A DNA stretch of 36,711 nt from positions 1 to 36,711 of the forward strand of contig JAHIWE010000089.1 in the NCBI GenBank assembly GCA_018816105.1. The letters run 5' to 3'. The notes beneath the pieces are model-generated. The model saw only the letters and a list, made by a program, of their open reading frames with translations. It made no database searches and was not told the origin of the DNA. The stretch comes from a bacterium. Its GTDB lineage: Bacteria > Campylobacterota > Campylobacteria > Campylobacterales > Arcobacteraceae. The number at the start of each line of letters is the position of its first letter. The stretch's first letter is position 1. This document shows positions 1 through 36,711 of the stretch, piece by piece. The translations under genes were made by a program, and so were the position numbers.

Positions 1-101
1 TAAACAGAATGAGGTCTTCCACAAACTGAACATCTTGTGTATGCACGTACTGCAAACTTAGGTGTTCTTTGTTGTTTAGCGATCATAGATTTCTTTGCCA
101 T
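1..101 (-). CDS. rpsN: 30S ribosomal protein S14, zinc type (3' end cut by window)
   Basis: Only the first 33 or so codons lie in the window; the gene runs off the left edge. The visible product starts [16 protein letters not shown] and reaches CSVCGRPH, the first CxxC pair of the zinc-binding short form of S14. S14 assembles late into the head of the 30S subunit beside S3 and S10. Its ATG overlaps the last base of the rplE stop (TAATG), so it is read by translational coupling within the S10 operon. The identification is firm despite the truncation. Confidence 0.93.
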
Positions 102-649
102 TACGCTCTCCCTTTAGTAAATGGAATACCTACTAATTCTAATAATCTGAAAGATTCAGCGTCATTAGTTGAACTAGTAGTTATTGAAATGTTCATACCA
201 TGTGTTTTAATAATATTATCATATACAACTTCTGGGAACATTAATTGCTCATCTAGACCAAAGTTGAAGTTTCCTCTACCATCAAATCCATTTTTGTTAA
301 GACCTCTAAAGTCTTTTACTCTTGGTAATGCAACGCTACATAATTTATCTAAGAAGTTATACATTTGCTCACCTCTTAAAGTAACTTTTACACCAACTGG
401 CATACCTTCTCTAACTTTAAATCCAGCAACTGATTTTTTAGCGATAACTTTAACTGCTCTTTGACCTGCAATTAAAGAAATTGTATCTTCAATATTTTGA
501 ATTAATTTAGAGTCTTTCATCGCTTCACCAGCACCAACAGAAATAACAACTTTTTCAACTTTTGCAGTTAAAGTTTTGTTTTTTACAAATTCTGTTTCTA
601 ATACTGGTTTGATTTCTGATTTATATCTTTCAAATAATCTTGCTGCCAT
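101..649 (-). CDS. rplE: 50S ribosomal protein L5
   Basis: L5 binds 5S rRNA and the central protuberance of the 50S subunit and contacts the P-site tRNA. The product is about 182 residues, the usual family length. It carries family blocks such as [21 protein letters not shown] and FPEVVYDNI. The reading frame extends upstream to a GTG, but I place the start at the ATG at 649 ([10 protein letters not shown]). That ATG follows the rplX stop by one base and has an AAGGTGAG ribosome site about 5 bases upstream. It sits between rplX and rpsN in the canonical order. Confidence 0.95.
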
Positions 650-650
650 T

Positions 651-890
651 TTACTCACCTTCTACTTTTGCTACGTTTGAAATGTCAATTGGCATTTCTT
701 TGTTTATGAATCCACCCTCTGGGTTTTTTTCTTGATCAGGTTTAACAGTTTTTTTAGCAACTTTACAATCTTTTACGATTACTTTATTTTTTGAAGGTAA
801 TACTCTTAAAACTTCTCCAGTTTTACCTTTGTCATCTCCAGCGATAATTTTTACAGTATCACCTTTTTTGATTTTTAATTTAATTGCCAT
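651..890 (-). CDS. rplX: 50S ribosomal protein L24
   Basis: L24 is an early 50S assembly protein that binds the 5' domain of 23S rRNA near the exit tunnel. The product is about 79 residues with an N-terminal KOW motif ([20 protein letters not shown], about residues 7-26). The open frame continues 7 codons upstream, but ATG at 890 ([11 protein letters not shown]) is preferred. It has a strong GGAGGT site about 9 bases upstream and begins just after the rplN stop, with no overlap. The gene is part of the S10 operon. Confidence 0.95.
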
Positions 891-891
891 A

Positions 892-1260
892 TTATAGTAC
901 CTCCGGTGCAAGTGAAACGATTTTCATGAAACCTGAATATCTTACTTCTCTAGCCACTGGTCCAAAGATTCTTGTTCCAACTGGTTCTCTTTTTGCATCA
1001 AGAATAACCGCTGCATTATCATCAAATCTAATTAATGAACCATTTTCTCTTTGAACTTCTTTATGAGTTCTAACAACAACAGCTTTAACAACTTGACCTT
1101 TTTTGATCTTACCAGTTGGAAGAGCTTTTTTAACTGAAGCAACAATAACATCACCAACAGTTGCGTATCTTCTTTTAGAACCACCTAAAACTTTGATACA
1201 CATAATCTCTTTAGCACCTGTATTGTCAGCTACGTTTAATCTTGTAAAACTTTGAATCAT
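892..1260 (-). CDS. rplN: 50S ribosomal protein L14
   Basis: L14 lies at the subunit interface and helps form inter-subunit bridges with 16S rRNA; it is also the usual docking site of silencing factor RsfS. The product is 122 residues, the typical length. It begins [18 protein letters not shown] and ends with the conserved block GPVAREVR...[11 protein letters not shown]. Its ATG shares a base with the rpsQ stop codon, a coupling common throughout this operon. Confidence 0.96.
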
Positions 1261-1511
1261 TATTTAACTCCTGTAGCTACAATTGTCTTTAATCTAAAAG
1301 ATTTAGTTTTTGACAATGGTCTACACTCAACAGCGATAACACTATCTCCAACATTTAATTCATTTCTTTCGTCATGAACTAAATATTTTTTAAATCTTTT
1401 TACAGTTTTATGGTATTTCGGATGTAATACTGATCTTGTAACTAATACAGAAGCAGTTTTATCTCCAGAAATTTTTACCACTACACCTTGAATCTCTCTT
1501 TTATGTGTCAT
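1260..1511 (-). CDS. rpsQ: 30S ribosomal protein S17
   Basis: S17 is a primary 16S rRNA-binding protein with an OB fold. The product is 83 residues. It shows family segments [20 protein letters not shown] at the N-terminus and [22 protein letters not shown] in the middle. The gene lies 10 bases after rpmC and overlaps the rplN start by one base. Nothing is unusual. Confidence 0.96.
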
Positions 1512-1521
1512 ACTTAGATCC

Positions 1522-1713
1522 TTAGTTAGCTTTTGCAGCAGTCATAGCTGTTTGAATTTTAGCGATGTCTTTTTTAGCAACTCTTAATTCAGATGTGTTT
1601 GTTAACTGCATTGTTTTTAGCTTAGCTTTTAATTCAAAAAGAAGCACCTTTTTCTCTTTTAATAATGCTTGAAGTTCATTCAAGTTTTTGTCTTTTAAAT
1701 CAGTATAGTTCAT
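1522..1713 (-). CDS. rpmC: 50S ribosomal protein L29
   Basis: L29 is a small two-helix protein near the tunnel exit, adjacent to L23, and forms part of the docking site for SRP and trigger factor. The product is 63 residues, Lys-, Leu- and Ala-rich. It has the N-terminal pattern [25 protein letters not shown] expected of the family (partial motif quoted as [14 protein letters not shown]). Its start lies 14 bases inside the 3' end of rplP, indicating translational coupling. Confidence 0.95.
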
Positions 1714-2125
1714 TTTCGCTATCTCTTGTTACAATTTTAGTTTTAAATGGTAGCTTATGCATTGCTAACGTTAAAGCTTCTCTAGCTAATTCGTCAGATA
1801 CTCCAGCCATCTCAAAACAAATTCTTCCTGGCTTAATGTTCATAACCCATTTATCAACAGAACCTTTACCTTTACCCATTCTTGTTTCTAATGGTTTTGC
1901 AGTAAGTGGTTTATCAGGGAATACCATAATCCAAACTTTCGCTTGTCTTTTAACTTTTCTTGTCATTGCAATTCTTGACGCTTCAATTTGTCTTGAATCA
2001 ATTCTACCGTGCTCTACAGCTTTGATACCGATATCTCCGTATGCTAAAGAGTTTCCTCTATGAGCCATACCTCTATTTCGGCCTTTCATCATTTTTCTAA
2101 ATTTCGTTCTTTTAGGCATTAACAT
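1700..2125 (-). CDS. rplP: 50S ribosomal protein L16
   Basis: L16 supports the A-site tRNA and the peptidyl transferase region of the 50S subunit. The product is 141 residues and starts [11 protein letters not shown], the usual L16 N-terminus. Two in-frame ATGs exist, at 2125 and 2119. The first is chosen because an AGAGG site lies about 9 bases upstream and MLMPKR is the family form. Other family blocks are [13 protein letters not shown] and [13 protein letters not shown]. The 3' end overlaps rpmC by 14 bases. Confidence 0.95.
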
Positions 2126-2127
2126 GA

Positions 2128-2829
2128 TTATTTACCTCTTTTCTTAGTTGGTCTTCTTTTAGGTTTAGAAGTGTCTTCAGCTTTTTCAGTTGGGATACCT
2201 TTAGCTAATACTTCACCTTTAAAAATCCAAACTTTGATACCAATACAACCATAAGTTGTATGAGCTTCAGCAAAACCATAGTCAATTCTTGCTCTTAATG
2301 TATGTAAAGGAACTCTACCTTCTAAGTACCACTCAGTTCTAGCCATTTCAGCTCCACCAAGTCTACCAGAAACAGATACTTTAATACCTTTAGCTCCACC
2401 TTTTAATGCATTTTGCATAACTCTTTTCATAGCTCTTCTGAATGCAACTCTTCTTTCTAATTGTTGAGCAACGTTTTCAGCAGATAATTGAGCAGAAGTT
2501 TGAGGTTTTCTCTCTTCTTTAATGTTAACAGCGATTTCTTTACCAACTAGTTTTGAAAGTGCATCTTTTAGTTTTTCAACGTCTGCACCTTTTTTACCGA
2601 TAATAATACCAGGTCTAGCAGCTACTACTGTAACTCTAACTTTTTTTGCAGTTCTTTCAACGATAGTTTGAGCAATTCCAGCATAGTATAATTCTTTTTT
2701 AACATACTTTCTGATTTTGTCATCTTCTGAAATGTTTGCTGGCATTGTTTCGAATTTAGGAAACCATCTTGATTCCCAGTTTCTATTAATACCTAATCTT
2801 AAACCTATTGGATTAACTTTTTGACCCAT
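2128..2829 (-). CDS. rpsC: 30S ribosomal protein S3
   Basis: S3 forms part of the mRNA entry channel in the 30S head and has mRNA helicase activity together with S4. The product is 233 residues. A KH RNA-binding domain is marked by [16 protein letters not shown] at about residues 72-87. The C-terminal domain contains [15 protein letters not shown] and the tail is basic ([12 protein letters not shown]). Its ATG shares the last base of the rplV stop. Confidence 0.97.
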
Positions 2830-3161
2830 TACTTATCTCCTTTAGTTGCAGCAGCTACTTCAATCATAATATGTGCAGTTGGTTTGTGCTTTGGAGACGC
2901 ACTTCCTCTAGCTCTTGGAGTAAATCTCTTAAGAACTGGACCTTTGTCAACTCTTGCTGATACAACAACTGCATCAACAGGATCTAAACCTGCATTTGCT
3001 ACAGCAGAAGCTATAACTTTAGAAATAATTCCTGCAGCTTTATTTGGAGTAAATTGTAAAGATGCAATTGCATACTCTGCATTCATTCCTTGAACTTCTC
3101 TAGCAATTAATCTTGCTTTTGTTGGAGAAAGTCTAATAAATTTTAATATTGCTTTAGCCAT
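2829..3161 (-). CDS. rplV: 50S ribosomal protein L22
   Basis: L22 lines the narrow part of the peptide exit tunnel; its beta-hairpin is a known site of macrolide resistance changes. The product is 110 residues. It contains the family pattern [18 protein letters not shown] near the N-terminus and [20 protein letters not shown] over the hairpin and C-terminus. I see no obvious insertion or deletion in the hairpin. The gene is two bases from rpsS and overlaps rpsC by one. Confidence 0.96.
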
Positions 3162-3163
3162 TC

Positions 3164-3439
3164 TTATGCCTTTCTTTGAACAGAACCTTTATGGCCCTTA
3201 AACGTTCTAGTTGGTGCAAACTCACCTAATTTATATCCAACGTGGTTCTCAGTAACGTTAACTGGAACGAAATTTCTTCCATTGTGCACATTGAAAGTTA
3301 ATCCGATCATATCTGGTAATACCATAGATCTTCTTGACCAAGTTTTAATTGGTTTTTTATCATTAGCTTCATTAGCTTTGATAACTTTTTTCATTAGGTG
3401 TGCGTCTACGAATGGACCTTTTTTTATCGATCTTGCCAT
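3164..3439 (-). CDS. rpsS: 30S ribosomal protein S19
   Basis: S19 sits at the top of the 30S head, paired with S13, near the A-site finger. The product is 91 residues with the standard start [18 protein letters not shown] and the signature [29 protein letters not shown] (core quoted as [15 protein letters not shown]). It is the normal length and lies in the canonical position between rplB and rplV. Confidence 0.97.
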
Positions 3440-3448
3440 CTTAAACCC

Positions 3449-4276
3449 TTACTTCTTTCTTTTTGAAATGATTAGTTTGTCACTAGCTTTTTTCTTTCTA
3501 GTTTTATAACCTTTAGTTGGCATACCCCATGGAGTAACAGGATGTCTACCAGAGTTAGTCTTACCTTCACCACCACCATGAGGGTGATCAATAGGATTCA
3601 TTGCTGAACCTCTAGTTTGAGGTCTAATACCAAGGTGTCTGCTTCTACCAGCTTTACCTATTACCATGTTAGAGAAATCTTCGTTTCCAACTACACCAAT
3701 TGTAGCAATACAAACACCAAGAATTTTTCTCATTTCACCTGATGGTAATCTCATGATAACATACTTGTCTTCTCTACCCATAATTTGAGCATATCCACCA
3801 GCAGATCTAGCGATTTGTCCACCTTTTCCTGGTTTCATTTCAATATTATGAACCATTGTTCCAACAGGAATACTTAATAATTTCATAGCATTACCTGGTA
3901 AGATATCAAGTCCAGACTCAGCAGCTTGTACTTTATCTCCAACTTTTAATCCTGAAGGTTGTAAAATATATCTTTTATCACCATCTAGGTAAGTAACTAA
4001 ACAAATTCTACAGTTTCTGTACGGATCGTATTCAACAGTTGAAATTGTACCTTCAACACCGAATTTATCTCTTTTGAAATCAATAATTCTATATAATTTC
4101 TTAGCACCTGCTTCTTTATGTCTAGATGTAATTCTACCGTTATTATTTCTACCAGCGTTTGCTTTTACTCTTACAAGTAAAGATCTAACAGTTGGTTTTG
4201 AAGTAATATCAGAAGTATCCATAACAGACATAAATCTTCTTGCAGGAGTTATTGGTCTAAATTTTTTAATTGCCAT
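3449..4276 (-). CDS. rplB: 50S ribosomal protein L2
   Basis: L2 is required for subunit association and supports the peptidyl transferase centre. The product is 275 residues. The conserved C-terminal loop [20 protein letters not shown] carries the functionally important histidine (H231 or H233 by my count). The start ATG at 4276 follows an AAGGGGAT site about 6 bases upstream. It lies between rplW and rpsS as in nearly all bacteria. Confidence 0.97.
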
Positions 4277-4287
4277 TTATAATCCCC

Positions 4288-4569
4288 TTAAGCTGAAAGG
4301 TTCGCAATTGCTGCGCCCTCTGGTAATGTTACATAGAATTTTTTGAAATCAGCTCTTTTACCGATTTTCCCTTTAAATCTTTTCACTTTACCATTTTGTC
4401 TTAAAGAATTTACTTTTGAAGGTGTTACTCCAAAATACTCTTTAAATACTTCTTTTAAACCGTTTTTAGTCATTCTAGGACTAGTTTGAACAACGATTAC
4501 ACCATTTTCTTGAAGCTCAATTGTTTTTTCTGTATATAATATTGCTTTAATATCTGTAATATCTGCCAT
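4288..4569 (-). CDS. rplW: 50S ribosomal protein L23
   Basis: L23 is at the tunnel exit and is the main anchor for trigger factor and SRP. The product is 93 residues, beginning [19 protein letters not shown]. The central segment [20 protein letters not shown] and the basic loop ([17 protein letters not shown]) match the L23 family. It is one base downstream of the rplD stop. Confidence 0.95.
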
Positions 4570-4570
4570 C

Positions 4571-5182
4571 TTAAGCCTCTTTTGTTAATGCATCAAGTAC
4601 TGATTTTTCAATAAGTACTGAGTGGTATGCAGCAATTAAATAAGCGTTAACTTCTTGCTTTTCAACCATATAACAGTTTTTAATGTTTCTAAACGCTAAG
4701 TAAGTTTTTTCATCAATTGTATCACATACGATTAATGTATCTCTTTTGTTTATTTTACTTAAAACTGCAACTGCTTCTTTAGTTTTTCCTGACTCAAGTT
4801 TAATTGAATCAACAACAAATAAAGTACTATTATTTGCTTGAGCATTGATAGCATATTTTAATGCTAATGCTTTTTGTTTTTTGTTAACTTTTTGGTTATA
4901 GTTTCTTTTAGTAGGTCCAAATGCTTGACCCCCACCAACGAATAAAGGAGATCTTTTTGAACCCCATCTAGCTGCACCAGAACCTTTTTGAGCTTTAGGT
5001 TTTTTACCACCACCGCTTACTTCTGCTCTTGTTTTCGCTCTTGCTGTATTTGATCTTAATGCTGCTAAGTAAGATTTAACATATAAATATAAATTATGTT
5101 TGTTAATTTCTTCATAACTAGCTGGTAAAACTACTTCACCATTATTTTCAAATTTTTCATTTAATACTATTGCTTTGCTCAT
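4571..5182 (-). CDS. rplD: 50S ribosomal protein L4
   Basis: L4 is an early-assembly 50S protein with an extended loop lining the exit tunnel. The product is 203 residues. The tunnel loop is visible as [19 protein letters not shown] near residues 56-74, followed by FGPTKRNY. In E. coli L4 also represses its own operon through the S10 leader; whether that happens here cannot be told from sequence. Its ATG overlaps the rplC stop by ATGA (4 bases). Confidence 0.96.
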
Positions 5183-5754
5183 TTAGCAACCTTTACTTTT
5201 CCTAATGCTCCGTTTGGACCAGATACTGAACCTTTAAGAACTAAAATTCCAGTTTCAGCGTCAAATGAAATAACATCATTTTTCACAGATACATTTGTAT
5301 TTCCGTATTGCCCTGGCATTTTTTTACCTGGCTGAACTCTACCTGGCCATTCGCAGTTACCGATTGAACCAACTCTTCTACCCATTCTGTGACCGTGTGA
5401 TGCTCTACCACCCGCAAAATTCCATCTTTTAACAGCTCCAGTAAACCCTCTACCTTTTGTTTTAAAAGTTGTTTTTAACGTTTGCGCTTCACCTAATCCA
5501 GAAACATCTAAATCACCAGCTTCACCATTTGCTACAGTCATTGTTGCAAATCTGTTAAACTCTTTAGATAAGTTATATTTCTTTTGTATACCTTCGATAG
5601 CTTTGTTAAATTTTTTACCATTGCTATAAGCTACAATTGCTACACCGTCAGTCACTTCACACACTTTAGTATCAAGAACTTTTAAAAGTGTAACAGGAGT
5701 ACTTGGAACAGAAACTGTTCTACTCATACCGATTTTTTGAACTATAAATTCCAT
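5179..5754 (-). CDS. rplC: 50S ribosomal protein L3
   Basis: L3 initiates 50S assembly and reaches toward the peptidyl transferase centre. The product is 191 residues, slightly shorter than the roughly 209 of E. coli. Family blocks are [20 protein letters not shown] and [16 protein letters not shown]; the GQ in the latter is the glutamine region methylated by PrmB in enterobacteria. It overlaps rplD by 4 bases and follows rpsJ by 18. Confidence 0.95.
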
Positions 5755-5772
5755 CTATATTACCCTTTCTTC

Positions 5773-6087
5773 TTATTCTTGACCCATAGATCTAACTTCA
5801 ACATCAACTTCAGGAGCTAAGTCAAGTTTCATTAACGAATCTACAGTATCTGGAGTTGCAGCTATAATATCAATAATTCTTGAATGAACTCTGATTTCAA
5901 ATTGCTCTCTAGAATCCTTATTTACGTGAGGACCTTTAATAACTGTATATCTTCTGATTTTAGTAGGAAGAGGAATTGGACCTCTCAAATCAGCACCAGT
6001 TCTTTTTACGGCTTCAACAATTGAAGCAACACTTCTGTCTAAAACTCTATGATCATAAGCTTTTAGCTTTAATCTAATTTTTTCCAT
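5773..6087 (-). CDS. rpsJ: 30S ribosomal protein S10 (first gene of the operon)
   Basis: S10 is in the 30S head and, in other bacteria, also forms the NusE part of the antitermination complex. The product is 104 residues, starting [20 protein letters not shown]. It contains [30 protein letters not shown], the signature loop (short form GPIPLPTK). An AAAGGA site lies about 5 bases before the ATG. The gene opens the 15-gene ribosomal run and is preceded by a consensus promoter. Confidence 0.97.
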
Positions 6088-6152
6088 TTTTTTCCTTTAA
6101 AGAACTCGTTAGATGCGCAAAAATGCACTCTAACCACATTTAGTGGACGCGG

Positions 6153-6181
6153 ATTATAACTTAACTAGAGTTAAATGTCAA
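6153..6181 (-). promoter_or_regulatory. S10 operon promoter, consensus -35 and -10
   Basis: Read on the minus strand, TTGACA (6176-6181) and TATAAT (6153-6158) are separated by exactly 17 bases. The predicted start point is near 6146, giving a leader of about 59 bases to rpsJ. Within the spacer an inverted repeat TTAACT-AG-AGTTAA (6161-6174) lies between the two boxes. The transcript would begin close to a short hairpin (CCAC/GTGG, 6134-6146). Confidence 0.85.
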
Positions 6182-6218
6182 GTATTATGGGCTTTCATAA
6201 ATAAAATGTAGAATTTTA

Positions 6219-6237
6219 CTTCCTTTTTAAAAGGAAG
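6219..6237. repeat. Inverted repeat upstream of S10 promoter
   Basis: A perfect 9-base inverted repeat, CTTCCTTTT and AAAAGGAAG, surrounds one central base. It lies between the dadA 3' end and the S10 promoter. It could fold as a 7-bp stem with a 5-base loop, but no long T-run follows in either direction. It may therefore be a weak terminator for dadA transcripts or a protein-binding site; the sequence does not decide. Confidence 0.45.
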
Positions 6238-6277
6238 ATATTAGTCTTTTAGATAGTAGGTAAAGTTTAAATTAAGA

Positions 6278-6294
6278 ATAAGGAAAAACCTTAT
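6278..6294 (-). terminator. Weak hairpin at the dadA stop codon
   Basis: ATAAGG and CCTTAT form a 6-bp stem with a 5-base loop that includes the TAA stop of the dadA-like gene. The following minus-strand bases are T-rich but not a clean run (TCTTAATTT). It is a possible weak terminator, perhaps acting with the inverted repeat about 40 bases further downstream. Confidence 0.3.
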
Positions 6295-7535
6295 CCTTGA
6301 TAGAATCCAGAGAATAATAAAACATCATCACAATTTTTATTTGCTAAATCTTTTATTATCATTTCTTTTAGTATTTCAGCAACACTTGGAGCAAAGGTCA
6401 TACCAAGCCATCCTAGGCCCATTGCATAAAATAAGTTATTGTATTGTTCATCTCTTCCAATTAAAGGCATATCATTTGGCGTTAGTGGTCGAAAACCACT
6501 CCATTGCTTTATATTTTGTATTTCAAAAGGAATAGTATATTTTTTGAAATTCTCCATTATGCTATTTATTTGTTTTTCTACTACTTTTGGATTTGTTGAA
6601 CCTAGTTCTAATTTTGAAGTAAGTCTAACATCATCTCGTCTTGGAGTCATGATTAAAAACAAATCAGCAAATAGTGTTGATGTTTTTGCTTGGAATTCTT
6701 TTGGCATTGTAAAAGTAAGACTATAACCTTTTGCAGGTGTCATAATTAGCTCTTGTTTTCTTATATCTGCAAGAAGTGTTTGATAACCTGTACTCATAAT
6801 ATATCTTTGCGCTTCATAGGTATTAGAGCTTGAGCTAATACTTGATACATTACTATCTTTAAATTTTATATCGATTATTTTTTCATTTAAAATAAATTCA
6901 ACTCCATTTGAAGATAAATAATTTTTTAATTCAAGCATAACTCTTTTGGGATCTAAATGTGCATTTCTTTTAAATAGTATTGCACCTTTGATTTTATCAT
7001 TAGCACAAGGAAGATAATCTTTAATTTTTGTTTTATCTATAATTTGAAATATTTCATTATCTGCAACTTTATACATTGATAATTTTTTATCATAACTTTT
7101 TTGTTCAGTAAATACACTAAGCATTCCATCATGATGAAAGTCAAAATCTAAATTATCCTCTTCTTGCATTTTCTTATATAAATCTATTGTATTTTGTCCA
7201 TACTTTTCAAATAGTGCTAAAGTTTTTTTTACTCTATTTTCATTTGCATTTTGAACAAATTTAAAAAGCCAACGAAAAAGCTTGTAATCTAATTTTGGAT
7301 GAATAGTAACAGGCGATTCACCCTTTAACATCAATTTTAAAGTATCTAAAACAACTCCAGGATTTGATAAGGGTGCTTTATCAAATGCTGATAATAAGCC
7401 TGCATTTCCAAAGGATGTACAATCACTTATATCTCCTTCATCTATTATTGTTACTTTTCGCCCTGCTTTATGTAATGAGTATGCACACATAAGACCAACT
7501 ACTCCAGCACCAATAATGATAATATCTTTTTTCAC
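6291..7535 (-). CDS. FAD-dependent D-amino-acid dehydrogenase family protein (DadA-like)
   Basis: Predicted flavoprotein of the DadA/DAO family, which oxidises amino acids (often D-amino acids) to 2-oxo acids and passes electrons to the respiratory chain. The product is 414 residues. A Rossmann dinucleotide site lies at the N-terminus (IIIGAGVVGLMCAYSLHKAG, about residues 5-24). The C-terminal block GLGWLGMTFAPSVAEIL corresponds to the flavin-closing segment, and WSGFRPLTPNDMPLIGRD is typical of the family. Translation appears to start at GTG (7535), with a strong AAGGAG site 5 bases upstream; no earlier ATG fits. It stands alone between the S10 operon and the zinc-ribbon gene. Substrate cannot be assigned. 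Confidence 0.8.
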   Translation of the reverse strand: MKKDIIIIGAGVVGLMCAYSLHKAGRKVTIIDEGDISDCTSFGNAGLLSAFDKAPLSNPGVVLDTLKLMLKGESPVTIHPKLDYKLFRWLFKFVQNANENRVKKTLALFEKYGQNTIDLYKKMQEEDNLDFDFHHDGMLSVFTEQKSYDKKLSMYKVADNEIFQIIDKTKIKDYLPCANDKIKGAILFKRNAHLDPKRVMLELKNYLSSNGVEFILNEKIIDIKFKDSNVSSISSSSNTYEAQRYIMSTGYQTLLADIRKQELIMTPAKGYSLTFTMPKEFQAKTSTLFADLFLIMTPRRDDVRLTSKLELGSTNPKVVEKQINSIMENFKKYTIPFEIQNIKQWSGFRPLTPNDMPLIGRDEQYNNLFYAMGLGWLGMTFAPSVAEILKEMIIKDLANKNCDDVLLFSGFYQG

Positions 7536-7578
7536 CGAGACTCCTTTTAAGTCTTTTTTCTTAATATAATATATTTTT

Positions 7579-8805
7579 TTAAATTATACTTTTGCCACAA
7601 TTTGAACAATAATCTAAACCTTGTATTATCATATGATGACAAGAATCACATTCTACTTTTAGTTTATTTTGACAACAAGGACAAAAATTCATACTATTAA
7701 AATCAACTCTATTTCCACAGTTATTACAAATATTTTTATTATATGATTCTACTTTTGTAATACTATTGTTTTTTAATCTATTGTTTTCTTCTTTAAATTT
7801 CTTTTGTAATTTAATTATTAAATATCCAAATATAAAAATAAATATTGTAATCACAAAATAATAAACTATAAAAGGAACTTCAAGTTCATAAAAAAATCTT
7901 AATACTTTTTCAATAAATATTTTAGGTAAAAGTTCATATACCAAACTTATTATTGATATTACTGTTGGAATTAAACTTACTATTAATATGTTTTTAAACA
8001 GTATATAAAGGATATATCTCTCTTTTGTTAAATACCTTTTCATCATATAAAAAAACATAAATACCAATGGTAATAAAAAAGCTAGAGTTACTAACTCTCT
8101 TTTTATGCTATATGCTTTATTCATAGATTCTATATCTAGATTTATTTGCTCTTTATTTGTAGATACAAAAGATACTAATTCTTCTACACTTTTTGATTTA
8201 ACAAAGTTATTATTTAATTGCTCTAGCTCTTCTTTAATTCTTTCAAACTCTTTAATATAAGCATCATGTTTTTCTTTAATATTTTGAGTTGATAAATCAT
8301 CTTTGATTATTGATTTATCTTGAGTTTGAGAACTCATTTTTTCAAATAAAACTGTATTGTAGTTTTCTCTTATATATGATAATTCACTATCTATTTTACT
8401 TTGATTGTTTAATAGCTTATTTGATGAAGATATTAATTCTTTTATATTGTGTTCTTTTTTAACTAAATTTATTTTTTCATTTAATAAAATACATCTACTA
8501 TCTTCTTGTAAATCTTTTATTCCTTGATAATTTTCTTCACTATAATAGTTATCATACTTTTCTTTCATATAAAAATATTGTTTAAAATCATCAATATGAT
8601 TATTGTTAAGAACATCACGACATTTATAAGGATAAGTAACTGTTGGACTATTTAATACTTTAACTTGAAAATCAATACCAAGACCTATTGTAATAAAAAT
8701 AAATATATTTAATATTGCAATAAACATAATAGTTAATTTTGATAATTTTTCTTTTCCATTGTAAACAAAATTGTTTGAATAGAACTTTTTTATAAACTCT
8801 TTCAT
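7579..8805 (-). CDS. Membrane protein with large extracytoplasmic coiled coil and C-terminal double zinc ribbon
   Basis: I do not recognise a named family. The 408-residue product has a hydrophobic segment at about 24-43, then a polar, coiled-coil-rich region (about 44-235) with two cysteines (C62, C104). Further hydrophobic segments lie at about 236-255, 266-290 and 311-331. The C-terminal tail carries two zinc ribbons: C360/C363 with C375/C378, and C386/C389 with C400/C403. If the N-terminus is inside, the coiled coil is periplasmic and the ribbons are cytoplasmic (inference). The start at 8805 has AGGAG 10 bases upstream. The gene is 92 bases downstream of the VWA gene in the same direction, so it may be the last member of that cassette. 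Function unknown. Confidence 0.7.
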   Translation of the reverse strand: MKEFIKKFYSNNFVYNGKEKLSKLTIMFIAILNIFIFITIGLGIDFQVKVLNSPTVTYPYKCRDVLNNNHIDDFKQYFYMKEKYDNYYSEENYQGIKDLQEDSRCILLNEKINLVKKEHNIKELISSSNKLLNNQSKIDSELSYIRENYNTVLFEKMSSQTQDKSIIKDDLSTQNIKEKHDAYIKEFERIKEELEQLNNNFVKSKSVEELVSFVSTNKEQINLDIESMNKAYSIKRELVTLAFLLPLVFMFFYMMKRYLTKERYILYILFKNILIVSLIPTVISIISLVYELLPKIFIEKVLRFFYELEVPFIVYYFVITIFIFIFGYLIIKLQKKFKEENNRLKNNSITKVESYNKNICNNCGNRVDFNSMNFCPCCQNKLKVECDSCHHMIIQGLDYCSNCGKSII

Positions 8806-8897
8806 AAATATATAACTCCTAATGTAATTAGTTCTTATTTTACTGTTTTAATCTTATTTTTGATTTGTTGTTTTTGTAAGTTTATATATTTAGTATT

Positions 8898-9992
8898 TTA
8901 TAGATAAATACTTCGCCCAAAAGGAACATCAATTTCATCTTTTGTTAAAACCCAAACTGTATCAAAACTTCCTTCATCTTGGGGAAATTTTCCAAAGCCA
9001 TCAGTAAAATACAATAAAAGATTTACATCTTCAATATTTTCATCTATATAAATAAAGGTATTTTCAAAGTTTGTTCCACCTCCACCTTTTATAGTATATG
9101 ATAACTCATCCCCTGCGTATAAGATATGATGCTCTTGAACTTTTGCATCAGCTATTAATAAATCAATTTCAAAATTTGTAAAAGTATTCATAATAGATTC
9201 AACTTCTGATAAAAATCTTGAGAGTAAACTTCCATCGATTGAACCTGAACTATCTATTGCAATTACTACTTTTACTTTTGAACCACTTAGTGCTGGAAGT
9301 GCTATACCAGAACTTAAATATCTTTTATTAGCAGGAAACAATCTATAATCAAACTTTACAGCTTGTTCAATTACTTGATACAGCTCATCTTCCCAAGAGA
9401 TTTTTCCCTCAAATAAATTTGGTACAAAAATCTCAATTCCCAAAGGTAAATCCCCTTGAAGTTTTGCTTTATTTAAAAGTTGTTCACTCATATCTATTAG
9501 TGATTCCTCATCATCTATTTCTTGTTCTTGTTGATTTTCAAAACTTATATGTGAGATTTGTTCAGGAGTATGTTTATCATCATCTATTTCATTTTCAAGT
9601 GTTGCGTATATTGCTTCTGCACTCATATCATCAAATCTCATATCATAGTTTATATGTTCTGGTATTTCTAAACCATTATTTACAAGTAAAGAGTTTATTG
9701 CATAATCACTTGCTAAACTCCAAAGCCATGGCATTCTATTTTCTAATCTATTTTGATGATTAAAAGCTTGATGCATAGCTGAGTTTGTAAGAACAAAAGC
9801 TAACTCTTCATTTGATAAGGATTCAATATAAGTATCATTGTATTCAAAGCTATTTTTTGAGGATTTAAAAGTTTTGATATCTTCATTTAAAATAGGTTTT
9901 AAATATGAAGCAATTGAGCCAAAATAAGGTTGATCTATTATCAAAGATGATTTTACCCTTGAAATTTTTAGCTCTGTGTTTTCAATATTCAT
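8898..9992 (-). CDS. DUF2201-type VWA-like protein, MoxR partner
   Basis: The 364-residue product fits the putative-metallopeptidase/VWA-like architecture (DUF2201 N- and C-terminal domains). The C-terminal VWA half has a MIDAS-like metal site: DSSGS at 247-251, GGGTNF near T307, and FTDG with D331. The N-terminal half keeps the W..A.D..IN helix (about 92-100). Where I expect HExxH it reads NSAMHQAFNH (70-79), so the first His and the catalytic Glu appear replaced. This suggests a non-catalytic, binding role (inference). An acidic linker (about 133-170) separates the halves. Proteins of this type pair with MoxR-family AAA+ ATPases as remodelling or metal-insertion modules, and the ATPase gene lies 6 bases upstream. 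Confidence 0.8.
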   Translation of the reverse strand: MNIENTELKISRVKSSLIIDQPYFGSIASYLKPILNEDIKTFKSSKNSFEYNDTYIESLSNEELAFVLTNSAMHQAFNHQNRLENRMPWLWSLASDYAINSLLVNNGLEIPEHINYDMRFDDMSAEAIYATLENEIDDDKHTPEQISHISFENQQEQEIDDEESLIDMSEQLLNKAKLQGDLPLGIEIFVPNLFEGKISWEDELYQVIEQAVKFDYRLFPANKRYLSSGIALPALSGSKVKVVIAIDSSGSIDGSLLSRFLSEVESIMNTFTNFEIDLLIADAKVQEHHILYAGDELSYTIKGGGGTNFENTFIYIDENIEDVNLLLYFTDGFGKFPQDEGSFDTVWVLTKDEIDVPFGRSIYL

Positions 9993-9998
9993 TTAATA

Positions 9999-11003
9999 TC
10001 AGCCTATTAAAAACTTATTTGCATTTACCCATGATTTCCAAGATGTAGAACTTTCTACATCAATACCTTCTTTTTGTAAATCTCGAATCAACATAACTGA
10101 AAATTCATTTGGTAGAGCTAGGGAATAATTCAAAATATTTGTTACATTTTCAACACTTGAATTTTGTTTTAAAGAATACACAATTCCAGTGCATAAAGCA
10201 TAAAGTACTGAATTATTACTCGGAACTTCATTTGACTTTGCATTTATAATTTCTTCTATATTTGGAAGCTTATCTATAACTTTACAAAAGTTCATAAACT
10301 CATCTGCACTCTCTTTCCCTACGGCTCCACTTATTACATCTTTTAGAAGATCAATTTGTAAATTTGAATTTAAAATATCATTTACAAAAGACCAAGATCT
10401 TGGTGTTGCAAATGATTTCTCTTTTGCTTTTGCATCAAAGGTAAAAAGATTTTGAGGTTTATATGATAAAAAAGAGATGATTCTTCTATCAATCTTACTT
10501 TCATAAGCCCAAGATTTCCATTCAGTAAAATCTAAATCAAAATTAAGATGTACAAATCTATTTGCCAAAGGCGTTGGCATTCTATATGTCACTCCCCTAT
10601 CGCTTTCATAGTTACCAGCAGCTACGATTGCATAATTAATTGGAAATGTATATTCACCTATTTTTCTATCTAAGATAAGCTGGTAAGCTGCTGCTTGAAT
10701 TGTAGGAGGGGCTGAGTTTATCTCATCTAAAAAAAGTATTCCAGAAGCTTGAGTATTAGAATCTGGTAAAAACTCTGGTTTTGCCCAAACAGCACTTTTA
10801 TTTGCTGCATCAAAAAAAGGGATTCCTCTTAAATCTGTAGGATCTAGAAGTGAAAGTCTTAAATCAATAAATTCCATAGATTTATCACTTGCTATTTGTC
10901 TTATAAGTGATGATTTTCCAACACCTGGGCTTCCCCATACAAAAACTGGAATTTTTGAATCTATCATTGCTATTAATGATTTTTTTAAGCTGCTTGCTTT
11001 CAT
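9999..11003 (-). CDS. MoxR-family AAA+ ATPase
   Basis: Predicted cytoplasmic AAA+ remodelling ATPase (AAA_5/MoxR branch). The 334-residue product has Walker A GSPGVGKSS at 24-32, Walker B ILFLDEIN at 89-96, sensor 1 AAGN at 128-131, and an arginine-finger segment PLANRF ending at 150. The C-terminal part is helical. ATG at 11003 follows the previous gene's ATG-TAA by one base and has AGGAAT upstream. The VWA gene follows 6 bases downstream, so the two should be made together. MoxR-VWA pairs act as chaperone-like modules on specific partners; the substrate here is unknown. The third gene of the run, just upstream, may supply target binding (inference). Confidence 0.88.
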   Translation of the reverse strand: MKASSLKKSLIAMIDSKIPVFVWGSPGVGKSSLIRQIASDKSMEFIDLRLSLLDPTDLRGIPFFDAANKSAVWAKPEFLPDSNTQASGILFLDEINSAPPTIQAAAYQLILDRKIGEYTFPINYAIVAAGNYESDRGVTYRMPTPLANRFVHLNFDLDFTEWKSWAYESKIDRRIISFLSYKPQNLFTFDAKAKEKSFATPRSWSFVNDILNSNLQIDLLKDVISGAVGKESADEFMNFCKVIDKLPNIEEIINAKSNEVPSNNSVLYALCTGIVYSLKQNSSVENVTNILNYSLALPNEFSVMLIRDLQKEGIDVESSTSWKSWVNANKFLIG

Positions 11004-11004
11004 T

Positions 11005-12378
11005 TTACATTCCTACCATTTTTCTTGTAAATTCTCTAAAAGAATCATTATTTGAAATAATATTTTTTAAACCACCATCATATTGATATTGTAAAAGTAT
11101 ATTTATTGGTGTACTTATATTTGCACAAAGTGATTCATTTATATATCTATCATTTAAAGCTGCCAAACTTTTCAATACTTCTTTTGGAGTTGAAATGTTT
11201 TGAGCCAGTGATAAATTTACATCATAATCATCAAGTGAAAAAAGATATAGATATAGTTGTGTTGGTAAAGTCGTATTATGAGCAATACTAATATTATAAA
11301 TCTTATCTTGAAGTTTTAAAAACTCTTCTATTTTTACTTTTGAACAGTTTTTATTTTTTAGTAAATTTATATTTGCATTATCAATATTTTTCTCAAAAAG
11401 TTTATTTATCATCCCTTCATCTAAACTAAGATTTGAACTTAAATAAACAGCATTTATATCATCTATATCTTTATATAGTTTATTAAATAACTCAAGGCTA
11501 AGATTTGCTTTTTTTAAAAACTCTTTTTTTAGATTTTGATTATTTAAAAATCCATCTATAAATGAATCATCATAATTATTAGCTTTTATTAAAGATAGGC
11601 TTATCTCTTCTATATTTTTTTCAAAAAGTTTTTTTTGAATCATCAAATTTATAGATTCATTTAAAGCTAAAAATTTCAACTCATTAATTTTAGAATTTTT
11701 CAATATTTGCAATTGTGTTATTTTTGAACTGTTTGGATTTAAAGCAACTACTTCTTTTAAACTTAAAGGCTGATCTTCTTGTGCATTTTTTGCTGAAATT
11801 GTATAGTTTGGCATATTATAAATAACATCTAAAAGATTTGAATTTGTAGTTTCTAAAGCTGTATAATAAACTCCAATTGGAGCATATTGAATATTGTGGT
11901 TTGTTTCAATTAGTGAGCAAAATCTCTCTACTATTTTTGTACAAACATCTCGATTGTCATCACTATCATAAATATCATCATTTTTAAAATCATATAATTT
12001 TAAAAGTTTAACAAAAATATCATCAGAGAAAAAATTATTACTTAAAAGTTTAATTAATCTGTCATTATCTTTTGATATTTTAATTGCCATTAAAATTGAG
12101 TCAATATCTAAATTTGAAGAGAACTCTTCTTCTAGTTTTTCGATTTGTATTATTTGAATTTGTTTTTTTGATAGCTCGTAAATTGTATCTTCTAAGTGAA
12201 TTGGTGTAAATTTACCTTGGATTATGATTGTAGCTTCATTTATAGAGTTTACTAAAACTGAACCTTTTTGAAGAAGATATTTTTCTAATTCACTTTTGTC
12301 AATTTTATCACCTCGACCTGCAAAAAAAATGTTTTGATTTTCTAATTGTATATTTTCCATAAAGGCATAATAACCCAT
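11005..12378 (-). CDS. BRCT-like N-terminus plus about nine LRV-like 26-residue repeats
   Basis: No named family recognised. The product is 457 residues from the ATG at 12378, or 451 from the ATG at 12360; neither has a clear ribosome site, so the start is uncertain. Residues about 15-85 look like a BRCT fold (NIFFAGRGDKID..., then an IIIQGK strand). From about residue 214 the protein is a tandem array of units beginning N-x-S/T, with boundaries near 214, 240, 267, 292, 316, 342, 368, 394 and 420. The last four full units are exactly 26 residues. NISTPKEVLKSLAALND and NPNSSKITQLQ resemble leucine-rich-repeat-variant (LRV) helical repeats. Such solenoids usually bind proteins or nucleic acid. 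It is followed immediately by the MoxR and VWA genes, so a target-recognition role is plausible but unproven. Confidence 0.7.
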   Translation of the reverse strand: MGYYAFMENIQLENQNIFFAGRGDKIDKSELEKYLLQKGSVLVNSINEATIIIQGKFTPIHLEDTIYELSKKQIQIIQIEKLEEEFSSNLDIDSILMAIKISKDNDRLIKLLSNNFFSDDIFVKLLKLYDFKNDDIYDSDDNRDVCTKIVERFCSLIETNHNIQYAPIGVYYTALETTNSNLLDVIYNMPNYTISAKNAQEDQPLSLKEVVALNPNSSKITQLQILKNSKINELKFLALNESINLMIQKKLFEKNIEEISLSLIKANNYDDSFIDGFLNNQNLKKEFLKKANLSLELFNKLYKDIDDINAVYLSSNLSLDEGMINKLFEKNIDNANINLLKNKNCSKVKIEEFLKLQDKIYNISIAHNTTLPTQLYLYLFSLDDYDVNLSLAQNISTPKEVLKSLAALNDRYINESLCANISTPINILLQYQYDGGLKNIISNNDSFREFTRKMVGM

Positions 12379-12388
12379 ATTTTATTAA

Positions 12389-12394
12389 ATAATA
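12389..12394 (-). promoter_or_regulatory. Possible -10 box for the MoxR cassette
   Basis: The minus-strand sequence TGTATTAT, with TATTAT as the -10 candidate, lies in the 44-base gap after the HIT gene. The start point would fall near 12382. The upstream ATG would then be almost leaderless and the ATG at 12360 would have a leader of about 22 bases. Read-through from the murF-HIT operon is equally possible, because no terminator is visible in the gap. Confidence 0.3.
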
Positions 12395-12422
12395 CAATTA
12401 ATGTCCTATTTTAAGTAAAATT

Positions 12423-12911
12423 TTATATAAAATATTTTGAAGCGTTACTTTTTAGTTTATTTAATATTTCATTAAATGAAGCAGGATAAACTCTAGCCCC
12501 TGCAATTGAAGTAATAAAGTTAGTATCTCCAAGCCATCTTGGAAGCATATGATAGTGAACATGTTGCTCTATTCCAGCACCTGATGCACGTCCAAGATTC
12601 ATTCCAATATTTACACCTTCACAAGGCATAATTTCTTTTAAAAGTTTTACACCTTGACGAACTCGAACACTCATTTGTATCCAAACATCATCTTGTAAGT
12701 CTTCTATATTTGAAGTGTGAAAATGTGGTATTACCATCATATGACCTGGACTATATGGAAACTTATTCATAACAACATAACAATACTCATCAGAAAATAA
12801 AACTTGCATTTTTTCATCATCTAAATTATTAGCTATATGGCAAAAAACGCAACCTTCTATTTTTTCTTCACTCACGTATGAGTATCGCCATGGTGCATAT
12901 AAATGTTCCAT
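12423..12911 (-). CDS. HIT family nucleotide hydrolase/transferase
   Basis: Predicted cytoplasmic histidine-triad protein acting on nucleoside phosphates, of the Ap4A phosphorylase/hydrolase-like branch. The 162-residue product has the triad HVHYH at 117-121 followed by MLPRW. The upstream FPYSPGHMMVIPHFH strand is typical of the fold. CVFCH near the N-terminus (C21, C24) suggests a structural zinc site seen in part of the family. ATG at 12911 has AGGAAA 6-7 bases upstream. It lies 15 bases after murF and is the last gene of the ruvA-murF run. Exact substrate unknown. Confidence 0.88.
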   Translation of the reverse strand: MEHLYAPWRYSYVSEEKIEGCVFCHIANNLDDEKMQVLFSDEYCYVVMNKFPYSPGHMMVIPHFHTSNIEDLQDDVWIQMSVRVRQGVKLLKEIMPCEGVNIGMNLGRASGAGIEQHVHYHMLPRWLGDTNFITSIAGARVYPASFNEILNKLKSNASKYFI

Positions 12912-12926
12912 AATTTTTCCTAATTT

Positions 12927-14363
12927 TTATATAAAGTTTGGTGCATCATTTGCAAATAAAATTAAATCACCAGCTCTTGTCGTTTTTGCTAAAGTAGCTT
13001 CCATTAAAGATTTATCTTTTAATATAAACACCTTATCTTTATCAATATTAGAGCTTAATAAATGTGTATTTAAACTTCCAGTTAATATTACAAAATCAAA
13101 ATTTTCATTTATTGCTTTTGCTAAAAGAATATTTGATTCATCTGTTGATTCTACAAGTCCTGGAGTTATGATTACTCTTCTTCCTTTGTGGTTTGAGCAA
13201 ATATTAACAGCTTCTAGCATTCCCTCTAAATTTCCATTAAAAGAGTCATCAATAATAATTTTTCCACCTGCTTCTATTTTTTGAAGTCTATGTTCAACTT
13301 GTGGAAGAGATTCAAAAGCTATTTTAATCTCATGGATAGTCATTCCTAAATAATGGGATACTAAAATTACAGCTGTTAAATTTATTGCATTAAAACTTCC
13401 CAAGATTGGTGCGTGAAAATGCTCAATTACGCCTGCAACTTCAACATCAAACCAAATACCATCTAAATTACTTTTAGTAATATGTAAATTATTTGGGAAT
13501 TTTGTGATACTAGGATATGCTTTTATAGGAACTGACTCATGTACAAATCCCATTTTCATTTTAGGTGATTTTAAAAGCTCCATTTTTGTATGAATGATAT
13601 TATCAAGTGTTTTAAAATACTCAATATGCTGAGGACCAACACTTCCAATAACACAAATTTGAGGTTCTAAAAACATCGCAATCTCTTCAATATCACCTTT
13701 AACTCGAGCTCCTGCTTCTGCTATATAAACTTGAGTATCTAAAGGAATATCTCTATTTACATCAAGCACAATTCCAGCGATTGTATTTACAGATCTTGGT
13801 GTTTTATATGTTTTATATTTATTTTTTAAAACATGGTATAAATAGTTTTTAATTGAAGTTTTTCCATAAGAAGCAGTAATTGCTACAGTTTTGAGTCCTA
13901 CAATACTATGTACTCTTTGTTTACCTTTGTGTTTAAAAGATATAAAAAACATTTTTTCTAATAAAGTAGAAATAACATAAGCCAAAATCAATGGTGTAAA
14001 AATAAACATATTTGTACAAGAGGGACTTGCTAAACAAAGAGCTGTCATTGTAAATATTGAAAATAAAAGAATAACTAAAAATCTTTTTACCCTTGAAGTT
14101 AAAACAAGTGATCTATCTAGTTTTTTATTCCATAAAATAAAACTTGCCATATAAATTATATAAAAATAAACAGCATAATATGGTTCAGGAATTATATAAA
14201 AAAGAACAATAGGTGAAAGGAAATAAGTTATATGCCATTGCCATTTATGATGCTTAAATACAACTCTATCAAGCTTGTAGTTATACCATTGAAGATTAGT
14301 AATTAAGTACCAACCTAAACTCATAATTAAAATTATGTGCGTAATAATATTAAAGTATTCCAT
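12927..14363 (-). CDS. murF: Membrane-anchored MurF-type Mur ligase (UDP-MurNAc-tripeptide--D-Ala-D-Ala ligase)
   Basis: MurF adds D-Ala-D-Ala to UDP-MurNAc-tripeptide, the last cytoplasmic step of peptidoglycan precursor synthesis. I start it at ATG 14363 (MEYFNIITH), giving 478 residues and a 14-base overlap with the hydrolase gene; the longer frame upstream reads into that gene. Instead of the usual soluble N-terminal substrate domain, the first 140 residues contain about five hydrophobic segments. The ligase core follows: P-loop TASYGKTS at 163-170, AEAGAR near 216, LGSFNAINLTA and IIDDSFNGN. Clustering with ddl, which makes the dipeptide, supports murF. The membrane form is, to my knowledge, typical of Campylobacterota. 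Confidence 0.85.
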   Translation of the reverse strand: MEYFNIITHIILIMSLGWYLITNLQWYNYKLDRVVFKHHKWQWHITYFLSPIVLFYIIPEPYYAVYFYIIYMASFILWNKKLDRSLVLTSRVKRFLVILLFSIFTMTALCLASPSCTNMFIFTPLILAYVISTLLEKMFFISFKHKGKQRVHSIVGLKTVAITASYGKTSIKNYLYHVLKNKYKTYKTPRSVNTIAGIVLDVNRDIPLDTQVYIAEAGARVKGDIEEIAMFLEPQICVIGSVGPQHIEYFKTLDNIIHTKMELLKSPKMKMGFVHESVPIKAYPSITKFPNNLHITKSNLDGIWFDVEVAGVIEHFHAPILGSFNAINLTAVILVSHYLGMTIHEIKIAFESLPQVEHRLQKIEAGGKIIIDDSFNGNLEGMLEAVNICSNHKGRRVIITPGLVESTDESNILLAKAINENFDFVILTGSLNTHLLSSNIDKDKVFILKDKSLMEATLAKTTRAGDLILFANDAPNFI

Positions 14364-15069
14364 TTTCAATTCTCTCGCTAATATCTTTTGCATTTCTTGC
14401 AAAGAAGTAATGGTCAGCATCATAAGATATAAATGTTGATTTTTTTATTAAAGATGCAATCATTTTACCAGATTGTAAGGAAGTTGCAACATCTCTTTCT
14501 CCCCAGAAAATCAAAGCATTATTTGAAAAATCTGAAAAGTGCGCTGTAAAATCTTCATTTACAACATTTTTAAAAGTTGCATACATGTTTTCACTCATAG
14601 TATTTACATCTTTACTTCTAAATAATTTTGTAATATTTCTAAGACCTAATTTATTTAAAAACTTAGAAAGAACAATTTTTAACCTAACATCAAAAGGTTT
14701 CTCTTCTAAAATTCCAGCACTACTTAAAAGTACTAAATTTTTAGGATTTAATAAAGTAGCAACTTTCCCACCATAAGAATGACCTGCAATTATATCTTTT
14801 GATGAATTTAATAGCTTTAAAAACTCATCAGTAATTTTTGCATAATCACTTGTTTTTAATTCATATTTATTTGCTGTTTTTCCAAATCCTGGTAAATCAA
14901 TATAAATATGTCTAAAATTATTCAAATAAGGAGAAAATGCATTTTTCATAATATCTTTATTTGAGCCCCAACCATGTAAAAAAATTATATCTTTTTTACA
15001 TGTAGGATTAATTATTTCATAAGATATATCAAAAATTTTGTTATCAACAATTAAATTTTTAGTTGCCAA
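14350..15069 (-). CDS. Alpha/beta hydrolase
   Basis: The 239-residue product has an oxyanion-loop HGWGS near residue 32 and the nucleophile elbow GHSYGG with S98. A late acid/His pair (FWGERD, then DADHYFF) completes a standard alpha/beta-hydrolase triad. There is no signal peptide, so it is probably cytoplasmic. The start appears to be TTG at 15069 (MATKNLIVDN), 3 bases after the ddl stop, with GGGAAAG just upstream; the first in-frame ATG lies too far inside the fold. It sits between ddl and murF, an arrangement shared with Campylobacter. Substrate unknown. Confidence 0.82.
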   Translation of the reverse strand: MATKNLIVDNKIFDISYEIINPTCKKDIIFLHGWGSNKDIMKNAFSPYLNNFRHIYIDLPGFGKTANKYELKTSDYAKITDEFLKLLNSSKDIIAGHSYGGKVATLLNPKNLVLLSSAGILEEKPFDVRLKIVLSKFLNKLGLRNITKLFRSKDVNTMSENMYATFKNVVNEDFTAHFSDFSNNALIFWGERDVATSLQSGKMIASLIKKSTFISYDADHYFFARNAKDISERIENGIL

Positions 15070-15072
15070 AGT

Positions 15073-16113
15073 TTACTTTCCCTTACTAGCTTGAATTTTA
15101 TTTACATATGCATAAGTAATTGGCACATCTTTTTTTATAGGCAAGTTAGAAGCAACTTCTTCAAAAAGCGAAGCAAAATTTTCAAATAAATAGTTTGCCA
15201 TAGATCCAGGAATTGAATTTATCTCATTTAAATATACTTTATCTTCAACAACAAAAAAGTCACATCTAATAATTGAACCTTCAAATAATGTGTTATAAAT
15301 TCTTTTAAAAGAATCTTTTATTTCATTATTTAGTTTTTCCCCTAAATCAACTTCTAAGGCTTTTGATGTTCTTGAAAAATCTAAATATTTTTTATCAAAA
15401 TCTAAGAATTCAGCTTTTTGTGGTTCTTCGATAATTGAAAATATAAATTTACCATTTACTTTAGTTCCAGCTAAATTATACTCTTTTACTCCACTTATAA
15501 ATGGTTCAATTATAACTGCATTATCAAACTCATAAGCAACATCAAGAGCATATTCTAACTCTTCTTGAGTTTTCACAATAGAAACACCAATTGAACTTCC
15601 AAGTTTAACAGGTTTTAAAATAACTGGATAAGAATCAACACAAACCATATCACCTTTTGTGTAATATTTATAATCTAAAGTATTAACCCCAACACTTGAA
15701 GCATAACCTTTTGTTAAAAATTTATTTGAAGAAACTACACAAGCTTCCGTTCGTGGAGCAACAAATGGAATATCATAAAAATCTAATACAGAAGATAAGA
15801 TACCATCTTCTCCATCACCACCATGAGATAGATTTAAAACAACATCGAAATCTATATCTTTATCTTTTGAAAAAAGTCCGCCTTTTTTGTAAAAGCCACC
15901 TTTTTGAAAAAAAACTTTATCAAATTTTTTATATTCACCCGTACTAAACAGTTTTGATTTTATAATATCTGTAGGAATATGATACATATCTCTTGATGCA
16001 TCTAAAAACAAATATACTAACTCATTATTTAAAACATCTTTCATAGCGATTGAACTTACTATTGAGATTTCATGCTCAAAACTTATTCCACCAAAAACTA
16101 TAGCTATTTTCAT
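15073..16113 (-). CDS. ddl: D-alanine--D-alanine ligase
   Basis: Ddl joins two D-alanines with ATP to make the dipeptide used by MurF. The product is 346 residues from ATG 16113 (AAAGGA site 5-6 bases upstream); the frame extends one codon further to TTG, which is less likely. Visible motifs include the N-terminal VFGGISFEHEIS, the ATP-grasp segment PVILKPVKLGSSIGVS, and the C-terminal metal/ATP site YLNEINSIPGSM. The conserved order ruvA-ddl-hydrolase-murF links it to cell-wall synthesis. Confidence 0.93.
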   Translation of the reverse strand: MKIAIVFGGISFEHEISIVSSIAMKDVLNNELVYLFLDASRDMYHIPTDIIKSKLFSTGEYKKFDKVFFQKGGFYKKGGLFSKDKDIDFDVVLNLSHGGDGEDGILSSVLDFYDIPFVAPRTEACVVSSNKFLTKGYASSVGVNTLDYKYYTKGDMVCVDSYPVILKPVKLGSSIGVSIVKTQEELEYALDVAYEFDNAVIIEPFISGVKEYNLAGTKVNGKFIFSIIEEPQKAEFLDFDKKYLDFSRTSKALEVDLGEKLNNEIKDSFKRIYNTLFEGSIIRCDFFVVEDKVYLNEINSIPGSMANYLFENFASLFEEVASNLPIKKDVPITYAYVNKIQASKGK

Positions 16114-16140
16114 CAAATTCCTTTTTATAAATATATTTTT

Positions 16141-16704
16141 TTATTTTTGTAATTTTTTTAATGCTTCTTTAACTAGATCACTTGTAGTTGAACTTGTACA
16201 AGTTTTTAGTATTTTAGAAACAACATCTTTTTTAAATCCAAGTGATTCAAGGGCAAGTGCTGCTTCAAAAGAGGAAGATAAAGAAGAGTCATCATTTCCA
16301 TTATGGGAATCAACAATAAATCCAGAAAGCTCAACTAAAATCCTACTTGCACCCTTAGGACCAAGACCGGGTACTTTTTTTAGCATTGAAACATCATTTT
16401 CACTTACTATTTGGGCAAAAGATGCAGGAGTGAATGTAGAACAAATAGCAAGTGCAACTTTTGGACCTACACCATTTATTTTTATAACAGTATCAAAAAG
16501 CTTTTTTTCATTTACATCTAAAAAACCATATAAAGATTGTGAATCTTCTCTTATTATATGAGTTATTTCTAGTTTAACTTCATCTGAAATAATTTTTGAA
16601 CTGCAGTTAAAAGAAACAAAAATTTCATATATAATGCCATTAACATTAATATTTAATAATGTTGGTTCCTTTTTTGTTATTTTACCTATAAGCCCGACTA
16701 TCAT
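16141..16704 (-). CDS. ruvA: Holliday junction DNA helicase subunit RuvA
   Basis: RuvA binds four-way junctions and recruits the RuvB motor for branch migration. The product is 187 residues, near the usual length of about 185-200. It has the N-terminal OB domain ([12 protein letters not shown]), helix-hairpin-helix signatures [12 protein letters not shown] and [12 protein letters not shown], and a C-terminal domain that contacts RuvB. The ATG has only a weak ribosome site. It is the first gene of the minus-strand run and divergent from the chemoreceptor gene. Confidence 0.93.
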
Positions 16705-16775
16705 TATTACGCTCTTTGTTTATGAAATCTTAAAATTTAATATTTAAATTAATATTTAATAAATAGTTTTCATTA

Positions 16776-16781
16776 TATAAT
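16776..16781 (+). promoter_or_regulatory. -10 box of the chemoreceptor gene
   Basis: TATAAT lies 29 bases before the chemoreceptor ATG in an AT-rich divergent gap. The predicted start point is near 16788. No recognisable -35 box is present, which is usual for this phylum. AGGA lies 4 bases before the ATG. Confidence 0.6.
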
Positions 16782-16810
16782 AAATTCACTTAAACAAAAA
16801 GGCTAGGATC

Positions 16811-19000
16811 ATGTTTGAATTAATAACAAAAAAAATAAGTAATAAGATTATAATTGCTTTATTTGTTTTGATGTCATTGAGTAGTATAACTGTTATATTT
16901 GTAACAACTTCAAAAGTAACGGAAAACTCAATTGTTAAAACAAAAGAAAATTTAGAGATGCTAAATGCTGCAATGTTCCAAAGTCTTAGAAATGCAATGA
17001 ATACAGGAGATCCTGTACAAATAGCAAAAGCTGAAGATGATGCAAGACAAATTAAAGGTGTAAAAAATCTAACAGTTGCAAAAAGTAAGCCATTGATGGA
17101 ACTTTATCCTAGTGATGTCCCTTTTACTAAAGATGAAAAAGTTATTGAAACATTTAATTCAAAAGAGCCCATATTGTTACAAACAAAAAATGAAAATGGT
17201 CATACTCTAAGAATGATTAAACCAATGATTGCAACACAAGATTGTCTATTATGTCACGCTAATCAAATAGAAGGTGATGTAATTGGTGTTATGGATTTAA
17301 CTTTTTCACTTGATGAAAGTGACTCGCAAATAAAAAGTCTTGTAACTGAAATATCAATTATTTCTATTATCTTAACTATTTTAACTATTGGACTTATTTT
17401 CTTTATTGTAAAAAGAGCTACTAATCCTATTGGAAAATTAAAAGATGGATTTGAAAACTTGCTTCACTCAAATGAAACAAATATAACTTTAGCTGTTGAT
17501 TCAAAAGATGAAATTGGAGAAGTTGCAACTTTATTTAATTCATATATGGATAAAGTAAGAGATGGTCTTAGACAAGATGAAAAAGTGATCGAAGAAGCTA
17601 GTGATATTTTAGAGAAAACAGCAAATGGATTTTTTGTCTATAAAGTAAATTCAAAAGCTTCAAATCCACATGTTGAAGATTTGAAAAACAAATTAAATTC
17701 AATGATTTTAAGTACAAAAGAAACACTTGACAAAATCAATGAAACACTAAGATATTATGCTGAATCAAAATATGATTTTAAAATTAATGATGAAGGTATA
17801 TATGGAAACTTAGGTTCTTTAACCGCTGGAATTAAACTAGTAGGAAATAATACATCAGAGATTTTAGCAATGATTATGAATACAGGTGATGCTTTAAATG
17901 AAAATACAAAAACTCTTTCAAATGCATCAGCTAATTTATCAACATCATCAAATCAACAAGCAGCATCACTTGAAGAAACAGCAGCTGCTTTAGAGCAAAT
18001 AACATCAACAATTCAAGCAAATACACAAGCAACAACTAAAATGTCACAACTAGCACAAAGTGTAACAACATCTGCTAAAAATGGTCAAGAACTTGCTAAT
18101 CAAACAGCTAGATCAATGGATGATATAAATAAAGAAGTAAGCTCAATTAATGAAGCTATTGAAGTAATTGATCAAATTGCCTTCCAAACAAATATTCTTT
18201 CACTTAATGCAGCGGTTGAAGCAGCAACTGCTGGAGAAGCAGGACGTGGATTTGCAGTTGTTGCTCAAGAAGTTAGAAATCTAGCAAGTAGAAGTGCCGA
18301 AGCTGCAAAAGAGATAAAAAATATTGTCGAACTTGCAAGTAAAAAAGCGAAAACAGGAAAAGATATCTCTGATAATATGATTAGTGGTTATCAAGAATTA
18401 AATGAAAATATTTCACATACAATTAATACTATTAATGATGTGGCGAAAGCTTCAAAAGAGCAAGAAAGAGGAATCATACAAATTAACGATGCAATAAATA
18501 CGCTAGATCAAGCAACACAAAAAAATGCACAAGTTGCTGATCAAATCTCTATTATGGCTTCAAACATTGCTAATATGTCAAACTCTTTAGTAACAGCTGC
18601 CTCTCGTGCTTCATTTTTAGAAGATTCATTGGATAAGGTTTGTGATGTTGATTTAGTTTATGATACTGCTTTATTAAAAGTTGATTTATTAAATACAAAA
18701 GATGTTGTTTATTCTCAACTTGGTAATTTTAAAACATTTAAAATTAATGAAAATACAAGTATTAAACAGTGGTCAGATAAACATATTAATTCAGGGAAAA
18801 GAGTAGATATGCAACTTATGAATGATATAGAAAACTTAAATAAAGAGTTTCATAAAAATCTTCAAAAACTAGTAGATGCAAATGCAAATAAAGAATCAAA
18901 TGAGGCTTTAAACAAAAATGCAAGAGATGTTGAAATGGATGCTTTAAAAATATTTGGAAATTTAAATAATGTAAAAAAAGAAGCTTGTAAGAAAAAATAG
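16811..19000 (+). CDS. Methyl-accepting chemotaxis protein with CxxCH haem-type sensor and CZB-like tail
   Basis: Transmembrane chemoreceptor of 729 residues. TM1 is at about 12-32, the periplasmic sensor at 33-179, TM2 at 180-200, HAMP at 201-255, and the signalling coiled coil at about 350-600. The hairpin tip includes [21 protein letters not shown]. The sensor contains CLLCH (C145, C148, H149), a c-type haem attachment motif, just before a [11 protein letters not shown] strand. This resembles the DUF3365/Tll0287 haem-PAS group, suggesting redox or gas sensing (inference). After the coiled coil, residues 617-690 resemble a chemoreceptor zinc-binding (CZB) domain but lack several ligands: VDLL for xDHx, and NTSIKQW for the Cys motif. 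A convergent CheZ-like gene lies 27 bases downstream. Confidence 0.92.
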
Positions 19001-19027
19001 ATAAAAGAAGATTTATTCTTCTTTTAT
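19001..19027. terminator. Bidirectional terminator between chemoreceptor and CheZ-like gene
   Basis: An 11-bp perfect stem (ATAAAAGAAGA at 19001-19011 and its complement at 19017-19027) encloses a 5-base loop. It fills the whole gap between two convergent genes. The arms are T-rich on each exiting side, so the hairpin can serve both directions, although neither T-tract is a pure run. Confidence 0.6.
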
Positions 19028-19390
19028 TTATCCTTGTTGCATTTGTTTAATCAAAAGTTCTAATTCATCCTCAGATAAAATATCCTGTGAATCTTTCGAA
19101 TCAATATTTTTAGCACTAGCAGCTAGGTTATATTGACTTTTATCAATGCCATTTTTATCACAAACAAAGTTTACAACTCTTTCTATTTTTTGTCTATGTA
19201 AATCTTGATGTTGTAATAATCCAAAAATATCAGAAATTACATTGCTGATTTTATCTTTTTTATGTAGGGGAATATCTAAATCAGAAATAATAGTATCTAC
19301 CATTTCTGCATTATCATAGATTAGCTTAGCGTTATTTTCAGACTCTTTTATTACTTCACATAATTGTGCAATTAACTCTTCATACTTCAT
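19028..19390 (-). CDS. Small CheZ-like CheY-P phosphatase candidate
   Basis: The product is 120 residues from the ATG at 19390. An earlier ATG (19396) abuts the AAAGG ribosome site and is unlikely. The helical middle contains QDLHRQKIERV (from Q64, counting from the earlier ATG). D65 and Q69 keep the Dxxx-Q spacing of the CheZ catalytic pair (QDLTGQ in enterobacteria). The C-terminus, DILSEDELELLIKQ (105-118), resembles the CheY-binding peptide of FliM and the CheZ tail. At 120 residues it is much shorter than ordinary CheZ (about 200 or more). It is convergent with a chemoreceptor gene. My reading is a soluble CheY-phosphate phosphatase, or at least a CheY-binding protein; this is inference from motifs. 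Confidence 0.6.
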   Translation of the reverse strand: MKYEELIAQLCEVIKESENNAKLIYDNAEMVDTIISDLDIPLHKKDKISNVISDIFGLLQHQDLHRQKIERVVNFVCDKNGIDKSQYNLAASAKNIDSKDSQDILSEDELELLIKQMQQG

Positions 19391-19465
19391 ATACATCCTT
19401 TAGCTGCTATTTGTATGAAGAGTTTAACTTATTTTAACTTAATACATTTCGTATTTATTTAATTA

Positions 19466-20530
19466 TTAATGAATTATTTCTGCAATTACTTCAGTTGCGT
19501 ATGAACCTTTTGGTAAATAAAATTGTAGTTCCATCCAGTTTTTATCTTCTTTATAATTACTAGAGATATCTTCAGGGAAAATCCAAGCAAATCTTCTTGC
19601 TCCATCTTCGCCTGTTTTTTCTTCAAACTCTTTTTCAATTTCATAAGCTAAATCAACTGAATTTTTAACCCTTTTCCCACTTAAAAGACCTGTTGGAACT
19701 CTATCTCTTTCATTGAATTTAGCAGATTCTTCTTCTAGATTTTCAATTGTAAAAATTTTTCCAAATGGGTAATGAGAAAGTAAATCACCTGTCATTAATT
19801 TAAAAGGATGTTTTTGTTTTTTCATTTGTTTTACAACATCAAGTGGTAAATTTAATTTTTGATAAACTTCTTTTGGCTCAAATGCTTCGATTAATTTTGA
19901 AATCTCAATTCTTTTTGAAAGCCAAGAATTAAAAAGATAACTTTGGTAAGCATTGATATACATTTGCTTTAAATTTCTTCTTTTCTCTTTTAGTTTTCCA
20001 TCAATAATATCTTTACCTTTTTTATAGTTGTCACCCTCAATTCCAAATCTTTGAAATCCAAAATAGTTAGGAATTCCATAAGTAACAATTTGTCCTAAAG
20101 CCTCTTCAATTTTTCTTTTTTCAATGGCACCCACTCTTTTTAGTCTAATAAAAAATTTATTACCTTTTAAGTGCCCTACTTTGATTTTGTTGTTATGGTA
20201 AGTCGTTTCAAGAATTTTTAGATTTTCATGTTGAAAAGATTTTAAAGCCTCTTCATATTTTCTATGAATTGAAATAGATTGAACAGTCATTGCATTTTTA
20301 TCTTTTAATCCTGCGTATCCGAACTCTCTACTACTACAATTTAAAAACTTTGCTAATAATTCAATAGCATCCCAAGTTGCTAAATCTTTTTTTCTAATTT
20401 TTAAAACTAAATGCTCACCCTCACCTGAGAAATCATAAAGTGGTAGTTCTGTAACTACGAAGTCATCTTTGTTTTGTTTGAAAACCACATCTATTTTTGA
20501 GTGATTTAAATATCTTTGTAATTGTTCCAA
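19466..20530 (-). CDS. truD: tRNA pseudouridine synthase D
   Basis: TruD makes pseudouridine-13 in certain tRNAs. The product is 354 residues. The signature FGYAGLKDKNAMTVQ contains the catalytic aspartate (D77), and NYFGFQRFG and NAYQSYLFNSWL match conserved blocks. The start is taken as TTG at 20530, with AAGGA 10 bases upstream; no ATG occurs near the N-terminus. It lies 23 bases downstream of thiL in the same direction, suggesting co-transcription. The frame is intact. Confidence 0.93.
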   Translation of the reverse strand: MEQLQRYLNHSKIDVVFKQNKDDFVVTELPLYDFSGEGEHLVLKIRKKDLATWDAIELLAKFLNCSSREFGYAGLKDKNAMTVQSISIHRKYEEALKSFQHENLKILETTYHNNKIKVGHLKGNKFFIRLKRVGAIEKRKIEEALGQIVTYGIPNYFGFQRFGIEGDNYKKGKDIIDGKLKEKRRNLKQMYINAYQSYLFNSWLSKRIEISKLIEAFEPKEVYQKLNLPLDVVKQMKKQKHPFKLMTGDLLSHYPFGKIFTIENLEEESAKFNERDRVPTGLLSGKRVKNSVDLAYEIEKEFEEKTGEDGARRFAWIFPEDISSNYKEDKNWMELQFYLPKGSYATEVIAEIIH

Positions 20531-20553
20531 TGTTTATATTTCCTTTTATATTT

Positions 20554-21375
20554 TTAAAAATGGTGATTTTTAAAGTTTGTTGTATATGTACCTTTTACAG
20601 CTTTTGCAAAGGGATTTAATTTTACCTTGTGTTTTAAGGCAATTTTTTTGATTTTCTCAAAATTCTTTTCATTAAATGAAAAAAGTATTTCATACTCTTC
20701 ACCTGATGTTCCTATATCTTCATCAATTTTGTGAAAAAATTCAAAACCTAATTTATTAGCCTTTGATAATCTTTCTAGCTCAAAAAATAAACCATCTGAA
20801 ATATCCATTGAAGTTGTGATCAAAGGTGCAATTTCATAAAAGAAATCTGCATTTAAAATAGGCTTTATAAACTTTGATTTTTTAGAAATCTCTTTGTTTT
20901 TAAAAAGTCTTTGCAAATCTATCTTACATAAACCCAAAGTTCCTGTATAACAAAGAATATCACCTTTTTTCATACCTTTTCTATAAATAGGATTTGAAGT
21001 CTTGGATATAATAGTAACTGAGATATCAAGCTTTTCATTTGATATTGTATCACCGCCAATAATTTGTATTCCAAACTCGCGTGCTGCTTTTTTAAAGCCT
21101 TTTGCTAACTCTTTTAGATTTTCATTTGTGTATGATTTTGGAATTGCTACACTTAAAAGTGCATATTTTGGAATTGCATTCATCACAATAGCATCTGAAA
21201 TATTAACAATCATTGCTTTATAAGCAATCTGTTTTAAACTCATCCACTCTTTTTTAAAATGCACATTCTCAAAAAAAGCATCCATTGAGTAAACAAATCC
21301 ATCAACTACAGCACCATCATCACCTATTATTTTATTACTTGAAAACTGTTTTATAAAATACTCTTCTTTATTCAT
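20554..21375 (-). CDS. thiL: Thiamine-monophosphate kinase
   Basis: ThiL phosphorylates thiamine phosphate to the active diphosphate. The product is 273 residues from ATG 21375, somewhat short for the family (about 300-330). Motifs include GDDGAVVDGFVYSMDAF near the N-terminus, the metal-binding IIGGDTISNEKLDISVT, and TSMDISDGLFFELERL. No ribosome site precedes the ATG. A TATAAT box ends 6 bases before it, so the message may be leaderless. The open frame extends upstream only to a TTG inside that box, which is unlikely as a start. It is co-directional with truD. Confidence 0.9.
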   Translation of the reverse strand: MNKEEYFIKQFSSNKIIGDDGAVVDGFVYSMDAFFENVHFKKEWMSLKQIAYKAMIVNISDAIVMNAIPKYALLSVAIPKSYTNENLKELAKGFKKAAREFGIQIIGGDTISNEKLDISVTIISKTSNPIYRKGMKKGDILCYTGTLGLCKIDLQRLFKNKEISKKSKFIKPILNADFFYEIAPLITTSMDISDGLFFELERLSKANKLGFEFFHKIDEDIGTSGEEYEILFSFNEKNFEKIKKIALKHKVKLNPFAKAVKGTYTTNFKNHHF

Positions 21376-21380
21376 GCGCA

Positions 21381-21386
21381 ATTATA
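21381..21386 (-). promoter_or_regulatory. -10 box directly before thiL (possible leaderless start)
   Basis: On the minus strand, TATAAT is followed by TGCGC and then the thiL ATG. Transcription normally begins 6-8 bases after the -10 box, which here is the A of the ATG or within two bases of it. No other TATAAT lies closer to allow a leader, and there is no -35 match. Confidence 0.55.
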
Positions 21387-21438
21387 TCAAAGATGAGCAA
21401 AATATACACGCTAAATAAAGAATTTGGGGAAATTTATT

Positions 21439-21463
21439 AAAGAGGATAAAAAATATCCTCTTT
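21439..21463. repeat. Perfect inverted repeat between divergent thiL and superoxide reductase genes
   Basis: AAAGAGGATA (21439-21448) and TATCCTCTTT (21454-21463) form a 10-bp perfect inverted repeat around five A residues. It covers the -35 zone of the superoxide reductase promoter (its -10 is at 21482). It could be a regulator's operator or an upstream hairpin. A terminator is unlikely because no gene ends here in either direction. Confidence 0.6.
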
Positions 21464-21481
21464 GTTTTATTAAAAATATAG

Positions 21482-21487
21482 TATAAT
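21482..21487 (+). promoter_or_regulatory. -10 box of the superoxide reductase gene
   Basis: TATAAT, preceded by TAG, lies 32 bases before the ATG at 21520. The predicted start point is near 21494. AGGAGAT lies 4-5 bases before the ATG. The inverted repeat just upstream overlaps the -35 position. Confidence 0.65.
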
Positions 21488-21519
21488 GTTCTTTTAAAAT
21501 AATTTAACTAGGAGATACT

Positions 21520-21906
21520 ATGCCAAAAATTAACAAATACGTTGATATTGATACTGTTGAGAGAGAAGCGAAGAAAGATTTAATTGATAGACACAGTCCA
21601 TTCATTCACTGTGCTGCAACTGCAAAGTTGGGTGAACCATTTGAAGTAACTGTAAAAATGGGTAACGAATATACTCATCCAGATGATTTCGATCATTATA
21701 TTGAGTCTGTAACATTATATAATGGTGACGTTCAATTAGCTAAAGCTTCTTATGTTCCTGGAACATTAGGAAACATTAAAGCTCATAACACTACTACATT
21801 TACAATTATTCCAAATGGAAAAAAATTAAACCTAGTAGCTCATGGTTACTGTACAAAACATGGTATCTGGGAAGGTACACCAGTAGTTGTAGACGTTGCT
21901 GAATAA
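21520..21906 (+). CDS. Superoxide reductase (neelaredoxin/desulfoferrodoxin family)
   Basis: Predicted cytoplasmic non-haem iron enzyme that reduces superoxide to hydrogen peroxide. The 128-residue product has the one-iron (neelaredoxin, class II) layout without a desulforedoxin domain. Expected iron ligands are present: H25 in DRHSP, H53 and H59 in HPDDFDHYI, and C111/H114 in GYCTKHGIWEG. The usual E-K-H-x-P motif reads D23-R24-H25-S-P, so both the sixth-ligand Glu and the conserved Lys are replaced by similar residues. A single-gene unit with its own promoter and a strong terminator. The nearby peroxiredoxin-type gene could handle the product peroxide (inference). Confidence 0.88.
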   Translation: MPKINKYVDIDTVEREAKKDLIDRHSPFIHCAATAKLGEPFEVTVKMGNEYTHPDDFDHYIESVTLYNGDVQLAKASYVPGTLGNIKAHNTTTFTIIPNGKKLNLVAHGYCTKHGIWEGTPVVVDVAE

Positions 21907-21931
21907 GCTCTAAATTCTACTGTATAAAAAG

Positions 21932-21961
21932 GGTAAGAAGTTTTGCTTCTTACCTTTTTTT
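21932..21961 (+). terminator. Rho-independent terminator after superoxide reductase gene
   Basis: GGTAAGAAG (21932-21940) pairs with CTTCTTACC (21946-21954) across a 5-base loop, followed by seven T residues. Five A residues precede the stem, so it can also act on the minus strand for the convergent HAD gene ending at 22032. Confidence 0.88.
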
Positions 21962-22031
21962 ATGTATATAATATATTTATTTAATTTATTTTCAAATACA
22001 GCTTTTCTTATAAATCAAATTAATCGATAAT

Positions 22032-22703
22032 TTAATCTAAATCTTCACAAAGTTCCAACAAAGAACTAACTGTAATTGTAGGTTGAATCTCCCATGGATC
22101 AAAAATAGATTCTGAAGATCTTTGAATCCATACTGATTTCATTCCTGCTGAAATAGAACCTATTACATCAAATGGATTACTTGATATTAACCAAGCTTCA
22201 TTTCCATTTGTTTGAGCTGTTCTTAAAAAGTGTGCATAAGCTCCAGGAGATGGTTTGAAAGTTTTAATATCATCAACACTTACAACATCTAAAAATAATT
22301 CTCTTACTCCTACATGAATTAAAAGTTTTTCAACAGCTTCAGCTTTTCCATTTGAAAATGCAAATAATCTAAATCCTTTTTCTTTTAATTTTTTTAATGC
22401 CTCTTTTACATCATCAAAAGCTGGTAATACGGAATAGATATTCATAAGCTCATTTTTTTGTTCAAGATTAAGTTCAACTTTATGAAATAAACAAGTATAG
22501 TCTAAAGCCTGTGAGGTACAAATAGCGAAACTCACGTAGTTTTGCATATGCCCTCGTCTAAATGAGTATTCAAGCTGCTTATTACGCCAAGTGGTAGAAA
22601 ATGCTTTTGCTTTGTTTCCTATAAATTTTTCTAATAAATCAACCACACCATTTGTATCAATAAGTGTTCCATAAACATCAAAGGCTAGTGTTGTATTTTT
22701 CAT
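22032..22703 (-). CDS. HAD family hydrolase, haloacid dehalogenase type II
   Basis: The 223-residue product has the HAD core: nucleophile D9 in AFDVYGTLID, a second motif in FAFSNGKAE, and DDIKTFKPSPGAY with the conserved Lys. The acid motif follows in SSNPFDVIGSISAGM. The DVYGT form and the C-terminal layout match L-2-haloacid dehalogenase type II, but many such proteins are general phosphatases. ATG at 22703 follows AAGGAG. It lies 41 bases downstream of the peroxiredoxin-like gene in the same direction and is probably co-transcribed under TetR control. Confidence 0.8.
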   Translation of the reverse strand: MKNTTLAFDVYGTLIDTNGVVDLLEKFIGNKAKAFSTTWRNKQLEYSFRRGHMQNYVSFAICTSQALDYTCLFHKVELNLEQKNELMNIYSVLPAFDDVKEALKKLKEKGFRLFAFSNGKAEAVEKLLIHVGVRELFLDVVSVDDIKTFKPSPGAYAHFLRTAQTNGNEAWLISSNPFDVIGSISAGMKSVWIQRSSESIFDPWEIQPTITVSSLLELCEDLD

Positions 22704-22744
22704 AATATCTCCTTAATTTTTATTTCATACTATTTAAAAAATAA

Positions 22745-23404
22745 TTAATTATTAGAATTTTTTCTAATTGCTTCTAAAATATCTTGAGGTTCACATCTTT
22801 TTGTATAATCTTCATCAATAAATGAAAATATAATCTCTTTATTTTTATTTATAACATAAGTTGCAGGCATTGGAATTTCATAAGAGTCTTCTTTATTAGT
22901 TGCTGGAAGATCAATACCAAAACTTAAATATATAGGTCTTATTTCTTCAGCCAATGAAAATACAAGCCCATACTCTTTTGCTATTAGATTTGAATTATCA
23001 CTTAATACTTCAAATTCAAGTTCATTTTTCTCTTTTGTACTCATACTTGCATCTGGACTTTGTGGAGAAACTGCAATTAATTTTGCACCTAATTGTTTTA
23101 ATTCTTCGTTAATACCTTGTAATGCTTTTAATTCAAGATTACAATAAGCACACCAAGATCCTCTATAAAAACTCACAACCACAAAATCATTCTCTTCTAA
23201 AGTATCAAATAATGAAACTTTATTTCCTAGTGCATTTGGTAATTTAATCTCTTTTGCAATTGAACCTACTGTTAGTGCATTTTTACTAATACTTGCATCT
23301 TCTAGTTTTTTTGTAGCGTCTAACATCATTTCTTGAACTTCTAATGGAGCTTTTTGTTTGAATGCTTCTTTATATTTTTTTATTTCATCTATTAATCTTG
23401 ACAT
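22745..23404 (-). CDS. Peroxiredoxin-like (AhpC/TSA) thiol protein
   Basis: Predicted soluble thioredoxin-fold protein of 219 residues in the peroxiredoxin-like family. The active segment is FYRGSWCAYCNLEL, with C85 and C88 forming a CxxC where typical peroxiredoxins have TxxC. This form suits peroxide or disulfide reduction. SPQSPDASMSTKEKN and the downstream strands fit AhpC/TSA. No signal peptide is seen. ATG at 23404 has AAGGA about 7 bases upstream. It is transcribed from a promoter whose spacer is a 13-bp inverted repeat matching the one at the tetR promoter, so it is likely repressed by that regulator. Confidence 0.82.
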   Translation of the reverse strand: MSRLIDEIKKYKEAFKQKAPLEVQEMMLDATKKLEDASISKNALTVGSIAKEIKLPNALGNKVSLFDTLEENDFVVVSFYRGSWCAYCNLELKALQGINEELKQLGAKLIAVSPQSPDASMSTKEKNELEFEVLSDNSNLIAKEYGLVFSLAEEIRPIYLSFGIDLPATNKEDSYEIPMPATYVINKNKEIIFSFIDEDYTKRCEPQDILEAIRKNSNN

Positions 23405-23438
23405 TTTATTTCCTTTTATATTTTGTTTAATTTTTCTA

Positions 23439-23470
23439 ATATGTTATAGAACAATTATTCTATAACATAT
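23439..23470 (-). promoter_or_regulatory. Operator/promoter of the peroxiredoxin-HAD genes
   Basis: ATATGTTATAGAA (23439-23451) and TTCTATAACATAT (23458-23470) are perfect 13-base arms around a 6-base centre. On the minus strand TATAAC (23443-23448) is the -10 candidate, and the region 17 bases upstream replaces the -35. The core TTATAGAA-N6-TTCTATAA is identical in arms and spacing to the site at the tetR promoter. Confidence 0.8.
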
Positions 23471-23478
23471 AAAAAAAA

Positions 23479-24039
23479 TTATCTAATCATACTTAGTAAA
23501 TTTTTTATTATAATTTGGCTATCTTCTTTTGAAGAATTATATTTTCCATGAACATGAAAACCATGAATAAAAGTCTCTATTGTAAGAGCCATTGCTTTTA
23601 CATCTCCTGTAAAATCACCATCTTCTTTTGCTTGTGTAAGATTTTCTTCCATACCTAAACGAACATTATTAAAATACTCTTTTGTTATGTTATATGTTTC
23701 TTCACTTACAAAATCTTTTTCTCTCATAGTATTTGAAAATAAACAACCTTTAAAATCTTTTTTAAAAGTAAAACTTTGAAAAAAAAGTTCAATTCCTTTT
23801 TTCCCAGGATTATTTTTTAAAATAGTAAGTTTTTGAGCTGATAATTTTGAATAATAGTTTTCAAGAGCATCTTTAAACAAACCTTCTTTATCTTTGAATA
23901 AAGAATACATAGTTCTACGGTTTAATCCAGTGTGTGAAACCAATTCAGCCATTGATACACCCTCGTATCCTTTTTGCCAAAATATTTCCATTGCACTATC
24001 TAATACTTTATTTAAATCATATTCTACAGGTCTTGCCAT
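23479..24039 (-). CDS. TetR/AcrR family transcriptional regulator
   Basis: The product is 186 residues from ATG 24039 (MARPVEYD; GGAGACG upstream). The frame runs 21 codons further upstream through its own promoter and is not the likely start. The N-terminal helix-turn-helix is GVSMAELVSHTGLNRRTMYSLFKDKEGLF (about residues 27-55; core GLNRRTMYSLF). The C-terminal ligand domain has a single cysteine, C99, in KGCLFSNT, the position used by thiol-sensing members such as NemR (inference). Two matching operators, one over its own promoter and one before the downstream peroxiredoxin gene, indicate autoregulation and repression of that gene pair. Confidence 0.88.
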   Translation of the reverse strand: MARPVEYDLNKVLDSAMEIFWQKGYEGVSMAELVSHTGLNRRTMYSLFKDKEGLFKDALENYYSKLSAQKLTILKNNPGKKGIELFFQSFTFKKDFKGCLFSNTMREKDFVSEETYNITKEYFNNVRLGMEENLTQAKEDGDFTGDVKAMALTIETFIHGFHVHGKYNSSKEDSQIIIKNLLSMIR

Positions 24040-24060
24040 TTTTTCGTCTCCATTTGTAAA

Positions 24061-24089
24061 ATTATAGAACATTAATTCTATAATGTCAA
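24061..24089 (-). promoter_or_regulatory. tetR promoter with overlapping operator
   Basis: On the minus strand TTGACA (24084-24089) and TATAAT (24061-24066) are 17 bases apart, a perfect consensus. The inverted repeat ATTATAGAA (24061-24069) and TTCTATAAT (24076-24084) with a 6-base centre fills the spacer and -10 box. A bound dimer would block polymerase. Confidence 0.85.
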
Positions 24090-24129
24090 GTATTTTATAC
24101 AATTAACAAAAAATTAACTCCAATATAAC

Positions 24130-24135
24130 TATAAT
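24130..24135 (+). promoter_or_regulatory. -10 box of the tandem NosL gene
   Basis: TATAAT lies 28 bases before the ATG at 24164, with a predicted start near 24142. AAGGAAAG provides the ribosome site. The TetR operator lies about 45 bases upstream, outside the core promoter, so direct repression of this gene by the same site is uncertain. Confidence 0.55.
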
Positions 24136-24163
24136 TTAATAATACTAATTATAAGGAAAGTTT

Positions 24164-25261
24164 ATGAAAAAGAGTATAAGTTTACTTATGTTTTTAATTG
24201 CATTATTTTTTACAAATCTTAATGCACAAGAAATGTTTCAAACAGTAGAACCAAAAGATGCAACTTTGGTAAAAAATGATTCTTCAAAAGAGTTTTGTAA
24301 TGTTTGTGGTATGCACTTAACAAAATTTTACAAAACAAATCATGCTACTGAGTTTAAGAATGGTCATAAAGAACAATACTGTTCACTTCATTGTCAAGCT
24401 CAAATTCATGAGGACCATGAAGATAAAATCAAAAATATTCAAGTAGTTGATACAAACACCTTGAAATTTATTGATGCAAAAGATGCATTTTATGTTATTG
24501 GTTCTTCAAAACCAGGAACTATGAGTCCTATTAGTAAATATGCTTTTTCTTCAAAAGAGGAAGCAATGAAATTTCAAAAAGAGTTTGATGGAGAAATTCA
24601 TACTTTTAGTGAAAGTTTAAATATTGCAAAAAATGCTCTTGAAAAAGAGAATATTGCATTAGATGAAAAAAGAGCTCCAATGGCTATAAAAGGTAAAAAA
24701 ATATTTGAAACTATGTGTAACACAGATCAAATAAAAGATTTTAATTCTATTGGTGAAGCGAAACAATATTTAATAGATAATAAAGTTTGCAAAAATCTTG
24801 ATCCTAAGATGCTACAAGCTGTTTCTATTTACTTACATAATCCTATGATTGCCAGCGATAAAACAACTATGATTAAAGTTCCAAATGAAGCTAAATGTCC
24901 AGTTTGTGGAATGTTTGTGTCAAAATTTCCAAAATGGGTAGCACAAATACAAATTAAAGACGGACATACTCATTATTTTGATGGGGTAAAAGATATGATG
25001 AAATTTTATTTTGAACCTATGAAATATGAACATAATCATACAAATAATCAAATTGAGAAAATCAATGTAACTGATTATTATACATTAGAATCAATAGATG
25101 GGAAAAATGCTTTTTATGTTGTTGGATCAAATGTTTATGGGCCAATGGGTGAAGAATTAATTCCATTTAAAAATGAAACTCAAGCAAAAAAATTCATGGA
25201 AGACCACTATGGAAAAACTTTATTAAAATTTGAAGAAATAAAAAAAGAGATTCTGTTTTAA
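24164..25261 (+). CDS. Exported protein with two NosL-like domains
   Basis: NosL-family proteins bind Cu(I) and help mature nitrous oxide reductase. The 365-residue product has a signal peptide (about 1-21, ending LNA) and no lipobox cysteine. The first NosL-like domain has FCNVCGMH (C45, C48, M50) and a second Cys pair C73/C77; the second has KCPVCGMF (C245, C248, M250). Each is followed by the YVIGS or YVVGS strand typical of NosL. Between them, residues about 173-225 look like a class I cytochrome c helix pattern (KGKKIFETMCN...) but lack CxxCH. It is divergent from tetR and followed by a hairpin. Copper handling in the periplasm is likely; a link to N2O reduction is not shown in the window. 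Confidence 0.8.
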   Translation: MKKSISLLMFLIALFFTNLNAQEMFQTVEPKDATLVKNDSSKEFCNVCGMHLTKFYKTNHATEFKNGHKEQYCSLHCQAQIHEDHEDKIKNIQVVDTNTLKFIDAKDAFYVIGSSKPGTMSPISKYAFSSKEEAMKFQKEFDGEIHTFSESLNIAKNALEKENIALDEKRAPMAIKGKKIFETMCNTDQIKDFNSIGEAKQYLIDNKVCKNLDPKMLQAVSIYLHNPMIASDKTTMIKVPNEAKCPVCGMFVSKFPKWVAQIQIKDGHTHYFDGVKDMMKFYFEPMKYEHNHTNNQIEKINVTDYYTLESIDGKNAFYVVGSNVYGPMGEELIPFKNETQAKKFMEDHYGKTLLKFEEIKKEILF

Positions 25262-25269
25262 TACTTATT

Positions 25270-25292
25270 ACAATGCGATTCTATCGCATTGT
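25270..25292. terminator. Hairpin between convergent NosL and ppnP genes
   Basis: ACAATGCGAT and ATCGCATTGT form a 10-bp perfect stem with a 3-base loop. It lies between two convergent genes, which suits a shared terminator, but neither side has a T-run. Termination efficiency is therefore uncertain. Confidence 0.5.
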
Positions 25293-25313
25293 CAATAAAT
25301 AAGAGAGTATAAA

Positions 25314-25631
25314 TTAGTGAATTTTTATAAAAGAACAACAATAATCAACTAATGAATGTACTCTTAATTTAAATTTTGAATTAGCTTGAATTTCAAAAGA
25401 TGCAGGCCCTTCATACTTTACCCAATCTTGCGCTGGTAACATAACTTCTAACACACCTCTTTGAATATCCATAATTTCTTTATGAACTGTATTTAATTCA
25501 TATTCACCTGGTAACATAATCCCTAATGTTTTTCTAGAATTATCTTCAAATACAATTGTTCTACTAGTAATATTTCCTTCGAAAAGGATATTTGCTGCTT
25601 TTGCAATAGAAACATTATTAAACTCTGCCAT
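25314..25631 (-). CDS. ppnP: Pyrimidine/purine nucleoside phosphorylase
   Basis: PpnP (formerly YaiE, DUF1255) is a cupin-fold enzyme that splits nucleosides with phosphate. The 105-residue product is close to the usual 94-105. It contains the family segments NITSRTIVFEDNSRKTLGIM (core TLGIMLPGEYE), FEIQANSKFKLRV and DYCCSF at the C-terminus. The ATG at 25631 follows AAGGAAAATAA. Monocistronic, with its own -10 box upstream. Confidence 0.9.
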   Translation of the reverse strand: MAEFNNVSIAKAANILFEGNITSRTIVFEDNSRKTLGIMLPGEYELNTVHKEIMDIQRGVLEVMLPAQDWVKYEGPASFEIQANSKFKLRVHSLVDYCCSFIKIH

Positions 25632-25673
25632 TTATTTTCCTTACATTATTATTTTAGATATTTTATCACAACT

Positions 25674-25679
25674 ATTATA
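25674..25679 (-). promoter_or_regulatory. -10 box of ppnP
   Basis: TATAAT on the minus strand, about 42 bases before the ppnP ATG; predicted start point near 25667. No -35 match. Confidence 0.5.
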
Positions 25680-25715
25680 TGATAATATTGAAGCGAAAGA
25701 GTAGTTCTTTTTTGT

Positions 25716-25721
25716 TATAAT
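25716..25721 (+). promoter_or_regulatory. -10 box of the acidic protein-recO unit
   Basis: TATAAT, preceded by TTTTTTGT, lies 26 bases before the ATG at 25748; predicted start near 25728. AAGG lies 7 bases before the ATG. Confidence 0.6.
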
Positions 25722-25747
25722 TTGCAAAAATTAAAAAAGGTGTAGAA

Positions 25748-26017
25748 ATGAGTATCCAAAAAGAATTAGAAGACTTAATAAAAGATGAAGTACTTATTGA
25801 AATTGAAGATTACATTGATGAATTATTTGAAATTATAGCTGCAAAAAAAGAAGATGATAATATAAAAGAAGAATTAAAACAAATGCAAGAAATGAAAAAA
25901 GATTTCGAAGATATGCTTGTTGATTTAGTTCATGGAGATATTTACGATGAAGAGTGTAAAGAAATAATCCAAGAGATTAATGATATGAGAAAAGAAGATG
26001 ACGAGGATGAGGAATAA
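25748..26017 (+). CDS. Small acidic coiled-coil protein, function unknown
   Basis: I do not recognise this 89-residue protein. It is very rich in Glu, Asp and Lys. It is helical throughout by composition, with heptad-like spacing across about 50-75, and ends in an acidic tail (RKEDDEDEE). It has no signal peptide, membrane segment or Cys motif, apart from one Cys in YDEECKEI. A good ribosome site (AAGGTGTAGAA), a clear -10 box and close spacing to recO (9 bases) argue that it is real and translated. The context suggests a partner in DNA repair or simply an operon neighbour; neither is demonstrated. Confidence 0.75.
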   Translation: MSIQKELEDLIKDEVLIEIEDYIDELFEIIAAKKEDDNIKEELKQMQEMKKDFEDMLVDLVHGDIYDEECKEIIQEINDMRKEDDEDEE

Positions 26018-26026
26018 AATCTTTTT

Positions 26027-26641
26027 ATGCAAGGTTATATAATTGATATCAAAGCTGTTAAAGATGATGATTTAATTGTATCAATTTTAGCAGAAAATGA
26101 GGTCTTGACTACATATAGATTTTATGGGGCAAGACACTCAAATATAAATATTGGATATAAAATTGATTTTGAACTTGAAAATACAAGGTCAACAATTCCA
26201 AGATTAAAAGATGTAATTCAACTTGGATTTCCTTGGATTCTAGATAATGAAAAAATGTATTGTTGGCAAAGATATATAAAACTTTTTTACCCTCACCTAA
26301 AAGATATTGAAGAGATTGATCCATTTTATTTTTATGCATTAGAAAATTTGGTTCATGTTATGATTAAACAAAATGCTCTAAGAGCTATTTGTGAGTCTTA
26401 TATATCTTTACTTGAATATGAGGGCAGATTTCATACAGATTTTGAATGTTTAATATGTGAAAGTGAGATTACTCAAGATGTATCTATAGTAAGAGGATTC
26501 TTACCAACTCATGCAAAATGTACTTATTCAAAAATACTTGATATTAAAAAAGTACAAGAGTTATTTGAAAAAAAGAAACTAATAAGTTTTAATGATTCAG
26601 AAGTAGAATACCTTTGGGATATCCTACTTCAAGGTTTGTAG
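26027..26641 (+). CDS. recO: Recombination protein RecO (short epsilon-type)
   Basis: RecO loads RecA onto SSB-coated DNA with RecR. The 204-residue product is of the shorter form found in Campylobacterota. It has an N-terminal OB domain (MQGYIIDIKAVKDDDLIVSIL) and a helical region. A C-terminal zinc-type cluster is visible (C141 and C144 in CLIC, C165 after PTHAK), with a possible fourth ligand not obvious. The ribosome site is weak (AGGA 13 bases away), suggesting coupling to the acidic gene 9 bases upstream. It converges with the HDOD gene across a 6-base gap. Confidence 0.82.
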   Translation: MQGYIIDIKAVKDDDLIVSILAENEVLTTYRFYGARHSNINIGYKIDFELENTRSTIPRLKDVIQLGFPWILDNEKMYCWQRYIKLFYPHLKDIEEIDPFYFYALENLVHVMIKQNALRAICESYISLLEYEGRFHTDFECLICESEITQDVSIVRGFLPTHAKCTYSKILDIKKVQELFEKKKLISFNDSEVEYLWDILLQGL

Positions 26642-26647
26642 AAGTAA

Positions 26648-27469
26648 TTATTCGTCTAATAACCTATCTTGTAAAGTTACAATAGCTTTTTCAAGAACTT
26701 TAGTATCTAAACCATACTTACTTGCTTTATTTATAGCTTTTTGCACATTAGCATCACTTAATGGTGCACTAACTTGACATGCCGTTTTAATAACATCTAA
26801 AATTTGAGCTTTTTTCTTATATTCTGGGTTTACATTTTGAATGTTATCTACAAATTCAATCATATTAATTAAATTTTCACTTAGTTTCCAATATCCAAAT
26901 ATTTTTGATGTTATTTCAGACGTTGTAAATCCTAATAATTCTCGCTCAACTTCTTCAATAGTGCAACCAGATGCAATTTTACTTTTGAAAAGTTCTGATT
27001 TATCTTCACTGATTAATAAATCAGATAATATAAATTTTCCTATCTCTTGTAAAAGTGCAGGTAAAATTATCTCTTCTTTTAATTCATAATCAACTTTTGA
27101 TAACCATAAACTAGCAAGTGATGATGAGATATTTGATGCTCTCATAAAATCATCACTATTTATACCATATGGTTCTAAACTAGTCATTAAAAGATTTTGT
27201 ACTGTTCCGCCAATTGCAATAGAAATAGTAAAATTAATTCCTAATAAGCTAACAGCACGACTTGGCGTTTCAACTTTAGATCTAAACCCAAACATAGCAG
27301 AATTAGATATCTTTAATAAAGTAGAAATTATTAATGCATCCTTTTCTATTATTTCTAATAAAGCAGAAGCTTCTTTATCGTGTTTTTTTCTAAATTCCTC
27401 AATATCAATTATTGTTTTTGGTAAGGGAGGAAGGGATTCTATCTTTTCTAAAATACTATTAGATGACAA
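26648..27469 (-). CDS. HDOD domain signalling protein
   Basis: The 273-residue product is essentially one HDOD domain, a regulatory relative of the HD phosphohydrolases that usually lacks the catalytic metal residues. Family pattern: LPPLPKTIIDI at the N-terminus, then DALIISTLLKISNSAMFG and SRAVSLLGINFTISIAIG. The C-terminal helices include LPALLQEIGKFILSD. No receiver or GGDEF domain is attached. The start appears to be TTG at 27469 (AGGAG 6 bases upstream); no ATG occurs before the domain is well under way. Role unknown, probably c-di-GMP or stress-linked signalling by family analogy. Confidence 0.85.
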   Translation of the reverse strand: MSSNSILEKIESLPPLPKTIIDIEEFRKKHDKEASALLEIIEKDALIISTLLKISNSAMFGFRSKVETPSRAVSLLGINFTISIAIGGTVQNLLMTSLEPYGINSDDFMRASNISSSLASLWLSKVDYELKEEIILPALLQEIGKFILSDLLISEDKSELFKSKIASGCTIEEVERELLGFTTSEITSKIFGYWKLSENLINMIEFVDNIQNVNPEYKKKAQILDVIKTACQVSAPLSDANVQKAINKASKYGLDTKVLEKAIVTLQDRLLDE

Positions 27470-27549
27470 TTTTATCTCCTACTTTAAATTATTATTTATT
27501 AATTGTAACAAAACTTTTATCAATATATGTATAAATATTCTATTTTAAA

Positions 27550-28653
27550 TTAAACATTAAATCTAAAATGCATAATGTCACCATCTTGCACAACATATTC
27601 TTTACCTTCAAGTCTTAATTTACCTGATTCTTTACACTTAGCTTCTCCACCTAATGTAACAAAATCTTCATAAGCAATAACTTCTGCTTTAATAAAACCT
27701 TTTTCAAAATCATTATGGATAACAGCTGCTGCTTGTGGTGCTTTTGTATTTTTCTTAATAGTCCAAGCTCTAACTTCTATTTTTCCAGCTGTGAAATATG
27801 ACTGTAGACCTAATTTATCAAATGCTTTGTGAATAATTTGCTCTAGTCCTGATTCACTAACACCTAAATCAGCTAAAAATTCAGTTGCTTCATCATCTTC
27901 AAGACCAACTAACTCTTCTTCAATCTTTGCACAAAGAATTATTACATCAGCATCTACAGAAGCTGCATGCTCTTTTAAAATATCAACAAATTTATTTCCA
28001 CCATCAGCTAATGAATCTTCATCAACATTTGCTCCATAAATTACATCTTTATTTGATAAAAATCTCATCTCTTTATCAAGAGCTATAAATACTTCATTTT
28101 CTTGATTTTCATAAGTCTTAACAGGTTGTAACTCTTCTAAGTGTTTAAATAAATCTTCTGCAACAACTAAAGCTGCAGCTGCTTCTTTTGATGATTTTGA
28201 TTGTTTTTTTAATCTTTCTATTTTTTTCTCTAATTGAGAGATATCAGCATAGATTAACTCTGTTTCAATGATTTCAATATCTCTTAAAGGATTTACATCA
28301 CCTTCAACGTGAATAATATTTCCATCTTCAAAACATCTTACCATATGTAAAATAACTTCAACTTCTCTAATATTAGATAAAAATTGATTTCCTAAACCTT
28401 CACCTTTTGATGCCCCTCTCACAAGACCTGCAATATCAACAAAATCAATAGTTGAATGTTGAATTTTATCTGGATTAACAATCTTTGCTAATGCATTTAA
28501 TCTTTTATCAGGAACTGGAACCACAGCTTTATTTGGCTCAATTGTACAAAATGGATAATTTTGCGCTTCCGCATTTTGTGCTTTTGTTAAAGCATTAAAA
28601 GTTGTTGATTTACCTACGTTTGGAAGTCCTACTATACCTACACCTAATCCCAT
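27550..28653 (-). CDS. ychF: Redox-regulated ATPase/GTPase YchF (Obg family)
   Basis: YchF/OLA1 is a ribosome-associated P-loop protein that prefers ATP and is linked to stress response and translation. The 367-residue product starts MGLGVGIVGLPNVGKST, with Walker A GLPNVGKST at about 9-17 and switch segment DIAGLVRGASKGEGLGNQFL. A central coiled coil and the C-terminal TGS-like domain (KLRLEGKEYVVQDGDIMHFRF) follow. ATG at 28653 has AAAGGTAGAAA upstream. The usual NKxD is altered in this family, and here the region around VIYGANVDED is consistent with ATP preference. Confidence 0.95.
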   Translation of the reverse strand: MGLGVGIVGLPNVGKSTTFNALTKAQNAEAQNYPFCTIEPNKAVVPVPDKRLNALAKIVNPDKIQHSTIDFVDIAGLVRGASKGEGLGNQFLSNIREVEVILHMVRCFEDGNIIHVEGDVNPLRDIEIIETELIYADISQLEKKIERLKKQSKSSKEAAAALVVAEDLFKHLEELQPVKTYENQENEVFIALDKEMRFLSNKDVIYGANVDEDSLADGGNKFVDILKEHAASVDADVIILCAKIEEELVGLEDDEATEFLADLGVSESGLEQIIHKAFDKLGLQSYFTAGKIEVRAWTIKKNTKAPQAAAVIHNDFEKGFIKAEVIAYEDFVTLGGEAKCKESGKLRLEGKEYVVQDGDIMHFRFNV

Positions 28654-28698
28654 TTTCTACCTTTTATATTATTTATTTGTTAGATTAATTTTGCAAAT

Positions 28699-28704
28699 AT
28701 TATA
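28699..28704 (-). promoter_or_regulatory. -10 box of ychF
   Basis: TATAAT on the minus strand within AAAGTATAAT, about 45 bases before the ychF ATG; predicted start near 28692. No -35 match. Confidence 0.6.
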
Positions 28705-28782
28705 CTTTAAAAAGGTAAAAAAGTAGATAAAATGCTTGTTAGTTAGATTGTTTGAATTTTTGAAATATAAAGTTTAAATAAT

Positions 28783-28817
28783 AAAAAAAGGTAGTAAATC
28801 AAAATTTACTACCTTTT
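28783..28817 (-). terminator. Rho-independent terminator of the apt-pepA operon
   Basis: A perfect 14-bp stem (28786-28799 with 28804-28817, core GGTAGTAAAT) encloses the loop CAAA. On the minus strand it ends in a run of seven T residues (28783-28789). It lies 36 bases after the pepA stop. Together with the ychF promoter it accounts for the 199-base gap between the two genes. Confidence 0.9.
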
Positions 28818-28852
28818 AAAAATGAAGTGTTAAATAAAAATTAAATTATAAT

Positions 28853-30271
28853 TTAATCCATTAGGTTTTGTAAAAACTTAATTGTCATTCTAACCCCTGC
28901 CCCACTTCCTCCATGAGGGTTATATCCCCATACACTTTCTACATATGCCGGTCCTGCAATATCAAAATGTATCCATTTTTCTTTATTTTCATCGTAGATA
29001 AAGTTATCTAGGAACATTCCAGCGGTAATTGCTCCACCGTATCTAGTGTTTGCAATATTACAAATATCTGCAACTTCAGATTTTATAGCTTTTTTTAAAT
29101 ATCTATTAAAATCTAATGTAGTTGCATATTCTCCTGATTTAAGAGCACTTAATACTGCATTTCTTTTTAGAATTTCATTATTCCCCATGATTCCAGTTGT
29201 GTATTGTCCAACACCCACAACACAAGCACCTGTTAGTGTTGCATAATCAAAGATATAATCAAAATCTTTGATCTCATCTTGTGCATAACATAAACAATCA
29301 GCAAGAACAAGTCTTCCTTCAGCATCTGTATTTCTTACTTCAATAGTTTTACCATTTTTTGCTTTTAAAATATCATCAGGTTTATAAGCATTTCCACCAA
29401 TCATATTTTCAACAGCACCCACAATTCCGTGTACTTCAAAAGGAAGTTCAAGTTTAGCAATTGCCCAAAGTGTTGATAATACTGCACAACCACCTGATTT
29501 ATCTAGTTTCATACCAACCATAAAATCAGCAGGTTTTAAAGATAATCCCCCTGAATCATATGTTAAACCTTTTCCAACTAAAACTATTTTTTTAGTAGCA
29601 TTTTTTGGTTTATATGATAAATGAATAAGTTTTGATTCATGAATTGAAGCCCTACCAACACTGTGCATTGCCATCATTTTATTTTTCTCTAAGAATTTTT
29701 CACCATAAACTTCACAAGAGATATTTGCATCTTTTGCTAGTTTTTGTGCAATTTCAGCCATAACTGCTGGATAAAAATCAGCTGGAGCTGTGTTTACCAT
29801 AGTTCTAGTTTTATTCACTGCTTTTGAAATGATTTTTGATTCTTTTAGAATTTTTTCTAATTTAGGAGTTTTTTCATTTACTATTAACTCTAATTCAATT
29901 TTTCTTTTTTCTTTTTCAGATTTATAATTTATAAATTTATACTCACCTAATAAAGCACCTTCAATAATAGCTTTTAGATTATTTTCTAATACTTCACAAA
30001 GCTTCATTTTTGCATTTTTAAATTTTGTTGATTGAAGTTTTCTAATAGCTGTTGCACTTGCAATTGCCAATGAATCATAATCATTTTCTTCATATCCAAC
30101 ATAAATCTTTTTTGATTCAGCCAATAAAACACAAGCTTCATCTTTTGCTTTAAAATCAAGAATTTCTAAAATTTCTTTATCATCTACAGAATCAAGAGAT
30201 TTTACAAAAATTATTTCAACATCATTATTAGATGACTCAACACTTTTTTCTACTAATTTAATTTTCATCAT
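28853..30271 (-). CDS. pepA: Leucyl aminopeptidase (M17)
   Basis: Cytosolic di-metal aminopeptidase that releases N-terminal residues from peptides. The 472-residue product carries the M17 signature NTDAEGRL (314-321), the metal/Lys segment VGKGLTYDSGGLSLKP (232-247) and MKLDKSGG (254-261). The C-terminal GPAYVESVWGYNPHGGSGAGVR is typical. Two adjacent ATGs (MM) are possible starts; AAAGG precedes them inside the dedA 3' end, with which it overlaps by 14 bases. In some bacteria PepA also binds DNA; nothing here shows that. The order dedA-pepA is known from Campylobacter. Confidence 0.95.
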   Translation of the reverse strand: MMKIKLVEKSVESSNNDVEIIFVKSLDSVDDKEILEILDFKAKDEACVLLAESKKIYVGYEENDYDSLAIASATAIRKLQSTKFKNAKMKLCEVLENNLKAIIEGALLGEYKFINYKSEKEKRKIELELIVNEKTPKLEKILKESKIISKAVNKTRTMVNTAPADFYPAVMAEIAQKLAKDANISCEVYGEKFLEKNKMMAMHSVGRASIHESKLIHLSYKPKNATKKIVLVGKGLTYDSGGLSLKPADFMVGMKLDKSGGCAVLSTLWAIAKLELPFEVHGIVGAVENMIGGNAYKPDDILKAKNGKTIEVRNTDAEGRLVLADCLCYAQDEIKDFDYIFDYATLTGACVVGVGQYTTGIMGNNEILKRNAVLSALKSGEYATTLDFNRYLKKAIKSEVADICNIANTRYGGAITAGMFLDNFIYDENKEKWIHFDIAGPAYVESVWGYNPHGGSGAGVRMTIKFLQNLMD

Positions 30272-30962
30272 TTCTACCTTTTTTATCTACTTTTTTTGTA
30301 GCTTTACTAAAATAATATATTATACTTCCACCAAAGATGACTCCAATAGGAAGGGCTAAATACCAATGCTCTTTTACCCAATCTAAAACTATTAAAATCT
30401 CATTACCAAAATACCAAACAGGAACAATAGTAATGGCAGCCCAACACCAAGCTGAAATAAGATTTATAAATGCAAACATTTTAGCATCATATCTTGTAAG
30501 TCCTATAGAAATAGGAATTATTGTTCTCATACCATACATATATCTTTGTGCAAAAATTATGGGCCAGCCATATTTTTGTAATAAAAGATGTGCAAAAGCA
30601 AACTTTCTTCTTTGTCCTTTAAACTTTTTATGAACATAAGACTTATTAAATCTTCCAATATAAAAATAAATCTGGTCTCCAACAAATCCACCAAGACCAG
30701 CTACAAATATTGCTATATATAGATTCATATGACCTGTATGAGATAATAATCCGGCCATTATAAGTCCAGCTTCACCTTCTAGTATTCCCCATGCAAAAAG
30801 AATAATATAACCATGTTTTTTCAATAAATAAACAAACTTTTCTTCAAGCCCATCAACTGGAGCATTATATAAGTTGTAAGCTAAAAATGAAAAAAATAGT
30901 ACTATTAAAAATGCAAATATTTTCCCAGAATAAGGTTGAATTTTCCTAAAAAGTTCTTTCAT
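30258..30962 (-). CDS. DedA family membrane protein
   Basis: The 234-residue product is an integral inner-membrane protein of the DedA/VTT group, linked in other bacteria to lipid flipping and membrane homeostasis. Signature segments are EGEAGLIMAGLLSHTG, GGFVGDQIYFYIGR and the polar-rich GMRTIIPISIGLTRYD with its conserved arginine. About five hydrophobic segments are visible, and the C-terminus is basic (KATKKVDKKGRN). The gene lies 8 bases downstream of trpB and overlaps pepA. Confidence 0.88.
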   Translation of the reverse strand: MKELFRKIQPYSGKIFAFLIVLFFSFLAYNLYNAPVDGLEEKFVYLLKKHGYIILFAWGILEGEAGLIMAGLLSHTGHMNLYIAIFVAGLGGFVGDQIYFYIGRFNKSYVHKKFKGQRRKFAFAHLLLQKYGWPIIFAQRYMYGMRTIIPISIGLTRYDAKMFAFINLISAWCWAAITIVPVWYFGNEILIVLDWVKEHWYLALPIGVIFGGSIIYYFSKATKKVDKKGRNDEN

Positions 30963-30970
30963 AACTCTCC

Positions 30971-32182
30971 TTACTCGTCAAATTTTAATAAACTCTTTGC
31001 TTGTACCATATCTTTATCTCCACGACCAGACAAGTTTATAATAACAATTTTATCTTTTAATTTATCTTTTGCTTTTTTTAAGTATGCAATTGCATGTGAA
31101 CTCTCAAAAGCAGGAATTATTCCTTCTTTTCTACTTAACCATACAAATGCATCCATAGCTTCATCATCAGTAATTGAATCATATTGTACTGATTTATTAT
31201 CCTTATGGAAAGAGTGTTCAGGACCAATTCCTGGATAATCAAGTCCTGCACTAATAGAGTGAGCTTCTAAAACCTGACCATCTTCATCTTGAAGTAAATA
31301 AGAACATTGACCATGTAAAACACCAGGACTTCCTTTTTCAAGTGAACATCCATGTTTATCAGTATCAAGGCCCATCCCTCCAGCTTCAATACCAATACAA
31401 GTAACTTCCTTATCCTCTAAGAAATGTGAAAACATTCCAATGGCATTTGAACCACCACCAATACATGCTACTACATAATCAGGAAGTCTTCCTTCTTTTT
31501 CAAGTATTTGTTTTCTAGCTTCAAAACCAATAACTGCTTGGAAATCTCGAACCATCATAGGATATGGATGAGGACCTGCTACAGTTCCTATTATATAAAA
31601 AGTATCACGTGCATTTGTAACCCAATATCTAATAGCATCATTCATAGCATCTTTTAATGTTTTACTTCCACTTTGAACAGCAATTACTTTTGCTCCTAAA
31701 AGTTTCATTCTAAATACATTTAATTCTTGTCTTTCAACATCTTTTGCACCCATGAAAATAGTACATTCAAGACCCATAAGTGCAGCAATTGTAGCAGTTG
31801 CAACTCCATGTTGACCAGCTCCAGTTTCTGCAATAACTTTTGTTTTTCCAAGTTTTTTTGCTAGTAAACCTTGAGCTATTACATTGTTTACCTTATGAGC
31901 TCCTGTGTGATTCAAATCTTCTCTTTTTAGATAAACCTTTGCACCTATTTCTTCACTTATATTTTTCGCCAGATAAAGTGGATTTTCACGACCTACATAA
32001 TCTTTTAGTAGATAATTAACTTCAGCCCAGAACTCTTTATCAAATCTATATTTTTTATATTCTATTTCTAATTCTTTTAAAACTGGCATTAATGTTTCAG
32101 GCACATACTGACCACCAAAAATACCAAACTGACCTTTTTCATCTGGATCAAATATACTTGGTTTTGGAATATAATTACTCAT
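30971..32182 (-). CDS. trpB: Tryptophan synthase beta chain
   Basis: TrpB condenses indole (normally channelled from TrpA) with serine, using PLP. The 403-residue product has the PLP lysine in [10 protein letters not shown] (K97). It also has the [11 protein letters not shown] loop, the phosphate-binding [10 protein letters not shown], and late [16 protein letters not shown], all of the standard TrpB1 type. It is not beside trpA here; its neighbours are apt (18 bases upstream) and dedA. Either the trp genes are scattered in this genome or this is an additional copy. The ribosome site is weak (GAGA). Confidence 0.95.
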
Positions 32183-32200
32183 TTATTTTTCTCTTTTATA

Positions 32201-32758
32201 TTAAATTTCTAATACAGAATACACAGGTGCTACTTCTGATAATTTTTTTGCACCATTTAAAATATGTATATTCATTAAAAAACACATTTCAACTAAATTT
32301 ACATCTAGTTTTTTTATTAAAGTAGCTGCTGCAAATGCTGTCCCACCACTTACTATAATATCATCTATTAATAAAACATTTACATTTTTTTGATTATTAA
32401 AAGCATCAAGATGAAGTTCTACTTCATCAAAACCATACTCTAATTCATATTTTTCACATACTGTTGTACTTGGTAATTTTCCTTTTTTTCGTACAGGTAC
32501 AAAACCAACACCAAGCCTATCGGCAAGTGCAGCACCAAATATAAACCCACGAGAATCAATACCTGCTATATAATCAAGATTATACGACTTATATCTATCT
32601 TCTAAATGATCCATCAAAAGTTTAAAGGCATCTTTGTTATTTAATAAAGTTGTAATATCTTTGAAAACAATTCCAGCTTTTGGGAAATCTTTAATACTTC
32701 TAATTGAATCTAATAATATCTTCTTATCATTTTCGTTTAACATCTTATTTTCACTCAA
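32201..32758 (-). CDS. apt: Adenine phosphoribosyltransferase
   Basis: Apt salvages adenine to AMP with PRPP. The 185-residue product has [15 protein letters not shown] at the N-terminus, [22 protein letters not shown] and the PRPP loop [17 protein letters not shown]. The start is likely TTG at 32758, because AAGGA lies 6-7 bases before it but about 20 bases before the first ATG (32743). It is the first gene of the apt-trpB-dedA-pepA run and is divergent from the ligase gene. Confidence 0.93.
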
Positions 32759-32857
32759 ATTAAATCCTTGTACTATAACTTTGCAAAAGTAAATTATTCT
32801 ATCTAAATAATTATTATGATTTTATGATGTTTTTAAAATATTTAAGAATAAATTAAA

Positions 32858-32863
32858 TATAAT
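32858..32863 (+). promoter_or_regulatory. -10 box of the DNA ligase gene
   Basis: TATAAT lies 23 bases before the ATG at 32887; predicted start near 32870. AAGG lies 7-8 bases before the ATG. No -35 match in this AT-rich gap. Confidence 0.5.
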
Positions 32864-32886
32864 TAATAAAATTATTAAGGCTATGT

Positions 32887-33687
32887 ATGCGCTATTTTTT
32901 CCTGCTAATTATTATTATAAATCTATATTCAATGGAACTGCAAAAACCAAAAGTTTATGATAAACAAAAACATGAGATAAAAAATTGGCTAATGAGTGAA
33001 AAACTAGATGGCATTCGAGCCTATTGGGATGGGAAAGATCTATATACAAAAAATGGAAATAAAATCTATGCACCAATTTGGTTCTTAAAAGACTTCCCAA
33101 AATTTGGATTAGATGGTGAATTATGGACAAAAAGAGATGATTTTGAAAATATCCAAAATATAGTTTTAGATAAAACTCCATCATTAAAATGGAAAGAAAT
33201 AACATACAATATCTTTGAAGTACCAAATGCAAAAGGAAATTTTGAAGAAAGATTATTAATAATAAAAAATTATCTAGACAAAAATCCAAATAATTATATA
33301 AAAATCATTCCACAAATAATATGTAAAAATCAAGAGCATCTAGAAAGATATTTAGAAGAGTTAATAAATAAAAAGGCAGAAGGCATCATAATAAAAAATC
33401 CAAATATAAACTATTTTTATGGAAGAAGTGATGAAATACTAAAAGTAAAAAAATTCCAAGATGATGAAGGTTTAGTAATAGGACATAATTATAAAGATAA
33501 AAAATTCAAAAGCCTAAAAATTAAACTAGAAAATAAAGTAGTTTTCAATCTAGGAGGTGGATTTAGCGATAAGGAAAGATTAAATCCACCTAAAATAGGA
33601 GATATAGTAACTTTTAAATATTATGGTTTTACTAAAAATGATAAGCCAAAATTTGCTTCTTTTTTGAGGGTTAAGAAAGAAGAATAA
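32887..33687 (+). CDS. Periplasmic ATP-dependent DNA ligase (LigE-type)
   Basis: ATP-dependent DNA ligase of the small bacterial type. The 266-residue product has an N-terminal signal sequence (about 1-15) and the adenylation motif SEKLDGIRAYWDG with lysine K39. Motif III is near LDGELW, motif IV is EGIIIKNPN, motif V LKVKKF, and a C-terminal OB domain ends the protein. It lacks zinc-finger or extra domains, so it is a minimal ligase. Export to the periplasm suggests work on incoming or extracellular DNA, as proposed for LigE in naturally competent bacteria (inference). The nearby type IV pilin-like gene is of interest but is on the other strand. Confidence 0.88.
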   Translation: MRYFFLLIIIINLYSMELQKPKVYDKQKHEIKNWLMSEKLDGIRAYWDGKDLYTKNGNKIYAPIWFLKDFPKFGLDGELWTKRDDFENIQNIVLDKTPSLKWKEITYNIFEVPNAKGNFEERLLIIKNYLDKNPNNYIKIIPQIICKNQEHLERYLEELINKKAEGIIIKNPNINYFYGRSDEILKVKKFQDDEGLVIGHNYKDKKFKSLKIKLENKVVFNLGGGFSDKERLNPPKIGDIVTFKYYGFTKNDKPKFASFLRVKKEE

Positions 33688-33723
33688 AAAATCTGATTAA
33701 ACTTTTTTTGATGTAATAAATAA

Positions 33724-33876
33724 TATATATTTTCTAAATCTAACAGAGAAAATATAAGTGATGCCGAAATAATAGAATTGATTAAAGGAATAAATTAAGC
33801 AAAAGAAATACAATGGCTTCACATAAAATGCAAAGCCAAAAATTACCTCTTTCTTAAATTTAGAAAAAGAAAAGTA
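33724..33876 (+). pseudogene. Possible gene remnant between ligase and pilin genes
   Basis: One plus-strand frame is open on both sides of a single TAA at 33796. It reads YIFSKSNRENISDAEIIELI, then after the stop AKEIQWLHIKCKAKNYLFLK and further residues to the pilin stop. No start codon or ribosome site precedes it and I do not recognise the product. Amino-acid composition looks protein-like, but chance is possible in such AT-rich DNA. The rest of this 189-base gap shows no promoter or strong terminator. Confidence 0.3.
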
Positions 33877-34275
33877 TTAATACAAGTCATAAGAGGTAGT
33901 TACTAAACCAGAATCTCTTAATTTTACACAAATATTAGTAGTATTTGCATCATCGACAGTTAAATCTAAAGATTTACTACCTGTATCAGCTGTTTTTATT
34001 TCCAATGATAAACATTTATTTTTATCACTAATCTTTGTATCAGTGGAAGTCCAATTTGTTTCATTTACACTTATAGCATCACTTATTTTATCAATCTTCT
34101 GATTTAATAAATAATAACTTTGAATAGAAGAAACAGCCGTAGAAATATCCCTTTTCAAAGTGGAAACTAAAGCACTATCCTTAGTATCCAAATACTTAGG
34201 AACAGCAAAAGACGCAACAATACCCAAAATAACAATGGCAAAAATTAACTCTAAAAGCGAAAATGCAGATTTCAT
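33877..34275 (-). CDS. Type IV pilin-like / pseudopilin protein
   Basis: Prepilin-type protein of 132 residues from ATG 34275 (MKSAFSLLELIF); AAAGGA lies about 7 bases upstream, which excludes the TTG two codons before. The prepilin motif is short: cleavage expected after Ala4 with F1, then the conserved Glu5, followed by a hydrophobic helix to about residue 26 (AIVILGIVASFAVP). The usual Gly at -1 is Ala here. The soluble domain is small, with two cysteines (KCLSL and NICVKL) able to form a disulfide loop. Downstream of pglF, with its own -10 box. Probably a minor pilin or secretion pseudopilin. Confidence 0.82.
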   Translation of the reverse strand: MKSAFSLLELIFAIVILGIVASFAVPKYLDTKDSALVSTLKRDISTAVSSIQSYYLLNQKIDKISDAISVNETNWTSTDTKISDKNKCLSLEIKTADTGSKSLDLTVDDANTTNICVKLRDSGLVTTSYDLY

Positions 34276-34302
34276 AAACAATCCTTTATAATAATATAAA
34301 AA

Positions 34303-34308
34303 ATTATA
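34303..34308 (-). promoter_or_regulatory. -10 box of the pilin-like gene
   Basis: TATAAT on the minus strand, 27 bases before the ATG, in a short AT-rich gap after pglF; predicted start near 34296. Read-through from pglF is the alternative. Confidence 0.4.
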
Positions 34309-34331
34309 AATTATTATTTCTTAAAATAAGA

Positions 34332-36104
34332 TTATTTATTATTAAGCTGATGATTAAATTCTGGAACTATTTCTTTTAATTTTGAAATTTTATCTTCACA
34401 AATTAACAATTCATCTATTTTTGCATTTAACTCATCTATATCAAAATATGTAGAATTAGCAACCGTTATAGACTCATAATCTGTATTTTTATCACTATCA
34501 TTTATTAATAACTCTTCATATAGCTTTTCACCAGGTCTTAATCCGCAGAATTCAATTGATATATTTTCTTTCCCACTTAATTCAATCATTTTTTTTGCTA
34601 AATCAACTATTTTAATAGGATCACCCATATCAAGAATAAATATTTCCCCACCTTTTCCAATACTTGCAGCTTGTAATACAAGCTCACAGGCTTCAGGTAT
34701 AAGCATAAAGTATCTAGTAATATCAGGATGAGTTACAGTGATATTTTGCCCTACTTCTATTTGTGCTTTAAATTTAGGAATTACACTTCCACTACTTCCT
34801 AAAACATTTCCAAATCGAACTGCTACTATTTCTGTTTTTCCACTTATTACATTTTGTGCATATAGTTCACAAATTCTTTTCGTAGTTCCCATCACGTTTG
34901 TAGGACGGACAGCTTTATCTGTAGAAATAAGAACAAACTTTTCAACACCATATTCTATAGATAAATCTATACAGTTTTTTGTACCTATTATATTATTTGA
35001 AATACCTTCTAAAATATTATCTTCAACCAAAGGTACATGTTTATAAGCAGCTGCGTGAATCACAATATTTGGTTTATATTTTTTAAAAGTTGCCGCTAAA
35101 AACTCTGTTTTTCTAACTGTTTGCATCACTGATACTATATTTGCATCTTTTAACTCTTCACTAATTTGATATAGATTATATTCACTATGATCTAGTAAAA
35201 TCAACTGCTTTGCTCCAAAAAGTTTGCATTGTCTACTTATTTCACTTCCTATACTTCCACCTGCTCCTGTGATTAGAACTACTTTATCTTTTATAAAATT
35301 TTCTATCTTTTCTTTATCCAAATCTTTTGGATGGCGAGCTAATAAATCTTCTACTGAAATATCTTTTAATTCTTTATTTTTTCCATTTGATAAGGTATTT
35401 ACTATTTTTATATCACTTATTTCTAATTCATTTAAAGTTTCATATATCTCAACTAATCTTTCTTGAGAATAATCTTTTGAAATAATAACAGCTTCTATAC
35501 TCTTGGTTTTTATAACTTTTTCTAAGTCTTTTAAAGCATAAACTTTAAGATTTAAAATATAAGTTCCAAAAAGTAATTCACTTCCATCTACTATAGCCAC
35601 AGGTGTATACTCTAAATTCTTTTTGTCATGTAACAAACTATTAATAGCACTATTTGCCCCAATAATCAAAGTATTTTTATACTTAGTATTTTTGCCACTT
35701 TCAAGAATAATTCTTTTAGAAAGTCTAAGAAGTGAGATAAATACCAAAGATAACATAAAATCTATGATAATAATACTTCTAGCAAGTGGTGACATAGATT
35801 CACTAAATATCAAGAATATAATAAAAAATACACTATAAGCTATAATATGAGCTATCAAAATCTTTTTTATCTCATATAATGAAAAAAATCTCCATGCAGT
35901 TCTATATAATCTAAAGTAAATAAATACAGATATTTTCAATAAAAGTAAAACTAAGAAAATAACTGCAAAATTATCTATAAAATTTAATGGTATTTGAAAA
36001 TTAAATCTTAAGTTATATGCAAAATAAAGTGTAAATAGTGATATTAAAGTATCACTTAATAAAAAAAATAAAATTCTTTTTAGTGGAGATGGAGTTAATA
36101 ACAA
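34332..36104 (-). CDS. Membrane UDP-GlcNAc 4,6-dehydratase (PglF/WbpM family)
   Basis: Nucleotide-sugar 4,6-dehydratase that opens the pathway to di-N-acetylated or amino-deoxy sugars for surface glycans or protein glycosylation. The 590-residue product equals the length I recall for C. jejuni PglF. Four hydrophobic segments lie at about 12-32, 46-66, 82-100 and 108-128. A CoA-binding-like domain (LIIGANSA, about 146-153) precedes the SDR catalytic domain with GAGGSIG (280-286) and STDKAVRPTNVMGTTKR (394-410). The Met replaces the usual catalytic Tyr, as is normal in this family. The start appears to be TTG 36104 (AAGGA 6 bases upstream). It follows rfbC by 13 bases. PglF versus WbpM/CapD cannot be separated by sequence alone. 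Confidence 0.85.
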   Translation of the reverse strand: MLLTPSPLKRILFFLLSDTLISLFTLYFAYNLRFNFQIPLNFIDNFAVIFLVLLLLKISVFIYFRLYRTAWRFFSLYEIKKILIAHIIAYSVFFIIFLIFSESMSPLARSIIIIDFMLSLVFISLLRLSKRIILESGKNTKYKNTLIIGANSAINSLLHDKKNLEYTPVAIVDGSELLFGTYILNLKVYALKDLEKVIKTKSIEAVIISKDYSQERLVEIYETLNELEISDIKIVNTLSNGKNKELKDISVEDLLARHPKDLDKEKIENFIKDKVVLITGAGGSIGSEISRQCKLFGAKQLILLDHSEYNLYQISEELKDANIVSVMQTVRKTEFLAATFKKYKPNIVIHAAAYKHVPLVEDNILEGISNNIIGTKNCIDLSIEYGVEKFVLISTDKAVRPTNVMGTTKRICELYAQNVISGKTEIVAVRFGNVLGSSGSVIPKFKAQIEVGQNITVTHPDITRYFMLIPEACELVLQAASIGKGGEIFILDMGDPIKIVDLAKKMIELSGKENISIEFCGLRPGEKLYEELLINDSDKNTDYESITVANSTYFDIDELNAKIDELLICEDKISKLKEIVPEFNHQLNNK

Positions 36105-36117
36105 TAAGAATCCTTAT

Positions 36118-36690
36118 TTAATAAAGTTGTAAATTATACTCAAATGGTGATAAGACATCATTAAAACTTAACAACTCTTTATCAGTATTTGACAGTATTT
36201 CTCGGTTTTTTGGAATTTTCCAATCAATAGATAAAGTTTTGTCATCATATTTCACACCGACACTCTGTCCTTCTGCAAAATATCTATCTATTTTGATCAA
36301 GACAACAGCATCATCACTTAAAATAGAAAAACCATGTAAAAACCCTCTAGGAAGGAACAGTTGCTTGTAATTTTCACTGCTTAACTCTATACTTATTGAT
36401 TTCCCATAAGTTGGACTTCCTATTCTGAAATCAACCGCGACATCTAAAATCTTTCCTTTTAGTACACTTACTAGCTTTGATTGAGCATGATTTAGTGTAT
36501 TTGTATGAAGTCCTCTTATAACACCATATTTACTATAAGATAAGTTATCTTGACAAAAATCAACATCAAATTCTAAAAATTCATTTAAAGATTCTTTTTT
36601 GAATGATTCATATACAAATCCTCTATTATCTTCATTGATTTTTGGTTCGCATAGTATTAGATCTGGAATTTCTAGTCTTGAGTATTTCAT
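36118..36690 (-). CDS. rfbC: dTDP-4-dehydrorhamnose 3,5-epimerase family protein
   Basis: Cupin-fold epimerase acting on dTDP-4-keto-6-deoxyglucose in dTDP-rhamnose synthesis, or on a related sugar. The 190-residue product has the active-site RGLH with H62 (in GVIRGLHTN), K73 in AQSKLVSVLKGK, and PRGFLHGF with H119. The segment after H62 reads TN rather than the common YQ, so a related 3-epimerase or isomerase activity is possible. The late Y-segment (DRYFAEGQS) is present. It is followed by the 4,6-dehydratase gene and overlaps a gene upstream, pointing to a sugar-nucleotide operon. Confidence 0.82.
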   Translation of the reverse strand: MKYSRLEIPDLILCEPKINEDNRGFVYESFKKESLNEFLEFDVDFCQDNLSYSKYGVIRGLHTNTLNHAQSKLVSVLKGKILDVAVDFRIGSPTYGKSISIELSSENYKQLFLPRGFLHGFSILSDDAVVLIKIDRYFAEGQSVGVKYDDKTLSIDWKIPKNREILSNTDKELLSFNDVLSPFEYNLQLY

Positions 36691-36711
36691 TCAAATTTCT
36701 TTTTAGCATCA
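36687..36711 (-). CDS. 3' end of a gene upstream of rfbC (partial)
   Basis: In one minus-strand frame the last bases of the window read DAKKKFE and stop at a TGA that overlaps the rfbC ATG as ATGA. This is the usual layout for co-translated sugar-nucleotide genes, so a coding sequence probably enters here. The other two frames either contain stops or run through rfbC out of phase. Seven residues are too few to name it. Confidence 0.4.

Follow-up and report, generated by a model that had tools for sequence, protein, structure and literature searches.

A REP–MoxR–VWA gene trio of Campylobacterota as a candidate remodelling machine with its own adaptor

Three consecutive genes in an Arcobacteraceae genome encode a MoxR-type AAA+ ATPase, a DUF2201/VWA protein and a third protein, REP, which combines a BRCT-fold head with an LRV solenoid, and we consider it moderately probable that they form one ATP-driven remodelling machine of the MoxR–VWA type with REP as its dedicated adaptor. 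The folds of the parts are recognisable, the genes are linked and co-occur, the motor and the MIDAS have kept their motifs, and the peptidase-like domain has lost its HExxH. MoxR–VWA machines are widespread and many are without a known client; REP, as a conserved third protein with recognisable folds, offers a handle on partner choice, on the docking site and on the dead peptidase domain. The cassette also connects a bacterial machine with a protein family found frequently in phages, where it is often labelled HNH or homing endonuclease.

In the window (the whole stretch of 36,711 nucleotides analysed here, from a source genome of 2.78 Mb in 183 contigs), the REP open reading frame (457 residues; 11005..12378) is followed after 1 base by that of MoxR (334 residues; 9999..11003; Pfam AAA_3) and, after a further 6 bases, by that of the VWA protein (364 residues; 8898..9992; Pfam DUF2201_N and DUF2201), all on the minus strand and with the spacing reported in the earlier note. 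Both flanks consist of housekeeping genes: a HIT protein, a MurF-like ligase, an alpha/beta hydrolase and a presumed Ddl protein lie upstream of REP, and a zinc-ribbon membrane protein, a DAO-type oxidoreductase and the S10 ribosomal operon lie on the downstream side of the VWA gene. The zinc-ribbon gene pointed out earlier is indeed present (7579-8805), but it is not a conserved neighbour, being found nearby only in G035 and G091 among the eight other family loci with full-length REP. As a fourth part of the system it was rejected, since the closest relative, G001, has no such gene between VWA and the S10 operon. The gene clusters that flank REP loci vary between lineages, as judged by eye. 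A consensus scan returned 46 promoter-like sites, compared with 49.3 in shuffled sequences, and four terminator-like sites, compared with 1.3 (sd 1.1); two of the latter are on the minus strand, one of them inside REP (11883-11870), and the scan placed none between the three genes.

The gene order is kept well beyond the relatives of Arcobacter. REP was matched in 15 of 104 family genomes and at full length in nine, the window included. Seven of the eight other Arcobacteraceae loci with full-length REP carry REP, MoxR and VWA consecutively on one strand, with REP and MoxR overlapping by as much as 32 bases or standing up to 9 bases apart, and G072 keeps the order with genes inserted. Across the class, REP is matched at E 0.001 in 91 of 397 genomes, and the match reaches its N-terminal part in 69 (counted from the listing). 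Among 40 class loci, fetched from the top of this listing downwards apart from a few passed over, a MoxR gene follows REP on the same strand within 300 bp in 33 and within 1 kb in 35; in the remaining five, REP has no MoxR next to it, or just a fragment on the opposite strand. The genomes of all seven loci that lack MoxR within 300 bp contain a VWA match. A profile search of a named genome collection found 127 REP relatives, of which 80 were kept; MoxR lies within 300 bp after REP in 78 of these, often overlapping it by 4-14 bases, the exceptions being L157, in which MoxR comes after a run of N, and L214, in which it comes after an insertion. An apparent natural REP–MoxR fusion in L157 (an 827-residue open reading frame) was discarded, as its junction is that same run of N. 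The VWA gene starts 800-1700 bases past REP in 55 of the 78 loci, and in 50 of the 63 among them that have at least 2.5 kb of downstream sequence. The class and named sets share species, so that their counts are not additive. Titles in the named collection include Hydrogenimonas, Sulfurimonas, Sulfuricurvum and Arcobacteraceae, and REP–MoxR adjacency spans five families of the class. These loci thus run opposite to the situation that the earlier note had considered damaging, namely REP homologues lying far from MoxR–VWA pairs in most genomes. A single-sequence scan found no REP outside Campylobacterota, and the 80 kept relatives bear Campylobacterota or unspecific bacterial titles except for L234 (titled Desulfosporosinus), although the scan patterns were built from Campylobacterota proteins and could miss distant relatives elsewhere.

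Co-occurrence points the same way. A VWA match is present in 68 of the 69 REP genomes versus 19 of the 328 others in the class (397 genomes; Fisher p ~1e-57, a value that ignores relatedness and assumes that both scans drew the same 397 genomes). In the only REP genome without a VWA match, G339, the contig ends within MoxR. Linkage is not the whole cause of the co-occurrence, since four genomes have REP and VWA on the same contig but well separated, by 0.48 Mb in G352, ~100 kb in G313, 64 kb in G147 and, in G298, 0.95 Mb by its numbering or ~0.5 Mb if that contig is circular. By gene order and co-occurrence, the three genes behave as a conserved unit beyond the relatives of Arcobacter.

Both the motor and the VWA domain carry intact motifs. 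MoxR matches Pfam AAA_3 with 32.4 bits (cut-off 27), with AAA also over its cut-off, and aligns almost end to end with PHROG 1297 (E 3e-104); the Walker A, Walker B and sensor 1 patterns are intact in all 44 MoxR proteins examined. In the VWA protein, both DUF2201_N (E 1e-21) and DUF2201 (E 3e-18) score over cut-off, and PHROG 1314 is matched as well. DUF2201 covers residues 242-363 of 364, and the VWA domain (8904..9269, minus strand), which ends the protein, has a complete MIDAS (DxSxS, T, D), as do the VWA proteins of REP-bearing loci in 83 of 83 cases. The structural model of the protein is of moderate quality (pLDDT 76.4, pTM 0.46) and gives the VWA domain about 128 residues; the solved structures listed include no relative of the DUF2201_N half, which that comparison barely covered.

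DUF2201_N is annotated as a putative metallopeptidase. At the place of its HExxH motif (9771..9785, minus strand), the window protein reads N-S-A-M-H, with the Glu and the first His lost, and none of the 83 distinct VWA proteins read from this and other REP-bearing loci has His-Glu there; the motif of an active DUF2201_N metallopeptidase is thus missing from the window protein and from the other 82. The Glu is also missing in the 10 type B (see below) and 7 type C VWA proteins examined. The motif is kept in the first six phage proteins examined and in two from G075 phage-like contigs, and it was present within the first 200 residues of all 80 VWA proteins read from IMG/VR contigs, out of at least 594; the patterns of that scan did not contain HExxH, but every protein in the query alignment carried it. 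Among plasmid VWA proteins, nine of the 11 read keep HExxH; Variovorax has lost it, and Sphaerospermopsis lacks it at the first place and has another copy. Read at the sequence level, the loss is complete in the members of the Campylobacterota clade that were read, but not unique to it, given the Variovorax protein. Since motor and MIDAS keep their motifs whereas the protease site is dead, the likely mode of action is remodelling without cutting.

No family is matched significantly by REP itself (the best E values are 0.32 in Pfam and 0.075 in NCBIfam, with none listed in PADLOC or PHROGs). Residues 1-7 have a pLDDT below 50 in the AlphaFold model, and most of the eight homologues aligned have their first residue at columns 7-10 (for one of these, L070, the analyst set the start), so that translation may in fact start at Met7 (12360). 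The BRCT-like N-terminus proposed earlier is borne out by fold: structure comparison of the model identifies a BRCT head at residues 9-88 (12115..12354, minus strand), with no BRCT sequence-family match in Pfam, NCBIfam or a family scan of 45 members. The BRCTs nearest to it belong to DNA ligase and RFC. The canonical BRCT phosphate site has a Thr or Ser before the Gly of the first loop. In REP, Gly21 is present in 45 of 45 sequences and Lys/Arg22 in 40, and residue 20 is Thr or Ser in only four, which places the head outside the phosphate-binding subclass in most sequences and makes a role as phospho-reader doubtful.

The best conserved part of REP is the helical middle domain (residues 91-190; 11809..12108, minus strand), with a mean pairwise identity of 0.416 in 45 sequences, compared with 0.301 for the BRCT head and 0.283 for the LRV part. 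It contains a conserved acidic loop with an RD motif (residues 136-144; 11947..11973, minus strand): in an alignment with 117 rows for REP, an acidic residue occupies position 138 in 115, and D140 is kept in 106, R143 in 116 and D144 in 110. The C-terminal solenoid (residues 219-443; 11050..11724, minus strand) is built from the 26-residue unit described earlier, and the repeat is real, with lags 52 and 26 ranking top among 50 self-match lags (residues 214-443) and none of 1000 shuffles reaching the best lag value. The AlphaFold model predicts helices every 24-26 residues. Pfam LRV_2 is matched in 27 and LRV in 12 of the 45 members at E ≤0.1, the window protein matching neither; the two-helix repeats, the family matches in relatives and the similarity to 1lrv assign the solenoid to LRV.

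MoxR–DUF2201 pairs also occur in mobile elements, where VWA is found in 222 and MoxR in 815 of 50,697 phage records, and MoxR–DUF2201 relatives in 54 of 72,556 plasmid records. These pairs (PHROG 1297/1314; N4 gp24/gp25-like in phage Pollock) belong to the same two families, with nearly full-length matches; the phage pairs differ in having HExxH in 80 of 80 loci read, out of at least 594, and none of these 80 matches the REP profile at E 0.01. REP itself gives one weak 44-residue match in the phage collection and none in plasmids, and a phage-borne REP was rejected, as neither the single protein nor the profile found an IMG/VR relative. LRV proteins do exist in phages, as the best BFVD fold matches to REP include those of uncultured Caudovirales phages (E 3.7e-8). 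BRCT-like text seen by eye in two partner proteins from G075 phage-like contigs was set aside, since Pfam found no BRCT in the pair of one contig.

A similar arrangement occurs on plasmid pTHEOS01 of Thermus oshimai, where a 296-residue LRV protein (Pfam LRV E 2.6e-11) directly upstream overlaps the start of MoxR, which in turn overlaps the VWA gene. This LRV protein is shorter than REP and gave no BRCT family match, and the Thermus VWA protein has an intact HExxH and falls outside the Campylobacterota clade of the VWA tree. Plasmids of Cupriavidus, Robbsia, Variovorax and Rhodovastum carry an ATPase gene, then a different protein of 295-308 residues, then VWA; Simplicispira has a 286-residue protein before VWA, with several small genes between these and an ATP-binding protein; and in Synechocystis pSYSA, MoxR and VWA are adjacent, with no such third protein between or directly before them. 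From the Thermus and plasmid gene orders, we conclude that the MoxR–DUF2201 core takes lineage-specific third partners, with LRV proteins in two lineages that are separate in the VWA tree.

In a tree of 61 VWA proteins, in which some long branches were flagged, 33 proteins from REP loci fall into one clade (support 100/100). Ten type B proteins, from Arcobacteraceae pairs without REP, nest inside this clade beside Hydrogenimonas (99/97), and REP is absent from all 10 type B loci read; given this placement, REP was probably lost in the type B lineage. The type B pairs also indicate that a MoxR–VWA pair can persist without REP, which counts against reading the trio as one machine. Between the window and G001, identities are 92% for Ddl, 91% for the MurF-like protein and 94% for HIT, compared with 89% for REP, 88% for MoxR and 84% for VWA; cassette and flanks are not far apart, which fits vertical descent of the cassette. 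For REP, MoxR and VWA, respectively, identities are 69/78/76% to G035 and 68/79/77% to G091, REP being the least conserved. A REP-like protein of 126-134 residues lies directly after the HIT gene, without MoxR–VWA, in three genomes of another genus, and similar short proteins occur in G059 and G074; they may be what is left of former cassettes, or independent small proteins. We suggest, as a possible but distinctly tentative history, that in an ancestor of the Campylobacterota lineage a MoxR metallopeptidase machine of the phage or plasmid type gained the BRCT–LRV reader and, within the same part of the VWA tree, lost its peptidase site, and so became a reader-guided, non-proteolytic unfolding or hand-over machine in which the reader's acidic loop would meet the VWA metal site.

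A published model of MoxR–VWA action has the VWA domain plug the pore of the AAA+ ring while its MIDAS binds an acidic patch of the target (PMC9976466); a cryo-EM study of NorQD supports a mechanism in which a linker of the VWA protein twists (PMC13036017). With its MoxR ring and MIDAS-bearing VWA protein, the cassette probably works like NorQ/NorD (PMC9976466, PMC13036017). It differs in having DUF2201_N where NorD has its own N-terminal domain, in its compact C-terminal VWA domain, as against the 33-kDa VWA given for NorD (PMC9976466), and in its BRCT–LRV third protein. We infer complex formation, the docking site and the direction of action as follows. MoxR would be the AAA+ ring motor and the DUF2201/VWA protein a co-chaperone that grips its partner through the MIDAS, its peptidase-like domain having lost cutting and serving as a binding scaffold. 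The REP middle domain would dock on this core, with the acidic loop as a candidate MIDAS ligand, a guess on the analogy of the acidic NorB residues proposed to play this part for NorD. The BRCT head and LRV arm would read the target and hold the client, and ATP hydrolysis would force the client, or a client complex, into a new conformation. A first guess at the client, suggested by the DNA ligase and RFC relatives of the head, is a protein of a DNA-bound complex.

The main rival to an adaptor role is that REP is the client, folded, loaded or released by MoxR–VWA as nitric oxide reductase is served by NorQD, and with a job of its own, for example in DNA or protein binding through BRCT and LRV. 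The conserved acidic loop would serve just as well as a MIDAS target, short REP tails without adjoining MoxR–VWA are present in five of 104 family genomes, and in the comparison with G001 REP ranks first in conservation among the three proteins. However, Pfam, NCBIfam and the 45-member scan revealed in REP neither an enzymatic nor a cofactor feature for which maturation would be required, and its low rank against G035 and G091 is more typical of a recognition part; we regard a client role as unlikely.

Somewhat less likely still is a conflict module, anti-phage or stress-triggered, in which REP senses the invader, as in the MoxR–vWA ternary systems that combine a common MoxR and vWA with a constant third protein (Kaur et al, 2020, PMC7159879). 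A divergent repeat arm would suit a sensor, REP is patchy (found in one of 30 other genomes of the same genus), and MoxR–DUF2201 relatives are common in phages and present on plasmids. On the other hand, no variable effector or EAD domains were found, the VWA protein holding nothing after DUF2201; PADLOC gave partial AAA matches for MoxR only (best DolB, E 1.3e-6); and the housekeeping flanks, with the G001 identities of flanks (91-94%) and cassette (84-89%), fit descent with loss. Pfam and NCBIfam found no iSTAND, FtsH or beta-propeller third component in REP or the VWA protein, and REP is modelled as BRCT plus helical repeats; VMAP was not matched in Pfam, NCBIfam or the 45-member scan, whose libraries may not include all VMAP models. 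The main text of Kaur et al contains none of the terms BRCT, LRV and DUF2201 (PMC7159879). The literature searched, which included few subscription papers or preprints, yielded no paper on such a trio, in keeping with the earlier note; it pairs neither MoxR nor BRCT with a leucine-rich repeat variant and does not combine a MoxR/vWA ternary system with BRCT. The MoxR–VWA core is thus known, and a BRCT–LRV third protein was not found in such machines in that literature; since the ternary systems have other third proteins and effector domains (PMC7159879), we take the trio as a new form of this core. That the genes merely travel together, REP making no contact with MoxR or VWA, is very improbable: MoxR–VWA pairs without REP in type B loci and phages would fit, but REP–VWA co-occurrence persists where VWA is unlinked, adjacency extends over five families, and an LRV partner recurs in Thermus.

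MoxR-DUF2201 pairs of the type B group (L047-L056) are found in Arcobacteraceae without the 457-residue BRCT-headed LRV solenoid protein (hereafter REP), and they are nested within the REP-linked clade. Upstream of these pairs, on the opposite strand, 8 of the 10 loci feature a conserved gene, which reads as a FAD-type oxidoreductase. In type C pairs (L057-L063 and L066), the HExxH peptidase motif of the DUF2201_N domain is replaced by HTLLH in all seven proteins read. A conserved protein of approximately 236 residues adjoins the VWA gene of these loci or is located close by; a Pfam scan of one member returned no match over the cut-off.

A further trio type is found on plasmids of Burkholderiales and Rhodovastum (L238, L241, L245 and L248), where the ATPase gene is followed by a gene for a protein of 295-308 residues and then by the VWA gene. 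The Cupriavidus plasmid member of this middle protein is without a Pfam match. On phage-like contigs of genome G075 (L064 and L065), a VWA-MoxR pair with an intact HExxH motif precedes two further proteins, the sequences of which appear BRCT-like as judged by eye.

The DUF2201/VWA protein of the cassette matches PHROG 1314, a family labeled HNH endonuclease, and phage records H6, H8, H18 and H20 name its relatives HNH or homing endonucleases. This designation of DUF2201_N/VWA relatives is probably a propagated label.

Short REP-like proteins of 126-175 residues are encoded in L075-L079. In L076-L078, they immediately follow the HIT gene, which is the place occupied by the cassette in the window. 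By fold, the viral proteins that match REP best include LRV proteins of uncultured Caudovirales phages (BFVD A0A6J7WYX0 and others). An apparent 827-residue REP-MoxR fusion ORF in L157 is false, being produced by a run of N at the junction (L157:1853-1952). The metagenome-assembled genome of L234 is titled Desulfosporosinus, likely wrongly; one of its contigs is of the same length (28536) as the Arcobacteraceae contig G044:C119.

Elsewhere in the window, the zinc-ribbon membrane protein (7579-8805, minus strand) is 46-51% similar to proteins near the cassette in genomes G035 and G091, and it is missing from the corresponding place in the closest relative, G001. A sigma-70-type site (6153-6181, minus strand) with a perfect 12/12 match and a spacer of 17 lies upstream of the gene for ribosomal protein S10.
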